Shown here: piece by piece, positions 1 through 64,000 of the stretch
How the letters are laid out: the number at the start of each line of letters is the position of its first letter
Position numbering within the stretch: the stretch's first letter is position 1
Source of the DNA: Vibrio sinaloensis
GTDB taxonomy: Bacteria > Pseudomonadota > Gammaproteobacteria > Enterobacterales > Vibrionaceae
Length of the DNA stretch: 64,000 bases
Reading direction: 5' to 3'
Assembly: GCF_000808535.1 (NCBI RefSeq)
Contig: NZ_JWLV01000012.1
Coordinates: 124,001-188,000, forward strand
Program-made: the position numbers and the translations under genes
The notes under the pieces: model-generated
Told to the model about the DNA's origin: nothing
The model's input: only the letters and a program-made list of their open reading frames with translations
The model's database searches: none

Positions 1-199
1 GAATAGACTTTAGCTCATCAGCCTTGTCTTTAAACTCTTCCTGCATCTTTTGCAGGACAACTTCACGTTGTGGTAGTGCTTGGAACACTTGAGCGGTATT
101 TACATAGCCTACTTTTTGCGCAGCTTCTGCCGCGTGAGCAAATAGAGAAGACGTCATTACTAATAGGCCAATACCAGCCGCTTTAATTGTTTTATTCAC
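1..199 (-). CDS. skp: Periplasmic chaperone Skp/OmpH (C-terminus outside window)
   Basis: Partial gene read leftwards; the window begins inside it, so only about 66 N-terminal residues are visible. Translation starts at a GTG (197-199) preceded by AAGGAA. The N-terminus is basic then hydrophobic with an AHA-AEA type signal-peptidase site, followed by KVGYVNTAQVFQ, the typical opening of mature Skp/OmpH. Skp is a trimeric periplasmic holdase that carries unfolded outer-membrane proteins to the BAM complex. It lies 19 bases downstream of bamA on the same strand, the usual bamA-skp order. Confidence 0.9.
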   Translation of the reverse strand, partial: MNKTIKAAGIGLLVMTSSLFAHAAEAAQKVGYVNTAQVFQALPQREVVLQKMQEEFKDKADELKSI

Positions 200-218
200 T
201 TTATAATTTCCTTTCAAA

Positions 219-2627
219 TTAGAAGGTTCTGCCGATGGTGAAAGTGAAGAATTCTTCATCATCACCTTCGTAAATTGTAATCGGTTTCGCCACTGAGAAG
301 ACCAAAGGCCCCATTGGTGACATCCATTGCAACGCCACACCGTATGATGCGCGGTAGTTGGTTGGATCCGAGTAGTCCATGTAGTAACGATCTGTGATCG
401 TCTCATCATAGACGAATTCTGTGTCCCAAACGCTTGCCGCATCAAGGAACATACTGGTGCGGATTTGGTTACGCACTTCATCCGATGCAAAAGGCGTTGG
501 CACAATCAGCTCAAGACTCGCCAGAGCAACCGCATTACCACCTACAGAGTCATCGGTCGAGTTGACACACGATGAGCTACTACAGAACGATGGATTGCTG
601 TTTATTGTGTACACCGCTTTTGGTCCCGCGGTATTCGATCTAAAGCCACGAAGAGAGGTGAAACCACCGGCGTAGTAGTTTTCGTAGAATGGGAACAAGT
701 TGTCGTTACCATCCGTTTGGCCGTAACCATTACCGTAACCTAAGCGACCACGCATAAGTAACGTGAATTCGTGCTTTTTGGTCAACGGAATGTACTGTCT
801 AACGTCATACTGTAGCTTGAAGTACTGAGCGTCTGAGCTCGGTACTGTTGCCTTAGCAAATGCACGTTGGTAGTTACCCGCCGTTGGGAAATAGCCTCGG
901 TTAAGGTTGTTTCGTGTCCAAGACGCATTCAAGTCAAAGTCATTGGTGATGATGTCACCATCTGGCTGATTAATACTTTGAGCAAACAGCTGCGCTTGGT
1001 CATAAGTCGGCACGTTACCAATCTTGTTGTGGGTGTAACCCACACCAAACTCAAAGCGATTCAACTCATCGAATGGGAAGCCCCATGTTAAACTAGCACC
1101 GTAACTTTCGTTGGTGTAGTCAACGATACCTGCTTCTTTCGCTTCAAACTGGTTGTAGAAGATCTTACCGCCAAGACTGACACCATCAAGGTTCCAGTAA
1201 GGGTCACGATAGTCCAAACTCACGTTCTTTTGGTAGTCGTTCATCATCGCGTTAATACCAACACGATTACCAGTACCAATAAAGTTGTCCTGCTGCAATC
1301 CAACCTGGAAACTCACGCCAGATTCTGTACCGTAGCCGATACCGAAGTTAACGCTGCCTGAGTTCGCCTCTTTTACGCTGTATACCAAATCCACTTGGTC
1401 TTCGCTGCCCGGAACACGCACAGTTTGTACATCAACCGTTTCAAAGAAACCGAGACGATTTAGTCGACTCTTACCAGTATCAATCGCCTTAGAGTTCAGC
1501 CAGCTGCCTTCCATCTGACGCATTTCTCGGCGCAGTACTTCATCTTTGGTCGAGTTGTTACCCACAAAACGGATATCTCGCACGTAAATACGTTTACCCG
1601 CTTCAATATTGACCACCAAAGAAACTTCTTGAGTCTCATCATCAAACTCAGAAATGGTGCGCACTTGAGGGTAAGCATAACCAGCTTCACCCAATAAACG
1701 TTTGACGTTCTCTTCTAAGCTCGTCACCGCTGAGCCGTTGTAGAGTTCACCCATCTCAAATGAAATGAGATCGTTAAGCTCGTCTTCACCAACAACACGA
1801 TCACCACGGAACTTCACGTCTTTGACCGAGTATGGCTGGCCTTCGTCCAAGCCTAAGGTAATGTAGACCCCTTTTTTGTCAGGGGAAATTGAGACTTGTG
1901 TAGAATCAACTTTAAATTTCAGGTAGCCACGGTCTAAGTAGTACGACTTAAGTGCTTCAATATCGCCAGCTAATACTTGCTTTTGGTATTTGTCATCGGA
2001 TAGGAAGTTCCACCAAGCGACATCCACATTAAGCTCAAAGCGACCCAGTAGCTCATCGTCAGAAAAGACGTCATTACCAATGAAGTTAATTTGCTTAATT
2101 TTGGCTGAAACACCCTCAGAGAAAACAAACTTTAAATCTGCACGATTACGTGGGAGTGGTGTGACCACCGCTTTTACGTTCGCGTTGTACTTACCAACAC
2201 TGTAATAGAAATCTTCTAGACCCTTCTCGATATTGGCCAAAGTCGTGCGGTCAAGCGCTTCACCGACTCGGACACCAGAAGCATCTAGATTCTGTTGCAG
2301 CTGCTCTTCTTTGATCGCCTTGTTACCAGAGAACGAGATACTGGATACGGTAGGACGCTCTTTTACTTGAACAACGAGCACGTTGTCTTGGCGTAAAACC
2401 TTAATGTCTTCGAAGTTGCCAGATGCGTAGAGAGCTCGAATGATTTGCGAGATATCTTCATTGTCGACGGCATCGCCAATACGGACTGGCATTTTCAACA
2501 ACGCAGCACCAAGTGTCACACGTTGCAAGCCTTCAACTTGAATATCTTGGACAACAAAGCTTTCGGCACCATTTGCACTCATACTTGTTGCGAGTGCTGT
2601 GGCAAGTAGAATCTTTTTCATCGCCAT
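219..2627 (-). CDS. bamA: Outer-membrane protein assembly factor BamA
   Basis: Omp85-family protein of 802 residues, the usual BamA length. A signal peptide covers about residues 1-20 (start at M1 or at M3), followed by five POTRA repeats to about residue 420 and a C-terminal beta-barrel ending in Phe (IGRTF). The barrel carries the conserved loop-6 motif as LRGF, roughly residue 655. BamA inserts beta-barrel proteins into the outer membrane. It sits between rseP and skp in an envelope-biogenesis run; rseP ends 38 bases upstream. Confidence 0.97.
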   Translation of the reverse strand: MAMKKILLATALATSMSANGAESFVVQDIQVEGLQRVTLGAALLKMPVRIGDAVDNEDISQIIRALYASGNFEDIKVLRQDNVLVVQVKERPTVSSISFSGNKAIKEEQLQQNLDASGVRVGEALDRTTLANIEKGLEDFYYSVGKYNANVKAVVTPLPRNRADLKFVFSEGVSAKIKQINFIGNDVFSDDELLGRFELNVDVAWWNFLSDDKYQKQVLAGDIEALKSYYLDRGYLKFKVDSTQVSISPDKKGVYITLGLDEGQPYSVKDVKFRGDRVVGEDELNDLISFEMGELYNGSAVTSLEENVKRLLGEAGYAYPQVRTISEFDDETQEVSLVVNIEAGKRIYVRDIRFVGNNSTKDEVLRREMRQMEGSWLNSKAIDTGKSRLNRLGFFETVDVQTVRVPGSEDQVDLVYSVKEANSGSVNFGIGYGTESGVSFQVGLQQDNFIGTGNRVGINAMMNDYQKNVSLDYRDPYWNLDGVSLGGKIFYNQFEAKEAGIVDYTNESYGASLTWGFPFDELNRFEFGVGYTHNKIGNVPTYDQAQLFAQSINQPDGDIITNDFDLNASWTRNNLNRGYFPTAGNYQRAFAKATVPSSDAQYFKLQYDVRQYIPLTKKHEFTLLMRGRLGYGNGYGQTDGNDNLFPFYENYYAGGFTSLRGFRSNTAGPKAVYTINSNPSFCSSSSCVNSTDDSVGGNAVALASLELIVPTPFASDEVRNQIRTSMFLDAASVWDTEFVYDETITDRYYMDYSDPTNYRASYGVALQWMSPMGPLVFSVAKPITIYEGDDEEFFTFTIGRTF

Positions 2628-2665
2628 ATTTGTTTTAGTTATTCCTTACTACAACCTTTGCCCAG

Positions 2666-4024
2666 TTAGAGACGAGCAAAATCATTGAAAATTGCCACTG
2701 CCATAAGAGAGAAGATAATTGCTCCGCCTACACGGTACCCCATTTCCTGAATTTTCTCAGGGACTGGGCGTCTTATTACAGCCTCAATAGCAAAAAACAA
2801 TAGATGTCCGCCATCTAACATAGGTAACGGCACAAGGTTAATTATCCCTAAGTTGACACTAATAAGAGCAAGGAAACCAAGGAAGTAAACCAAGCCATAA
2901 TCGGCGGTCGTCCCTGCCCCTTTCGCTATTGAAATGGGTCCACTTAAGTTGTTAAGTCCTACATCGCCAACAATCAGCTTTTTCAACATACTGATGGTCA
3001 GATCAATCACTTGTCCGGTTTTTTCAACCGCTTTCCCGACTGATTCAATTACACCAAATTGTAAGTCGAAGCGATAACTTTCCGGCCATTCTGCGACCTC
3101 TGGGGCGATTCCAGCAAAACCGACTTCGCCTTTACCTTTCATCTCACGACTGTCTGGAATGATAGTCAGGGAGACACGCTCACCATCGCGTTCAACCTGA
3201 AGCGGCAGTGAAGCATTCGGATGCTGCTGAATCGCATCAACGACTTGCTGCCAATCTGTGATGGCGACACCGTCAATCGCGAGCAGAGTATCTCCGACTT
3301 TTAATCCAGCACGCTCACCAGCGCTGCCTTGCGTCACATTGATAAGCTTGGTTGAAATCTCTGGCGTAAAAGGAACAAAGCCAAGCGCTGACATAGCAGA
3401 CTGTTTTTCAGGGTCAAAGTTCCACTCGGTAAGATCAAAAGAGAGGGTTTGCTCAACGCCGACGCCGTCGGAAGGGGCAACCGTCATCGTCAGACGTTCA
3501 TCACCAATATGAGCAATCAACCCCATGTTGACCGATTCCCAATCTGCGGTTTTGACGCCAGAAACGGATTTAAGTTCCATTCCCTGTTCCAACCCTGCTT
3601 GGGCAGCAATAGAATGAGGGGTAACCTGGCCAACAACGGGCTTGACCGCCGGAACGCCGATCATAAACACAAGCCAGTAGGCGATAATGGCAAATAAGAA
3701 GTTGAACACTGGGCCTGCAGCGACAATCGCACTGCGCTTCCAAAGTGGCTTTTTATCAAAAGCAAAGCGTTGATCGGCGTCAGAGACTTCATCGACACGC
3801 CCGTCGAGCATCTTGACGTAGCCACCCAGTGGAATCATCGAGACGCTGTATTCTGTGCCATCTTTTCCTACTTTGCTCCAAATGGCCTTACCAAACCCAA
3901 TGGAGAATTTTTCGACCCTTACACCACAGCGGCGAGCAACCCAGAAATGGCCGAACTCATGGACAGCGACTAATATTCCCAGCGCAACGATAAAGGATAC
4001 GAAGTTCCACAAAATACCTGTCAT
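2666..4024 (-). CDS. rseP: Site-2 zinc metalloprotease RseP
   Basis: Inner-membrane intramembrane protease that makes the second cut in the anti-sigma factor RseA and so releases SigmaE. The zinc motif HEFGH is at residues 22-26 in the first membrane helix; two central PDZ domains follow, and the second active-site motif LDGGH is near residue 405. Length 452 is normal. Its ATG overlaps the dxr stop by four bases (ATGA), implying translational coupling. Placement directly before bamA couples stress signalling and outer-membrane assembly genes in one transcript (inference). Confidence 0.96.
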
Positions 4025-5229
4025 AGCTTACGCTCACTAACCCAGTTGGTTGCTAAATCTCTCGCCATTCTATCGACCTCAAGTATGCTTTCCAAGTCAC
4101 TACAGTGCGACTGATGGGTATCAGCACAGACTTTTGACAAAACCTTCTGGTTAATGACCGATATGTCTGTAAATGACAACTGTCTATCGAGGAACGCAGC
4201 CACCGCGATTTCATTTGCCGCATTCAGTGCCGTTGTTGCATGCTGACCTTCGTAGCAGGCGTCGATAGCGAGTTTTAAACATGGATAGCGGTTGTAATCA
4301 GGTTCTAAGAAAGTGAGCTCGCCAACTTTAGTAAAGTCTAGCGGAGCCACACCCGCCGCAACACGTTCAGGGTAAGACAGGGTCAGCGCAATCGGCGTCG
4401 CCATATCTGGTTCGCCCATCTGCGCCAATACTGAGCCATCTTTGTACTGCACCATCGAGTGGATAACAGATTGAGGATGAATCAATACCTTTAATTGTTC
4501 TCGAGAGGTGTTAAACAGCCACTTCGCTTCAATGTACTCAAGACCTTTGTTCATCATGGTCGCCGAGTCGACTGAAATTTTTGGCCCCATCGACCAGTTA
4601 GGGTGAGCTATGGCTTGTTCAGGAGTGACTGAGCTCAGTGATTCGATATCACTGTAACGGAAAGGTCCACCAGAACCGGTTAACAGAATGTTTGAGATAC
4701 CATGCTGTGCTAAATCGCAGCGACCAAGATTGGTTTGGATATCACTTGGTAAGCATTGGAAGATTGCGTTGTGCTCGCTATCAACAGGCATAAGCTCAGC
4801 GCCAGACTGCTTAACCGCATCGATAAACAACTGACCAGACATCACCAAGGCTTCTTTGTTTGCAAGCAGCACACGCTTACCCGCTTTGACTGCCGCCATC
4901 GTCGGTAACAGGCCCGCAGCACCAACAATCGCAGCCATTACAGTATCAACGTCATCCATCGAGGATACGTCGCACATGGCCTCAATACCTGACAACACTT
5001 CAGTATCAATTTTAAGTGCCACTAACTGCTGTTTGAGCTGTAAAGCCGCCGAGTCCGATGCCATCACCGCATACTTAGGTCGCCATTTCAGGCACAACTC
5101 ACGCATTTTCTCAACATTTCCTCCCGCCGCAAGTGCGACAATAGAAAACAGTTCGGGGTTTTGTTCGATGACTTTAAACGTGCTCGCGCCGATCGAACCA
5201 GTTGCACCTAATATTGTTAGCTTACGCAT
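4021..5229 (-). CDS. dxr: 1-deoxy-D-xylulose 5-phosphate reductoisomerase
   Basis: NADPH-dependent enzyme of the MEP isoprenoid pathway that converts DXP to 2-C-methyl-D-erythritol 4-phosphate. The N-terminal dinucleotide-binding motif GATGSIG is at residues 8-14. The metal-site segment [12 protein letters not shown] and the [20 protein letters not shown] region (residues about 210-230) are present. Length 402 is typical. It is followed by rseP with a four-base overlap and preceded by cdsA. It supplies isoprenoid precursors for UppS, encoded three genes upstream in the same run. Confidence 0.96.
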
Positions 5230-5270
5230 AGCAAGAAACCGATTTGTGACTTAGGCAAGCCGAAGCTTGC

Positions 5271-6113
5271 CTAAAAAATGAAGTAAAGAAATGCAAAAAC
5301 AGGAAATGCCGCTGTGAGGCTGTCAATGCGATCGAGCACTCCACCGTGGCCGGGAATAATATTGCTGCTGTCTTTTATCCCTGAGACGCGCTTGAACATA
5401 CTTTCAACCAGATCACCCAGAACGGAAATTACCACGGTAATCAGCGTAATCACGATCATGATAAACGGGCTAGTAAATTCAATATCAAACCAGCTTGCCG
5501 CTCCCCATCCGACGATAATTGCGGTAACAATCCCGCCAATCAAGCCCTCAATGGTTTTGTTAGGACTAACATTTGGCGCCATTTTGCGCTTGCCCATGCT
5601 CTTACCAGCAAAGTAAGCGCCGCTGTCAGCAGCCCAGACAATCAAACAAACGTAAAGCACTAACTTAGCACCGTGATAAGCGTCGGTTTCAATCCCTTCG
5701 GCACGAAGGAGCAGTACACTCCAAAAGAAAGGTAAAAGCGTTAATATACCGAAGAGATGACGCAGTACAGGAGAGTGTTGCCACAATGAAGCCGATTTCG
5801 GGTATGTGATCGCGAGAGTACTAGACACTAGCCACCACACACATCCAACCGCAAGGATGGCGTAGTGTGGCTCTACGATTTGGTTCAAACTAAAAGCATC
5901 GAAAGGGACAAGCGCTAGGCTCAGTCCGCTGACCAATAAGGCTGGGATCAGCGCCATAGCACGAGATTTTGCTTCAACAAATTGCGTCCACTCCCAGTAA
6001 CCGATCATCATTACCGCAGCAATCGCAATTGTAAACAAGGGAAGCGACAACTCAAAAATTCCTAGAATCACCAATGGAGCAAGGATGAGCGCTGTTATTA
6101 TTCTTTGTTTCAA
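5271..6113 (-). CDS. cdsA: Phosphatidate cytidylyltransferase
   Basis: Integral membrane enzyme that makes CDP-diacylglycerol from phosphatidate and CTP, the branch point of phospholipid synthesis. The protein of 280 residues has about eight hydrophobic segments. The family signature is near the C-terminus (KRVSGIKDSSNIIPGHGG followed by LDRIDS, about residues 240-265). It lies 11 bases downstream of uppS, so it is co-transcribed with it. The start ATG at 6113 gives the expected hydrophobic N-terminus. Confidence 0.95.
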   Translation of the reverse strand: MKQRIITALILAPLVILGIFELSLPLFTIAIAAVMMIGYWEWTQFVEAKSRAMALIPALLVSGLSLALVPFDAFSLNQIVEPHYAILAVGCVWWLVSSTLAITYPKSASLWQHSPVLRHLFGILTLLPFFWSVLLLRAEGIETDAYHGAKLVLYVCLIVWAADSGAYFAGKSMGKRKMAPNVSPNKTIEGLIGGIVTAIIVGWGAASWFDIEFTSPFIMIVITLITVVISVLGDLVESMFKRVSGIKDSSNIIPGHGGVLDRIDSLTAAFPVFAFLYFIF

Positions 6114-6124
6114 ACTTGGATCCT

Positions 6125-6880
6125 TTATTCGCTTTCCATCAATGCCTTGATTTGTTCACCGGTACAACCGAATCTTCTTTCTCGATTAACAAACCAAGTC
6201 ACTGCTTCAACTAAGCTATTTTCATCGAATTCTGGCCAATAGATAGGCGTAAAATACATTTCTGCGTAGGCCATCTGCCAGAGCATGAAGTTACTGATTC
6301 GACACTCACCACTGGTACGAATCATGAGATCAACTTCAGGTAAATCGGACATGGTTAAATGCTGAGTCATCATTTCCTCAGTAATCTCGTCCGCTTGTAA
6401 TTCACCGTTTGCGACTTTATTAGCCAGAGCCTTCGTCGCTTGCATGATGTCCCACTTACCACCGTAGTTCGCGGCGATGTTCACCACCATGCCAGTATTA
6501 TTCGCTGTCAACTCTTCTGCCTGAGCAATCTTTTTCCGTAACCTATCATTGAAACGCGCCGTATCGCCGATAACTCGAAGCCGAAGGTTATTTTTGTGCA
6601 ACTTCTTAATCTCGGTTGAAAGAACCGTGATAAACAGCTCCATCAATACTCCCACTTCTTCTTCAGGGCGACGCCAGTTTTCACTGCTGAAAGCAAATAA
6701 AGTGATCGCTTTAATGCCGAGTTTGGCGGAAGTAGAAATCGCTTTTCTAACAGCAGCAACACCATTTTTATGGCCAAACACGCGAGGTTTACCTTGCGCT
6801 TTAGCCCAACGGCCATTGCCGTCCATGATAATTGCGATATGTTGAGGAAGAACGTCTGGAGAAAGATGTGAGTTTTGCAT
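6125..6880 (-). CDS. uppS: Undecaprenyl diphosphate synthase
   Basis: Cis-prenyltransferase that elongates farnesyl diphosphate with isopentenyl diphosphate to the C55 lipid carrier of peptidoglycan and O-antigen synthesis. The catalytic segment [11 protein letters not shown] (residues about 17-27) is intact, as are FSSENWRRP and the C-terminal [15 protein letters not shown] motif. Length 251 is typical. It is the first gene of the uppS-cdsA-dxr-rseP-bamA-skp run, separated from frr by a hairpin terminator at 6924-6951. Confidence 0.96.
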
Positions 6881-6923
6881 ACAAGAAATTGATAGGTAAT
6901 CAGCAAAGGACAGAGAGTAGCAT

Positions 6924-6951
6924 AAAAAAACGCTGTGCTGCGAGCACAGCG
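6924..6951 (-). terminator. Rho-independent terminator after frr
   Basis: Perfect 9-bp stem (CGCTGTGCT/AGCACAGCG, 6931-6951) with a 3-nt loop. Read on the minus strand it is followed by seven U residues. It ends the pyrH-frr transcript just before uppS. Confidence 0.9.
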
Positions 6952-6979
6952 CTCTTTAGAAGGAGAGTTTGTAGAGGAA

Positions 6980-7537
6980 TTAGACTTCCATCAACTCTTT
7001 TTCTTTTGCTGCTAGCACTTCGTCGACTTGCTTAACAGCAGCATCCGTTAGCTTTTGGATCTCTTCTTGACCTTTACGATCTTCATCTTCAGAGATTTCT
7101 TTGTCTTTTAGCAATGCTTTTAGCTCGCCATTTGCGTCACGACGGATGTTACGAATAGCAACACGACCACCTTCTGCTTCGCCACGAACAATCTTAACAA
7201 GGTCTTTGCGACGCTCTTCTGTTAGCGGTGGAAGTGGAACGCGAATGATAGTACCCGCAGACATTGGGTTTAGACCAAGATCTGACATCATGATCGCTTT
7301 CTCAACTTTCTGAGTCAGCTCTTTATCGAATACTGTGATTGCTAGTGTACGTGCGTCTTCTGCTACTACGTTAGCAACTTGATTTAGAGGAGTTGGTGCA
7401 CCGTAGTACTCAACTGAAATACCAGCCAATAGACTTGGGTGTGCACGACCTGTACGAACTTTAGACAGGTTGTTCTTTAGCGCTTCTACGCTTTTTTCCA
7501 TGCGCTCTTGAGCGTCTTGTTTGATTTCGTTAATCAC
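6980..7537 (-). CDS. frr: Ribosome-recycling factor
   Basis: RRF of 185 residues, the canonical length. It acts with EF-G to split post-termination ribosomes. The helical N- and C-terminal arms and the conserved [10 protein letters not shown] segment (about residues 28-37) and [14 protein letters not shown] segment (about 106-119) are present. It lies 97 bases after pyrH on the same strand, the usual pyrH-frr pair, and is followed by a strong terminator. Confidence 0.97.
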
Positions 7538-7601
7538 AATATCACCTTAATGTGTAAATCTTTCTCGAAGAAAGCCTAAGCGGGAGTCTTCAAAAGGCAA
7601 T

Positions 7602-7626
7602 ACCGTAGCACAAATCGTGCTACGGT
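7602..7626 (-). other. Stable hairpin between pyrH and frr without a U tract
   Basis: A perfect 10-bp inverted repeat, ACCGTAGCAC/GTGCTACGGT, with the 5-nt loop AAATC. It lies directly after the pyrH stop codon. There is no run of U on either strand, so it is not a classical intrinsic terminator. A partial attenuator, an RNA-processing site or a 3'-end stabiliser would fit (inference). Confidence 0.6.
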
Positions 7627-7634
7627 GATTGGAA

Positions 7635-8366
7635 TTACTCTGCGTCGCTGATTAGCGTGCCTTCTGCTTCACCCATAACCACGCGACGTAGTGCGCCTGG
7701 TTTATTCATATTGAATACGCGAATTGGCATTTTGTGGTCACGAGCCAATGTGAATGCTGCCAAATCCATTACTTTCAATTCTTTTTCAAGAACTGCGTTA
7801 AATGAAAGCTTATCATACAGCTCTGCGTCTGGGTTTGCTACTGGGTCAGCCGTAAATACGCCATCTACTTTTGTTGCTTTTAGAACTACGTCAGCTTCGA
7901 TTTCGATACCGCGTAAACATGCCGCAGAATCGGTTGTAAAGAATGGGTTACCTGTACCAGCAGAGAAGATAACAACACGGCCTTGGCGCAGTTCGCGAAT
8001 CGCATCTGCCCAGTTGTAATCGTCACATACACCTTTTAGAGGAATAGCAGACATCACACGAGCATTCACGTAAGCACGGTGCAGAGCATCACGCATCGCT
8101 AGGCCGTTCATTACTGTTGCTAGCATACCCATGTGGTCGCCGACTACGCGGTTCATGCCCGCTTCCGCAAGACCTGCACCACGGAAAAGGTTACCACCAC
8201 CGATAACCACACCAACTTGAACACCAAGCTCAACCAGCTCTTTTACTTCTTGTGCCATACGGTCAAGTACCGCTGGATCGATGCCAAAGCCGTCTTCACC
8301 TTGAAGAGCTTCACCACTCAGTTTTAACAGAATACGTTGATACGCTGGTTTAGGGTTAGTTGTCAT
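7635..8366 (-). CDS. pyrH: Uridylate kinase (UMP kinase)
   Basis: Bacterial UMP kinase of the amino-acid-kinase fold, 243 residues; phosphorylates UMP to UDP for pyrimidine nucleotide synthesis. The N-terminal KLSGEALQG (about residues 15-23), the GGGNLFRG loop and the ATP-site region [11 protein letters not shown] (about 165-175) are all present. Located between tsf and frr, the conserved gammaproteobacterial order. Confidence 0.97.
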
Positions 8367-8464
8367 GGAGTTTACCTTCCAAAAAGAGAGTTATTGATTA
8401 ACAGTCATGAATACAGACTGAGCAGTCAGTATTCATCACGGCTAATCGTTTACATCCCTAGTCA

Positions 8465-8493
8465 TAAAAAGACCGCAGCCTTGGCTACGGTCT
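8465..8493 (-). terminator. Terminator after tsf
   Basis: On the minus strand an 11-bp stem (AGACCG-x-AGCC with GGCT-x-CGGTCT, one G-U pair) with a 2-nt turn is followed by U5. It closes the rpsB-tsf transcript before pyrH. Confidence 0.85.
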
Positions 8494-8517
8494 AAATTTT
8501 GTGCACTTCTCTAAGGA

Positions 8518-9360
8518 TTAACCTTTTTGAGCTGCAGCTACTTCTTCAGCAAAGCTCATTTCTTCAGCTTTCTCGATACCTTCACCAACTTCTAGGCGAA
8601 CGAATGTAGAAACTGAAGCGCCTTTTTCTTTCAGCATTTCGCCAACAGATTTCTTAGGCTCCATGATGAACGCTTGACCAGTTAGAGAGATTTCGCCTGT
8701 GAATTTCTTCATGCGGCCAACAACCATCTTCTCTGCGATCTCAGCAGGCTTGCCTTCGTTCATAGCGATTTCAACTTGAACTTCTTTCTCTTTAGCAACT
8801 ACGTCAGCTGGTACGTCTTCTGGGTTAACGTATTCTGGCTTAGAAGCAGCAACGTGCATTGCAACGTGCTTAAGAGTTTCTGCATCGCCTTCACCAGCAA
8901 CAACTACACCGATTTTCTCGCCGTGACGGTAAGAAGAGATTGCAGTACCTTCAACGTAAGCAACGCGACGGATGTTGATGTTTTCGCCGATTTTCGCAAC
9001 AAGAGCAACGCGCTCTTCTTCGAACTGAGCAACTAGCTCTTCAACAGTAGCTTTAGAAGCTAGAGCAGCTTCTGCAACTTTCTCTGCGAATGCAGTGAAG
9101 TTACCATCTTTAGCAACGAAGTCAGTTTGGCAGTTAACTTCAAGAAGAGCAGCAACACCGTTGTCTTCTTTGATGATGATTGCGCCTTCAGCCGCTACGT
9201 TACCTGCTTTCTTAGCAGCTTTAGCAGCACCTGATTTACGCATGTTTTCGATTGCTAGTTCGATGTCAGCGTTTGCTTCAACAAGCGCTTTCTTACATTC
9301 CATCATACCTGCGCCAGTACGTTCGCGCAGTTCTTTAACTAGAGCAGCAGTAACAGCCAT
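8518..9360 (-). CDS. tsf: Translation elongation factor Ts
   Basis: Nucleotide-exchange factor for EF-Tu. Length 280 and the UBA-like N-terminal domain with [12 protein letters not shown] (about residues 16-27) match the family. The TDFVAKD segment (about residues 80-86) that contacts EF-Tu is present. It follows rpsB on the same strand with 131 bases between them, which contain a terminator-like hairpin, as in other gammaproteobacterial rpsB-tsf operons. Confidence 0.97.
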
Positions 9361-9391
9361 TCTCTATTCCTCAGTTGATTCTGGATTTGGT

Positions 9392-9422
9392 AAAAAACAG
9401 GGGCCTACATTTTCGGCCCCTG
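9392..9422 (-). terminator. Intercistronic terminator/attenuator between rpsB and tsf
   Basis: Stem CAGGGGCC/GGCCCCTG with a 9-nt loop followed on the minus strand by U6. Since tsf has no other evident promoter, this probably terminates part of the transcripts and lowers tsf relative to rpsB (inference, in line with the known partial terminator in the E. coli operon). Confidence 0.8.
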
Positions 9423-9491
9423 TTGATAACTATAACTCAGTATATGCTACAACAAGGTTGCACATAGTCTAAGTGTGACTAGGAGCCGCTA

Positions 9492-10220
9492 TTATTCAGC
9501 TTCTACGAAACCGTCTTTTTCAGCAACAACAGCTACGTCTTTGTTACGGCCTTCAGTTACTGAAGCTGCCGCAGCGTTTAGGTATAGTTGTACTGCGCGG
9601 ATTGCGTCGTCGTTACCTGGGATGATGTAGTCAACGCCGTCTGGGTTAGAGTTAGTATCTACTACAGCGTAAACTGGAATACCTAGGTTGTTTGCTTCTT
9701 TAATCGCAATGTGCTCGTGGTCAGCGTCGATTACGAATAGAGCGTCTGGTAGGCCGCCCATGTCTTTGATACCACCAAGAGATTTCTCTAGCTTCTCCAT
9801 TTCACGAGTACGCATTAGAGCTTCTTTCTTAGTTAGTTTGTCAAAAGTACCGTCTTGAGACTGAGCTTCAAGATCTTTTAGGCGCTTGATTGACTGACGA
9901 ACAGTTTTGTAGTTTGTAAGCATACCGCCTAACCAGCGGTTGTTTACGTAGTACTGGTTGCTTGCGATAGCAGCTTCTTTAACAGCTTCAGATGCAGCGC
10001 GCTTAGTACCTACGAATAGAACTTTACCTTTCTTCTCGCCAACTTTAGCAAGTTCAGCTAGAGCTTCGTTGAACATTGGTACAGTTTTTTCTAGGTTGAT
10101 GATGTGAACGCGGTTACGAGCACCAAAGATGAATGGCTTCATTTTTGGGTTCCAGTAACGAGTTTGGTGACCGAAGTGAACACCAGCTTTCAGCATATCG
10201 CGCATTGATACAGTTGCCAT
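9492..10220 (-). CDS. rpsB: 30S ribosomal protein S2
   Basis: S2 of 242 residues starting [17 protein letters not shown]. The frame is open for 11 more codons upstream, but the ATG at 10218-10220 has the expected S2 N-terminus and an AGAGGA ribosome-binding site. The signature [16 protein letters not shown] and [17 protein letters not shown] are present. First gene of the rpsB-tsf operon; preceded by a leader of about 180 nt that could be the S2 autoregulatory site. Confidence 0.97.
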
Positions 10221-10400
10221 TTTAAAATCCTCTATGGGGTTAGGCCTCCACATTCCCCATAACTCCGACTAGGCTTCTGCCCAGCACCCCGGAATATGTG
10301 TCGGAATGTGTGTGATTTAAAGATAAAAGTATATATGGAACTGACCAGCATCGCCGCTTCATCGATGAGAAGTGAAGAGAACTGACCACATTTCCGGCGC
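10221..10400 (-). promoter_or_regulatory. rpsB 5' leader, candidate S2 autoregulatory RNA
   Basis: About 180 untranslated nucleotides lie between the rpsB promoter and its start codon. They include G-rich/C-rich complementary stretches just upstream of the start (GGGGAATGTGGAGGCC and AACCCC on the minus strand). In enterobacteria S2 represses its own operon through a conserved leader of similar length. Assigning the same role here is inference from position and length; I did not derive the full fold. Confidence 0.5.
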
Positions 10401-10402
10401 GC

Positions 10403-10408
10403 TTTATA
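10403..10408 (-). promoter_or_regulatory. rpsB promoter, extended -10
   Basis: On the minus strand TATGGTATAAA gives an extended -10 (TGnTATAAA) followed by the GC-rich discriminator GCGCGCC. Such discriminators are typical of growth-rate and ppGpp-controlled translation promoters. No good -35 is visible. Confidence 0.65.
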
Positions 10409-10543
10409 CCATATTTTTGCTCTATCTGGCTAGTAAAAAAACCAACACCTAGTGTGCAAAAGTCATCCAATCATTAAGAAACAGCGTACAACCACTCGAA
10501 TAGTAAGGAATTGCCAGTAATACACATTCTCAACTGTTCCTGA

Positions 10544-10549
10544 TAGAAT
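10544..10549 (+). promoter_or_regulatory. map promoter, extended -10
   Basis: TGATAGAAT (10541-10549) fits an extended -10 element (TGn + TAGAAT), about 50 bases upstream of the map ATG and divergent from the rpsB promoter. The rest of this 377-base gap shows no gene. Confidence 0.5.
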
Positions 10550-10597
10550 GCGCCCATTCGCACCATCTGGTGCTAGCGAAGTAAATAGAGAAAGCCG

Positions 10598-11476
10598 ATG
10601 TCAATCAAGATTAAAACAGCTGAAGAAATCGAACGTATGCGACTAGCGGGCGCGTTGGCCGCTGAGATCCTAGAGATGATTGAACCTCATATTAAAGAAG
10701 GGGTTACGACAGACGAGTTAAACCAAATCTGTCACGATTATGGGATTGAAAAAGGCGCGTACTCTGCACCTCTTGATTACCACGGGTTTCCTAAGTCTAT
10801 TTGTACATCCATCAACCACATTGTGTGTCATGGTATTCCGGCATCTCAAGATGAAGTCGGCAGCAACGGTCAATTGAAGCCAGCGGTACTTAAAAACGGT
10901 GACATTATCAACGTCGATATCACAGTAATTATCCCCAATGAAGAAGGCGCAGATCTTAGCGTTCGTCCAGATGGTTATCACGGTGACACATCTAAAATGT
11001 TCTTCGTTGGTGAGGTATCTCCTGCTGACAAACGTCTTTGTATGGTGACTCAAGAAGCACTCTACGTCGGGATGCGTAAAGTGAAGCCGGGCGCAACGGT
11101 GGGCGATATTGGTACCGCTATCGAGAAGTACATCAAAGAGAACAACAAGAAGAACCCACGTAATAAGTTCTCTATCGTGAAAGATTTCTGTGGCCACGGC
11201 ATTGGTAACGAGTTCCACGAGGAACCGCAAATTGTCCACTATAAAAACAATGATCGTCGCGTGCTGAAAGAAGGCATGTGCTTCACGATCGAGCCAATGA
11301 TTAACGCGGGAAAATTTGGTGTGACGGTTGATGCGGAAGATGACTGGACGGTGTACACCGGTGACGGTAAGAAGTCAGCTCAGTACGAACACACCATTTT
11401 GGTGACCAGTACTGGCTGCGAGGTGCTCACACTGCGTAGCGACGACACAATCCCGCGTATGATGAACAACGCTTAA
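10598..11476 (+). CDS. map: Methionine aminopeptidase, type I
   Basis: Removes the initiator methionine from nascent proteins. The pita-bread metal site is visible: NVDITV (Asp), HGDTSKMF (Asp), GHGIGNEFHEEPQ (His), CFTIEPM (Glu) and the C-terminal QYEHT (Glu). At 292 residues it is about 28 longer than the E. coli enzyme. The extra residues form three insertions: after CHGIP, after the first metal Asp strand (IIPNEEGADLSVRPD), and in the KENNKKNPRNK region. The metal ligands are unaffected. It is divergent from rpsB and followed by its own terminator. Confidence 0.95.
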   Translation: MSIKIKTAEEIERMRLAGALAAEILEMIEPHIKEGVTTDELNQICHDYGIEKGAYSAPLDYHGFPKSICTSINHIVCHGIPASQDEVGSNGQLKPAVLKNGDIINVDITVIIPNEEGADLSVRPDGYHGDTSKMFFVGEVSPADKRLCMVTQEALYVGMRKVKPGATVGDIGTAIEKYIKENNKKNPRNKFSIVKDFCGHGIGNEFHEEPQIVHYKNNDRRVLKEGMCFTIEPMINAGKFGVTVDAEDDWTVYTGDGKKSAQYEHTILVTSTGCEVLTLRSDDTIPRMMNNA

Positions 11477-11492
11477 TTGTAACCAATACACT

Positions 11493-11523
11493 TAATATCC
11501 CCGCTCAGTCGGGGATATTTTTT
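11493..11523 (+). terminator. Terminator after map
   Basis: Stem ATATCCCCG/CGGGGATAT with loop CTCAGT followed by T6, 18 bases after the map stop codon. It separates map from glnD. Confidence 0.9.
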
Positions 11524-11577
11524 TATCTACCCTTCTGTTAAATTGGTCGATAGGACTATTTTGCACGGACTTGCTGT

Positions 11578-14199
11578 ATGCCTTTTCAATCCCCGCTGAC
11601 GTTCGATGATCAGCAAATCACCATCAGTGAACTCAAAGCCCAATTAGAAAAATTTGCCGACTACCAAAAAACGGAATTTTTAACTCATCATCCGGTCACC
11701 GATCTAGTGCTAGGGCGAGCTGAGTACATTGACCTGCTACTCAACCGCTTATGGCAACATTTTGGTTTTTCCGAGCTACCTAATATCAGTTTGGTCGCCG
11801 TCGGGGGGTATGGCCGAGGAGAGCTTCATCCTCTTTCCGATATTGATATTTTGGTTGTGTCACGCAAAACATTGCCAGAATCTCTTGCGACCAAAGTCAG
11901 TGAGTTTATTACGTTACTTTGGGATCTTAGATTGGAAGTGGGTCATGCGGTTCGCAGCGTAGAAGAGTGTGCGACTATCGGGCGAGAAGATTTAACCGTT
12001 GCCACGAACTTACAAGAGTCTCGTTTACTTTGTGGCTGCGAAGATACCTTCCACCAGCTAAAAATGGTGATTCACTCGGAATCGTTTTGGCCAAGTGAAG
12101 TCTTCTACAAAGCGAAGATTAAAGAGCAGAAAGATCGTCATGCTCGCTATCACGACACCACCTACAACCTAGAGCCGGATATCAAATCTACCCCAGGTGG
12201 ACTTCGCGATATCCACACCCTAAGTTGGATTGCCCGTCGACATTTCGGCGCAACGTCACTCCTTGAGATGAGTCGTTACGGCTTTTTAACCGATGCAGAA
12301 TACCGAGAGTTGGTTGAGTGCCAAGATTTCTTGTGGCGCGTGCGTTTTGCTCTGCATATCGAACTAAAACGTTACGACAACCGCCTAACCTTCGCTCATC
12401 AGGCGCAGGTGGCCGAAAGCTTAGGCTTTAGCGGCGAAGGCAATCGTGGCGTCGAGATGATGATGAAAGAGTTCTACCGAACGCTACGCCGTGTCGCAGA
12501 GTTAAACAAAATGCTTCTCAAGCTGTTCGATCAAGCCATCTTGGAGAACGGTGTCGAAGCTGAGCCAGAAGTGCTAAGTGACGACTTTCAACGCCGAGGT
12601 CACTTGATTGAAGCGCGTAAGCCTGCCCTATTCCAAGCTCGCCCTGAAACGATTCTCGACATGTTCTTACATATCGCCAACGATTCAACCATTGAAGGGG
12701 TTGCGCCTCCAACCATGCGCCAACTTCGAACTGCAAGGCGTCGTTTGAACAAGTTCCTACATACGATTCCCGAAGCTCGCGAAAAGTTTTTAGAGCTGTG
12801 CCGCCACCCAAATGCTCTGCACAAAGCTTTCAGTTTGATGCATAAGTTGGGGGTCCTTGCCGCTTACTTGCCACAGTGGAGCCAAATTGTCGGCCAGATG
12901 CAGTTTGACCTCTTCCATGTATACACGGTTGATGAACACAGTATTCGCTTACTCAAACATATCAACACCTTTAGCTACGCGAAAAATCACGATAAGCATC
13001 CGATCTGCTGTGAAGTCTACCCGAGAATTCAAAAGAAAGAATTGCTGATCATTGCCGCTATTTTCCATGATATCGGTAAAGGACGTGGGGGTGATCACTC
13101 AGTGATTGGTGAAGGGGAAGCTTATCACTTCTGCATTGAGCACGGGCTTTCTAAACCTGAAGCTAAGCTTGTGGCTTGGCTAGTACGTCATCACTTATTA
13201 ATGTCCGTCACAGCGCAAAGACGCGACATCTACGACCCAGAGGTGATCACAGAGTTTGCCAAACAGGTTCGCGATGAAGAGTATCTGGAGTACCTCGTCT
13301 GCCTTACTGTCGCCGATATTTGTGCCACCAACCCAGAGTTATGGAACAGTTGGAAACGCACGTTATTGGCTGAGCTTTTCTACTCGACCCAACGAGCACT
13401 GCGCCGCGGGCTAGAGAACCCAGTGGATGTGCGCGAGCGTATTCGTCACAACCAACAATTGGCTTCCGCTCTACTGCGCAAAGAGGGCTTCAACGCGCGT
13501 GAAATCGAAGTGCTATGGCAACGCTTCAAAGCGGACTACTTCCTACGACACACACACAAACAGATCGCATGGCACTGTATGCATCTTCTTCGCCACGAAG
13601 ATCACTCTCAGCCTCTCATCCTGATTTCTAAGAAAGCGACCCGTGGGGGCACCGAAGTGTTCGTCTACAGTAAAGACCAACATGCGCTGTTTGCTACTGT
13701 GGTCGCTGAGTTGGATAGACGTAACTTTAACGTTCACGATGCGCAAGTTATGACCAGCAAAGACGGTTATGTTCTCGATACTTTCATGGTGTTGGATCAA
13801 CATGGTGAAGTCGTCGACGAGAGTCGCCACAAAGCGGTCATTAAACACCTCACTCACGTTTTGCAAGATGGACGCCCGACTAAAATCAAAACTCGCCGCG
13901 TCCCTCGTAATTTGCAGCACTTTACCGTCAAAACTCAGGTCGATTTTCTGCCAACGAAAAGTAAAAAGCGTACCTTAATGGAGTTTGTTGCATTGGATAC
14001 TCCAGGCTTATTGGCGACTGTCGGTGCAACCTTCGCTGACCTTCATGTTCACTTACACGCTGCCAAGATCACGACCATAGGTGAACGCGCAGAAGATTTA
14101 TTCATCATTACGAGTGAAAATGGTGGAAAATTAACCGATCAAGAAGAAAACCAATTAAGGGAGCTATTAGTGAGCAATGTGGCAGAATTAGCACCTTAA
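11578..14199 (+). CDS. glnD: Bifunctional uridylyltransferase/uridylyl-removing enzyme GlnD
   Basis: Sensor of glutamine that uridylylates or deuridylylates PII proteins and so controls glutamine synthetase and nitrogen transcription. The nucleotidyltransferase motif GGYGRGELHPLSDIDIL is at about residues 76-92. The HD-domain motif HDIGKGRGGDHS is at about 496-507, and two ACT domains lie at about 693-780 and 800-873. Length 873 agrees with the family. The map-glnD order is conserved in gammaproteobacteria. Confidence 0.97.
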   Translation: MPFQSPLTFDDQQITISELKAQLEKFADYQKTEFLTHHPVTDLVLGRAEYIDLLLNRLWQHFGFSELPNISLVAVGGYGRGELHPLSDIDILVVSRKTLPESLATKVSEFITLLWDLRLEVGHAVRSVEECATIGREDLTVATNLQESRLLCGCEDTFHQLKMVIHSESFWPSEVFYKAKIKEQKDRHARYHDTTYNLEPDIKSTPGGLRDIHTLSWIARRHFGATSLLEMSRYGFLTDAEYRELVECQDFLWRVRFALHIELKRYDNRLTFAHQAQVAESLGFSGEGNRGVEMMMKEFYRTLRRVAELNKMLLKLFDQAILENGVEAEPEVLSDDFQRRGHLIEARKPALFQARPETILDMFLHIANDSTIEGVAPPTMRQLRTARRRLNKFLHTIPEAREKFLELCRHPNALHKAFSLMHKLGVLAAYLPQWSQIVGQMQFDLFHVYTVDEHSIRLLKHINTFSYAKNHDKHPICCEVYPRIQKKELLIIAAIFHDIGKGRGGDHSVIGEGEAYHFCIEHGLSKPEAKLVAWLVRHHLLMSVTAQRRDIYDPEVITEFAKQVRDEEYLEYLVCLTVADICATNPELWNSWKRTLLAELFYSTQRALRRGLENPVDVRERIRHNQQLASALLRKEGFNAREIEVLWQRFKADYFLRHTHKQIAWHCMHLLRHEDHSQPLILISKKATRGGTEVFVYSKDQHALFATVVAELDRRNFNVHDAQVMTSKDGYVLDTFMVLDQHGEVVDESRHKAVIKHLTHVLQDGRPTKIKTRRVPRNLQHFTVKTQVDFLPTKSKKRTLMEFVALDTPGLLATVGATFADLHVHLHAAKITTIGERAEDLFIITSENGGKLTDQEENQLRELLVSNVAELAP

Positions 14200-14360
14200 G
14201 CGATCTTGACCACAAGTTGTTACACTGTTCGAAAAATCAACTATCTACAACGTGAATAGGCTGCTACATTATTTAGTGTTCAGTAAATAATCCAAGCCCG
14301 ACCAAACGCTTTATTGCGTATTGTCTTGATTGGTATAACACACAAATAAAGAGGTAGCCT

Positions 14361-14744
14361 ATGTTTCCACACCTCACTGGTTTAGGGATTCACGAACCTA
14401 AACAGATTGAGCGCTATTCACTCCGTCAAGAAGCGCATAAGGATGTGTTGAAAATCTATTTTCGTAAGCAAAAAGGAGAGCTGTTTGCGAAAAGCGTTAA
14501 GTTTAAATACCCGAGACAGGTGAAAAATGTCTTGGTTGACAGCGGTAGTCACAAATACAAAGAAGTGACAGAAATCAACCGCAACTTAACCTTGGTTATC
14601 GATGAACTGAATAAGATCACTAAGCCAGAAACCTCCGCAGAGTTGGACGTTAAAGAGAAAATCTTGTCTGACCTGCGTCATCTAGAGAAGGTGGTTTCAA
14701 GTAAGATCGCTGAGATCGAGGCGGATCTGGATAAACTGAAGTAG
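14361..14744 (+). CDS. yaeH: UPF0325 family protein YaeH
   Basis: 127-residue protein with the family features: [22 protein letters not shown] and [21 protein letters not shown] (about residues 20-65), then a charged helical C-terminus ([23 protein letters not shown]) likely to be coiled coil. Function is not established; in E. coli yaeH lies near the same map/glnD block. An AGAGG ribosome-binding site precedes the ATG. A terminator follows immediately. Confidence 0.85.
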
Positions 14745-14755
14745 ATAGTTGATTG

Positions 14756-14785
14756 AAAGGGTTGGTTATGATGCCAACCCTTTTT
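14756..14785 (+). terminator. Terminator after yaeH, between convergent genes
   Basis: Stem AAAGGGTTGG/CCAACCCTTT with an 8-nt loop, followed by T on the plus strand. It lies between yaeH and the convergent pgpA; the U run is better on the plus strand. Confidence 0.8.
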
Positions 14786-14809
14786 CGATTAGAGCAGGTA
14801 ATCTCTTGC

Positions 14810-15316
14810 TTACCCTAACCAACCTGCGTACTTGCCTACAGCGTAAAGGGCAAAGCCTGCCATCACCCCAGCAACGATATCATCGAGCATAATCCCTAAC
14901 CCGCCGTGGACTCGTTTATCGAGCCAACCAATTGGCCAAGGCTTCACCATGTCGAAGAAACGGAACAACACAAATCCGGTTAATAACCATTTCCAGTCTG
15001 TCGCCGAGAGGTTAAACAGTGGCACAACCAGCATCGTAATCCAAAAGCCAGCAAACTCATCCCAAACAATCGAGCCATGATCATGAACCCGCATATCATC
15101 GGAGGTGACCTGACAAATTTTAACGCCAACCACACAAGCGGCCGCAACAACGACAAGGTAAAGGGGTAAAGGCAGTTGCACTAGCAATAAATAAAAGGGG
15201 ATCGCAGCTAACGTTCCCATAGTGCCAGGTATGATTGGGGATAAGCCACTGCCAAACCCTGTCGCCAATAAATGCCACGGATTTTTCAGAGAAATAAGAG
15301 ATAAAGGGTTTGCCAT
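14810..15316 (-). CDS. pgpA: Phosphatidylglycerophosphatase A
   Basis: Membrane phosphatase that converts phosphatidylglycerophosphate to phosphatidylglycerol. 168 residues with about four hydrophobic helices; conserved segments GSGLSPIIPGTMGTLAAIP (about 21-39), IVWDEFAGFW (about 83-92) and MLDDIVAGV (about 142-150) carry the acidic residues expected for the active site. It follows thiL by 12 bases, the common thiL-pgpA pair. Confidence 0.93.
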   Translation of the reverse strand: MANPLSLISLKNPWHLLATGFGSGLSPIIPGTMGTLAAIPFYLLLVQLPLPLYLVVVAAACVVGVKICQVTSDDMRVHDHGSIVWDEFAGFWITMLVVPLFNLSATDWKWLLTGFVLFRFFDMVKPWPIGWLDKRVHGGLGIMLDDIVAGVMAGFALYAVGKYAGWLG

Positions 15317-15328
15317 AATACTGCTTAA

Positions 15329-16294
15329 TTAGTTGAAATGATCGTAACCTGAAAGCGTCCAATCGAGCGCTTTACCTTGAGAGTGAATCTCAAACATACC
15401 TTCTGGGCGAATTTGACCAATACAGGTAATCTGGGTGCCGCAATGCGCGAGCGCACTCTCAATAGCACCTAGGTTTTGCTCAGGGACGGTAAAGCACAGT
15501 TCATATTCTTCGCCACTCGACAATGCGTACTGTTGCGCTTGTTCAGCACTACCTAGAAACTGAACCAACTCATTAGAAACAGGAAGCGTTGATACGTCAA
15601 TACTCGCGCCAACATTAGAACGTTTTAAAATGTGTTTTAAATCGGATATTAAGCCATCCGAAATATCGATGGCTGAGCTTGCCAGCCCCAATAGAGCTTG
15701 ACCAACTAACACCCTTGGAGACGATAGGTAATGTCGCTGCTCTAACTCAGATGCATAAGGCTTATCTTTCTGCAGAGCAGACAAGATCACATCCAGTCCG
15801 GCTTTGCTGTCGCCAAGATTCCCCGTGACATAGATACGGTCGCCAACCCTAGCACCGTTGCGACGCAGCGCTTTTTCAGGATTCACTAGCCCTTGAACCG
15901 TTAAGGTCAAGCTAAGTGGACCTTTCGTCGTATCGCCGCCAATCAACTGAATACCAAAGTAGTCAGCGAGTGAAAAAAACGACTCACAAAATGGGGCAAG
16001 CCATGCCTCATCTGGCTCAGGCATGGTTAGTGCGAACGAAACCCAGGCAGGGGTCGCCCCCATCGCAGCCAAATCGCTAATATTAGAAGCCAACGCTTTA
16101 TGCGCTACCAAAGCGGGCTCGGCGTCTGCCAAGAAGTGTGTTCCCGCGACTAAGGTATCTGTGCTGATGGCCACTGACAAACCTTGAGGCACTTGAACTA
16201 AGGCGCAGTCATCACCAGCGGCGAGCAAAACATCGTTGCGCTGCTTTTGACGGCCGACGAAGTATTTTTCAATGAGATTAAATTCACCTGACAT
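15329..16294 (-). CDS. thiL: Thiamine-monophosphate kinase
   Basis: Phosphorylates thiamine monophosphate to the active cofactor thiamine diphosphate. The frame is open 42 codons further upstream through the nusB terminator; the ATG at 16292-16294 gives the normal N-terminus MSGEFNLIEKYF and 321 residues. The metal/ATP segment AAGDDCALV, the GGDTTKGPLSLT loop and SSAIDISDGLISDL are present. It lies downstream of nusB, after a hairpin, and is followed closely by pgpA. Confidence 0.94.
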   Translation of the reverse strand: MSGEFNLIEKYFVGRQKQRNDVLLAAGDDCALVQVPQGLSVAISTDTLVAGTHFLADAEPALVAHKALASNISDLAAMGATPAWVSFALTMPEPDEAWLAPFCESFFSLADYFGIQLIGGDTTKGPLSLTLTVQGLVNPEKALRRNGARVGDRIYVTGNLGDSKAGLDVILSALQKDKPYASELEQRHYLSSPRVLVGQALLGLASSAIDISDGLISDLKHILKRSNVGASIDVSTLPVSNELVQFLGSAEQAQQYALSSGEEYELCFTVPEQNLGAIESALAHCGTQITCIGQIRPEGMFEIHSQGKALDWTLSGYDHFN

Positions 16295-16332
16295 AGCGTT
16301 CTTGTTTTCGTTTTGGGTGTCTTTATACCTAT

Positions 16333-16361
16333 AAAAAAGGTCAGCAGATGCTGACCTTTTT
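16333..16361 (-). terminator. Symmetrical terminator between nusB and thiL
   Basis: Stem GGTCAGC/GCTGACC flanked by A6 and T5, so it can act on either strand. On the minus strand it ends or attenuates ribH-nusB transcripts before thiL. Confidence 0.8.
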
Positions 16362-16376
16362 ATATTCTGTATTCGA

Positions 16377-16844
16377 TTACTTCTTACGAACGTGTGGTGC
16401 TGCTTTATCAAGTACACCATTCACGAACTTGTGGCTCTCTTCTGCAGCGAACACTTTTGCAAGTTCAATCGCTTCGTTGATCACCACTTTGTAAGGCACA
16501 TCTTCACGACGTGTCATTTCGTACATCGCTAGACGAAGCAATGCTAACTCCATCATGTCCAAATCTTGCATTGGACGCGCTGTATACGGACGAATCTTGC
16601 TATCAAGCTCTGTGTGACTTAGCACAACACCTGTTAGTAGGTCACGGAAGTATGCAACGTCTGTGTCTGGAGTAGAAAGTGCAGGCTCTGAGGCATGATG
16701 TTCTTCTTCATCATACTTGCCACCTGACAAAAACTGCTCCTCAATCGTAGCAACATTTTCTTTAGTAATTTGCCAAGAGTAGATTGCTTGTAGAGCAAAT
16801 CGACGTGCATTACGACGTGCGGCTGGTTTCACACTGGCCCCCAT
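16377..16844 (-). CDS. nusB: Transcription antitermination factor NusB
   Basis: 155-residue all-helical RNA-binding protein that, with S10, binds boxA and supports antitermination in rRNA operons. N-terminal [16 protein letters not shown] (about residues 8-23) and [15 protein letters not shown] followed by [11 protein letters not shown] are the family signatures. A central insert rich in acidic and His residues ([12 protein letters not shown], about 46-57) is a lineage-specific feature. Its ATG overlaps the ribH stop (TAATG), a common ribH-nusB arrangement. Confidence 0.96.
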
Positions 16845-17314
16845 TAGGAATCAATTTCAGAAAGAACGTTAATCATCTCAAGTGCGCTTAGTGCAGCCTC
16901 TGCACCTTTATTACCAGCCTTGGTTCCTGCGCGCTCGATTGCTTGGTCAATTGTATCAACCGTCAGTACGCCGAATGCAACTGGAAGGCTGTATTCCAGA
17001 GAAACTTGCGCAAGACCTTTGTTACATTCACTACAAACATAGTCGAAATGTGGAGTGCCGCCACGAATAACAGTACCTAAAGATACGATCGCATCGTACT
17101 TGCCTGTTTTTGCTACGCGTTGAGCAACAAGAGGAAGCTCTACAGCGCCAGGACAACGAACAACAGTAATGTTGTCTTCGCTAACTTGGCCATGACGTTT
17201 TAAAGTATCGATTGCACCAGACAATAGACTTTCGTTAATAAAACTGTTGAAACGAGAAATAACGATAGCAATTTTTGCGTTTGGCGCTGGGAAGCCACCC
17301 TCGATCACTTTCAT
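16844..17314 (-). CDS. ribH: 6,7-dimethyl-8-ribityllumazine synthase
   Basis: Penultimate enzyme of riboflavin synthesis; condenses the RibA/D-derived pyrimidine with 3,4-dihydroxybutanone 4-phosphate. The ATG at 17312-17314, preceded by AAGGAAG, gives 156 residues beginning [18 protein letters not shown]; longer upstream readings are not needed. [16 protein letters not shown], the GAVELP loop and [14 protein letters not shown] are conserved. It sits after the ribBX terminator and is coupled to nusB by a one-base overlap. Confidence 0.96.
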
Positions 17315-17430
17315 AAGCCTTCCTTTAACTATGTTCATCAAGTGAGAATCGCCGGATTCTAGCACAAATCTGTGAGCAATATCTAATGGAAATTTAGCAT
17401 TACCCGCCTTGTTCACAACAGATTGAAAAC

Positions 17431-17462
17431 AAAGAGGGCAAATGCTGAAACATTTGCCCTCT
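17431..17462 (-). terminator. Terminator after ribBX
   Basis: Twelve-base-pair stem AGAGGGCAAATG/CATTTGCCCTCT, 6-nt loop; on the minus strand followed by a U-rich tract (UUUGUUUU). It lies between ribBX and ribH. Confidence 0.85.
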
Positions 17463-17484
17463 TCATCAAAGTGCGTGTTAGCGA

Positions 17485-18594
17485 TTACTCACAAACGTAC
17501 TCAACCACATTAAGACCGAAGCCGCCTAGGGCGTGATACTTCTTGCTTGCCGACGACAACAAACGCATATCATGGACGCCAAGGTCTGCAAGGATCTGAG
17601 AGCCCACCCCAACACGGCGTGATGTACCTTGTTTCTTAGCCAACGTCGGAGCTTCGCCCTTGTCTTGCGCTTCGAACATTTTCACACGGTGGATCAGCAA
17701 GTCCGTCGATTCTTCGTTGCCTAAGATGACCAATACCCCGCCATCTTTCCCGATACGCTTCATTGCAGCATCGAGTGTCCAGCTACGCTCAGCATTGCGA
17801 TCGCTATGAAGTAAGTCTGTGAAGGTATCTTGTAAGTGAACACGTACTAACGGAGCGTCACCGGTCAAGTCACCTTTGCACAACGCGTAGTGAATTTGGT
17901 TGTCAATAGTGTCACGGAATGTCACCAAATTAAAATCGCCAAATTCGGTTGGAAGCTTACACTCCGCGACGCGTTCGATGGTCGTTTCGGTGTTATTGCG
18001 ATACTCGATAAGGTCTGCGATAGTGCCTAACTTGATGCCGTGCTTCTCAGCGAAGATTTCCAAATCTGGGCGACGCGCCATGGTGCCATCGTCATTAAGG
18101 ATTTCAACAATCACGCCTGCAGGCTCTAGACCGGCAAGACGAGCGAGATCACAGCCTGCTTCAGTATGCCCTGCGCGGGTTAGCACGCCTCCTTCTTGCG
18201 CCGCTAGTGGGAAAATATGACCAGGTTGAACCAAGTCAGCAGCTTTGGCGTCTTTCGCAACCGCCGCTTGTACCGTGCGCGCACGGTCTGCCGCAGAAAT
18301 ACCGGTTGTTACTCCCTCTGCGGCTTCAATAGAAACGGTAAAGTTGGTTGTATATTGGGCGTTATTGTCTTGCACCATCGGAGGTAAGCCAAGACGCTCA
18401 CAACGCTCTTTCGTCATCGTCAAACAAATCAAACCGCGACCGTGAGTTGCCATAAAGTTGATCGCTTCTGGCGTCACGTGCTCTGCCGCCATGATCAAAT
18501 CACCTTCGTTTTCGCGGTCTTCGTCATCCATTAGGATAACCATTTTACCTAGGCGAATATCTTCAATAATCTCTTGCGGGGTACTAATTGGCAT
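17485..18594 (-). CDS. ribB: 3,4-dihydroxy-2-butanone 4-phosphate synthase fused to a degenerate GTP cyclohydrolase II-like domain
   Basis: 369 residues. The N-terminal half (about 1-200) is a complete DHBP synthase with [12 protein letters not shown] (about 23-34), [10 protein letters not shown] and [12 protein letters not shown]. The C-terminal half (about 205-369) aligns with GTP cyclohydrolase II but lacks its zinc cysteines: where RibA has the GDxxxSxxCDC type motif this protein reads [13 protein letters not shown], and the RibA QEGR-type segment is also altered. The second domain is therefore very probably not a GTP cyclohydrolase. This matches the RibBX variant described from Shewanella and other proteobacteria. 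It lies after ribE in the nrdR-ribD-ribE-ribBX run, and no FMN riboswitch is seen upstream. Confidence 0.9.
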
Positions 18595-18654
18595 TTTGCA
18601 TTCCTATCTTGGCTTCTAGCGGCTAATTGAGTGAGTTAACAACGCAAGGTTAAC

Positions 18655-19308
18655 TTAAGCAAATCCGTTCTGTTGTAAAAATTCCATGGTGATTTTTGAT
18701 TCTGGTTGTTGCTCTTGCTGGCAGGTCAGAAGGCGCTCCATGTAGCGTGCTAATACATCTACTTCTAGGTTCACTTTTCGGCCCACATTGAAGTCAGCAA
18801 TGGTTGTTTCTTCACCTGTATGCGGCACTATCGTGAGCTTAAAGGCATTCTTACGTAATGCATTCACCGTCAGACTGATACCATCGACCGTAATTGAGCC
18901 TTTTTCTGCGACGTATTTGGCGATTTCTTGCGGCATCGCCACCCAAAACTCGATCGCGCGACCAACCATATTACGTTCTACGATTTCACCTACGCCATCC
19001 ACGTGCCCAGAGACAATATGGCCGCCAAAGCGCGTTGTCGGCAACATGGCTTTTTCTAAGTTGACCTTGTCACCCGCTTGGTAATCTGCAAAACCAGTTT
19101 TCTGCAGCGTTTCAAGCGATAAGTCAGCGGTATAGCTATTTTCGCTAAATGCCACAACCGTTAGGCAAACACCATTGGTCGCAATGCTATCGCCTAATTT
19201 GACATCCGCCATGTCTAGCTTACCGGCATTGACCGTAACGCTAATATCTTCGCCTTTAGGCGTAATTGCAGTGAGAGTGCCGACTGCTTCAACAATACCT
19301 GTAAACAT
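18655..19308 (-). CDS. ribE: Riboflavin synthase alpha subunit
   Basis: Dismutates two lumazines to riboflavin. 217 residues made of two lumazine-binding barrels: the first opens MFTGIVEAVG, the second opens at about residue 97 with GHIVSGHVDGVG. Both carry the expected NGVCLTV and DGISLTVN strands. The ribD stop lies 2 bases upstream of its ATG, so the genes are co-translated. Named ribE here; the same gene is called ribC in some enterobacterial nomenclature. Confidence 0.95.
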   Translation of the reverse strand: MFTGIVEAVGTLTAITPKGEDISVTVNAGKLDMADVKLGDSIATNGVCLTVVAFSENSYTADLSLETLQKTGFADYQAGDKVNLEKAMLPTTRFGGHIVSGHVDGVGEIVERNMVGRAIEFWVAMPQEIAKYVAEKGSITVDGISLTVNALRKNAFKLTIVPHTGEETTIADFNVGRKVNLEVDVLARYMERLLTCQQEQQPESKITMEFLQQNGFA

Positions 19309-19310
19309 GC

Positions 19311-20417
19311 TTAATTTTCTTTCTTTAATATGGTGGCAACAATGCGGATATCTTTACCCACCTGTCTTACATCTTTGATATCAAGCTCAATGACGTCGCT
19401 CATTGACTCTAATCCTAGCGCTCCTAACAAACCACGACCATCGCTACCCATGATTTTAGGCGCTAAGTAAATGACGAGTTCATCGACTAAATCTTGCTGG
19501 AGCAAACTGCTTGCTAAGGTTGCACCAGCCTCGACCCAGATATGATTGATATTGTGCGCGCTTGCTAATGTAGCAAACGTATCTTGAAGTGAGATTTGCT
19601 GATCCGCATTGAGGGTCATTTCAACGTCGCCTTCAGGCCCAACAATTAACGTCTCTCCCCCAGCTTGAAACAACTTAAGCTCGGTGGTGAGTTGGTTCTG
19701 GCGATCAAGAATGACACGGACTGGCTGACGCAGTTGAGATTCAGAGTATTGAGCTTTTACTGACTCGGGTAAGTCGCTCCAGCGGACATTAAGAGAAGCA
19801 TTGTCCTCAATGACGGTTTTGCTTGTCGAGAGGACAGCACCACTTTGAGCTCGATATCTTTGTACATCTCGGCGCGCGGCTTCTGACGTAATCCACTGAC
19901 TCTTACCGTTGGCTAATGCCGTTTGTCCATCCAAACTCGCCGCCATTTTTAGCTGTACAAAAGGCAAGCCCGTTTGCATTCGTTTGATGAAAGACGGATT
20001 GAGAGCGATAGCGTCTTGCTCTAACAAGCCCACTTCCACCTCTATCCCAGCGTCACGTAGCATTTGAATACCGCGACCAGCGACTTGAGGGTTCGGGTCT
20101 TGCATTGCGCATATCACCTTGGCAACTTTCGCTTTGATCAGCCCTTCAGCACATGGCGGCGTTCGCCCGTAATGAGAACAAGGTTCTAGAGTCACGTACG
20201 CAGTGGCTCCTACCGACTTGTCCCCTGCCATTCGCAAGGCATGAACTTCGGCATGAGGCTCACCCGCTCGGTAGTGAAAGCCCTCTCCGACAATGTCACC
20301 ATTTTGCGTGATCACGCAGCCAACGTTTGGATTGGGCGCAGTGGTATAGATGCCGCCTTTTGCTAGCCATATAGCCCGCGACATCATGTTGAAATCGGTT
20401 TCAGTGAATTGAGACAT
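19311..20417 (-). CDS. ribD: Bifunctional riboflavin deaminase/reductase RibD
   Basis: N-terminal zinc deaminase and C-terminal NADPH reductase of the riboflavin pathway. The ATG at 20415-20417 gives 368 residues; HAE is at residues 55-57 and the zinc cysteines C80 and C89 lie in PCSHYGRTPPC. The reductase half begins near residue 145 with the PFVQLKMAASLDGQ segment. The frame extends 29 codons upstream into nrdR, but no start signal there is convincing. It follows nrdR by 16 bases. Confidence 0.95.
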   Translation of the reverse strand: MSQFTETDFNMMSRAIWLAKGGIYTTAPNPNVGCVITQNGDIVGEGFHYRAGEPHAEVHALRMAGDKSVGATAYVTLEPCSHYGRTPPCAEGLIKAKVAKVICAMQDPNPQVAGRGIQMLRDAGIEVEVGLLEQDAIALNPSFIKRMQTGLPFVQLKMAASLDGQTALANGKSQWITSEAARRDVQRYRAQSGAVLSTSKTVIEDNASLNVRWSDLPESVKAQYSESQLRQPVRVILDRQNQLTTELKLFQAGGETLIVGPEGDVEMTLNADQQISLQDTFATLASAHNINHIWVEAGATLASSLLQQDLVDELVIYLAPKIMGSDGRGLLGALGLESMSDVIELDIKDVRQVGKDIRIVATILKKEN

Positions 20418-20433
20418 TCCTTTACACCTGCAG

Positions 20434-20883
20434 TTAGTCTTCCAGTCTGGCAATTTCTTCGCCAAATTCACGAATATCTTCAAAACTACGGTAAACCGAA
20501 GCAAAACGGATGTATGCGACTTTGTCCAACTCTTTAAGCTGGTCCATCACTAAGTTACCAATCATTTCGCTCGGTACTTCTCGTTCACCCGTCGCTCGAA
20601 GCTGCGACTTAATCAAACTGATTGATACATCGACCGCATCCGCACTGACTGGCCTTTTCTCTAGCGCTCGTTGAAGTCCGCCCACCATTTTGTCTTCGTT
20701 GAATGGTTCACGGTTGCCATTCGACTTAATAACTCGGGGCATGACCAACTCTGCGGTTTCAAATGTCGTAAATCGCTCACTACACGCGAGGCACTGCCTG
20801 CGACGACGAACTTGATGACCGTCAGCCACCAATCGGGAATCGATTACCTTAGTATCGTTTTCAGAACAAAAAGGACAATGCAT
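20434..20883 (-). CDS. nrdR: Transcriptional repressor NrdR
   Basis: 149-residue regulator of ribonucleotide reductase genes. Zinc ribbon cysteines C3, C6, C31 and C34 (MHCPFC and [13 protein letters not shown]) are followed by an ATP-cone domain at about 49-139. The ATG at 20881-20883 has a GGAGGT ribosome-binding site and gives the canonical MHCPFC start; 28 further in-frame upstream codons are rejected. It heads the rib gene run, the usual nrdR-ribD order. Confidence 0.97.
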
Positions 20884-20937
20884 ATCACCTCCATATAAGT
20901 GTTCGACAGTGTAGCGGATTTGCAGATCACAAGAAAA

Positions 20938-20964
20938 GCAAAAGGGGCTAGATAGCCCCTTTTT
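20938..20964 (-). terminator. Terminator after proA
   Basis: Stem GGGGCTA/TAGCCCC with a 2-nt turn, extended by A/T pairs, then UUUUGCUUUU on the minus strand. It separates proBA from nrdR. Confidence 0.85.
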
Positions 20965-20987
20965 CAATCAATCTTTAGGTTGTTTTG

Positions 20988-22238
20988 TTAACTACGCGGC
21001 AAGTAGTTCGCTTTACCGACCCACTTGTAGCTTGTCAACTCTTCCAAGCCCATAGGACCACGAGCGTGCAGTTTCTGCGTAGAGACCGCCACTTCAGCAC
21101 CTAAACCAAACTGTGCACCGTCCGTAAAGCGTGTTGATGCGTTAACATAAACCGCCGCTGAACCCACTGAATTGATGAATAATTCCGAGTTCTCGAGACT
21201 ATTTGTCATGATCGCATCCGAGTGGCTCGCGTTGTGAACACGCATGTGATCGATGGCTTCTTTGACATCGGCAACCACTTTAACGCCTAACGTGTAGCTC
21301 AACCATTCGGTGTCAAAATCCCCCTCACCCGCGTCACGCAAGTCTTTCGCGCTTGATAACAAGGCTTTCGCTTTTGGCTCTGCAACTAGAGCAACTTTGT
21401 CCACCAGACGCTCAGCAAGCATTGGTAAGAAATCCGCCGCAACCTTTTCATGCACAAGTAGCGTATCTAGTGAGTTGCAAGCTGATGGGCGTTGCACTTT
21501 CGAGTTCTCAACCACGTTCAGCGATTTTTCAAGATCGGCACTTTCGTCAACAAAAATGTGGCTGATACCAAAACCACCAATGATGACTGGAATCGTGCTG
21601 TTCTCTTTACACATTTTGTGCAAGCCAGCTCCGCCGCGTGGAATAATCATATCCACGTATTCATCGAGTTTTAGAAGCTGCGAAACCAGTTCACGATCAG
21701 GCTTTTCAATGTACTGAACCGACGCCGCAGGTAGACCCGCTTTTGCCAACGCAGATTGAATGACTTTAACCAACTCCATGTTAGAAAAGAACGTCTCTTT
21801 ACCACCGCGTAGAATACTCGCGTTACCCGTTTTTAAGCACAAGGCTGCGATGTCGATGGTGACATTTGGACGCGCTTCGTAAATAACCCCGACAACACCA
21901 AGTGGTACACGGCGACGAGAAAGGGACATACCGTTTTCAAGTACTTTGCTGTCTAACTCGCTACCAACCGGATCATTAAGACTGATGACATTGCGCACAT
22001 CATTCGCAATGCCAGATAAGCGCTCTTCGTTAAGCAGAAGACGGTCCAATAGTGCCTCTGTCAGCCCTGCTTCACGCCCTTTTTCAATGTCTTTTGCATT
22101 CGCGGCAAGAATAATCTTTGCATTGGCTTCTAGCTCATCGGCGATAATAGCGAGTGCTTTGTTTTTTTGTGCCGTTGATGCTGTCGCCAGTTGAAACGCT
22201 GCTTCTTTTGCAGCTTGGCCCATAGAAATCAGTTCCAC
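20988..22238 (-). CDS. proA: Gamma-glutamyl phosphate reductase
   Basis: Second step of proline synthesis: reduces gamma-glutamyl phosphate to glutamate semialdehyde with NADPH. 416 residues of the aldehyde-dehydrogenase fold; the catalytic cysteine lies in [11 protein letters not shown] (about residue 255), and [11 protein letters not shown] and [19 protein letters not shown] are typical. It is separated from proB by only 10 bases, so the two form one operon. Confidence 0.97.
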
Positions 22239-22248
22239 AATTCTTTCC

Positions 22249-23382
22249 TTATTCTTGGATTACGACCATGTCGTCACGATGAAGCACTTCACTGCCGTAG
22301 TCGTAACCTAAAATACCGATAATATCTTTGCTGTGTTTGCCGACGATTTTAGCCATATCTTGGCTTGAGTAGCTGGCGATACCACGTGCAACCAGCTTAC
22401 CTTGAGCGTCAGTAACACGGACAACATCACCTCGCGCGAACTCACCGCTCACTCCCGTCAAGCCTTTGGCAAGCAAGCTGCTTCCTTTCTCTACCACCGC
22501 ATTAACCGCGCCATCATCAATGACAATGTCGCCTGATGCTGCAGGACCTGCCAAGATCCAACGCTTGCGGTTTTCGAGCGCTTCTTCACACGGAAGGAAA
22601 CGGGTCCCTTGTGGCTCATCACTCAATGAGTCAAAAACAACATTCGGAGCGCTACCTGCGGCGATAATAACTTCAATACCTGCTCGTCGTGCGATATCAG
22701 CGGCTTGTAACTTAGTCGCCATACCGCCAGTGCCTAGCGTTGTGCCACTACCACCAGCAATTTTACGCAGTGTATCATCAATGGTTTTCACTTCTTTGAT
22801 TAACTCAGCGTTAGGATCTTTACGAGGGTCTGCTGTAAATAATCCTTTTTGATCGGTCAGCAGCAATAGCTTGTCGGCACCACACAAAATACCAACCAAT
22901 GCCGATAAGTTATCATTGTCACCAACTTTGATTTCACTGGTCGCAACGGCATCGTTTTCGTTAACAACGGGAATAATATCGTTTTCAACCAGCGCGTTGA
23001 TGGTGTCACGAGCATTTAAGAAGCGCTCGCGATCCTCTAAATCTGCCCGCGTCAGCAACATCTGACCAATTTTCAAACCGTAGATAGCAAACAATGATTC
23101 CCACGTTTGAATCAATTGGCTTTGACCAACGGCCGCTAACAGTTGCTTACTGGCCATAGAGTTGGGCAATGCGGGGTAACCTAGGTGCTCTCGACCAGCC
23201 GCGATGGCGCCAGACGAAACCATCACCACTGAGTGGCCTTGTTTTTTTAGCTCAGCGCATTGACGAACCAACTCAACCATATGAGCTCGGTCTAACGCCA
23301 GCGTTCCACCAGTTAATACACTAGTACCTAGTTTCACTACCACAGTCTGTGGCTGTAGTACTTTTCCGCTTTCTTGATTCAT
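22249..23382 (-). CDS. proB: Glutamate 5-kinase
   Basis: First and feedback-controlled enzyme of proline synthesis. 377 residues: amino-acid-kinase domain ([12 protein letters not shown] near the start, [15 protein letters not shown] about 220-234) and a C-terminal PUA domain from about residue 285. The ATG at 23380-23382 has a good AGAAAGG site; nine upstream in-frame codons are not used. Order proB-proA beside crl-frsA-gpt is the same as in E. coli. Confidence 0.96.
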
Positions 23383-23496
23383 TGCCTTTCTACTATGAAA
23401 TAAATACAAACCGTCACAATCGACGCAGTCACAACAAGACGCTGAAGATTGATTAGACCTGATGTTTTAGCAATCAAATGGTAAATTCACAAGTAG

Positions 23497-23521
23497 AAAA
23501 GGCGCGAAAACGCGCCTTTTT
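23497..23521 (-). terminator. Terminator after crl
   Basis: Ten-base-pair stem AAAAGGCGCG/CGCGCCTTTT with an AAAA loop; the A run on the plus strand gives U on the minus strand. It lies between crl and proB, 29 bases after the crl stop. Confidence 0.85.
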
Positions 23522-23549
23522 GTTGTTGGTAGAGGGTAAACGATGAAAA

Positions 23550-23939
23550 TCAGACGAATTCGACAGATTCTTCGTGCATTTGAACCTCTAGTGCAAATTG
23601 ACTTTTCAAGGTTTCGACGAGCTTGTCATGGAACGCCACTTGAGTACGGTTGACGTCCTCGACCACTTTTTTCGGTATGCTCTTTTCTTGCCAATCTCCA
23701 GTCACATCATAAAGCCCAGTGCGATAGCGTGCTTGGAATACACCATCTTGTAGATTGAGCTCTAACCACCACCCCCAAAACTCTCTTTTTTCTGGTGACT
23801 TTTTATCGTCTACACAAACAGACAAGCAATCAAACAAATAAGCCCCTTCTTCACACTGCGATTCGCGTAAATAAGGTCCAATTGCCCTCATAACGGAAAC
23901 CAAACGATAGTGAGTCGGCTTTTTTATAGTATCAGACAT
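23550..23939 (-). CDS. crl: Sigma factor-binding protein Crl
   Basis: 129-residue homologue of Crl, which binds SigmaS and promotes its holoenzyme in stationary phase. The conserved block FDCLSVCVDDKKSPEKREFW followed by GWWLEL (about residues 32-58) and YRTGLYDVTGDW (about 70-81) match the family; the N- and C-terminal ends are less conserved. Located between frsA and proB as in E. coli. Confidence 0.92.
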   Translation of the reverse strand: MSDTIKKPTHYRLVSVMRAIGPYLRESQCEEGAYLFDCLSVCVDDKKSPEKREFWGWWLELNLQDGVFQARYRTGLYDVTGDWQEKSIPKKVVEDVNRTQVAFHDKLVETLKSQFALEVQMHEESVEFV

Positions 23940-24044
23940 TATGAATCTCCATATTCATCACTGAAATTATTATAAAAGGCTGATTCCAGGACTTGTTAGT
24001 CTAGGTACAGCCTAATATCAGTGTCGTCTAAAATACTTGAGATG

Positions 24045-25292
24045 TCATCTCATTAGCTCATCTTCTAGCCACTTAATCGCTAAATCGAGGGATTGCTCAT
24101 ATCCTTGTGTAATTGTTTTTGCACTGATTTTCTTCGCTTTACCGTAGTCGCTGTATAAAGCAACCATCTGATTATCGCTATAAGGGGAAACAGGATCTCC
24201 TTCTAAGCTCATTGCCAAAATAGGGACACGAGTTTTACGGCTAGACAATATCCCCTGCACTTTCAACGACCAAGCCATCAGTTGACTCGACAGGCTATGA
24301 ATATCAACTGCATTTTTGCCTAAACGCGACGCCAGCACATCAAGGTACATCTTCGGCATACTCTTGAGCTTATCGGGTGATGATAAGACATCATGGATCG
24401 GAGCCCCCATCGAGACACACGCCTTGATTTTATCTTGCTCCAAAAATGAAAGACGCACCATCGCATTACCACCAAAGCGAAAACCAATCAGCCCTACTCT
24501 GTGATGATCGACCCAAGGAATGGAGTACAACTCATTGAGCACAGCCTGGTGCAATACTGACGTGTCTTCAGTTAAGTTCCAGTGCGTATTGTGCCCAATC
24601 GAAGGCATATCGACGGTTAGCATCGCGATATTTTTCTTCGCAAGATGGTCACGGAAAACGGTCCACAAGTCGGTTTGCAAACTGTCCAGCCCAGCACTCA
24701 CAATCACCACAGGTTGCGGCTTTTCGGTACTGGTAAGGTGAAGGTGAGCAATAATGCTTTTTTTCTGATAAGGGATCTCTAACCGCTTTACGATGTACTT
24801 AGTCTTCTTGGTCGCTTCGGTATATGCAGAACTTGCTAAAACTTGCGCCTGAGTCGCCAGATTATCGTTTTTTAGATGCGGATAGCCGGCAATGCTAAAA
24901 CAGAGTGACGCATTAAAAAGCTCATCAGCCGCGTCTTCGCCCTTCAGTTGCGATGAACGCTTTTGGTGAAGCATGCCGAGCTTCGTCCACTCATAGGTCC
25001 AGTTACCACTGTGATACCCCATGACGGTGTCTAACCACTCTTCATGAGTTCGGGAATGCTTCGAAGCTGCGATTTTGGCGAGCACCGCTTCAATCTCGAT
25101 TGGATCTAAGCCCTGCCACGTCCATTGCATTCGACGCAAATTTCGATACCACTTGTATCCGTCACTCTCACGCTTTTCATCCAAGAAGCTCTGGCTACTT
25201 GGCATATATCGAGTCAGTTCCGAGGTTTCTTTCGCTTGCTTATGATTCGCAAACAACGTTTCAGAGAGATTCTTGCTGACTTCCTCAGACAT
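24045..25292 (-). CDS. frsA: FrsA family alpha/beta hydrolase (fermentation/respiration switch protein)
   Basis: 415 residues with the FrsA/YafA family layout: an N-terminal helical region (WYRNLRRMQWTWQGLDP, about 47-64) and a C-terminal alpha/beta-hydrolase domain. That domain contains VIVSAGLDSLQTD (about 197-209), MPSIGHN and the nucleophile-elbow-like GFRFGGNAMVR (about 270-280). FrsA homologues have been linked to IIA-Glc and to fermentation, but their chemistry is debated. Context crl-frsA-gpt is conserved. Confidence 0.9.
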   Translation of the reverse strand: MSEEVSKNLSETLFANHKQAKETSELTRYMPSSQSFLDEKRESDGYKWYRNLRRMQWTWQGLDPIEIEAVLAKIAASKHSRTHEEWLDTVMGYHSGNWTYEWTKLGMLHQKRSSQLKGEDAADELFNASLCFSIAGYPHLKNDNLATQAQVLASSAYTEATKKTKYIVKRLEIPYQKKSIIAHLHLTSTEKPQPVVIVSAGLDSLQTDLWTVFRDHLAKKNIAMLTVDMPSIGHNTHWNLTEDTSVLHQAVLNELYSIPWVDHHRVGLIGFRFGGNAMVRLSFLEQDKIKACVSMGAPIHDVLSSPDKLKSMPKMYLDVLASRLGKNAVDIHSLSSQLMAWSLKVQGILSSRKTRVPILAMSLEGDPVSPYSDNQMVALYSDYGKAKKISAKTITQGYEQSLDLAIKWLEDELMR

Positions 25293-25329
25293 GGGCTTAA
25301 CCTAGTAAATGTGCTTTTCTAAATTGTAT

Positions 25330-25359
25330 AAAAAAAAATGGCCCAATAAAGGGCCATTT
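25330..25359 (-). terminator. Terminator after gpt
   Basis: Stem AAATGGCCC/GGGCCATTT with loop AATAAA, followed on the minus strand by a run of U (A8 at 25331-25338 on the plus strand). It lies 32 bases after the gpt stop. Confidence 0.9.
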
Positions 25360-25390
25360 ATCAAGAATCAGCGGCATTGTGCCATTTTGA

Positions 25391-25855
25391 TTACTTTTGT
25401 TTGCGGTTGATTGGCTCAACGTACTGGATAGACATGTCCCATGGCTGCTCAATCCATGTATCTTGAGCAATGTCTACCACGTAATCGTCTAGCAGTTCTA
25501 CTCCAGCAGGTTTTGCACAAACAGCAATCAATTTTGCTTTCGGGTACATTTCACGTAACTTACGCGCGGTATCACCACTGTCAACTAGGTCTTCCACGAT
25601 CAGGAAGCCTTCACCGTCACCTTCAGGTGCTTTTACAACAGTCATATCACGTTGGTGGTCGTGGTCATAGCTTGAGATACAAATCGTATCAACGTGACGA
25701 ATACCGAGCTCACGAGCAAGAATTGCCCCGGGAACCAAACCACCACGGCTTACCGCCCAAATACCTTTCCACTGCTCAGCTGGCATCTGTTTCTCAGCCA
25801 ACTCGCGACAGAATGTGTGCATTTGGTCCCATGTGATAATGAATTTCTTAGCCAT
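25391..25855 (-). CDS. gpt: Xanthine(-guanine) phosphoribosyltransferase
   Basis: Purine salvage enzyme, 154 residues, transfers phosphoribose from PRPP to guanine, xanthine and hypoxanthine. The PRPP loop [20 protein letters not shown] is at about residues 85-104, and N-terminal [16 protein letters not shown] and [12 protein letters not shown] are typical. A PurR-like operator lies about 87 bases upstream (25942-25957). The adjacent upstream gene encodes a purine permease, so the two are a salvage pair. Confidence 0.95.
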
Positions 25856-25941
25856 TGTAATAACCTAATAATTTGAAAAATCCGCATCCCCACAAAGCGT
25901 GACTGTCGGTTTGGAGTGCTTTAGCAAGTTGGGGAAAAGCT

Positions 25942-25957
25942 ACGCAAACGTTTATTT
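25942..25957 (-). promoter_or_regulatory. PurR-like operator upstream of gpt
   Basis: ACGCAAACGTTTATTT matches 10 of the 11 fixed positions of the PurR box ANGCAANCGNTTNCNT, including the full GCAAACGTTT core. It lies in the gpt upstream region, after the permease terminator. PurR represses purine genes when hypoxanthine or guanine is bound; regulation here is inferred. Confidence 0.65.
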
Positions 25958-26004
25958 TAACGGATGAGACTGGTAATACCAATGATTAACCTCTCCTCAA
26001 AACG

Positions 26005-26043
26005 AAAAAACATCGCTACAGCAGAGAAACAGCCATAGCGATG
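26005..26043 (-). terminator. Terminator after the NCS2 permease gene
   Basis: Stem CATCGCTA/TAGCGATG (26011-26018 with 26036-26043) and a 17-nt loop, followed on the minus strand by U6 (26005-26010). Confidence 0.85.
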
Positions 26044-26069
26044 CTCAAAAATGTGATAGGTAAGTCTAA

Positions 26070-27359
26070 TTAAGCAAACAAGTACTTAAGAATGAAGACT
26101 GCAGAAAGAACCCACACACTGATTGAAACTTCACGACCACGGCCACTCAACAGTTTAATCGCTGCGTAAGAGATAAAGCCAAGCGCGATACCTTCAGCAA
26201 TTGAGTAAGTTAATGGCATTAGAAGACAAGTCACTACGACTGGAGCCGCTTCTGTTAGATCACGCCAGTCAACACTTACCAATCCAGACATCATTAGGAT
26301 CGCAACGTAGAATAGCGCACCCGCTGTTGCGTAAGCTGGGATCATGCCCGCCAATGGTGAGAAGAAAAGAGCTAAAAGGAACAACACCCCAACTACAACG
26401 GCAGTAAGACCAGTACGACCACCAGCAGCCACACCAGCTGTTGATTCAACGTAAGATGTTGTACTTGATGTACCAATCATCGCACCAACTGACGTCGCGG
26501 TAGAATCAGCCAGTAACGCTTTGCTTAAACGCGGTAGTTTGCCATCTTCTTTAATAAGGTCAGCTTTTTGCGCAACGCCAACCAGAGTACCTGCCGTATC
26601 GAATAGGTCAACGAACAGGAATGCGAACACCACAGAAATCATACCCACTTCGAAGACATCGGCGATATTCATTTGCATGAATGTTGGTGCAACACTTGGT
26701 GGCGTAGACATAATACCGCCCCACTGAACATCACCCAACATCAAACCAATCACTGTAATGATCAAAATTGCAATCATTACCGCGCCACGAACGCCTCGAT
26801 AGACAAGACCAATGGTCAAAAAGAAGCCAAGAGCAGCAAGAGCAGGCTGGAGACCAGTAATATGGCCAAGACCAACCAAGGTTGCTGGATTGTCGACAAC
26901 AATGCCTGAGTTTTGCAGGCCGATAAATGCCAAGAACAAACCGATACCTGCAGAAATACCAGTACGAAGAGACATCGGGATCGAGTTGATGATCCACTCA
27001 CGAACCTTAAAAATACTCAAGGCCATGAAGATGAGACCTGAGACAAATACAGCCCCAAGCGCAACCTGCCATGAATGCCCCATACCTAGAACAACACCGT
27101 AGGTAAAGAAGGCATTTAAGCCCATACCTGGAGCAAGCGCGATAGGATAATTCGCAACAAAACCCATAATGAAACAGCCAATTGCCGCAGCAAGACAGGT
27201 AGCGACAAACACAGCGCCTTTATCCATACCTGCATCTGCTAACATTGCTGGGTTAACAAAGATAATGTAGGCCATGGTTAAAAAGGTGGTAACACCCGCG
27301 ATGATCTCAGTTTTAACGTTCGTGCCGTTTTCACTGAGTTTGAACAGTTTTTCGAACAT
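26070..27359 (-). CDS. NCS2-family purine permease (AzgA/GhxP-like)
   Basis: 429-residue polytopic transporter of the AzgA branch of NCS2 (adenine, guanine/hypoxanthine permeases). The N-terminus MFEKLFKLSENGTNVKTEIIAGVTTFLTMAYI, then NPAMLADAG, and LFVDLFDTAGTLVGVAQKA with the GTSSTTSYVESTAG motif are characteristic; 12-14 membrane segments are expected. Substrate cannot be fixed from sequence; guanine/hypoxanthine or adenine are most likely. It has a perfect PurR-box match in its promoter region and lies next to gpt, which supports purine uptake. Confidence 0.88.
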   Translation of the reverse strand: MFEKLFKLSENGTNVKTEIIAGVTTFLTMAYIIFVNPAMLADAGMDKGAVFVATCLAAAIGCFIMGFVANYPIALAPGMGLNAFFTYGVVLGMGHSWQVALGAVFVSGLIFMALSIFKVREWIINSIPMSLRTGISAGIGLFLAFIGLQNSGIVVDNPATLVGLGHITGLQPALAALGFFLTIGLVYRGVRGAVMIAILIITVIGLMLGDVQWGGIMSTPPSVAPTFMQMNIADVFEVGMISVVFAFLFVDLFDTAGTLVGVAQKADLIKEDGKLPRLSKALLADSTATSVGAMIGTSSTTSYVESTAGVAAGGRTGLTAVVVGVLFLLALFFSPLAGMIPAYATAGALFYVAILMMSGLVSVDWRDLTEAAPVVVTCLLMPLTYSIAEGIALGFISYAAIKLLSGRGREVSISVWVLSAVFILKYLFA

Positions 27360-27381
27360 GATCGAATCCTAAAAGGGTAAA

Positions 27382-27397
27382 AAGTAAACGGTTGCGT
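27382..27397 (-). promoter_or_regulatory. PurR operator upstream of the purine permease
   Basis: On the minus strand ACGCAACCGTTTACTT matches all 11 fixed positions of the PurR consensus ANGCAANCGNTTNCNT. It is centred about 30 bases upstream of the start codon, downstream of a TATAAT-like -10 (27413-27418), where a repressor would block transcription. Confidence 0.8.
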
Positions 27398-27726
27398 AAT
27401 CGATTGGCCGGAATTATAAAGTTATAAAATTTCAAATTCCAGATAGAATTAACACTCTAATCAACATTTCTACCATCTAGCTTGTCTATTTAAGATCAAC
27501 CGACCAATCTAGTGTAAAAATACCCGATAAAATTCAATCACTAAGACTGCGAACCATATAAAACACTGTTCGGTTATTTTTTATACTTATGAGAAAAATT
27601 ACCGGTTGGATTTGTGTAAGAAACGCGGAGGGAATATGTGTTTATGCGAATAATATGCAGGGAACTCAAAGCGATAGAAGAAACACTTTATCGGTGTGCA
27701 CTTTTTAATCGGAAAGTAAAAGGGAT
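27398..27726. other. Intergenic stretch without a supported gene
   Basis: AT-rich spacer between the purine permease promoter and the terminator of the short transcription unit at 27727-28052. Apart from the permease -10 region (TATAAT at 27413-27418 read on the minus strand), I see only short frames without convincing start signals. Confidence 0.6.
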
Positions 27727-27754
27727 AAAAAAACGCCACTCAATTTGAGTGGCG
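27727..27754 (-). terminator. Strong terminator of the short transcription unit
   Basis: Perfect 9-bp stem CGCCACTCA/TGAGTGGCG (27734-27754) with a 3-nt loop, followed on the minus strand by U7. There is no annotated-size gene before it; it ends the unit that starts near 28040 and contains the 28-codon ORF. Confidence 0.88.
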
Positions 27755-27840
27755 GTTGAATCATGTCAGCTATATAGGAGCTGTAAAAAAATTCCAATAT
27801 ATAGGGGTGAACAAACTTGTTCGAGAGTCACAAACTTGGA

Positions 27841-27927
27841 TTAGTATCCGAAGCTTGTTGGGTAAGTAAAGCTGCCTGTGTAAACTGAGCTGTTTAGCCA
27901 GAACGCTGCACTTGGTAAACCTTTCAT
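27841..27927 (-). CDS. Small ORF, 28 residues, possible small protein of a dual-function RNA
   Basis: Reads MKGLPSAAFWLNSSVYTGSF followed by TYPTSFGY and a TAA stop. The ATG at 27925-27927 has a good AGAAGG site about 8 bases upstream. No membrane segment and no cysteine; rich in Ser, Thr and aromatic residues. It is framed by a promoter-like pair (TTGTAA, 16 bases, TATATT) at about 28047-28074 and by a strong terminator, giving a transcript of roughly 310 nt. A CRP-like site lies just upstream. The V. cholerae dual-function RNA VcdRP encodes a 29-residue protein and is CRP-repressed, so this could be its relative. That link is inference; I could not compare sequences. Confidence 0.6.
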   Translation of the reverse strand: MKGLPSAAFWLNSSVYTGSFTYPTSFGY

Positions 27928-28046
27928 AACTATCACCTTCTAAATCAATGAAAACTAAATAAACACTATTGATTTCTCGGTTCCTTGGAGGCGACAAATC
28001 GGACTCATCCTTTGAGCATTTTCTCTTCGCTTTCGAAGTTGGTGTA

Positions 28047-28074
28047 AATATACCTCAAAGAAATTTAATTACAA
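28047..28074 (-). promoter_or_regulatory. Promoter of the short transcription unit
   Basis: On the minus strand -35 TTGTAA (4/6), a 16-base spacer and -10 TATATT (5/6). The predicted start near 28040 leaves a leader of about 110 nt before the 28-codon ORF; the leader has a CTTCG/CGAAG hairpin near its 5' end. Confidence 0.6.
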
Positions 28075-28081
28075 GCACAAA

Positions 28082-28097
28082 AGTGACAAAAGTCACA
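28082..28097. promoter_or_regulatory. CRP-like site
   Basis: AGTGACAAAAGTCACA matches 9 of 10 bases of the CRP consensus TGTGA-N6-TCACA and is almost perfectly palindromic. It is centred about 50 bases upstream of the predicted start of the short minus-strand unit, a spacing not ideal for activation. It could instead repress that unit, or act on pepD 290 bases away. Confidence 0.65.
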
Positions 28098-28110
28098 AAA
28101 AGTTCACCAA

Positions 28111-28124
28111 TTGACTTAGATCAA
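28111..28124. promoter_or_regulatory. FNR-like site
   Basis: TTGACTTAGATCAA differs from the FNR box TTGAT-N4-ATCAA at one position. It lies 13 bases from the CRP-like site in the pepD/small-ORF divergent region. Oxygen control of either side is inference. Confidence 0.55.
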
Positions 28125-28388
28125 ACAAATATTGTAATTTAATTACAGTTATATCAATTTATTATTTTTGTTTCTTACACCTGATAAGAGTCCGGTAACA
28201 TAAGCATTGCAGATAAAATCAGTATTCTGTGATAGCAGCGAAACAAATCCTCACTTCTTTCTCTACACCCGAATCTCGGAGAGTGCTATTCTGTGCGTCT
28301 ACTTAATAGGTCACATCTAGATTAATCATCTGAAATTTGAAATGTTGAAGTCATAAGATCTGGCATTATTCTTTATAAGGAGTCATCC

Positions 28389-29861
28389 GTGTCTGAATTC
28401 CATTCTGAAATCAGCAACTTATCACCTGCTCCACTATGGCAGTTTTTCGATAAGATCTGTTCCATCCCTCACCCTTCTAAACATGAAGAAGCGCTTGCCC
28501 AATACATTGTCAATTGGGCGACAGAGCAAGGTCTAGACGTTCGTCGTGATCCAACAGGCAACGTGTTCATTAAAAAACCAGCAACACCGGGCATGGAAAA
28601 CAAGAAAGGCGTCGTTCTGCAAGCGCACATCGATATGGTGCCGCAGAAGAATGAAGACACCGATCATGACTTCACTAAAGATCCAATCCAACCTTATATC
28701 GATGGCGAATGGGTAACAGCGAAAGGGACGACTCTGGGTGCTGACAACGGCATGGGCATGGCATCGTGTCTAGCAGTACTTGCCTCTACAGATATTAAGC
28801 ACGGTCCAATCGAGGTTCTGCTGACGGTTGATGAAGAAGCAGGCATGACAGGCGCGTTTGGTCTTGAAGCAGGTTGGTTGGAAGGTGAGATCCTTTTGAA
28901 CACTGACTCAGAGCAAGAAGGCGAAGTCTACATGGGTTGTGCGGGTGGTATCGACGGTGAAATGACTTTCGATATCAAGCGTGAAGCAATCCCAGCAGGT
29001 TACGTGACTCGTCAGCTAGTGCTAAAAGGCCTAAAAGGTGGTCACTCTGGTTGTGATATTCATACAGGTCGTGGTAACGCAAATAAATTGGTTGCACGTT
29101 TCCTTGCAGGTCACGCCCAAGAACTTGATCTTCGTCTAGTGGAGTTCCGTGGTGGCAGCCTACGTAATGCGATTCCTCGTGAAGCTTTCGTCACTGTCGC
29201 GGTTCCTGCTGAAAACGAAGCAAAGTTGGCAGAGCTATTTGAGTTCTACACCAACCTATTAAAAACTGAACTCGGTAAAGTAGAAACCGACATTGTTTCT
29301 TTTAATGAAGCCATCGACACCGACGCTCAAGTTTTAACCATCGCAGATCAGCAACGCTTCATCGCCGCTCTAAACGCATGTCCAAATGGTGTGATCCGTA
29401 TGAGCGATGAAATCGAGGGCGTCGTTGAAACTTCTCTGAATGTTGGTGTAATCACCACTGAAGAAGACAAAATTCAAGTTCTCTGCCTTGTGCGTTCTCT
29501 TATTGACTCAGGTCGTCAGCAAGTGGAAGGCATGTTGACTTCAGTTGCTGAGTTAGCAGGTGCAAGTATCGAGTTCTCTGGCGCTTACCCTGGCTGGAAA
29601 CCGGATGCAGATTCTGAAATCATGGCTATCTTCCGTGATATGTACGAAGGCATCTACGGCCACAAGCCAAACATCATGGTAATCCACGCAGGTCTAGAAT
29701 GTGGTCTATTTAAAGAACCTTACCCGAACATGGATATGGTCTCTTTCGGTCCAACCATCAAGTTCCCTCACTCTCCAGATGAAAAAGTGAAGATTGATAC
29801 CGTTGCCCTATTCTGGGAGCAAATGGTCGCTCTACTAGAAGCTATTCCAGAAAAAGCGTAA
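28389..29861 (+). CDS. pepD: Aminoacyl-histidine dipeptidase (peptidase D)
   Basis: M20 family cytosolic di-zinc peptidase, 490 residues, cleaves dipeptides such as Xaa-His. GTG start with AAGGAG 7 bases upstream. Metal/catalytic motifs: VLQAHIDMVPQ (about residues 78-88), GADNGMGMA (about 118-126), VDEEAGMTGA (about 147-156), and the lid-domain KGGHSGCDIHTGRGNA. In V. cholerae a PepD homologue has been linked to biofilm formation. A strong terminator follows. The 241 bases between the FNR-like region and the start show no other gene. Confidence 0.95.
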   Translation: MSEFHSEISNLSPAPLWQFFDKICSIPHPSKHEEALAQYIVNWATEQGLDVRRDPTGNVFIKKPATPGMENKKGVVLQAHIDMVPQKNEDTDHDFTKDPIQPYIDGEWVTAKGTTLGADNGMGMASCLAVLASTDIKHGPIEVLLTVDEEAGMTGAFGLEAGWLEGEILLNTDSEQEGEVYMGCAGGIDGEMTFDIKREAIPAGYVTRQLVLKGLKGGHSGCDIHTGRGNANKLVARFLAGHAQELDLRLVEFRGGSLRNAIPREAFVTVAVPAENEAKLAELFEFYTNLLKTELGKVETDIVSFNEAIDTDAQVLTIADQQRFIAALNACPNGVIRMSDEIEGVVETSLNVGVITTEEDKIQVLCLVRSLIDSGRQQVEGMLTSVAELAGASIEFSGAYPGWKPDADSEIMAIFRDMYEGIYGHKPNIMVIHAGLECGLFKEPYPNMDMVSFGPTIKFPHSPDEKVKIDTVALFWEQMVALLEAIPEKA

Positions 29862-29888
29862 AGCATTTCGCATTACTTCAACTTATCC

Positions 29889-29919
29889 AAAAAGCCAGCT
29901 CAGATTAGCTGGCTTTTTT
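29889..29919 (+). terminator. Terminator after pepD
   Basis: Stem AAAAAGCCAGCT/AGCTGGCTTTTT with loop CAGATT; T-run at its end. It lies 27 bases after the pepD stop. The 220 bases that follow, up to 30141, hold no gene I can support. Confidence 0.9.
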
Positions 29920-30141
29920 AATACTTCAGCTTTCCTTTCGATAAATTTTCTTTGTCGTGACGGTGAGTTTTTTTCGTTAGTCACACCGAATCTCGGTTGC
30001 TAAATTCCCCCTCCTTGAAGCGCCTATGGGTACATTCTTACTCTCTTCAAGCACAAGACTCGGCACAAATTCGACCGGTCATGTTGGGGATGTTCACTTC
30101 ACCCGAACATCTTAAATACTCTCTAAAAATATGTTACTGCG

Positions 30142-30582
30142 ATGAAAGAAAAACTATTAGTCGGCTGGCGAGAAACTCTTAGCCTGCCAGGTTTAGGTAT
30201 TAATGAAATTAACGCAAAAATTGATACCGGAGCCAGGACGTCTTGCTTACACGCGTTCAAAGTAGAGAGCTTTAAAAAGGATGAAGCTCTGTGGGTTCGC
30301 TTTTGGATCCACCCAAAACAACATGACACGGAATTCGAAACAGTCTGTGAAGCGAAAGTCATTGATGAGCGTATCGTTCGCGATTCAGGTGGCCATGAAG
30401 AAGCACGCTACGTGATCGAATCAGAACTGAGTATTGGCGGAAAAAGTTGGCCAATCGAAATTACATTAACTAATCGCGAAAATATGGCTTTTCGCATGTT
30501 GTTAGGTCGCACTGCAATGCACGAGCGCATCATTGTCGACCCTGTTGAATCGTTTTTAGTCCCTTTCGAGGAAAGCAAATAA
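30142..30582 (+). CDS. rimB: RimB-like ATP-dependent zinc protease family protein
   Basis: 146 residues of the Zn_protease/COG4067 family, whose fold resembles retroviral aspartic proteases; the DTGARTS motif is at residues 28-34 and a second family segment [16 protein letters not shown] is near 116-131. In Pseudomonas this family is encoded as rimB in the rimABK operon and acts with RimK. The ATG is the first possible start (in-frame TAA 21 bases upstream), yet no clear Shine-Dalgarno sequence precedes it. Its stop overlaps the rimK ATG (TAATG), so the two are coupled. Confidence 0.85.
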
Positions 30583-31487
30583 TGAAAATTGGTATTCTGT
30601 CTCGCAACGCGAACTTATACTCAACAAAGCGTTTAATTGAAGCGGCAGAAAGCCGTGGCCACGAAGTGAAAGTGATTGATGCGCTGCGTTGTTACATGAA
30701 TATCAACTCAGAGAAGCCAGAAATACACTTCAAAGGTGAAGAGCTATCTGGTTTTGATGCGATTGTTCCTCGAATCGGTGCATCAGTCACCTTCTATGGT
30801 ACAGCGGTACTTCGCCAATTCGAAATGATGGGCGTATACCCAGTCAATGAGTCCGTCGCCATCACTCGTTCACGTGACAAACTGCGCTCAATGCAACTAT
30901 TATCACGTAAAGGCATTGGTATGCCGATCACTGGGTTTGCAAGCAAGCCTGATGACGTCAAAGACCTACTTGAAATGGTCGGTGGTGCACCCGTAGTTAT
31001 TAAGCTACTTGAAGGCACTCAAGGTATCGGTGTGGTTCTTGCTGAAACTCGTAAAGCTGCAGAAAGCGTGGTTGAAGCATTCATGGGACTAAAAGCGAAT
31101 ATCATGGTGCAAGAGTACATCAAGGAAGCGGGCGGCGCGGATATTCGCTGTTTCGTGATTGGTGACAAAGTGATTGCTGCGATGAAACGCCAAGGTGCAG
31201 AAGGTGAATTCCGATCGAACCTACACCGTGGTGGCAGTGCATCTTTAATCAAGATCACTCCTGAAGAACGCCGTACTGCCGTCGCAGCAGCGAAAATAAT
31301 GGGTCTAAATGTGGCTGGGGTGGATCTACTCAGATCAGACCGTGGTCCATTGGTCATGGAAGTAAACTCATCTCCAGGTCTTGAAGGTATTGAGGCCGCA
31401 ACTGGTAAAGACATTGCTGGAATGATTGTCGAATTTATTGAGAAAAATGCGGCAAGTAAAAGGACAAAAACTCGTGGCAAAGGCTAA
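30582..31487 (+). CDS. rimK: RimK-type ATP-grasp alpha-L-glutamate ligase
   Basis: 301 residues, the RimK length. RimK adds glutamates to the C-terminus of ribosomal protein S6. [22 protein letters not shown] opens the pre-ATP-grasp domain; the ATP-grasp domain (about 104-287) shows [34 protein letters not shown] and [14 protein letters not shown] (metal-binding Glu/Asn). It is translationally coupled to rimB and overlaps the start of the following deacylase gene. Confidence 0.93.
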
Positions 31488-32541
31488 AAAGAATAGCGCA
31501 TTTGAATTTCTCGGCGAGCTTGTCTCGCCGGGTGAACGTAAGGTCATTGAGTTAGAAGCTGCCAAGCTTTATACCCACTCACCTCTATCAATTCCTGTAG
31601 AGATCATCAACGGCCGCTTAGCGGGTCCCGTTTTGATGGTGAATGCCGCGATCCATGGTGACGAACTGAACGGTGTCGAAATCGTAAGACAGCTCATCAA
31701 CACCATCGACGCAAGCAAGCTAAAAGGGACGGTTATCGCCGTTCCTATTGTTAACGTATTTGGCTTTATCCATAAGTCTCGCTATCTACCAGATAGACGT
31801 GATTTAAACCGCTGCTTCCCTGGCAGTGAGAAAGGATCGCTTGCATCACGTATGGCGCATACTTTCTTCTCTCAAGTAGCGAAGCGCTGTGATTACATTC
31901 TGGATTTACATACTGGTGCGATCCATCGTACAAACTTGCCTCAGATCCGTGCTGATCTGAGTAACCCAGAAACCCTAAGAATTGCTCAGGCGTTTGCGAC
32001 GCCAGTTATCGTCGATGCTCCACTTCGAGACGGTTCTCTGCGCAGCGAAGCTGAACGCCTGGGCATTCCTGTACTGACATACGAAGCGGGCGAAGCACTG
32101 CGCTTTGAGCCAATCTGTATCAGTGCAGGTTTCATCGGTGTACAGCGCGTGATGCAAGCCATTGGTATGCTACGCTCAAGCCGTAAAAAGCTGCCACCTC
32201 ATGTGATTGCAAAATCCACCAGCTGGTTGCGTGCGGAAAGCGATGGTATCTTGCGTACTGTCGTCACACTGGGTGAGAAGGTAGAGAAGGGCCAAGTATT
32301 GGCGTACATCAGCGCCCCTCTTGGTCACAGTGAGATTGAACTCACGGCTCGCAAAGGCGGCATTGTTATCGGTCAACAGACACTACCTTTGGTAAACGAA
32401 GGTGATGCGATCTTCCACTTAGCTTACTTTGAGCAAGATGACGAAGAAGTCGAACAGGTCGTAGAAGAGTTTATTGAAGAAGTGACGGATCTTGATGTTG
32501 ATCCTTTGACTACAGGTCAAATCAACACTCCAACTCAGTAG
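31474..32541 (+). CDS. Succinylglutamate desuccinylase/aspartoacylase family (M14-like) deacylase
   Basis: Zinc hydrolase of the AstE/AspA group, 355 residues from the GTG at 31474, chosen for its AAAGGA site inside the end of rimK; ATG 31447 and TTG 31426 are alternatives. Zinc-site residues are visible as HGDELNG (H61, E64) and DLHTG (about H146); [11 protein letters not shown] is also typical. The C-terminal part (about 240-325) looks like a biotinyl/lipoyl-type barrel with [13 protein letters not shown]. Its overlap with rimK suggests it acts on a related glutamyl or amide-modified substrate (inference). It is not the arginine-catabolic AstE by context. Confidence 0.85.
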
Positions 32542-32555
32542 ACTAAACCGCTAAA

Positions 32556-32591
32556 ACAAAGAGCCCGCATATGACTATGCGGGCTCTTTGT
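32556..32591. terminator. Hairpin between convergent deacylase and NSS transporter genes
   Basis: Perfect 16-bp inverted repeat (ACAAAGAGCCCGCATA, loop TGAC). U runs are short (CTTTGT) on both strands, but the position between convergent genes fits a bidirectional terminator. Confidence 0.75.
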
Positions 32592-32610
32592 GTTGGTGAG
32601 GTTTAGGCAA

Positions 32611-33975
32611 TTAACCAAATGATGCCCAAATAACGGTCGCGACAAGGATCGGGCAGACAAACTTCACGTAAGCTGGCCATAGCTTACCAAACCACCCCTG
32701 AGTAAACTCCGGGCACCCTTGCTCTAGCTCTTTAATCTTAGAATGGCGATTCCATACCCAGCCACCAAATAAGCAGAATAGTAAAGCTGCTGCTGGCTGC
32801 AGATATTGAGTTGCAACCATCGCCACCAACCCAAATAGCTCCCCAAAGTTGTACACGATGATGACACTCAACAGCGCAATCAAGCCACCAAGTACCCAAC
32901 TCGTTGACGTACGTTTTGTATTGAAACGCTCGCTGACCAGAGCAACCGGACACTCCAACATCGAGATAGATGACGTCAAGGCAGCAATGGTTAGTAGCAA
33001 GAAGAACACAATAGCAAACAGCTGGCCAAGCAAGCCTAAACTGTCAAACATCAGTGGCAGCACTGTGAACACTAAGGTATCAGAACTGAGTAGCGAACCA
33101 TCTTCAGCATAAATCTGTACGCCCTTTTGCATCGCAACAAACATGGCAGGCATAACCACCAATCCAGCAATAAACGCAACTGCAGTATCCACCAGCGTAA
33201 CGTTCATCGCCATCTTCGGTAAGTTCTCTTTCTTACTCAGATAAGAGCCATAAATCAGCATCGAGCAGCCGCCAATCGTCAGCGAGAAGAACCCTTGCCC
33301 CATCGCCGCTAAGATTAACTTGCGGTCCATTACTTTCTCAAAGTCTGGGATCAAGTAGTGCTTTAACCCTTCCATCGCACCGCTTTGCGTCATGATGTAG
33401 ATAAAAAGCAGACCAAACAGCACAAACAGCGCAGGCATCAGGCGAGTCGACCATTTCTCTATGCCCTGCTTCACCCCGCCTTGAACAATTAAAATCGTCA
33501 GAACGTAAAAAGTGATGGTACCGAAAAGGTTACGTTCAACACTGAAGCCTTTAAACCAAGCCGTCGCCGCTTCCATGCCCAACACATCCGTGATTGCGCC
33601 TAACAGGAAGCAAATCAACCAACCACCAACGATACTGTAAAACGCCAGTACCGCACTTGGGACACTTAAACCAATCCAGCCTACCGCTGCCCCAACACGC
33701 TTACCAATAGGGTTAGAGGTCAACGAACGCATGCTATCAACAGGGTTAGCTTGCCCGTGGCGACCAATCGCCATCTCAACCACCAGCATAGGGAAGGCAA
33801 CAACAAGAATCATCACCAAATAAACAAGCAAGAACGCACCACCGCCATTACTCGCTGCTTGAGTTGGAAATCCCCAAATGTTACCTAGGCCAACCGCAGC
33901 ACCTGCCGCAGCCAGAATAAAACCAAGACGTGAACCAAAATGTTCACGAGATTGAGAGGTATCTACTTGTGCCAT
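32611..33975 (-). CDS. Sodium-dependent NSS/SNF-family transporter, probable tryptophan transporter
   Basis: 454-residue neurotransmitter:sodium symporter family protein. The hallmark LGFILAAAGAAVGLGNIWGFP (about residues 18-38, the unwound first helix and Na+ site) is present, with about 11-12 membrane segments. The C-terminus ends LVATVIWASFG. Bacterial relatives move amino acids with Na+ (LeuT, MhsT, TnaT). A TrpR-like operator overlaps its promoter 21 bases upstream of the start, so tryptophan is the best substrate guess (inference). It fits a Na+-driven physiology with Na+-NQR in the same region. Confidence 0.88.
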   Translation of the reverse strand: MAQVDTSQSREHFGSRLGFILAAAGAAVGLGNIWGFPTQAASNGGGAFLLVYLVMILVVAFPMLVVEMAIGRHGQANPVDSMRSLTSNPIGKRVGAAVGWIGLSVPSAVLAFYSIVGGWLICFLLGAITDVLGMEAATAWFKGFSVERNLFGTITFYVLTILIVQGGVKQGIEKWSTRLMPALFVLFGLLFIYIMTQSGAMEGLKHYLIPDFEKVMDRKLILAAMGQGFFSLTIGGCSMLIYGSYLSKKENLPKMAMNVTLVDTAVAFIAGLVVMPAMFVAMQKGVQIYAEDGSLLSSDTLVFTVLPLMFDSLGLLGQLFAIVFFLLLTIAALTSSISMLECPVALVSERFNTKRTSTSWVLGGLIALLSVIIVYNFGELFGLVAMVATQYLQPAAALLFCLFGGWVWNRHSKIKELEQGCPEFTQGWFGKLWPAYVKFVCPILVATVIWASFG

Positions 33976-33995
33976 ATAACTTCACTTGCACCATT

Positions 33996-34013
33996 GAACT
34001 AGTTGACTAGTAC
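33996..34013 (-). promoter_or_regulatory. TrpR-like operator
   Basis: GAACTAGTTGACTAGTAC matches 16 of 18 bases of the E. coli trp operator core GTACTAGTTAACTAGTAC and is almost palindromic. It overlaps the predicted -10 and start region of the NSS transporter gene, ideal for repression by TrpR with tryptophan. Confidence 0.75.
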
Positions 34014-34040
34014 AATAAAAGAAAAATCTACAATCAGCAA
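34012..34040 (-). promoter_or_regulatory. Promoter of the NSS transporter gene
   Basis: On the minus strand -35 TTGCTG (34035-34040), 17-base spacer, -10 TATTGT (34012-34017). The -10 abuts the TrpR-like operator. Confidence 0.55.
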
Positions 34041-34116
34041 TGATATTGGAACTTAATTAAAGTCGATGGGACAAAAAACAGTCAGCTTTATCTGTAAACA
34101 AAAGATGACACAGAAC

Positions 34117-35640
34117 TTAACGCTCAGAGGAATGGATCACTACTTGGTTACGTCCAGCATCTTTTGCTTCATAGAGCGCGCGATCCGCCACCAGAAACAG
34201 ATCTTGTAAGTCACCTAAGGGCTGTAAACCGCAGTCGGCCACGCCAATGGAAGCCGTCAGGTGGGCGGCAATCGGTGAATAGTGGTGACGAATCTTCAGT
34301 GTTTCTACTGCAGCTCTGAGCCACTCAGCTTCTTGCCGGTTATTGAGCGGTGAGTCATTGCTCAAGACCACACAAAACTCTTCGCCACCAAAGCGAGCAA
34401 CAAACTTCGAGCTTTCGGTCGGTGCCTCTTTGAGTGCAGTGGCGACTTGCTGAAGAACATTGTCACCTTCAACGTGTCCATAGTGATCATTGAACGGTTT
34501 AAAGTAATCAATATCGATGAGAAGCAAGCTAGTGTGCTTCGGCTGTTTTTCGACTAACGTTTGCCAATGCTGCTGGAGACTGCGCCGATTGCCGACTTTG
34601 GTTAACGCGTCATGATGAGCGATCCATTCAAGTTCTTGCTGCTTGCTTTCGAGCTGGCTGATAACTTCATTGACTCGGTAGACAAAATCACGCATTTCAT
34701 AAGAAATAAACGTATCTTGTTGCGTCAGTTGCGAGGACTCGCCACTCATCAATTGGTCCAACGCGCGACGAGCCCGTTTGATTGGACGAACCATAATGTG
34801 CACCACACTCAAGTTAAACGCGAACATAAACACAGCAAAAGCCAACACGGCCGAAAGCTCTCCCCAGGTGATAAAAGGGGGCAATTTTACTGAGTGATGA
34901 ATTTCAAGAAACACCGTCTCATCATTTCTATAATCATTCTTCTCAATGATGGAGATGTTATCCTGAGCATGATCCAAAATTGTGTCGTCATCTCGCTTCG
35001 TTTTAATATCAACTTGAAGCCCTGTGGCTTGTTGCAATGTACGACTGAAAGTCTCTCCCACAGGTTTGAGTATCATCATGTAGCCTTTGTCGCAGTCGAT
35101 ACCATCGCTATTACACACTCGCGAGGTTGCTAACAAATGTGGCTGTTCGTTAAGAACGAGAAATCGAACAAACGGCGTAATTCTATCCGTGCGAGAGCGC
35201 AGGCTATCGGCTAAGAGCGCACCAAATTTATAGCGAATCTCATCATAGGAAAGTTCTTGCTTGTAGATGTAATCGTACATCCTTCCCCACATCAGGCTCA
35301 CATCGGCATCAAAAATAAACACACCGTTTATCTGCAGTGCCGAAAACGAATGTTCGTTGATGCTATCGACCAGCAAATCGTCGTTGTTACCCTCGATAAA
35401 ATCGACGACTTCATCCCATGCAGCGTAATCTGAAATGCTTTTGGCTAAATCATTTTTTTGTAGGTGTATGAGGGTCTTAACCCGACGAACTTCCTCATTT
35501 TGCCGCTCAATAGCCAGCTCAACCGCGGTATCGTAGGTCCAAAAATATCGGAACGTTAAATAGAAAAGTACAAAGGTCACCGCCATCATGACAGAGGCGA
35601 TAACCGTAAGTTGTTTGATCGAGAAATTAGATATCTGCAC
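34117..35640 (-). CDS. Membrane diguanylate cyclase with CHASE4 sensor and GGDEF domain
   Basis: 507 residues: membrane helix about 9-31, periplasmic CHASE4-type domain about 35-260 (contains DYAAWDEVVDFIEGNN), second helix about 262-285, a linker of HAMP type, and a GGDEF domain about 345-505. The active site reads RFGGEEF (about 417-421), so synthesis of cyclic-di-GMP is expected. The positions of the RxxD inhibitory site are occupied by ESSK, so product inhibition through that site is unlikely. Two cysteines in the periplasmic part (CNSDGIDC) could form a disulfide. Signal unknown. Confidence 0.9.
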   Translation of the reverse strand: MQISNFSIKQLTVIASVMMAVTFVLFYLTFRYFWTYDTAVELAIERQNEEVRRVKTLIHLQKNDLAKSISDYAAWDEVVDFIEGNNDDLLVDSINEHSFSALQINGVFIFDADVSLMWGRMYDYIYKQELSYDEIRYKFGALLADSLRSRTDRITPFVRFLVLNEQPHLLATSRVCNSDGIDCDKGYMMILKPVGETFSRTLQQATGLQVDIKTKRDDDTILDHAQDNISIIEKNDYRNDETVFLEIHHSVKLPPFITWGELSAVLAFAVFMFAFNLSVVHIMVRPIKRARRALDQLMSGESSQLTQQDTFISYEMRDFVYRVNEVISQLESKQQELEWIAHHDALTKVGNRRSLQQHWQTLVEKQPKHTSLLLIDIDYFKPFNDHYGHVEGDNVLQQVATALKEAPTESSKFVARFGGEEFCVVLSNDSPLNNRQEAEWLRAAVETLKIRHHYSPIAAHLTASIGVADCGLQPLGDLQDLFLVADRALYEAKDAGRNQVVIHSSER

Positions 35641-35705
35641 GAAACGCTTGATACACAGCTCCTAAATGAGCGGGGATTAAATACAATCCATACGAGATTG
35701 TCTAC

Positions 35706-35729
35706 AAAAAGAGCACCCTATCGGTGCTC
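35706..35729 (-). terminator. Terminator after the DUF2884 gene
   Basis: Stem GAGCACC/GGTGCTC with a 5-nt loop; U5 on the minus strand. Confidence 0.8.
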
Positions 35730-35736
35730 TTAAAGT

Positions 35737-36480
35737 TTAGATGGTAAAGACCTTATAGTCTTTAAGTTGAGGTATTTTTTGATGCAGTTGCTGTTCTTGT
35801 TCGGCAATTTCACCGAGCGAATCACAAAAATCCTCGCTTTGCTGTTCAACCTGAGACTGGTGCTCAGCGATTCGACTCGCGATGCGCTCTTTCAACTCTG
35901 CCATCGAGTTGGCCATTTCTGTCAAATTGAGACCGCCTTCCGCTTTCATTTTTTCAGACATCGCCCCGAATGCACTCGTAATAAACTCTTGATTAAAAAG
36001 GGCCATCGCTTTATCTAAATCATCATTCCAAGTCTTAGCTAACGAGTCAAAGCTCTCAGCAGGGAGAATCAGATCGCCATTTTGGTAGTAGCGAGCTTCA
36101 ATGTCAGCGTAGAACTGTTTCATGGATTGTTTAACGCCATCAAAAGCTTCTGGCGCATCAAAACTCTCTGCAACATCATCCACTATATCGTTCGCCAACG
36201 CTAAGCCATCTTGCGCAATTTGTTTAGCGCGCGGTAAGTACTCATTGAGGCTCTCACGATAGTTGCTCACCGCCTTTTTTTGCTCCGAATTCAAGGTGAT
36301 GGTTTCCCCCTGAATGATCAGGTTGTTCTGCTTATCTAGAACGGCAGCCTCTCCGCTTGCTTGATGAATCTCGAGTTTGTCCCCACTCAAGTGAATTTCA
36401 TTCTTGATATCGACTTGGCATTGAGCCGCATAAACGTGGCTAGATAAAAGCAATGGAAGCGTCAGTAATACCTTTTTCAT
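35737..36480 (-). CDS. DUF2884 (YggN) family periplasmic protein
   Basis: 247 residues from the ATG at 36478-36480, which has a GAGAAG site and gives a clean signal peptide (MKKVLLTLPLLLSSHVYA). Fifteen upstream in-frame codons are rejected. The mature part begins AQCQVDIKNEIHLSGDKLEI and ends in a long helical, glutamine-rich region (EHQSQVEQQSEDFCDSLGEI), probably coiled coil, with two Cys that could pair. Family function unknown. Confidence 0.75.
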   Translation of the reverse strand: MKKVLLTLPLLLSSHVYAAQCQVDIKNEIHLSGDKLEIHQASGEAAVLDKQNNLIIQGETITLNSEQKKAVSNYRESLNEYLPRAKQIAQDGLALANDIVDDVAESFDAPEAFDGVKQSMKQFYADIEARYYQNGDLILPAESFDSLAKTWNDDLDKAMALFNQEFITSAFGAMSEKMKAEGGLNLTEMANSMAELKERIASRIAEHQSQVEQQSEDFCDSLGEIAEQEQQLHQKIPQLKDYKVFTI

Positions 36481-36536
36481 ACTCTTCTCACTATGTTGAT
36501 TCAGCGTTACCATAGCAAAACTCAATACCTATTTTG

Positions 36537-37031
36537 TCAGCTTATGGTTTCTATTTCGTAACTAAACGTCGTGGACGACACTTGGTATTCCAACTCATCG
36601 CCCACAGACTTCCCCTTCAACGCCAGCCCAAGTGGAGATTGAAAAGTCACCAACAGCACTTCAGTACCATCAAGTTCAACTTTCAAACCACCTGCACAAG
36701 GAGCGACAAAAAAATATTGAGTTCGATCGCTCATATCAACGACCGCGACCAAGCTCCCTAGCACAACGTGTTGTGGCGATTCTGGCAATTCGAGTTCTCG
36801 GAACATTCGAATTTCCCGTTCGCACTCCTGCACACGAACCGCTTGACCATGGGCTAGGTACGAGGCCTCGAGCGCCAAAGTATCATATTTATGCTCCGGT
36901 ACGGTCTCTTCATCGGTTGCGGATTCCACAGCCCTTTGCATCGAACTCTGGGCAACTCGCCACTTTTGCTCAAGTGAATCGAGGATAGTCTGCCTTAGAT
37001 CCAACTTATTCATACTAAAATCATGTTCCAT
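36537..37031 (-). CDS. GreA/GreB-like transcription elongation factor family protein
   Basis: 164 residues from the ATG at 37029-37031, served by AGGAGGA; ten more codons are open upstream. An N-terminal coiled-coil arm (about 8-75) carries the acidic tip TDEETVPEHKYDT and LEASYLA. The C-terminal FKBP-like domain (about 85-160) has LGSLVAVVD and FQSPLGLALKGKSVGDELEY, the Gre C-domain signature. Longer in the tip and divergent from GreA and GreB, so it is a third Gre-type factor; cleavage-factor activity is inferred. Divergent from the recQ-like gene with 59 bases between. Confidence 0.78.
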   Translation of the reverse strand: MEHDFSMNKLDLRQTILDSLEQKWRVAQSSMQRAVESATDEETVPEHKYDTLALEASYLAHGQAVRVQECEREIRMFRELELPESPQHVVLGSLVAVVDMSDRTQYFFVAPCAGGLKVELDGTEVLLVTFQSPLGLALKGKSVGDELEYQVSSTTFSYEIETIS

Positions 37032-37090
37032 TATCGCGATTCCTCCTAGAATAGTGTGCATTGCAACGGAAAGATACTGGCAAAGGCGCT

Positions 37091-39022
37091 ATGGAACCTT
37101 CAAACCATCAACTGGATATTCAACACACCCTGAATCGCATTTTCGGCTTCGAGTCACTCAGGTTGGGGCAACAACAAGTGATCGAACATGTCCTACAACG
37201 TCGCTCTTCAGCCGCCATCTTTCCAACAGGGTCAGGAAAATCTCTCTGCTATCAACTGCCCGCGGTGATGTTGCCGCACTTAACCTTGGTTGTGTCTCCA
37301 CTTCTTGCGTTAATGAAAGACCAACTCGAATTTCTCAAAAGCAAGCAGATACCCGCTGCATCCATTGATTCCAGCCAAACAAAAGAGGAATCTCGACAGG
37401 TAATAGATGGCGTGAAGCAAGGGCACATAAAGGTATTGATGATTTCAGTAGAACGACTTAAAAACGAGCGTTTTCGCCAATTTATCTCACAGGTTCCCAT
37501 CTCATTATTGGTGGTTGATGAAGCCCACTGTATCTCTGAGTGGGGACATAACTTTCGCCCTGACTACCTCAAGCTGCCGCTATACCAGAAAGAGCTCAAC
37601 ATTGAGCAAGTGCTACTTTTAACCGCCACGGCAACACAGGCTGTTATTCAAGATATGCAGCAAAAGTTTTCCATCGAACCAAACCATATCGTGACCACTG
37701 GATTCTACCGCCCCAACCTCGATATTTCGGTCACACCTTGTGATGATGACCAAAAGCCCGAAACACTGGTCAAGCTGCTTCAATCCAATTCAAAAGCGCC
37801 AACCATCGTTTATGTCACTCTACAAAGTGCCGCTGAACAAGTAGCAACACTACTTCGTGATAGTGGTATCAATGCGAATGCCTATCACGCCGGTATGAAC
37901 AATGACGATCGAGAGCAGATTCAAAGCCACTTTATGAAAGGTGACATAGACTGCATTGTCGCGACGATTGCATTTGGCATGGGCGTCGACAAATCCGACA
38001 TCCGTCGAGTCATCCACTACGACTTACCAAAATCTATTGAAAATTATGCTCAAGAAATCGGTCGAGCAGGCAGAGACGGCAACCTCTCTCATTGTGTTTT
38101 ACTCGGCAACCAAAATGGCATCAGTACGCTTGAAAACTTTATCTATGGCGATACCCCGGAACCCGATGAAATCCAGAGCCTCATTGAACAAGCGCAACAA
38201 TCCGTCCCTCAATGGGAGATCGTGCTGAGCCGTCTATCTTCTGATTGTAATATCCGCCAACTGCCGTTAAAAACCCTTCTGGTCTATTTGGAAATGGAAG
38301 GGGTGATACGTTCTAAATACAGTTATTTTGCCGATTATCGATTTAAGTTCTTGCTGGACAAGCAACGCATTATTGACCACTTTGATCCTGAACGTCGCCA
38401 ATTCATTCAAGCACTGTTTAATTGCTCTCCCCAAGCCAGAACTTGGTGTCAGGTAGACTTTGATACGCTGTGGCATCAATTTCAAGGCGATCGCGCCCGC
38501 GCTATCGCGGCGCTCGATTACTTTAATGAGAAGGGGTGGATTGAGCTTGAAAGTAAGTTAATGACTGAGGTTTACCATGTCGAAAAAGTGCCTAATATTA
38601 GCGCTGTGGTATCAAAACTAGCAACTCTATTCCATGAAAAGGAAAGCAGCGATATTGCGCGCATTCACCACTTAATCGAGTTTTTCCAATCGGATCAGTG
38701 CCTAAGCTCAAGGCTGGCAAACTATTTTGGAGACAAAGCCGCCCCAACACAGTGTGGGCATTGCAGCGTTTGTCGAGGCGAGATCACCGTATTGCCCAAA
38801 TGCCCTCAACCAGACTCTAACAAGCACTTAATTGACGGCTGGCTTACTCAGTTGGAAGAGAAAGCGAGGAGGCCACTCACGTCACAGCTGAAAACGAAAT
38901 TTCTATGTGGAATTGCCACTCCATTTTTTACCAAGATTAAAGCGCGTACGCTTCCTGGATTTGGGCAATATGAGACCACCCCATTTAAAGAGGTTAAACA
39001 GTGGGTTGAACAAACTCGGTAA
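37091..39022 (+). CDS. RecQ-family ATP-dependent DNA helicase
   Basis: 643 residues from the ATG at 37091 (AAAGG site). Superfamily-2 motifs: FESLRLGQQQVIEHVL (motif 0), FPTGSGKSLCYQ (about 45-56), VVDEAHCISEWGHNFRPDY (about 140-158, Walker B plus the RecQ aromatic-rich loop), and IGRAGRDG (motif VI). A CGHCSVC zinc motif lies near residue 556. I see no clear HRDC domain, and the C-terminus ends with a different helical tail, so this looks like a RecQ paralogue rather than RecQ itself. Confidence 0.87.
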   Translation: MEPSNHQLDIQHTLNRIFGFESLRLGQQQVIEHVLQRRSSAAIFPTGSGKSLCYQLPAVMLPHLTLVVSPLLALMKDQLEFLKSKQIPAASIDSSQTKEESRQVIDGVKQGHIKVLMISVERLKNERFRQFISQVPISLLVVDEAHCISEWGHNFRPDYLKLPLYQKELNIEQVLLLTATATQAVIQDMQQKFSIEPNHIVTTGFYRPNLDISVTPCDDDQKPETLVKLLQSNSKAPTIVYVTLQSAAEQVATLLRDSGINANAYHAGMNNDDREQIQSHFMKGDIDCIVATIAFGMGVDKSDIRRVIHYDLPKSIENYAQEIGRAGRDGNLSHCVLLGNQNGISTLENFIYGDTPEPDEIQSLIEQAQQSVPQWEIVLSRLSSDCNIRQLPLKTLLVYLEMEGVIRSKYSYFADYRFKFLLDKQRIIDHFDPERRQFIQALFNCSPQARTWCQVDFDTLWHQFQGDRARAIAALDYFNEKGWIELESKLMTEVYHVEKVPNISAVVSKLATLFHEKESSDIARIHHLIEFFQSDQCLSSRLANYFGDKAAPTQCGHCSVCRGEITVLPKCPQPDSNKHLIDGWLTQLEEKARRPLTSQLKTKFLCGIATPFFTKIKARTLPGFGQYETTPFKEVKQWVEQTR

Positions 39023-39027
39023 ACCAA

Positions 39028-40095
39028 CTAGAAGAAACTTAATTGCTTGGTTTGCAGCTCTGGCTTGAGCATGACACTCAAGCCTAACAATCGAATTTCT
39101 CGACCGTTTTGGCGCTTGAGGATATCTTGTAGCAGTTGCTTAAAATGGTCGAGATCGAGCTCTGAATGAATGTGTTCAATCGTGGTTAATTGGAAATCGG
39201 CAAACTTCAGCTTGATGCCTTGCTTAATGATGGCTTTATTTGGTGAAGCTTTTATCAAGCGCTTTTCGAGTTCGGGGAACAATCGCTCCTCAATCACATG
39301 CCAACATTGATCGTAACTCGAAATGTTTTCAGAAAATGTTCTCTCTACGCCAACCGATTTTCGCTCACGTTCAACAATGACTTCACGGTTATCGATACCA
39401 TGGCTTTTTTTCCACAACGACGCACCCAAACGCCCAAAGCGAAGCAATAACTCCCTATAATCACTCTCCTTGATGTCCTTGCCCACAAAGTAGCCCGCTT
39501 GATGCAGTTTCTCCAAACTCACCTTGCCCACACCCGGAATTTTCTCAAGTGGCAACTTATCGACTTCTTCTTGGACTCGTTCAGGTGTGATGACATATTG
39601 CCCATTGGGCTTATTCATATCCGATGCGACTTTGGCCAGAAACTTCACGGGCGCGATGCCTGCCGACGCCGTCAATTGAAGCTCTTCAAAAATGTCTCGC
39701 CGAATAGCCTCTGCGATCAGGGTAGCACTACCGCGACATTGCTTTGAGTGAGTGACATCCAGAAATGCTTCATCCAGAGACAAAGGCTCGATAAGAGAAG
39801 TGTAACGAGAAAATATCTCTCGAATGTGCTGAGATACTTGTTTATAGACTTGCATGCGCCCCGGAACAACCAGCAAGTGGGGGCATAGTTGCAGCGCTCT
39901 CGCTGTGGGCATAGCGCTGCGAATACCGAATTTTCTCGCCTCGTAATTGCACGTGCTCAATACCCCCCTCTGCTTTTCATGACCACCGACAGCAAGAGGG
40001 CGCCCTCGATAACTGGGGTTGTCACGCATTTCAACTGCGGCATAAAAGCAATCCATGTCCACATGGATGATTTTTCTGATCGTTTCTTCGCTCAT
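39028..40095 (-). CDS. dinB: DNA polymerase IV
   Basis: Y-family translesion polymerase, 355 residues from the ATG at 40093-40095; 26 upstream codons would run through the operator. Catalytic residues: HVDMDCFYAAVEMRDNP (about 10-26) and SLDEAFLDVT (about 101-110). The C-terminus KQLSFF is a beta-clamp-binding motif. A near-perfect LexA box sits 17 bases upstream, placing the gene in the SOS response. It is convergent with the recQ-like gene, with 5 bases between stops. Confidence 0.96.
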   Translation of the reverse strand: MSEETIRKIIHVDMDCFYAAVEMRDNPSYRGRPLAVGGHEKQRGVLSTCNYEARKFGIRSAMPTARALQLCPHLLVVPGRMQVYKQVSQHIREIFSRYTSLIEPLSLDEAFLDVTHSKQCRGSATLIAEAIRRDIFEELQLTASAGIAPVKFLAKVASDMNKPNGQYVITPERVQEEVDKLPLEKIPGVGKVSLEKLHQAGYFVGKDIKESDYRELLLRFGRLGASLWKKSHGIDNREVIVERERKSVGVERTFSENISSYDQCWHVIEERLFPELEKRLIKASPNKAIIKQGIKLKFADFQLTTIEHIHSELDLDHFKQLLQDILKRQNGREIRLLGLSVMLKPELQTKQLSFF

Positions 40096-40111
40096 ACACT
40101 CGCACCAAAAG

Positions 40112-40127
40112 CTGTATATAAAAACAG
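40112..40127 (-). promoter_or_regulatory. LexA box of dinB
   Basis: CTGTATATAAAAACAG contains CTGT-N8-ACAG with an AT-rich centre, a full match to the LexA consensus, between the dinB start and the divergent response-regulator gene. Confidence 0.88.
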
Positions 40128-40252
40128 TATAAACCTTTCTCCCCCTGTCGCCAATAGCGTGGTGAAAAGCCAATTTTTGTACTGTGCTTATAGAAGTATC
40201 AGAATATCCAGTTATTATTAGGAAACAGAATCTTGAGATAGGGAGTCACCGT

Positions 40253-41470
40253 TTGGGCAACAAAGTATTGGTGGTCGAGGATAGTCGAGCTTACCGAAAT
40301 TATCTTGTTCAACAGCTGGAGTCGTTAGGTTGTCACGTCATAGGGTGTGAGACTTATCAAGAGACGCAACAAGCGTTAGACACTCATGGTGAGTTCCATT
40401 TTGCGGTGCTCGATTATTGCTTGCCCGATGCTCAAGATGGGGAGGTCATCGATCTTGTTCTAGAGCACCAGCAAAAAGTGATTGTTCTTACCGGGACTTT
40501 TAACGAGCAAACCCGCGATTATTTCCTTGCAAAGGGCGTTGTTGACTACATCCTTAAAGACAGTATGGCTTCGGTGTCTTACTTACTTCCGTTGGCTAAG
40601 CGTCTGATCAACAACGTCAACCATCATGCTTTGGTCGTGGATGACTCTCAAACTGTACGTCGCCACGTCAGCCAACTTCTCGAGCATCAGTACATTCGAA
40701 CGACCCAAGCCGTCAATGGCAGCGACGCTCTGCACAAGCTAGCGGAAAACAGTGACATCACTTTCATCATTACTGACCATGATATGCCTAGCAAAGATGG
40801 CATCACCATGACTCGTGAGATTCGCCAACAGTATGATAAAAACAGTCTTGCGATTCTGGGAGTCTCTGGAAGTGATGACAGTACGATGACGGCTCGATTT
40901 CTTAAAGCGGGTGCCAATGATTACCTGAATAAACCGTTTAATCATGAAGAGTTTTACTGCCGCGTTCACCAGTTACTGGATATGAAAGAAGCCACAGATA
41001 ATCTCTACCGCATGGCAAACCAAGATGCTTTAACTGGGCTTTGGAATCGCCGTTTCTTATTCAATCAGGTTTGTTCAGGGTGTGAGAAGCGCAGTATCGC
41101 AATGTTGGATATTGATCATTTCAAGAAGGTCAATGACACCTATGGTCACGATGGTGGGGATGCCGCGCTCGTCACTGTCGCCAATATCTTAAAAATCTAC
41201 TTCCCTGACGATGTCGTTGCTCGTTTTGGTGGTGAAGAGTTTTGCATTCAATCATGTTCGGATAATAAAGAGTTCATTGCTCGGCTAGAGCAGATGCGTC
41301 AACGACTCCAAAAGACGCCAATCAAGCACAACCAACAAGAAATCAAGGTGACCATAAGTATCGGTGTCTGCTCACTTGAAGCCTCGTTGAACGAGCAGAT
41401 TAAAATCGCCGATGACCGCCTCTACGTCGCGAAGGAAAGAGGGCGTAATCAGATTGTCGCGACCGGCTGA
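40253..41470 (+). CDS. Response regulator with two REC domains and a GGDEF domain
   Basis: 405 residues from the TTG at 40253, chosen because AGGGAG precedes it and the REC domain starts immediately (GNKVLVVEDSRAYRN); a GTG at 40184 is the alternative. REC1 is about 2-115 (phospho-Asp about 53 in VLDYCLPD), REC2 about 123-245 (Asp about 175 in FIITDHDMPSKDG), GGDEF about 262-405 with RFGGEEF near 326-330. No RxxD inhibitory site (FPDD at that position). Predicted cytoplasmic diguanylate cyclase controlled by phosphorelay; no kinase gene is adjacent. Confidence 0.88.
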   Translation: MGNKVLVVEDSRAYRNYLVQQLESLGCHVIGCETYQETQQALDTHGEFHFAVLDYCLPDAQDGEVIDLVLEHQQKVIVLTGTFNEQTRDYFLAKGVVDYILKDSMASVSYLLPLAKRLINNVNHHALVVDDSQTVRRHVSQLLEHQYIRTTQAVNGSDALHKLAENSDITFIITDHDMPSKDGITMTREIRQQYDKNSLAILGVSGSDDSTMTARFLKAGANDYLNKPFNHEEFYCRVHQLLDMKEATDNLYRMANQDALTGLWNRRFLFNQVCSGCEKRSIAMLDIDHFKKVNDTYGHDGGDAALVTVANILKIYFPDDVVARFGGEEFCIQSCSDNKEFIARLEQMRQRLQKTPIKHNQQEIKVTISIGVCSLEASLNEQIKIADDRLYVAKERGRNQIVATG

Positions 41471-41501
41471 CTGTGCGTTTAGCCCACTATGACGTAGAGA
41501 C

Positions 41502-41532
41502 AAAAACGCCCAAGTTAAACTTGGGCGTTTTT
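41502..41532. terminator. Bidirectional terminator between the REC-GGDEF gene and nqrM
   Basis: Stem AAAAACGCCCAAG/CTTGGGCGTTTTT with a 5-nt loop, symmetric A and T runs; serves both convergent genes. Confidence 0.9.
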
Positions 41533-41534
41533 CG

Positions 41535-41768
41535 TTAAGCAATACGGTCTTTTTCCCACGCCGCCAGCTTTTCTTGACGGGCTGCTTCACGAGCTTCGCG
41601 CTTTTTACGCGCATCACACGGCTCTGGGCAGTTGCAGACTTTTTCGATACCAACTGCACCTAAGCCACCACAGCTCCCTTTTACAACTTTTTTTTGGATA
41701 ATATAGCCAATTGACATTGCGCCAATCACGGCCATAAACACACCAAAGGTAATTAGAAATGTATTCAT
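41535..41768 (-). CDS. nqrM: Na+-NQR maturation protein NqrM
   Basis: 77-residue protein (former DUF539) required for assembly of Na+-NQR, thought to deliver iron to the NqrD/E site. One N-terminal membrane helix (about 4-24), then four conserved cysteines C33, C45, C47 and C51 (GSCGGLG and CNCPEPCD), and a charged tail. Last gene of the nqr cluster, 21 bases after apbE. Confidence 0.93.
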   Translation of the reverse strand: MNTFLITFGVFMAVIGAMSIGYIIQKKVVKGSCGGLGAVGIEKVCNCPEPCDARKKREAREAARQEKLAAWEKDRIA

Positions 41769-41789
41769 ACTGACATGCTCACTTAGGTC

Positions 41790-42794
41790 TTATTTGTTCA
41801 TGTACGGTTTATAGGCGGATGAAGCTAACTCTTTAAATCCGTCATCAGTTTTCACAATCATAAATACGGCGATATTGTTTTCTTCGGCAACTTTCATGCC
41901 TTGCTCTTCACCAAGCACCATCAGCCCTGTTGCTAGGCCATCGGCTGTCATCGATGATTTATCGAGCACCGTAACCGATACCACTTTGTGGTTGATAGGC
42001 TTGCCTGTTGCTGGGTTAATAATGTGCGAATAACGAACTCCATCTCGCTCAAAATAGTTGCGGTAATCGCCTGATGTCGCGATGGCCATGTCACCCGGCT
42101 CAATGATCTCTTGAATAGCGCGCTCTTCCACCGAAGGTTTCTCTATCGCAATTCGCCAAGCGACCCCTTCACGGTTTAGCCCTTTGAGACGCATCTCACC
42201 ACCGACTTCAACCATGTAGTTTAGGATACCTTGAGATTGAATGTAATCTGCAACCACATCCACGCCCCACCCTTTTGCTATCGTAGACAAGTCCACATAC
42301 AGATTTGGAATCGATTTTTGAAGAGTGTTGCCTACTACAGAAAGGTGCTCTATGCCCGTCATCGCTTTACGCTGCGCGAGCTCTTCATCTGTAGGTACGA
42401 CCTCTGGACGAGCTTCAGGGCCAAATCCCCATAAGTTCACCAATGGTCCAACTGTCACATCTAATGCACCTTGAGTAAGACCGTTTAAACGGATTGCTTC
42501 TTTCACTACCGTCGCGGTTTGCGGCGAAACTTCGAAGGCATCCGCGGATTGACTCTGGTTGAAGCGACTCAGCTCCGAGTCTTTACGATAGGTCGACATT
42601 TGATCGTTCACTTCTTCCAGTAAACGATCGACTTCTTTTTGTAATACCTCTGGTGAAGGAACGCCATCAGCAGAAATATACTTAATATTGTAAGTCGTGC
42701 CCATCGTTGGGCCAGTTAGGTGTACCTGTTCAGCCGGCTTTTCACAACCCGCTAAAACCAATAGAGAAGCAAATGCAACAAGCCACTTTTTCAC
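41790..42794 (-). CDS. apbE: FAD:protein FMN transferase ApbE
   Basis: Periplasmic lipoprotein (lipobox LAGC, Cys17) that attaches FMN covalently to threonines in NqrB and NqrC. 334 residues with GPTMGTTYNIKYIS (about 28-41), DVTVGPLVNLWGFGP (about 119-133), VDLSTIAKGWGVDVVADY and TSGDYRNYFERDGVRYSHIINPATG (nucleotide and Mg binding). Position directly behind nqrF matches its substrate. Confidence 0.95.
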   Translation of the reverse strand: MKKWLVAFASLLVLAGCEKPAEQVHLTGPTMGTTYNIKYISADGVPSPEVLQKEVDRLLEEVNDQMSTYRKDSELSRFNQSQSADAFEVSPQTATVVKEAIRLNGLTQGALDVTVGPLVNLWGFGPEARPEVVPTDEELAQRKAMTGIEHLSVVGNTLQKSIPNLYVDLSTIAKGWGVDVVADYIQSQGILNYMVEVGGEMRLKGLNREGVAWRIAIEKPSVEERAIQEIIEPGDMAIATSGDYRNYFERDGVRYSHIINPATGKPINHKVVSVTVLDKSSMTADGLATGLMVLGEEQGMKVAEENNIAVFMIVKTDDGFKELASSAYKPYMNK

Positions 42795-42880
42795 TTGTTA
42801 ACTCCTATTGTCGTTTATTAAATGGATAGAGGGAATGAGACTGAAGCCAATCAACCTTGCCTCTATCAATTCGGAAAACC

Positions 42881-42915
42881 GAAAAAGAAATGGCTGACTC
42901 AATCGAGCCAGCCAT
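42881..42915 (-). terminator. Terminator-like hairpin between nqrF and apbE
   Basis: Stem ATGGCTG/CAGCCAT (42890-42915) with further inner pairing, followed on the minus strand by UUUCUUUUUC. It may make apbE-nqrM expression lower than nqrA-F. Confidence 0.7.
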
Positions 42916-42936
42916 AGATTCAATCACTTAGGTAGA

Positions 42937-44160
42937 TTAACCACCGAAGTCATCCAGTAGGATGTTTTCATCCTCTACACCTAGATCTTTCAGCATGCCG
43001 ATAACAGCAGCGTTCATCATCGGTGGACCACACATGTAGTACTCACAATCTTCAGGCGCTTCATGGTCCTTCAGGTAGTTTTCGTACAGTACGTTGTGGA
43101 TGAAGCCTGTGTAACCATCCCAGTTATCTTCTGGCATAGGGTCAGACAGTGCACAGTGCCATACGAAGTTGTCGTTTTCAGCTGCTAGGCCATCGAAATC
43201 TTCTACATAGAACATTTCGCGCTTCGAACGCGCACCGTACCAGAAAGACATCTTACGCTTAGACTTCAGACGCTTAAGTTGGTCGAAGATATGCGAACGC
43301 ATTGGCGCCATACCCGCACCACCACCAACGAAGACCATCTCGTTGTCTGTGTCTTTCGCGAAGAACTCACCAAATGGACCAGAAATAGTACACTTGTCGC
43401 CTTCTTTAAGAGACCAGATAAACGAAGACATGATACCAGGTGGTACATCAGGATTATTAGGCGGCGGCGTAGCGATACGCACGTTCAGCATAATAATACC
43501 TTCTTCTTCTGGGTAGTTAGCCATTGAGTAAGCACGGATCGTTTCTTCGTTTACCTTAGACTCGTAACGGAACAAGTTAAATTTGTCCCAATCTTCACGG
43601 TACTCTTCAGGTACATCGAAGTCAGCGTACTTAACGTGGTGAGCTGGTGCTTCAATCTGGATGTAACCACCAGCACGGAAAGGTACTGATTCGCCATCTG
43701 GAATTTGTAGCTTAAGCTCTTTGATGAATGTCGCTTTGTTATCGTTAGAGATAACTGTACATTCCCACTTCTTAACGCCGAAGATCTCTTCAGGAAGTTC
43801 GATGTCCATGTCAGTTTTCATTGCAACCTGACACGCTAGACGCTCACCTTCACGCGCTTCACCTTTAGTAATATGGTCAAGCTCGGTCGGTAGGATGTCA
43901 CCACCACCTGATTTAACTTTTACGCGACACTGACCACATGAGCCACCGCCACCACAAGCAGAAGAAACGAATACGCCAGCACCAGCTAGAGCACCCAGAA
44001 GCTTACCGCCCGGTTGTGTAACGATAGCAAGCGAGTCGTCACCGTTCACAGAAATTGTAATGTCACCTGTTGGTACAAGCTTAGACTTAGCGAAAAGAAT
44101 CACTAGTACTAGCGCAAGTACGATCAGAGTAAACATCACTACACCAAGAATAATGTCCAT
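42937..44160 (-). CDS. nqrF: Na+-NQR subunit F (NADH-oxidising, FAD and 2Fe-2S)
   Basis: Electron entry subunit, 407 residues: N-terminal membrane anchor (about 3-23), 2Fe-2S ferredoxin domain with C69, C75, C78 ([10 protein letters not shown]) and a fourth Cys near 111, then FAD domain (RAYSMANYP) and NADH domain ([14 protein letters not shown] and the C-terminal [10 protein letters not shown]). All cofactor motifs intact. Separated from nqrE by 33 bases. Confidence 0.98.
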
Positions 44161-44193
44161 TGACTATTCCTTAATTGTTGCGGTTTACCCGAC

Positions 44194-44790
44194 TTACAGT
44201 TGAACACCAGAGAAAGACATAAAGCCTAACGCCATAAGACCTACAGTGATGAACGTGATACCAAGACCACGTAGACCTGGAGGTACGTCAGAGTACTTCA
44301 TCTTCTCACGGATACCTGCAAGAGCGACGATAGCTAGCATCCAGCCCACACCAGAACCGAAACCGTAAACAACAGATTCAGCAAAGTTGTAGTCACGCTG
44401 TACCATGAAAGATACACCACCGAAGATTGCACAGTTTACTGTGATCAGCGGTAGGAAGATGCCTAGTGCGTTGTACAGAGGTGGGAAGAAGCGGTCTAGA
44501 ACCATTTCTAGAATCTGTACAAGTGCCGCGATTACACCGATAAAGGTGATGAAGTTTAGGAAGCTAAGATCAACACCTTCAACTAAAGCGTTCTCTTTTA
44601 GTACTAGGTTGTAAACTAGGTTGTTTACTGGAACAGCGATGGTTAGTACCACAACTACTGCTACACCTAGACCAAATGAAGTCTTAACTTTCTTAGATAC
44701 TGCAAGGAAAGTACACATACCCAAGAAGAAAGACAGAGCCATGTTTTCGATGAAAATCGATTTAACTAATAAGCTAATGTAATGTTCCAT
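44194..44790 (-). CDS. nqrE: Na+-NQR subunit E
   Basis: 198-residue integral membrane subunit homologous to RnfA/NqrD, six helices with inverted-repeat topology. The conserved [12 protein letters not shown] (contains the Fe-coordinating Cys, about residue 26) and [14 protein letters not shown] (about 113-126, second Cys) are present. Seven bases follow nqrD before its start. Confidence 0.97.
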
Positions 44791-44797
44791 GACGTCC

Positions 44798-45430
44798 TTA
44801 CTCCTTCGCTTCTACTTGTTCTGGTTTCAGAATACGGATTGCCCAGATTAGGAAGCCGATTAGGAAGAATGCAGACGGTGCTAGTAGCATCAGACCGTTT
44901 GGCTGGTACCAACCACCGTTGCTCACTAGAGGAAGTACTTCCATGCCGAACAGTTTGCCTGAGCCAAACAGTTCACGGAAGAAACCAACAGTGATAAGAA
45001 CGAAACCGTAACCAAGACCGTTACCAATACCGTCGATTAGAGATGGTAGTGGCGCAGACTTCATTGCGAATGCTTCAGCACGACCCATTACGATACAGTT
45101 CGTGATGATCAGACCTACGAATACAGATAGCTGCTTAGAGATATCGTATAGGTAAGCTTTTAGCACTTGGTCTACCACGATTACTAGAGATGCGATGATC
45201 GCCATCTGGACGATGATACGCACACTGTTAGGAATGTGGTTACGGATTAGAGATACACAGAAGTTAGACAGCGCAGTTACGAAGATAACCGCTAGAGTCA
45301 TAACGAATGCAGTCTCTAGTTTGGTAGTTACTGCAAGAGCAGAACATACACCTAGAACCTGTAGCGCGATTGGGTTGTTATCCAATACTGGCGCTAAGAT
45401 GCTCTTTTTAATGTTTTGTGCGCTAGACAT
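44798..45430 (-). CDS. nqrD: Na+-NQR subunit D
   Basis: 210-residue membrane subunit paired with Nqr[17 protein letters not shown] (Cys about 29) and [20 protein letters not shown] (Cys about 112) are the paired metal-binding half-helices. The start ATG overlaps the nqrC stop by one base (TAATG). Confidence 0.97.
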
Positions 45431-46200
45431 TAGTTCAGACCTCCGTCACGAACTTTTGCTAGGAATGGACCAAAGCCCATATCGCCTAACCAGAAATCAA
45501 ATGTGCCTTGAACACCGTTACCAGTTAGTGTTGCACCAGAAAGACCGTCGATACCATGCTCAGAACCTTGCGGAGCGCCACCTTTAACAATCTTGATTGC
45601 AGGCTTGTGGTTTTCATCGAACAGTTTCTTGCCAACCCACTGAGCACGCCATGTTGGGTTCTCAACTTCACCACCAAGTCCAGGAGTTTCACCCTGCTCG
45701 TAGTAAGTGATACCAGACACAGTGTTACCGTCAGTTTCAACTGCAACGAAAGCGTACATCATTGACCATAGACCAGTACCGTGTACAGGAAGGATGATCT
45801 TTGATACGTCATCGCCTTGTTTAACTAGGTATACAACACCAGTGTTTGCACGACGTAGGATCTTCGCTTTATCTTCTTCAGCCGTTAGCTTGATAGATTC
45901 AGCAGGATCTTTAGCAGCTTTACGTTGGTCGTAAGTTGCTGCATCACCGTCAAGGAAGTCACCTGTGTTGAAGTCAACTAGACGTGGTTCAATGTACTGG
46001 GCAAATAGCTCAGGTACTTTTTTACCTTCAGCGTCAATGCCAGCTACTTCAACGATCTTAGTTTGCTTATCTAGTACAGCGTTAGCTTTTTGCTTATCGC
46101 GTAGACCCACGGCTGCTGTTGAAACGATGATTGAACAAACAAGGCTCAACCCGATAACAACACCCAGCGTCTTTTTAATGCTGTCGTTATTACTTGCCAT
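45430..46200 (-). CDS. nqrC: Na+-NQR subunit C (covalent FMN)
   Basis: 256 residues with one N-terminal membrane helix and a periplasmic FMN domain. The flavinylation motif SGAT is in [13 protein letters not shown], Thr near residue 225, the site modified by ApbE. The start overlaps the nqrB end by 11 bases. Confidence 0.98.
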
Positions 46201-47434
46201 AGCGTGCTTGTCTCCGCTTGATGTTCTTCTCGATAACTACATGGTCGAACAGAGGTGCAAACAGGTTCGCGAATAGAATCGCCAGCATCATACCTTCTGG
46301 GTATGCTGGGTTAACTACACGAATCAGTACACACATCACGCCAATTAGCGCGCCATACCACCACTTACCTTTGTTAGTAAATGAAGCGGATACAGGATCT
46401 GTTGCCATAAAGAACATACCGAATGCAAAGCCACCAAGAACTAGGTGCCAGTGCCATGGCATGTTGAACATTGGGTTAGTATCAGAGCCGATTACGTTAA
46501 ACAGCGTTGCTGTTGCAATCATACCGATCATCACACCTGCAATGATGCGCCAAGAAGCGATTCGCATGTAAACGATCATCGCGGCGCCAATCATAAGTGC
46601 AAGTGTTGATACTTCACCAATAGAGCCAGGAATGTTACCGATGAATGCGTCCATCCAAGTGATTGGAGCGCCAGTTACTGTATTCACTAGTGCACCGTTA
46701 CCACCTTGTGCCCATTGGCTAAGCGCCGTTGCACCAGAGAAGCCGTCAGCTGCAGTCCAAACTACGTCACCCGAGATTTGCGCTGGGTAAGCAAAGAATA
46801 GGAAAGCACGGCCAGCAAGTGCTGGGTTAAGGAAGTTACGACCAGTACCACCGAAGATCTCTTTAGCAACAACAACACCGAAGGTAATACCTAGCGCTGC
46901 TTGCCATAGAGGTAGCGTTGGTGGAACGATCAGTGCAAACAGGATAGAAGTAACAAAGAAACCTTCGTTAACTTCGTGCTTACGCACCATACAGAACAAC
47001 ACTTCCCAGAAACCACCGACGATAAATACCGTTGCGTAGATAGGTAGGAAGTAAGTCGCACCTAATAGCATTTTACTGCCAATGCCGGCTTCTGCACCTA
47101 ACGTGCCGCCCAGCATTTCGGTTAACCAGTAATGCCAGTTACCTGCAACTACAGCTGCAAGTTGCTCACCAGCATACATGTGGTTAAGCGCTGCGATAGC
47201 TTGGCCACCCGCGTTGTACATGCCCCAGAACATCGCTGGGAACACCGCGAACCAAACCATGATCATGATACGTTTTAGGTCAACGCTATCACGAACGTGT
47301 GAGCTCTTCTTTGTAATTAGACCAGGTGTGTAGAAAACTGTCGCGACAGCTTCGTACAGAGCAAACCATTTTTCATGTTTGCCGCCTGGCTCAAAGTGAT
47401 GCTCGATGTCTTCAAGAAACTTTTTAAGAGCCAT
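46190..47434 (-). CDS. nqrB: Na+-NQR subunit B (covalent FMN, riboflavin)
   Basis: 414-residue membrane subunit that forms the main ion-translocation path. The flavinylation motif [12 protein letters not shown] is at about residues 231-242 (Thr near 236). [16 protein letters not shown] and [12 protein letters not shown] are conserved. Six bases separate it from nqrA. Confidence 0.98.
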
Positions 47435-47439
47435 GAAAA

Positions 47440-48780
47440 TTACCCTTCCTTCTCGATTTTATCTAGGCATTCACGAAGTAGTTCACCGTACTCGTACTTA
47501 CCAGGACAAACAAAGGTACACAATGCTACGTCTTCTTCATCTAGCTCTAGTACACCTAGTGCCGCTGCACTGTCAGTATCGCCAGCACATAGATCGCGAA
47601 GGAGCAAAGTAGGTTCCATATCTAGTGGCATTACGCGCTCGTAATTGCCGATTGGAACCATAGAACGATCACTACCATTAGTCGTTGTTGTCATGTTGAA
47701 CAACTGACCTTTAAAGATGTGACCAAGGAATGAGCGAGTTACCGAGAACTTGTTCTTACCAGGCATTGCCCAGCCAAACAGTTCCTTCTCACGGCCTTCA
47801 CGCAATACAGAAATCTGTACGTGGTAACGACCAAGGTAAGCGTGAGGACCAGTTGCATGAGTACCAGTTAGTACTGAACCAGAAATCACACGAACTTCAC
47901 CAGGCATCAACTCGTTGTCCGTGATGTCTTCTAGGCTAGCACCTATAGTCGTACGAACAAGACGAGGATTGTTCACTACTGGACCAGCCAGAGAAACAAC
48001 GCGATCAGTGTAAAGTTCGCCAGTTAGGAACAACTGACCAAACGCAATAACGTCTTGGTAGTTGATGCTCCACGCCACATTTTCTGCATTTACTGGGTAT
48101 AGGAAATGCATGTGGGTGCCAGCAAGACCTGCTGGGTGAGGGCCATCAAATACATGCTCTTCAACGTTGGATTGAGAAGAACGAGGAAGACTTTCGCCTG
48201 ATTTACATACGTAAACCTTGCCATCAGTCAGAGTTGAAAGCACATCTAAACCGGCAACGAACGCTTCTTGTTGTTCATTGATGATCAACTCAGGCTGTGC
48301 CGCTAGTGGATTAGTATCCATAGCAGTTACGAAGATAGCCTGTGTAGAAGACTCAATTGATGGAACCTTGCTGAACGGACGAGTACGTAAAGCAGTCCAA
48401 AGACCTGAATCAACTAACTGAGTTTTCACCGCTTCACGGTCAAGACTTGCTAGTTGGCCAGCTTCAAACTTATCGAACGTTACCTGCTCTTCGCCTGCCA
48501 CTTCAATCACAACAGATTGAAGGACACGCTTAGCGCCACGGTTAATTTCGATCACTTTACCAGCTGCTGGTGAAGTAAATTTGACCCCAGGATTCTTCTT
48601 GTCTTCAAAAAGAACTTGAGCTTTCTTTACTTCATCGCCTACGCGGACATGCATAGTAGGACGCATGCCGACGTACTCTTCGCCAAGCAAGGCGACTTTT
48701 TTGATGGTCTTACCATCATTAATCACCTGGGTAGGAGTTCCTGCGATAGGCAGGTCCAAACCCTTCTTTATTGTAATCAT
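47440..48780 (-). CDS. nqrA: Na+-NQR subunit A
   Basis: 446 residues from the ATG at 48778-48780 ([14 protein letters not shown]); four upstream in-frame codons are not used. Peripheral cytoplasmic subunit of the Na+ pump, related to RnfC but without its Fe-S clusters. First gene of nqrABCDEF-apbE-nqrM. The complex oxidises NADH, reduces ubiquinone and exports Na+. Confidence 0.98.
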
Positions 48781-49180
48781 ACGCACTTGCACTACTTTTA
48801 TCGGGAAAAAGATTCTTTGATTGCGTAACTTTTAGACACGACACTAGTGTCCGGTTTTGGCATCGTTTCAAACACCAAAATCGCAACATCCTATTAAAAA
48901 CCTCGCTACAAGAAAACGGCGAGATTTATCAGGTGCGATAGTCTAGCATCTTTTGGGAAGTTGATGCCATGACCAATGCAGGTAATAAGGTAGATATTTC
49001 GAAGGATTTGAGTTTAAAAGGCTAAGGAATAGTCATAACTTTGAGCCATCGCACAAACCCCAATATCCACAAACTGAGCAATGTTTCTATCCATTCATAT
49101 CGTGAAACATTCTGAATTAAAACTAATCGGGCAGTTTATTTGTTTATACATTGTTAACACATGTACGCTGAACAGCCACT
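48781..49180 (-). promoter_or_regulatory. nqr upstream region: leader hairpin, palindrome and weak promoter
   Basis: About 400 bases without a supported gene between nqrA and the bolA terminator. Seen on the minus strand: a possible extended -10 (TGCTAGACT, 48940-48948), a CTCGC/GCGAG hairpin followed by U5 (48896-48923) that looks like an attenuator, and a perfect 12-bp palindrome GACACTAGTGTC at 48840-48851, 59 bases before the start codon. Their roles are inferred; I recognise no named regulator site. Confidence 0.45.
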
Positions 49181-49201
49181 AAAAAGGCAGCTCTCGCTGC
49201 C
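49181..49201 (-). terminator. Terminator after bolA
   Basis: Stem GGCAGC/GCTGCC with loop TCTC; U5 on the minus strand, just after the bolA stop. Confidence 0.85.
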
Positions 49202-49212
49202 CTTCTATCTCT

Positions 49213-49521
49213 CTACTTTGAACCACCTAAGCACATTGGGCTATCAGGTGCTAAACCGTTCTGTTCTTTCCATTCAGAGCTTGTGTAAGTATGAATCGAA
49301 AGAGCATGGATATGATTGGCTAACTCATCTGCGAGCACTTGATTGACAAGTCGATGACGGCCGATCAATCGAACGCCTTCAAATTTCTCACTCACGATGA
49401 TCACTTTGAAGTGACTTTCTGAACCTGGAGCAACATTGTGCATGTAGCTTTCATTAATAACTTTAAGGTACTCAGGCTCAAATTCTGTATGCAGTTTGGT
49501 TTCAATCACTTCTTCCAGCAT
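49213..49521 (-). CDS. bolA: BolA family protein
   Basis: 102 residues with the BolA fold: N-terminal [21 protein letters not shown], central [24 protein letters not shown] (about 36-59, with the conserved His and FEG), and [21 protein letters not shown]. BolA proteins pair with monothiol glutaredoxins in Fe-S handling and some act in transcription and morphology. Divergent from rlmG; close to yajG-ampG as in E. coli. Confidence 0.94.
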
Positions 49522-49659
49522 TGTGTGTCACCATCTAATTATGAACAGTGTTAAAGAACAGATAATAATCGCACTCACCGTAAAGCAAAAGGTTTTAGTT
49601 TCCTGTTTGCTTAGCATCTGCGACAATTTAGCCACTGTTTATTAGCTAATTACTCAATT

Positions 49660-50790
49660 ATGAAAACTGAGCTTACGTTACATCAGCGCACCCTTTCTCT
49701 CCATCGATTCCCTAAACGAAACAACGAAACCCTTCAAGCATGGGATGCTGGCGACGAATATCTCATCAATCATGTTGAAGAATTAGCTCTTGCTCATGAC
49801 CAGAATGTATTGATTCTTAATGATCATTTTGGCGCATTAAGTTGTTGGTTCTCACAAAGACACCAGGTGACGATGATGAGTGACTCGTTCATTTCACATC
49901 AAGCAACGTTGGCCAATCTAGAACAAAATCAATGTAACCCAATCACGATGGCTTCAACGTTTGATCCGATTCCTAAAGATGTTGATCTTGTTTTGATGCA
50001 ATTGCCAAAAAGCAATCGTCATCTCATCTGGCTGTTAACGCAATTAAGGCTCGCTCTACCAGCCGATGTGCCCGTTATTGCGGTTAACAAAGCCAAAGAG
50101 ATCCATACCTCGACGTTAAAACTGTTCGAAAAATATTTGGGGGCGACGACAACTTCCCTCGCTTGGAAAAAACATCGCTTAGTCTTTGCCAACGCCAATT
50201 CACTAAAGGCTTTGGATGTTGAGCCATTTACCTCGTGGCAAGTCGAAGAACACGATATTCAGCTTGATAACTTACCAAACGTTTATTCCGGAGAGAGTCT
50301 CGATCTCGGCGCCCGTTTTATGTTGCCTAATCTACCGACAGGACTTGGCAACAAGCGAGTGATTGATCTCGGCTGTGGCAATGGGGTGTTATCCGTGAAG
50401 CTTGCGCAGCTCAATCCTGACATCACGCTGACCTGTGTTGACGAAAGCTTTATGGCAACACACTCGGCGCAGCGTAATCTAGACAAGAATGTTCCAAACG
50501 GAACAAATGCCAAATGTCTAACCAACAACTGTTTAGATGGATTTGAAGCCCACAGCGCCGATCTTGTCGTTTGCAATCCACCTTTTCATCAACAACAAGC
50601 CATTACCGATCATATCGCTTGGCAAATGTTCTGTGATGCAAAGCATGTTCTCAGTACTGGTGGGCAATTATTAGTTATCGGTAACCGTCACCTCGGCTAC
50701 GATGGAAAGTTAGCAAGGCTGTTTGGTAAGTCGAACGTTAAGCAAGTTGCGGCAAACAAGAAATTTGTTATTTTACAAGCAACTAAATAG
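49660..50790 (+). CDS. rlmG: 23S rRNA m2G1835 methyltransferase RlmG
   Basis: 376 residues with two MTase-like halves. The N-terminal half (RFPKRNNETLQAWDAGDEYL, VLILNDHFGALSCWF) is a degenerate domain; the C-terminal half has the SAM site VIDLGCGNGVLSV (about 235-247) and catalytic NPPFHQQ (about 306-312). Similarity is closest to RlmG, compared with RsmC of the same family, by the HTSTLKLFEKYLGATTTSLAWKK block. An intrinsic hairpin is not seen after it; yajG starts 50 bases downstream. Confidence 0.9.
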   Translation: MKTELTLHQRTLSLHRFPKRNNETLQAWDAGDEYLINHVEELALAHDQNVLILNDHFGALSCWFSQRHQVTMMSDSFISHQATLANLEQNQCNPITMASTFDPIPKDVDLVLMQLPKSNRHLIWLLTQLRLALPADVPVIAVNKAKEIHTSTLKLFEKYLGATTTSLAWKKHRLVFANANSLKALDVEPFTSWQVEEHDIQLDNLPNVYSGESLDLGARFMLPNLPTGLGNKRVIDLGCGNGVLSVKLAQLNPDITLTCVDESFMATHSAQRNLDKNVPNGTNAKCLTNNCLDGFEAHSADLVVCNPPFHQQQAITDHIAWQMFCDAKHVLSTGGQLLVIGNRHLGYDGKLARLFGKSNVKQVAANKKFVILQATK

Positions 50791-50840
50791 TTCACTATCC
50801 TAACTCTAGGATTATAGAGTTTCGAATAAAGGAAATTACA

Positions 50841-51410
50841 ATGAGAAAACTGGTTTTAGCCGCATCAATGGCACTTCTCACTGCGTGCGCAGCTCCTCAA
50901 CAAGAACAGATCAACTTTATGCCAAAAGCGGTATTGAGTAATGGTGATCTCGTTCAAGATGCGACATTTAGCTTGACCAGCAAGGATGTTCGCTCAGCAC
51001 AATACGTCGCACTCGTTGACAGTGGCCGTTCTAACATTGAACCAATTCATTCAAAGCAGAACGTACGTATTTCGATCGAAAATGCCCTACTCGAACAGTT
51101 CCAGTCACAAGGGTTTAGAAACACAGTAACCAGCGAAAACAGCATTCAGATTGAAGTGCAAGAAGCGTTGGTATCGGTAAAACACACCATCATGGAAAAC
51201 GAAATGGATGGTAAAGTGGTGATCGAAATTACTGCAGAAAACCCACAAGGCAAATTAGTTAAGACATACACGGGGACTGCGAAGCGTACTGGCGCGTTGA
51301 GTGCGTCTAACGAAGATATCGAAGTCGTTCTTTCAGATGTCGTCAACCTAGTGTTACAAGAAGTGGCGAATGATCGTGAGCTGCAAAACTACATGCAGGA
51401 GCGTTTCTAA
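50841..51410 (+). CDS. yajG: YajG family lipoprotein
   Basis: 189 residues; signal peptide with lipobox LLTAC (Cys16) predicts a lipoprotein. The mature part is a mixed alpha/beta domain beginning with a proline/glutamine linker. E. coli yajG lies upstream of ampG beside bolA, the same order as here. Function unknown. The AAGGAAA site precedes the ATG; its stop overlaps the next start (TAATG). Confidence 0.82.
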   Translation: MRKLVLAASMALLTACAAPQQEQINFMPKAVLSNGDLVQDATFSLTSKDVRSAQYVALVDSGRSNIEPIHSKQNVRISIENALLEQFQSQGFRNTVTSENSIQIEVQEALVSVKHTIMENEMDGKVVIEITAENPQGKLVKTYTGTAKRTGALSASNEDIEVVLSDVVNLVLQEVANDRELQNYMQERF

Positions 51411-51955
51411 TGGGAAAATTTGCGATAGCCTCTTTAGCGCTTTTTACTAGCTTGGCGTTTGCTGGCCCTAAAGTCGAATTTGGTACCACAATGGGGTCGT
51501 TTACCATTGAACTGAACGAAGAACGTGCACCAATTACAGTAAAGAATTTTATTCGTTACGTTGAAGATGGCAGCTATGTCGGTACTCAATTCCACCGCGT
51601 TATCCCAGGCTTTATGGCTCAAGGTGGTGGTTTTGATAAAGAGATGAACATGGTACCAACGTACGCACCAATTAAAAACGAAGCGTCAAACGGTTTGAAG
51701 AACCAAGCGGCTACCGTTGCAATGGCTCGTACCAACGATCCAAATTCGGCCACTCGCCAATTCTTCATTAATTTCGTCGACAACAACTTCCTCGACTATG
51801 ATCAACGCCCACCGGGTTACGCCGTATTTGGTAAAGTCACTGACGGGTTCAATATCATTCAAGACATGAGCCAAAAACGCACTCATTCGGTTGGACGTTA
51901 TCGTGATGTACCTGTTGAACCTATCATCATCACCAGCGCAACTCTCATTCGTTAA
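51410..51955 (+). CDS. Periplasmic cyclophilin-type peptidyl-prolyl isomerase
   Basis: 181 residues with a signal peptide (MGKFAIASLALFTSLAFA) and a cyclophilin domain: TQFHRVIPGFMAQGGG (about 60-75, catalytic Arg), ATRQFFINFVDN (about 104-115) and PGYAVFGKVTDG. The signal peptide makes it PpiA-like; relatives without one are PpiB. Inserted between yajG and ampG and coupled to yajG. Confidence 0.9.
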   Translation: MGKFAIASLALFTSLAFAGPKVEFGTTMGSFTIELNEERAPITVKNFIRYVEDGSYVGTQFHRVIPGFMAQGGGFDKEMNMVPTYAPIKNEASNGLKNQAATVAMARTNDPNSATRQFFINFVDNNFLDYDQRPPGYAVFGKVTDGFNIIQDMSQKRTHSVGRYRDVPVEPIIITSATLIR

Positions 51956-52025
51956 GCTCTCACAAAAGATAGGCTCTCGATAGTCCTTGAGCCTATCCAC
52001 TCTACATTCTTAAAAGGATTTGCGT

Positions 52026-53417
52026 ATGTCTTCTGACTCCCCTTCCATGACTTGGCGAGAAACCATTCAAAGCTATATGGACAAGCGGCTACTTTGGGTG
52101 TTTATGCTCGGCTGTTCGAGTGGTTTCCCTTGGGTACTTATTGGTTCAAACATGTCAGGCTGGCTGAAAGATGCCGGATTAACTCGCGCTGCAATCGGCT
52201 ACTTTGGCAGTGTGTTTGCCGTGTATGCCATTAACTTTCTTTGGGCTCCACTTGTCGACCGTGTCCGCTTACCTCTTTTACACTCCTTTTTAGGTCAACG
52301 TCGTAGCTGGATTTTCTTGTGTCAATCTATCGTTCTGATTTGCACACTCTTTATTGCTGGTGTCGATCCTTCTCAGAACTTGATGCTAACGTCGATGCTT
52401 GCACTTGGCATTGCAATCTCTTCTGCGACCCAAGATATTGCCATTGACGCTTTTCGTATTGATAGTTTCCCAAAATCTGAGCCTTCAAAATTGCCTCAAG
52501 CCTCTGCCATGGCGGTCGTTGGATGGTGGACAGGCTATTCGCTGCCAGGTTACATCGCCTTTATTAATGCAGATGCGATCGGTTGGAATGGTGTTTACTA
52601 CGGCATGGCGGCCATTGTTGGTTTACTGATGATCTTTACGCTGCTAGTTGGCGAACCCAAGACCCATCGCGCGTCGCTGCAAGCGGAAGCTGAGAAACGT
52701 CATAGCCAAGTTGTTGGGAATAAAGTGCTTGCATGGATCACCGTAACGGTTGTCGAACCTTTCCTTGATTTCTTTAAGAGAAATGGTTTTCGTGTGGCTC
52801 TCACTCTGTTGTTGTTTGTTTTCCTATTCAAAATTGGTGAAGCATTCCTTGGTCGTATGTCGATCACCTTCTATAAAGAGATCGGTTTCTCCAACGAGCA
52901 AATCGGCTACTATTCGAAACTGATCGGCTGGGGTCTCACCATTCTATTCACGTTAATCGGCAGTATGGTCAACGTGAAGTTCGGAATTGTCCGTGGTTTG
53001 ATGATTGGTGGTATCGCAATGGCATCAAGCAATCTCATGTTTGCTTGGATGGCGAAAGTTGGACCTAATGAACAGCTCTTCTTAGCGACCTTAGTCGTGG
53101 ATAACTTTACCTCTGCATTTTCGACCGTGGCGTTTGTCTCCTTCCTGACAGTGGTAACAGGACAAGCCTTCTCAGCAACACAGTATGCCTTGCTTGCTTC
53201 ACTCGGTAACTTTGGCCGAACAACTCTCGCCTCTTTCTCTGGTGAGTTGGTCGATTACCTCAATGATTGGTCAATGTTCTTTATCTTGACCGCGGTAATG
53301 GTCATTCCAAGTTTGTTAATGCTCTACTCGCTGCGACACTATTTCTCGGACATGTTGGATAAAGCACGCAAGCGTGACGCCGAAGAGCCGGCGCAAAGGG
53401 AAACAACCGAATCATAA
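52026..53417 (+). CDS. ampG: Muropeptide permease AmpG
   Basis: 463 residues from the ATG at 52026 (AAGGA site). MFS transporter with about 12-14 helices that imports GlcNAc-anhydro-MurNAc peptides for cell-wall recycling; it therefore influences AmpR-type beta-lactamase induction where such genes exist. GCSSGFPWVLIGSNMSGWLK (about 29-48), SATQDIAIDAFRID and FVSFLTVVTG are family features. Last gene of the rlmG-yajG-cyclophilin-ampG run. Confidence 0.92.
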   Translation: MSSDSPSMTWRETIQSYMDKRLLWVFMLGCSSGFPWVLIGSNMSGWLKDAGLTRAAIGYFGSVFAVYAINFLWAPLVDRVRLPLLHSFLGQRRSWIFLCQSIVLICTLFIAGVDPSQNLMLTSMLALGIAISSATQDIAIDAFRIDSFPKSEPSKLPQASAMAVVGWWTGYSLPGYIAFINADAIGWNGVYYGMAAIVGLLMIFTLLVGEPKTHRASLQAEAEKRHSQVVGNKVLAWITVTVVEPFLDFFKRNGFRVALTLLLFVFLFKIGEAFLGRMSITFYKEIGFSNEQIGYYSKLIGWGLTILFTLIGSMVNVKFGIVRGLMIGGIAMASSNLMFAWMAKVGPNEQLFLATLVVDNFTSAFSTVAFVSFLTVVTGQAFSATQYALLASLGNFGRTTLASFSGELVDYLNDWSMFFILTAVMVIPSLLMLYSLRHYFSDMLDKARKRDAEEPAQRETTES

Positions 53418-53421
53418 ACGT

Positions 53422-53453
53422 AAAAAAGGCTTGGATCTCCAAGCCTTTTTTTT
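53422..53453. terminator. Bidirectional terminator between ampG and the chrR-like gene
   Basis: Stem GGCTTGG/CCAAGCC flanked by A6 and T8; serves both convergent genes. Confidence 0.92.
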
Positions 53454-53468
53454 GTTCGTAGCAAAGGA

Positions 53469-54134
53469 TTACGGGTACATCCCCTTGCCAAACATGTTGA
53501 ACAGACGCGCGACGCCTTGAGTGAATATCATTGGCTCGGTGAGCACAGCCAAGCACAAACAATCTTCCCCTGGTTTAGTAAATGGGCTGTGTTTGATGGA
53601 AGCATCCTTAACTAGATAGTCCCCCACTTCGTAGTGACCATCTTCATCACTAAAGCCCCCATGCAGTACTAGGGTAGACTCAATGCCTTTGTGCGTGTGT
53701 TGAGGGATTTGGACGTCTTCAGCAATGTACATCAAATTGACACGACATGAATCTGCGATCTCAATCGGCGCACTAAACACTTTACCGCCGTAGCTTTTCC
53801 AATCACCAATTTGGTCACTAAAACGTCCTAGAGCTCTTGGCAGCATAAACGTCTTGTTATTTACAGTGATCGGTTTTGCTTGCGGAGGCGCACGGAATGG
53901 TTCGCTGTTTTGCTCTAACGTCACAATTTGAGCGAACATGTCATCAAAGTTGTCTGGGGTTTGCTCAATCGAAGCGTGGCTCAGTGCTTCACCACACTTC
54001 TGCTCTGCAAGCGCAACTTTGCGTTTGCACTGCGGGCAAGACTCTAGGTGTATAGCGACGGTAAACGCCGTCACCTCGTCCAACGAACCTTCAACGTAGG
54101 CTTGTAAAATATCGCTTTGTGGGTGATAACTCAT
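53469..54134 (-). CDS. ChrR-family zinc anti-sigma factor with cupin domain
   Basis: 221 residues. N-terminal zinc-binding anti-sigma domain with HLESCPQC (H-x3-C-x2-C, about 30-37), then a C-terminal cupin domain (about 110-205) with HTHKGIESTLVLHGGF and GDYLVKD, a second metal site. In Rhodobacter, ChrR holds its sigma factor until singlet oxygen or peroxides appear. Its ATG overlaps the sigma gene stop (ATGA), the standard arrangement. Confidence 0.92.
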   Translation of the reverse strand: MSYHPQSDILQAYVEGSLDEVTAFTVAIHLESCPQCKRKVALAEQKCGEALSHASIEQTPDNFDDMFAQIVTLEQNSEPFRAPPQAKPITVNNKTFMLPRALGRFSDQIGDWKSYGGKVFSAPIEIADSCRVNLMYIAEDVQIPQHTHKGIESTLVLHGGFSDEDGHYEVGDYLVKDASIKHSPFTKPGEDCLCLAVLTEPMIFTQGVARLFNMFGKGMYP

Positions 54135-54715
54135 AACTTATCCGCCTCTATTGAAATTCGTAGTTTTTCGACAGCAAGTCTAAGTCGTGACTTTACTGTC
54201 CCCAAAGGTATATCAAGCATGTCCGCGACTTGCTGATGGGGCAAGTCTTCCAGGTAGACCGCTTGTACCACCTTTCTTTGTGCTTCAGGCAAAGTATCGA
54301 GGAACTTAACCACCTGCTCTTTCATCCTGTCAGCTTCGGGAGAGTAATGCTCTACCATATCAGGTGGGCAATAATCATTTGGCCAAATATCTTCTGAGTG
54401 GATATGCTGATCACGTCCTTTTTGTCTGCGTAACATATCAAAACAGAGATTCCTCGCTATGGTAAAAATCCATGTAGATAAAGAGCTTTTCTCACTGTTA
54501 AACAGAGCACTTTTCTGCCAGACCGTGGCGAGCGTTTCCTGCACCATCTCCATCGCGACTTGCTCATTACCGACGTGGCGATAAGTGAACTGCTTCAAGC
54601 GAGGAGAAAAGTGTTTAAAAACTAATGCGAACGCCTGCTTGTCTTGTTGTTTAACGCGCTCCATACACGAAGCCCAATCGGATTTCGAAAAGTTTTGCGT
54701 GTCCACGTTGCTCAT
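54131..54715 (-). CDS. ECF sigma factor, RpoE/ECF11-like
   Basis: 194 residues from the ATG at 54713-54715 (AAAGGA site); a GTG at 54745 is possible. Region 2 (LVFKHFSPRLKQFTYRH, MEMVQETLATVWQ, STWIFTIARNLCFDMLRR) and region 4 (LPEAQRKVVQAVYLEDLPHQ, LDIPLGTVKSRLRLAVEKL) are complete. Pairing with a ChrR-type anti-sigma marks the ECF11 group, which in other bacteria controls photo-oxidative stress genes. Preceded by a LonSB-domain gene. Confidence 0.92.
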   Translation of the reverse strand: MSNVDTQNFSKSDWASCMERVKQQDKQAFALVFKHFSPRLKQFTYRHVGNEQVAMEMVQETLATVWQKSALFNSEKSSLSTWIFTIARNLCFDMLRRQKGRDQHIHSEDIWPNDYCPPDMVEHYSPEADRMKEQVVKFLDTLPEAQRKVVQAVYLEDLPHQQVADMLDIPLGTVKSRLRLAVEKLRISIEADKL

Positions 54716-54753
54716 TCGACTGTCCTTTGCACCCTTAAGATTCACTTTCTACG

Positions 54754-55353
54754 TTAAAGCCGAGTGTCGAGATCACTTTGCTCGTCATTTATTAACGCTC
54801 GGCTCAAGTACTCTATTGTTACCGTACAATCTAACTCTAATGCAAGGAGGTCAAATTGCTTATTTGACAAGGGGAGAATTTCTAACCAACGCTGGCTAAC
54901 CCAACATTCATCATCAAAAAATTTCTGTTCGTACAGCTCATCTAATTGTTCAAACTGAGCATAAACTTGCTGCAGTTGCTGACTGAGCGATGCCCCCTGC
55001 TTCGAAAGCGGCATTAAAGGCCAGTTTGCCAACGGCTCTATCTTTGCAAAGCGCAGCCCATCGTGCTCTGTTCTCACTTTTCGTATCATGAAGCGATGAA
55101 GACCAGTGACAGTGATCCCCAACAAACCATCGTCCAGCTGCTCAAAGTCGACGATTTTGACCAAGGTTCCGACTACTGACAACTCACTGTTCTCTGCGCT
55201 CGCCTGCTTTTGGAACAAGCAGATACCAAACGTGCCATCGCCTTTCAACGCCTCAACGACCAACCGTTTGTACCTTGCTTCAAACACCCTTAAGCGCATT
55301 TTACCTTCGGGTAAAACTATAGAACTTAGCGGGAACAGCATTACTTCTTGCAT
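54754..55353 (-). CDS. Lon protease substrate-binding-domain protein
   Basis: 199 residues from the ATG at 55351-55353 (AGGAA site); seven codons further upstream are open. LonSB/COG2802 fold only: MLFPLSSIVLPEGKMRLRVFEARYKRLVVEA (about 5-35) and a helical C-terminal half; no protease or ATPase domain, so it is not Lon. Role unknown. As first gene of the three-gene run with the ECF sigma and ChrR, it is likely co-regulated by that sigma factor (inference). Confidence 0.82.
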   Translation of the reverse strand: MQEVMLFPLSSIVLPEGKMRLRVFEARYKRLVVEALKGDGTFGICLFQKQASAENSELSVVGTLVKIVDFEQLDDGLLGITVTGLHRFMIRKVRTEHDGLRFAKIEPLANWPLMPLSKQGASLSQQLQQVYAQFEQLDELYEQKFFDDECWVSQRWLEILPLSNKQFDLLALELDCTVTIEYLSRALINDEQSDLDTRL

Positions 55354-55385
55354 CAACTTAATTCCTGTAAACATTTTAATTACAG

Positions 55386-55411
55386 GTACGCAACGTATTT
55401 AAGAAAGATCA
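55386..55411 (-). promoter_or_regulatory. Candidate ECF sigma promoter of the LonSB-sigma-chrR operon
   Basis: On the minus strand TGATCT (55406-55411), 15 bases, then CGTAC (55386-55390). TGATC...CGTA is the type of promoter used by ECF11 sigma factors. It lies about 33 bases upstream of the first start codon, so the operon could be self-activated. Confidence 0.5.
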
Positions 55412-55431
55412 GCGAAACAATCAATTGAACA

Positions 55432-55467
55432 TGTGATAACCATCAAATAAAAGTGAAGCGTTTGCGT
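55432..55467 (+). promoter_or_regulatory. CRP-like site and PurR/LacI-type operator upstream of the Tsx-like gene
   Basis: TGTGATAACCATCAAA (55432-55447) matches 9 of 10 CRP consensus bases. AGTGAAGCGTTTGCGT (55452-55467) matches 10 of 11 fixed bases of the PurR box. Further CytR-like half-sites (ATGCAAC at 55491, GTTGCA at 55577) follow. E. coli tsx is controlled by CRP and CytR, so this layout fits a nucleoside channel. The remaining bases of this 340-base gap show no gene. Confidence 0.5.
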
Positions 55468-55697
55468 AATCGTTACCCCTAACATTTTTTATGCAACTAA
55501 TATTTAGTTCCGTTACATGGCAACTTTTAACTTGTTAATGAGATCTAGATCGCTCGTTTTAGATTTTTTTACATGCGTTGCACATGGTTTTTGAGATTTT
55601 TGTCGATATTATGCAGCCCCATAAAGCACAACAAAGAGTGTGCACTTAAACAAATATCCAATGAATAATTGAATTAACAAACATAGAGAGTTCCACT

Positions 55698-56456
55698 ATG
55701 CGTAAATCACTTCTAGCTCTTGGTGTTGTGGCAGCAGTATCAGCAGTACCAGCTCAAGCAGAGTATCTTTTCGGTTTTGGTAGCATGTATGCAGACTACC
55801 AAGTTTGGAATCACGGCATCGGTAACGATGATTCCAACTTCGGTCAAGAAATCTCAGAGCGTAACCAAGCTGTAATCGGTATCGAAGGCGGTGCGGTGTT
55901 CGATTGGGGTCAGATCTACGGCTTCTACGATTACGAAGGTGTGGATCGTGCTGGCGACGACCGCGGCGCTTCAACTAAAGGTACTATCCACTACAACCTA
56001 ACTGAATCAGGCGTATCGCTTTACGCACAGGTATACAATACTGATAAAGATAAAGGCCCAGTGCTTCACGAACAAAACCGTGTTCTAGGTCTAGGTTACA
56101 CTGGTCTTAAAGGTGATAACTGGGGCTTCACTCCATTCTTGGGTGCTCACCAGATCAACACAGAAGGCGGTATCAGCGGTAACAACGGTGGTATGCTAGG
56201 CTGGGTTGGTTACTACAATACTGACATCGCGGGTCAGAACTTTACCTTCTCTACTTGGGGTGAATATGAATTCGCTCGTAACGATGAGTATGCGGATATT
56301 CAGGGTGGCAATTACGGTCTTAACGGTAGCGTAAACGCAATGTGGAACTTCCACAAAGATTGGTCTGCCGGCGTTCTTTACCGCTACACAGTGAACAAGC
56401 TAGCTCGCGAAGGTTACGAAGATCTAGTAATTTACCGCGTTCAATACAACTTCTAA
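55698..56456 (+). CDS. Tsx-like nucleoside-specific channel-forming outer-membrane protein
   Basis: 252 residues with a signal peptide ending VPAQA-EYLFGFG. The rest is alternating beta-strands rich in Gly and aromatics, ending YRVQYNF with the terminal Phe of outer-membrane barrels. Layout suggests the Tsx/OmpK superfamily, but the sequence differs clearly from the Vibrio OmpK phage receptor, so substrate and name are uncertain. Upstream CRP and LacI-type sites support nucleoside-related control. AGAGAG precedes the ATG; own terminator. Confidence 0.7.
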   Translation: MRKSLLALGVVAAVSAVPAQAEYLFGFGSMYADYQVWNHGIGNDDSNFGQEISERNQAVIGIEGGAVFDWGQIYGFYDYEGVDRAGDDRGASTKGTIHYNLTESGVSLYAQVYNTDKDKGPVLHEQNRVLGLGYTGLKGDNWGFTPFLGAHQINTEGGISGNNGGMLGWVGYYNTDIAGQNFTFSTWGEYEFARNDEYADIQGGNYGLNGSVNAMWNFHKDWSAGVLYRYTVNKLAREGYEDLVIYRVQYNF

Positions 56457-56475
56457 GACGAGAAGTGACAAGATT

Positions 56476-56503
56476 AAAAATGGCACCTTCGGGTGCCATT
56501 TTT
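56476..56503 (+). terminator. Terminator after the Tsx-like gene
   Basis: Twelve-base-pair stem AAAAATGGCACC/GGTGCCATTTTT closed by a TTCG tetraloop, 20 bases after the stop. Confidence 0.93.
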
Positions 56504-56566
56504 ATTGGCTTTCTCTTTTGATCACTTTATCCTCTTGGCCATCCCCTCTATTGCCAGAGAATTAAG

Positions 56567-57454
56567 ATGAATATCGTAGTATTAGGCCCTGGTGCCATTG
56601 GTTCGCTATGGGCGTATTCTTTACATCAGGCTGGACATACCGTCGCCCTTTACTCCAAGCAAGAGTACGACAAGCTACCCCTTCAGCTTGATGGCAACAC
56701 TCCGATTACTCTGGCAAATAACCAACCAGTCAGCCTTCAAAACGCCGATGTATTGCTTGTGACCGTTAAAGCGCCACAAGTCATCCCCGCACTTGAGGTA
56801 CTGCGAAGCGACCTGCATCCAGATTGTATTGTGGTACTGATGCATAACGGGATGGGAACCGCTGAGATAGTCGCATCGCGTCTACCGAATAACCCTCTCG
56901 TACTGGCAACCACAACACATGGTGCTCTGCGCCAATCACACCATCAGGTGTTGCATACGGGGCAAGGCAGCACTCAGTTAGGTGGCTATAATTCGAAAGG
57001 CAATCAATGCGATTTTCTTCAACAGGTCTTTGCTCACGCCTTACCCGATGTCTACTGGAACGAGAATATTCTTGACGCATTGTGGTTAAAACTGGCGATC
57101 AACTGCGCAATCAACCCGTTGACCGCGATTCATCAAGTCAAAAATGGCCAGCTTGCAGACGAGGCATTCAAGCCAACCTTGCACCAGTTGTTGGATGAAG
57201 TACATCAAGTGATGACTTGTGAAGGGCTAACGCTTTCCCGCAACGAACTCGATACGCAGGTATATAATGTGATTCAGGCGACCGCGGAAAATCGATCGTC
57301 GATGCATCAAGATATTTGCCATCATCGACCAAGCGAGATCGACTTTATAACTGGTTATTTAATACAAAAAGCGCACGACCACCAGCTGGATGTACCTAGC
57401 AACGAGGCGCTTTATCAACAAATCAAACGAATCGAAAAAAGTTGGACATCATGA
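56567..57454 (+). CDS. panE: 2-dehydropantoate 2-reductase
   Basis: NADPH-dependent ketopantoate reductase of the pantothenate/CoA pathway, 295 residues. Nucleotide-binding VLGPGAIGSLWA (about 4-15), LLVTVKAPQV (about 64-73) with catalytic Lys, and KLAINCAINPLTAI (about 174-187, second catalytic Lys and Asn). Its stop overlaps the yajL ATG (ATGA). The panE-yajL pair is the same in E. coli. Confidence 0.93.
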   Translation: MNIVVLGPGAIGSLWAYSLHQAGHTVALYSKQEYDKLPLQLDGNTPITLANNQPVSLQNADVLLVTVKAPQVIPALEVLRSDLHPDCIVVLMHNGMGTAEIVASRLPNNPLVLATTTHGALRQSHHQVLHTGQGSTQLGGYNSKGNQCDFLQQVFAHALPDVYWNENILDALWLKLAINCAINPLTAIHQVKNGQLADEAFKPTLHQLLDEVHQVMTCEGLTLSRNELDTQVYNVIQATAENRSSMHQDICHHRPSEIDFITGYLIQKAHDHQLDVPSNEALYQQIKRIEKSWTS

Positions 57455-58056
57455 ACAAGAAAGTACTGATCCCTATCGCACCCGGCACCGAAGAGATGGA
57501 AGCGGTAACCATCATAGATATGATGGTCCGAGCGGGCTATGACGTGGTTGTGGCGAGTGCCGATTTTGATGGCCAATTAACCATGAAAGCTTCTCGCGGT
57601 GTCACCCTAACCGCAGAGTGCAAGTTAGTCGATGTTGCCGATGACGAGTTTGATGCCGTGATCCTTCCCGGTGGCGTTGAAGGCTCAGAAACCTTTCGCG
57701 ACAGCACGGTATTGGTCGAAATTGTTCGTCAACAAATGTATGAAGGCAAACTGGTCGCGGCCATCTGTGCGGCGCCAGCTATAGTCCTGCTACACCACAA
57801 CCTCTACACAGAAGCTTTGATGACGTGCCACCCAAGCTTTCAAGATCAGATTGCCGAGAAGTACCGCCGTGTTAAACGCGTGACTTACGACATCAATCAC
57901 AACCTGCTCACAAGCCAAGGACCAGGAACTGCTCTTGAGTTCGCGATGGAAATCATCATTAACCTCTCAGGCAAAGCGCACGCTTGGACCGTTGCAGAGC
58001 CAATGGTGACCATTCCAACCTTGCAATATCACAAACTGGGTGATGAAGATGTTTGA
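57451..58056 (+). CDS. yajL: DJ-1/PfpI family protein YajL
   Basis: 201 residues from the ATG at 57451. The reactive cysteine C106 lies in AAICAAPAIVLL with Glu15/16 in PGTEEMEAVT, the DJ-1 arrangement. E. coli YajL protects against oxidative and carbonyl stress as a chaperone or deglycase (activity debated). Coupled to panE upstream; its end overlaps the csdA start. Confidence 0.93.
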   Translation: MNKKVLIPIAPGTEEMEAVTIIDMMVRAGYDVVVASADFDGQLTMKASRGVTLTAECKLVDVADDEFDAVILPGGVEGSETFRDSTVLVEIVRQQMYEGKLVAAICAAPAIVLLHHNLYTEALMTCHPSFQDQIAEKYRRVKRVTYDINHNLLTSQGPGTALEFAMEIIINLSGKAHAWTVAEPMVTIPTLQYHKLGDEDV

Positions 58057-59260
58057 TGCACAACTTGTCGCAAAGCAGTTTCCGGCTTTAACACAAACTA
58101 TTAACGATCAACGCTTAGTCTATTTAGACAGCGCCGCCACGACTCAAAAGCCAAAGTGCGTGATTGAGGCCATAAGCCAATACTATGAGCGACAAAATGC
58201 GAACGTGCACCGCGGAAGTCATCGCCTAACAGCTGAAGCCACCTCACAGTTTGAGGCCGCGCGCGAAAGAGTTGCTCGCTTTATCGGCGCAGCCTCGCCA
58301 AACGAAGTGATATGGACTCGCGGCGCAACAGAAGCGCTCAACTTGATCGCCCAAACTTACGCAAGAAATACGCTTAAACCCGGTGATGAAATACTGGTCG
58401 GGGAAATGGAGCATCATGCCAATATTGTTCCTTGGCAAATTGTTGCACAACAAACTGGTGCAACGGTCGTCAAGATTCCAATGACCAATGACTGTAAGTT
58501 GGACATGGCTGAGTTCGCAAAGCAATTGAGCAGCAAGACGAAAATTGTCGCTGTAGCACATATCACCAATGTCACGGGTACCCGTCAGCCCATTGAAGCG
58601 ATTATCCAGCGGGCGCATAAAGTAGGCGCCGTGGTCGTGGTAGACGGCGCTCAAGGGATAGTTCATGAGCAAGTAAATATGACTGCTCTGAATGCGGATT
58701 TTTATGTCTTCTCAGGCCATAAACTGTATGCCCCAGCCGGCATCGGTGTTTTATATGGAAAGATGTCGCTATTGGAAGTGATGCCGCCGTGGCATGGTGG
58801 AGGCAAGATGGTTGAAAAAGTCTCTTTTTCTGGCACCACCTTCACCCAAGTACCAGGGAAGTTCGAAGCGGGTACGCCGAATGTCGCCGGTGCCATTGCT
58901 CTCGCAACCGCAATTGATTGGTATACACAGTTCGATCATTCCACGGTCGAACACCACGTCCATGATTTGGTCAGTAAGACATACCAAGCGTTGAATAGCA
59001 TCGACGATGTGACGATTCTCGGATATCAACCGGACGCATCGGTGCTATCTTTCGTCATTGAAGGGGTTCATCATCAAGATGTAGCGACTCTACTCGACCA
59101 ACAAGGCATTGCCGTTCGAGCGGGTAACCATTGCGCGCACCCGTTGATGGATGCGCTTGGCGTGAAAGGGACTATCCGAGCATCATTCGCCATCTACAAT
59201 ACGATGGACGATGTAAAGCGTTTGGTCGCCGCCGTTGAGAAAGCCGTTGATATGCTTTAA
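58043..59260 (+). CDS. csdA: Cysteine desulfurase CsdA (SufS-like, group II)
   Basis: PLP enzyme that extracts sulfur from cysteine; about 405 residues. Start uncertain among ATG 58043 and ATG 58049 (GTG 58040 also open). VYLDSAATTQKP (about 27-38), the PLP lysine in SGHKLYAPAGIGVLYG (about 227) and the catalytic cysteine in RAGNHCAHP (about 364) are present. No csdE or suf gene is adjacent, so its partner is elsewhere. It overlaps the end of yajL by 14 bases. Confidence 0.88.
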   Translation: MKMFDAQLVAKQFPALTQTINDQRLVYLDSAATTQKPKCVIEAISQYYERQNANVHRGSHRLTAEATSQFEAARERVARFIGAASPNEVIWTRGATEALNLIAQTYARNTLKPGDEILVGEMEHHANIVPWQIVAQQTGATVVKIPMTNDCKLDMAEFAKQLSSKTKIVAVAHITNVTGTRQPIEAIIQRAHKVGAVVVVDGAQGIVHEQVNMTALNADFYVFSGHKLYAPAGIGVLYGKMSLLEVMPPWHGGGKMVEKVSFSGTTFTQVPGKFEAGTPNVAGAIALATAIDWYTQFDHSTVEHHVHDLVSKTYQALNSIDDVTILGYQPDASVLSFVIEGVHHQDVATLLDQQGIAVRAGNHCAHPLMDALGVKGTIRASFAIYNTMDDVKRLVAAVEKAVDML

Positions 59261-59268
59261 CTCAAGAT

Positions 59269-59299
59269 AAGGGTTGATGTATATGACGCATCAACCCTT
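59269..59299. other. Inverted repeat between convergent csdA and radA
   Basis: AAGGGTTGATG/CATCAACCCTT with a 9-nt loop. No U run on either strand, so only a possible weak or factor-assisted terminator. Confidence 0.55.
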
Positions 59300-59322
59300 G
59301 CCCTCACTTCGCCATGTCTCAT

Positions 59323-60702
59323 CTATAGCTCATCAAACGCTTCTATCGCTTCAGAAAGCTTCTTCACTCCATGAATCTGCATGCCAGGAATGCCCCCTTT
59401 AGGCATGTTGGCCGCTGGTACAATCGCTTTCTTAAATCCATGCTTAAACGCTTCATTTAAGCGCTCTTGACCACTTGGCACTGGGCGAATTTCCCCCGCC
59501 AATCCAACTTCACCAAACACCACGACATCCTTCGGTAGAGGGCGGTCTCTGAAGCTAGAGAGTAGCGCCATCACCAATGCGAGGTCTGCACTGGTCTCGG
59601 TCACTTTGACGCCACCTACCACATTCACAAAGACATCTTGATCCGCCATCTGCAAACCGCCGTGTTTATGCAGCACAGCAAGTAACAGGGAAAGCCGGTT
59701 TTGCTCTAACCCCACAGCAACACGACGAGGGTTTGCCAATTGGGAATAATCGACCAAAGCTTGAATCTCAACCAAGAGTGGACGAGTGCCCTCCCAAACG
59801 ACCATCACGGAGCTACCGGATGTCTCCTCCTCACCTCGAGACAAAAAGATAGCCGATGGATTGCTCACTTCTTTGAGGCCTTGCCCCGTCATGGCAAAAA
59901 CCCCTAACTCATTGACGGCACCAAAACGGTTTTTATGGCTGCGCATAGTTCTGAAGCGATTATCTGTTCCGCCATCTAAAAGCACAGAGCAGTCAATTAT
60001 GTGTTCGAGAACCTTTGGTCCTGCCAAAGTGCCGTCTTTAGTAACGTGTCCAACAATAAATACAGAAACATTGTTCTGCTTGGCGTAGCGCGTCAGCGCG
60101 GTGGCCGACTCTCTTACTTGAGCGACACTGCCCGGCGATGATTGAACGTCAGATACATGCATCACTTGGATAGAGTCGATCACCATAATTTTCGGCTGCT
60201 CTTTCTCGGCAATCTGGCAAATTCTGTCGACGTTGGTTTCCGACAACATCTTTAAGTTATCTTTTGGTAGCCCCAATCGAGAGGCTCGCATCGCAACTTG
60301 CTGCAACGACTCTTCACCGGTGACATAGAGCGTCGGCATATGCGCCGCCAAATAACACATGGTTTGAAGCAATAATGTGGATTTACCCGCGCCAGGGTTA
60401 CCACCAATCAGTATCGCCGCGCCTGGTACAACGCCGCCGCCTAATACTCGGTCAAACTCTTTGAACCCACTGGTAAAACGAGGGACTTCCTGCAGATCAA
60501 TTTCTGACAATGTCTGAACTTGAGTTTCGCCGCTATTGCCCGCATAGCCCGACAATCGTTCGTTGCGCGCCGCCGCTGGAGATGCCGCTAGTCGCACTTC
60601 ACTGATCGTATTCCATGCCCCACATGCATTGCATTGACCTTGCCAACGAGGGAAATCTGCTCCACAGTCGTTGCATACATATGCTCTTTTCGCCTTAGCC
60701 AT
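59323..60702 (-). CDS. radA: DNA repair protein RadA
   Basis: 459 residues: N-terminal C4 zinc finger (YVCNDCGADF and QCNACGAW), RecA-like ATPase with GGNPGAGKSTLL (about 98-109), the RadA-specific KNRFG motif (about 256-260), and a Lon-like C-terminal domain (FGEVGLAGEIRPV). Branch-migration helicase in recombination. Divergent from the PilZ gene, 133 bases between. Confidence 0.96.
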   Translation of the reverse strand: MAKAKRAYVCNDCGADFPRWQGQCNACGAWNTISEVRLAASPAAARNERLSGYAGNSGETQVQTLSEIDLQEVPRFTSGFKEFDRVLGGGVVPGAAILIGGNPGAGKSTLLLQTMCYLAAHMPTLYVTGEESLQQVAMRASRLGLPKDNLKMLSETNVDRICQIAEKEQPKIMVIDSIQVMHVSDVQSSPGSVAQVRESATALTRYAKQNNVSVFIVGHVTKDGTLAGPKVLEHIIDCSVLLDGGTDNRFRTMRSHKNRFGAVNELGVFAMTGQGLKEVSNPSAIFLSRGEEETSGSSVMVVWEGTRPLLVEIQALVDYSQLANPRRVAVGLEQNRLSLLLAVLHKHGGLQMADQDVFVNVVGGVKVTETSADLALVMALLSSFRDRPLPKDVVVFGEVGLAGEIRPVPSGQERLNEAFKHGFKKAIVPAANMPKGGIPGMQIHGVKKLSEAIEAFDEL

Positions 60703-60835
60703 GTCGCCTCATATTTGTATTTGTGAACTGAGATATTGGTTTGTGCTTAATTTTGCTTGATTCGCGACAACATATCACTAAAGATCTTTATATCAAGGTC
60801 GATAGTTTAGGTATGGAGTACTTCAAACAATAAAT

Positions 60836-63181
60836 ATGCAGCAGCCTGAAATCCTTTCTATAGCAGAAAGACTTATTCCTGCTTATCACGCGGACGATTT
60901 CGAGTTTCTTCTTGGTCAGATGACAGAGGGCGAACCGCCGTCGGTTAAAATCTTGGTCAAAATGGAACTGAACCGCGTTATGGCTCCATGCACTAAGAGT
61001 ATTGACCTACGCGGACGCGTCAATGGCGAATGCCGAGAATACGAATTAGATGGCCTAAAACACTGGCTCGATGACGTAGCGTTCAACGCCTACCATAAGA
61101 ATACCCGAAAATTCGGTGGCTACACCGAAGGGGTTTGGGAAGCACTGTGCAACACGCACAACAACTTCCGCGTGATGAAACAACGCGGTCAATCACTGAA
61201 AGGCGGCAACACGGCAGAAAGCTCGCCGTTTGAAGTCGAACCCATCAACCTAGGATATGACTTAAAACGTCGTGAAAACCGCTTAAGGATTTGCTCCCAA
61301 ATCGAAATAAAGTTAGCCAATAAGCAAATTGTTCACGCGGTGACCGTCGATCTCTCCCCCTCAGGCGCAAAATTCAAAGTGCCCTCAGCATTTGGCTACA
61401 AACTGGGGGAAATCGTCAATGTTCGCTTTGTCGAACTAGAGAAAAACAGTGATATCGAAGGCATTCACGATGCCATTCCTTACCGAATTGTGGGTGTAGA
61501 CGAATCGTACGAGAACGATGCGGTCAAATTTTTACGACTGCTTAAGCTCGATGATACCAACACACTTAGCATCGTCATTGAGCAGTACCTCAAGAGTGAC
61601 GCTCAAAAAGCACGTCATGATAATCAAGACAAAATCATCCGCGCACGCTCGCGTGGCTTTGAGCACACCTACCTTAAGCACACTTGCAATCTGCCCGTGT
61701 TCTTTAGTGGGGATGAACTCAAACTGGTCTTGATGACTGAGAATAACCACTCGATATGGCAATATTGGCAAGACGAACGAAACCAACAAACGTTAAGCAG
61801 TCTGTTCAACAGTCAGCGAATGGCGAATCTCACTACCCCTGGGATGAAGGGTAGCAATAACGTTCTTTACTCGTTTACGCACGACCACAAAGGTCAGCAA
61901 CTGTTTTTCTCTATGATGATGCCTGAAGCCTCTCGCGAAGTTCGCCAGTTGTTTTGGCACATTGGAGCCAAAAAAGAGAGTTGGAAAGCGTTCCGTTTGT
62001 CCGTTTTTGAGCTATCGGAAGAGGAACGTCAAGAGCTATCGGCTCATTCCACCGAACTGGGGTTAGAACCTAACTGCCTAACCCATTGTGGCATGCTGCA
62101 AGAGATATCCGATCATCGTAGTCGCCAAGATTATTTACTCACTGACAAGCCTCGACTTCCAAGCAGCGAATTAAATCCATTTCGCCACGCTCGTAATCCT
62201 AGCTATAACCCGATTTGTTTGTACTTTGATGCTAAGTCTCGTCGAAAAGAGCCAAGGTACCAATTTAAGTCGCCAGTAGAGCTCACCAGCGAAAATGGCG
62301 AGAAACTTCAAGGCGCAACGTTAGATCTATCAAAGCATGGGGCGAGCATTCAACTTGCAGAGCCTAGCCGAATGAAAGCGGGCGAGCTGTGTAATATCAA
62401 CTTCAAAGAACTTCAGCTCTATGATAAAAAACTGCCGCTTGATGCTGTGCCTTATAAGGTTATCCGTATTAGTCCAGGTGGCAAGCAGCTTCAACTTGCG
62501 ATAATTGAAGAGAGCCAGACCATGCGAGTCATTGCGTTCTTTGGCAAATTGATATCTCACAACCAAGAAAAGTTGATAGCGAAAAAAGAGCTGTTGCCAA
62601 GCAATAATTTGTTGGAAGGACTGCATGATATTTTGCTCGACAAAGCGGTAAGCGCTCCGGTCTTTGTCGAGAAGAAAGGCAGCAACATGAGGCCAAAAGT
62701 GATAGGGGTACACTACCCAATCCCTGCCTATTTAACGCTGTTTGCAAAACTGGGCAACGGACAAAGTTATTCACTAGAGCCGATATACAAGGGGCGTTCT
62801 GCTACGCTGCTGGCAGAACCCATGAAGCACATTGAAGGTGCCGAGCCCCAATATCACGAGCTCTACTTAAGCGCCGTCAAATTTGGGACCCGTATTCAAT
62901 CTGTTGAGTCGAAGCTGTTAAGTGATTTCAGTGGAATCAAGGAGCGGATAAAGTTCATCAAGAATGCGCAGAATATTGGTGAGTTTTATGCGATCAGAAT
63001 TTGTGGCGCCCCTGTATTTGATCCAATGACCGCATTAGTGCGCAAAGATTTGGAAGAGCTCGCCCAAATTAGCTTGCACAAAGCACGCAACTTAGAAAAA
63101 GAAATTAACGGCATTATTGGTTACGGTGAACTCACCGACATTACAGAAGAGATCTTAATAAGACTTGAACTGACTCAATAG
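60836..63181 (+). CDS. plzC: Tandem PilZ-domain protein, likely PlzC
   Basis: 781 residues with two PilZ domains that keep both cyclic-di-GMP motifs: RRENR (about 145-149) with DLSPSG (about 172-177), and RKEPR (about 468-472) with DLSKHG (about 496-501). The flanking regions, about 1-140, 250-460 and 570-781, have no recognisable domain. No signal peptide or membrane segment. The position between radA and serB matches V. cholerae plzC, hence the symbol. Predicted c-di-GMP receptor of unknown output. Confidence 0.85.
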   Translation: MQQPEILSIAERLIPAYHADDFEFLLGQMTEGEPPSVKILVKMELNRVMAPCTKSIDLRGRVNGECREYELDGLKHWLDDVAFNAYHKNTRKFGGYTEGVWEALCNTHNNFRVMKQRGQSLKGGNTAESSPFEVEPINLGYDLKRRENRLRICSQIEIKLANKQIVHAVTVDLSPSGAKFKVPSAFGYKLGEIVNVRFVELEKNSDIEGIHDAIPYRIVGVDESYENDAVKFLRLLKLDDTNTLSIVIEQYLKSDAQKARHDNQDKIIRARSRGFEHTYLKHTCNLPVFFSGDELKLVLMTENNHSIWQYWQDERNQQTLSSLFNSQRMANLTTPGMKGSNNVLYSFTHDHKGQQLFFSMMMPEASREVRQLFWHIGAKKESWKAFRLSVFELSEEERQELSAHSTELGLEPNCLTHCGMLQEISDHRSRQDYLLTDKPRLPSSELNPFRHARNPSYNPICLYFDAKSRRKEPRYQFKSPVELTSENGEKLQGATLDLSKHGASIQLAEPSRMKAGELCNINFKELQLYDKKLPLDAVPYKVIRISPGGKQLQLAIIEESQTMRVIAFFGKLISHNQEKLIAKKELLPSNNLLEGLHDILLDKAVSAPVFVEKKGSNMRPKVIGVHYPIPAYLTLFAKLGNGQSYSLEPIYKGRSATLLAEPMKHIEGAEPQYHELYLSAVKFGTRIQSVESKLLSDFSGIKERIKFIKNAQNIGEFYAIRICGAPVFDPMTALVRKDLEELAQISLHKARNLEKEINGIIGYGELTDITEEILIRLELTQ

Positions 63182-63209
63182 AAAAAGGCGAGGATTTCCT
63201 CGCCTTTTT
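63182..63209. terminator. Bidirectional terminator between plzC and serB
   Basis: Stem AAAAAGGCGAGG/CCTCGCCTTTTT with loop ATTT, directly at the plzC stop and before the convergent serB end. Confidence 0.92.
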
Positions 63210-63211
63210 GT

Positions 63212-64000
63212 TTATTTGAGTGGAGAGAAGCTTACTCGCTTTTGCTTGACCAATATCGCAGATAATACGCAGATCAGCCCTCCTAAACCATGATAACGGA
63301 TCGCCGTTTGAGCCTGCTGTTCAACCTTTGGTTTCGCGTGGTAAGCAACGCCTAAACCCGCAGCCGCCATCATGGTTAAATCATTGGCACCATCACCGAC
63401 GGCAATCGTATTGTGTGGCTCGATGTCGTATTGCTCTGCCAGTTGAACAAGAATGTCGGCTTTGGTTTGCGCACTCACCACCTCACCAATCACGTTACCC
63501 GTCAACTTGCCATCGACGATCTCCAACTGATTTGACTGAGCGTGATCCAGTGAAAGCATCTCTTGAAGATGATCTGAAAAGTAAGTGAATCCACCGGAAG
63601 CAATCGCAGTTTTCCAACCGAAACGTTTAAGCGTTTGAATCAGCTCCGGCAAGTCAGGCATCAGTGGTAAAACAGAACGAACTTGCTCCAAAATCGCTTC
63701 ATCTGCGCCAGCCAGTTTGCCCACACGCTGGCGAAGACTTTGTTCAAAATCAAGCTCCCCCTGCATCGCGCGTTCGGTTACTTCGGCCACTTCTTCCCCA
63801 ACACCGGCAAGCTTGGCAATTTCATCAATACACTCAATTTGAATCGCGGTTGAATCCATGTCGAATACAACCAAACCTGGCTTGGATAGATCCGGAATGT
63901 CTTGCAGTCGAGCATAATCCAGCTCTAATGCTTGGAGAATCTCTTCATGCTCCGGCGTCAACTGACCTTCCATCAAGGCAACTTCATACTGACCGACTTT
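63212..64000 (-). CDS. serB: Phosphoserine phosphatase (N-terminus outside window)
   Basis: Last enzyme of serine synthesis, HAD superfamily. 262 C-terminal residues visible; the frame stays open to the window end, so the N-terminal regulatory part of the roughly 320-residue enzyme is missing. VVFDMDSTAIQIECIDEIAKLAG (HAD motif I), IASGGFTYFSDHL (motif II) and TIAVGDGANDLTMMAAAGLGVAYHAKP (motifs III/IV) are intact. Confidence 0.96.
   Translation of the reverse strand, partial: KVGQYEVALMEGQLTPEHEEILQALELDYARLQDIPDLSKPGLVVFDMDSTAIQIECIDEIAKLAGVGEEVAEVTERAMQGELDFEQSLRQRVGKLAGADEAILEQVRSVLPLMPDLPELIQTLKRFGWKTAIASGGFTYFSDHLQEMLSLDHAQSNQLEIVDGKLTGNVIGEVVSAQTKADILVQLAEQYDIEPHNTIAVGDGANDLTMMAAAGLGVAYHAKPKVEQQAQTAIRYHGLGGLICVLSAILVKQKRVSFSPLK

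Follow-up and report, generated by a model that had tools for sequence, protein, structure and literature searches.

What is the short unit on the minus strand between a purine permease gene and pepD in Vibrio sinaloensis, and which of its parts have been kept among relatives? The window, meaning the whole 64,000-nucleotide stretch analysed, holds an NCS2-type purine permease gene (Xan_ur_permease, PF00860; 26070–27359) on one side of this unit and the dipeptidase gene pepD (28389–29861, plus strand) on the other.

Identity of the unit

The first-pass annotation had read the interval as a minus-strand promoter, leader, 28-codon ORF, C-rich patch and terminator, and each of these was found where it had been placed. 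In order of transcription, a CRP-type site (TGTGA-N6-TCACT, 28082–28097, one mismatch to TGTGAN6TCACA) lies upstream of the −35 element of a sigma-70 type promoter (TTGTAA-16-TATATT, 28047–28074; −35 at 28074–28069, −10 at 28052–28047), the position of which agrees with that in a Vibrio relative, G034. With a start at 28040, set by homology to G034, the transcript would extend over about 314 nt to 27727, close to the 310 nt first predicted. The vcdP Shine–Dalgarno (SD) sequence AGGUGAUA (27931–27938; AGGTGAT in 100/128 leaders) precedes an ORF with an ATG start and 28 codons (27841–27927, MKGLPSAAFWLNSSVYTGSFTYPTSFGY), which is followed by the base-pairing seed UGUUCACCCC (27804–27813, with CACCCC at 27809–27804) and by an intrinsic terminator (27727–27754; stem 27754–27734, 9 bp with six G–C, and a run of seven T to 27727). 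Comparison with shuffled sequences gave different results for the different signals: matches to the −35 and −10 elements alone are not above chance (5 found, 4.1 expected), terminator-like sites are (2 found, 0.3 expected, the second being the CRP-type palindrome), and the RNA from 28040 (313–314 nt) has a fold more stable than its shuffles (z −2.66, none of 100 shuffles being equal).

As the promoter hexamers are no better than those of shuffles, it might be asked whether this is merely a chance ORF beside an unrelated terminator. We reject that reading, the probability of which is negligible, on the conservation of the peptide, its match to the VcdP family and a dN/dS of about 0.28 among 75 unique 28-codon vcdP ORFs, in which W10, F20, Y22 and G27 are invariant and which bears out the purifying selection that the first-pass annotation had proposed to look for. 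That annotation had counted a lack of conservation among vibrios as evidence against the unit; the window peptide is matched at E ≤ 1 in 159 of 196 genomes of the genus, a few of these matches being weak, and the VcdP profile at E ≤ 0.1 in 270/329 genomes of the family, representing 10 of its 13 genera. V. anguillarum, V. furnissii, V. harveyi and V. splendidus are among the best 80 of 102 confirmed VcdP loci, a set of 80 that does not include V. cholerae.

Against the NCBIfam model NF053523.1, ‘small protein VcdP’, the peptide obtains 64 bits (cut-off 50), aligned over residues 1–28 of 28. In V. cholerae, VcdRP is a 306-nt transcript with an ORF from 104 to 193 and a seed at 223–232 ending in four C, and its gene lies between vc2278 and vc2279 with a CRP site upstream of the −35 region (PMC8672173, on the available part of which we draw throughout). 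The window has its elements in the same order as V. cholerae vcdRP (CRP site, promoter, leader, ORF, C4 seed, terminator). Its neighbourhood also matches, vc2278 and vc2279 being a permease gene and pepD. When the ATG of G034 is set at +104 (a position imposed by putting the start 103 nt upstream of it, not found) the stop falls at 193, CCCC at 229–232 and the last T of the terminator run at 306, all as published; G062 treated in the same way gives the published stop at 193 and CCCC at 229. We infer that G034 is V. cholerae or close to it. The unit in the window is laid out like that of G034 but is 8 nt longer: its ORF has 28 codons, and about 10 nt are added in the leader. Because the family match, the neighbourhood and the published spacing agree, we regard the identity as settled: the locus is almost certainly the orthologue of V. 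cholerae vcdRP (Vcr082), and the comparison first suggested for both the peptide and the C-rich part has turned out to be one of homology. As a locus it is a known element, ordinary for Vibrio, and extends the known RNA to one more species of the genus. That the first-pass annotation called it unannotated comes from its having had no gene annotation to consult.

A search against Rfam 15 (which includes Spot 42) gave nothing at gathering scores at the locus, NsiR1 alone appearing, at E 0.31 and short of its threshold, and membership of an Rfam family was therefore rejected. Elsewhere in the window Rfam matches were obtained for t44 (10239–10332, minus strand, 81.7 bits) and for Vibrio RNA AS9 (18394–18497, plus strand, 77.2 bits). 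The gpt gene (25391–25855, minus strand) reaches 337 bits with the NCBIfam Tet(34) model, slightly short of the cut-off of 345, and 245.5 bits as a xanthine phosphoribosyltransferase (cut-off 138), and so reads as an ordinary housekeeping gene.

The control and base-pairing elements are widespread among the 128 units with unique leaders. The CRP-type site, scored as the best in 80 nt around the promoter, has one mismatch in 75 units, at most two in 102 and four or more in 11; in shuffles one mismatch was reached in 0.1% and two in 3%. A run of at least four C in any context occurs in 120/128 units (in L166 it stands behind the terminator; L140 has CCC only), the seed form TTC-A/G-(N)-CCCC in 98/128, and the form in the window, TGTTCACCCCTATA, is the commonest (50/128). 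Two loci (L121 and L122) have about 60 nt extra between the vcdP stop and the seed. In V. cholerae the 3′ part, VcdR, uses its CCCC to pair with PTS mRNAs where their translation starts, which blocks sugar uptake; the C4 seed is required for target repression, and the targets are ptsG, nagE, treB and ptsHI (PMC8672173). In the window’s own genome GGGG lies at −20 to −4 of the first ATG in 5/18 PTS EIIC/HPr genes (one HPr, four EIIC-type; a sixth, with a GTG start, L220, was left out of this count) as against 0/55 genes of the window, or 1/55 if any GGGG near the start is allowed (Fisher p 0.0006 for 5/18 versus 0/55), although the start rules differ, being the first ATG for the PTS genes and the first ATG with an SD-like or GGGG stretch for the window genes. 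The PTS genes with GGGG at the ribosome-binding site include ptsH (HPr) and nagE-like and treB-like genes, the latter names being read from the protein starts. The PtsG-like gene of this genome (L216) lacks GGGG at −20 to −4, although ptsG is a demonstrated target in V. cholerae.

Conservation of the leader

The first-pass annotation had noted only a small hairpin in the leader. A hairpin is indeed present there, but this understates a region that holds the most conserved stretch of the unit. At the 5′ end is a hairpin CUUCG/CGAAG (28025–28040), four of whose five pairs are kept in 44–53 of 59 leaders and the innermost in 27. It is followed by what we call the H module (28000–28017), a hairpin GCUCA-AAGGA-UGAGU and then CCG, and by the C module (27976–27993), CGCCUCCANGGAACYGAG, with its ANGGA in a hairpin loop. 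In the window the two GGA are 26 nt apart (28010 and 27984). Overlapping the C module is a candidate anti-SD, GUCGCCUCC (AUCGCCUCC in most relatives; 27987–27995), complementary to the vcdP SD.

The leader core, CGCCUCCANGGAACYGAGA, was found within four mismatches before a VcdP-like ORF at all 194 of 194 loci, which yield 128 unique leaders; CUCCANGGAACYGAG is exact in 126 of these, the exceptions being L034 and L040. Two positions vary, N being A in 92, U in 17, G in 15 and C in four leaders and Y being C in 95, U in 32 and A in one. The mean pairwise difference is 0.46 at N, 0.38 at Y and 0.006 over the other 16 of the 18 core positions (126 leaders with a motif-like core start), compared with 0.48 at third codon positions of the vcdP ORF. 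It should be noted that the 128 leaders were found by the core pattern with one mismatch allowed, so that the exactness of the core within them is partly due to selection. As a check on this, nearly all of the 194 loci (from L001–L198, four 100-base probes excluded; several are the same genome twice) were retrieved through the peptide. The exact 18-nt core occurs in 153/196 genomes of the genus, once in each except for G037, where it occurs twice, and the reversed control gave none; the four core-positive genomes without a clear match to the window peptide carry diverged VcdP-like ORFs. The leader is more conserved and more widespread than the base-pairing arm and is the unexpected part of vcdRP.

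A strict H module pattern is present in 125/128 leaders. GGA lies in the loop of a hairpin near the core in 126/128 leaders compared with 13% of shuffled sequences, AGG and GAT being found in such loops nearly as often (116/128 each). The stem of hairpin 1 changes from C–G to U–A at two pairs in seven and five of 40 sequences; double-changed cells number 12 against 5.4 in shuffles and the covariation score is higher, none of 500 shuffles being as high, while two of the five covariation measures are not above shuffles (double-change pairs 2, with 2.6 in shuffles; further pair types 7, with 7.5). Hairpin 2 (UCG/YGA) hardly varies, and the support for its pairing comes from folding alone. The modules can also be rearranged: in the genome with a match in family f25 a hairpin stands behind the core rather than before it (3/20,000 shuffles give such a hairpin), and the L178 leader has two cores. 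The alignment sets were chosen for diversity (A2, 59 leaders; A3, 40; fold set, 41). A3 is without L166 and L178, in which hairpin 1 is not in its usual place, and about five shifted rows in it count as unpaired; the fold set has no row for L034 and L188, and for L039, L120, L129 and L174 the start used was an in-frame ATG farther upstream. The 128 leaders do not include G119, whose core has lost one base.

Across the class the core motif was found at 12 places in 11/369 genomes, the window’s own included (reversed control 2). Of the 11 places outside the window’s genome four were inspected and are taken as chance, L199, L200 and L202 lying in long open frames and L203 being without such a unit. 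Two other explanations of the conserved stretch were dropped. A conserved upstream ORF, seen by eye from the ATG in GGATGAG, was abandoned because its codons would be altered by the free N of ANGGA and because the H module moves in f25, and a pseudoknot of the H type, in which the GGA loop would pair with the CC after it, was dismissed by reasoning on loop length. At a different position, the purine permease ribosome-binding site in L173, L174, L188, L197 and L234 has a near-identical motif directly before the ATG (e.g. CTCCAAGGAACCGAG), that of most listed Vibrio loci being like AGGATTCGA; this is possibly a shared CsrA-type site, or a coincidence.

Possible readers of the leader

CsrA/RsmE sites have an ANGGAN loop in which contacts are made with the A and with GGA (available part of PMC7652899). 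The leader resembles two such sites, one in each module, in that N is free within a fixed ANGGA, GGA lies in a hairpin loop and the stem may change. The H and C modules would be candidate CsrA sites 1 and 2, and we put at about even the chance that CsrA gates the translation of VcdP through this leader. In the mechanism that we propose the CGCCUCC stretch, which overlaps the second GGA-loop hairpin, would pair with the vcdP SD (AGGUGAU) and hide it. Part of the same CGCCUCC bases could also form the local hairpin that displays ANGGA, and CsrA bound to both hairpins would keep CGCCUCC off the SD and so permit translation of VcdP.

Seven of the eight anti-SD:SD pairs can form in 55–59 of 58–59 aligned leaders and the other in 46/58, but the bases are near-invariant, so that the pairing draws no support from covariation. 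Nor is it independent evidence, because CCUCC complements any SD; the GUCGCCUCC/AUCGCCUCC stretch resembles the 3′ end of 16S rRNA. Predicted sequestration of the SD is inconsistent, the pairing reaching P ≥ 0.5 in 16/41 folded leaders (in four of the 41 the start was taken at an in-frame ATG farther upstream), with a value of 0.20 for the window. In favour of CsrA we counted G122 (L034), the one genome seen in which vcdP is broken by a stop, since site 2 is degraded there. Against it we counted CUCC..AC.GAG and the CCG after hairpin 1, which are kept beyond what a CsrA site needs.

These positions, fixed far beyond the needs of CsrA, are also what would be expected if the leader were read by something else, i.e. 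a small molecule (a riboswitch), another RNA-binding protein or the ribosome, with the SD freed or hidden by alternative pairing. Such a switch would fit the two mutually exclusive folds (hairpin 2 or anti-SD:SD) and the single copy of the exact 18-nt core in each Vibrio genome that has it (two copies in G037). The permuted modules of f25 and the duplicated core of L178, on the other hand, suit independent protein sites better than a single aptamer, the N within ANGGA drifts freely and Rfam gives no family match; we consider this alternative possible and distinctly less probable than gating by CsrA. The two GGA-loop hairpins near the 5′ end also raise the question of whether VcdRP is a CsrA sponge, a third function in place of control of VcdP translation. 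McaS is an example of a sponge RNA. The sites in VcdRP number only two, the leader stays with the ORF in units that lack the base-pairing arm, and in L034 leader and ORF have decayed together. The last two observations argue for control in cis, and a sponge is improbable.

Gating by CsrA would be a new feature of this RNA as far as the literature searched goes, in which no paper linking VcdRP with CsrA was found (the one co-mention is in a source that by its title concerns Rickettsia conorii) and no description of a conserved leader signal of vcdRP. The VcdRP paper mentions ‘several highly conserved sequence elements’, and neither CsrA nor the terms leader, riboswitch or secondary structure appear in its available text (PMC8672173); the available text of a paper on V. 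cholerae CsrA does not name vc2278 or vc2279 (PMC7858070). What is new here, within the literature searched, is the conserved leader signal, vcdRP itself being known already. If the CsrA reading of the leader is true, CRP and CsrA, two global carbon regulators, are joined on the one RNA by which sugar uptake is balanced against the citric acid cycle, which raises the question of whether CsrA sets the ratio of VcdP to VcdR.

Variants, range and comparison with known systems

A covariance model of the two leader modules (R1) matches in 35/325 genomes of the order: 22 Vibrionaceae, two of family f11 and 11 of a single genus (g14) in family f2. The VcdP profile is matched at E ≤ 0.001 in 22 genomes, none of them from f2. 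All 11 f2 units (L257–L267) have the leader, a 27-residue peptide (e.g. MKNSVPATPVFGDLYNTKFTYPRHLGY) and a terminator directly after it; the C4 seed is absent from all 11, pepD does not adjoin in the four with neighbours listed, and the peptides have no Trp. Their ends are like FTYPRHLGY, where VcdP of the window has FTYPTSFGY, and on the shared leader and this C-terminal pattern we call them VcdP-like and regard them as probable homologues.

Within the Vibrionaceae four units are without a C4 run (L128, L171, L172 and L184). L128, from Photobacterium sp. OFAV2-7, is peptide-only, with leader, VcdP ORF and terminator and without a seed; L171 (L233; G254) is a peptide-only second copy away from pepD in a genome that also has a pepD-linked copy, and L172 (G210) adjoins pepD. 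In G037 (L031/L236) leader and ORF are in tandem, with cores at 2919 and 3173, 254 nt apart, and the seed and terminator stand behind the second copy only, perhaps as one transcript with two VcdP ORFs. The converse is found in G122 (L034), where vcdP has an early in-frame stop and the GGA of site 2 is lost but CCCCC is still there, as is the terminator; this is a natural RNA-only form. Such peptide-only and RNA-only variants are separation-of-function experiments by evolution, and they qualify the published claim that base pairing and vcdP were conserved together in all seven species tested (PMC8672173). They might suggest that in V. sinaloensis too only one function is left, the other being vestigial, but in the window both are intact (VcdP is over its cut-off and the seed is of the commonest form), which makes this very improbable. 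Of the 43 Vibrio genomes without an exact core, R1 is clear in three (G112, G119 and G122), weak in two (E about 0.04) and without a match in 38, with the proviso that the filters of the scan lose weak matches and that the 43 include two genomes of about 1 Mb and one with a completeness of 73%; from these 38, vcdRP seems to have been lost or strongly changed in part of Vibrio. A supposed plasmid copy, NZ_CP099936.1 (V. parahaemolyticus BM26A ‘plasmid unnamed’, L239), was rejected as such, being a linear 31.8-kb record with chromosomal neighbours. It holds the vcdRP neighbourhood (permease, tet(34)/gpt, frsA and crl), with no gene listed at vcdRP, and may be a chromosomal contig labelled as a plasmid.

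From this distribution we tentatively suggest, at somewhat below an even chance, that the oldest part of vcdRP is the leader with its peptide, a two-hairpin switch read by CsrA that would serve VcdP-like proteins in at least four families (Vibrionaceae, f2, f11 and f25), most sampled Vibrionaceae having the C4 arm behind it. If this is true, then CRP (transcription), CsrA (translation), Hfq (targets) and GltA (enzyme) are joined in one RNA of 310 nt.

Among known systems the closest is V. cholerae VcdRP itself. There CRP–cAMP represses the vcdRP promoter, the RNA binds Hfq and is processed by RNase E, and VcdP binds and activates citrate synthase GltA, an activation also seen in V. natriegens (PMC8672173). 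Judged by its conserved parts, the RNA of the window would likewise be repressed by CRP, bind Hfq, pair with PTS mRNAs and, through its peptide, activate GltA. The two are alike in neighbourhood, CRP site, promoter, ORF, a seed ending in CCCC, terminator and, within 8 nt (the start being taken from homology), length. They differ in the number of codons (28 in the window, 29 in V. cholerae) and in the leader, to which the window adds about 10 nt; G034 also has the leader modules. The V. vulnificus orthologue, VvdRP, has been reported to be expressed, with levels under different carbon sources determined by RT-qPCR, in a report the available text of which says nothing on the leader (PMC9737408). 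For the leader the best comparison is that of E. coli ymdA, in which one CsrA site lies within a structure that sequesters the SD and a second immediately upstream of that structure, and CsrA activates (available part of PMC7652899). The anatomy is the same as that proposed here, but ymdA is a different gene and CsrA binding, shown for ymdA, is predicted for the vcdRP leader. As a dual-function RNA VcdRP is like SgrST of enteric bacteria, in which the 3′ part represses PTS mRNAs and a small protein is encoded upstream of it; the systems differ in that SgrT inhibits PtsG and the gene is activated by SgrR, whereas VcdRP has VcdP and CRP (PMC8672173).
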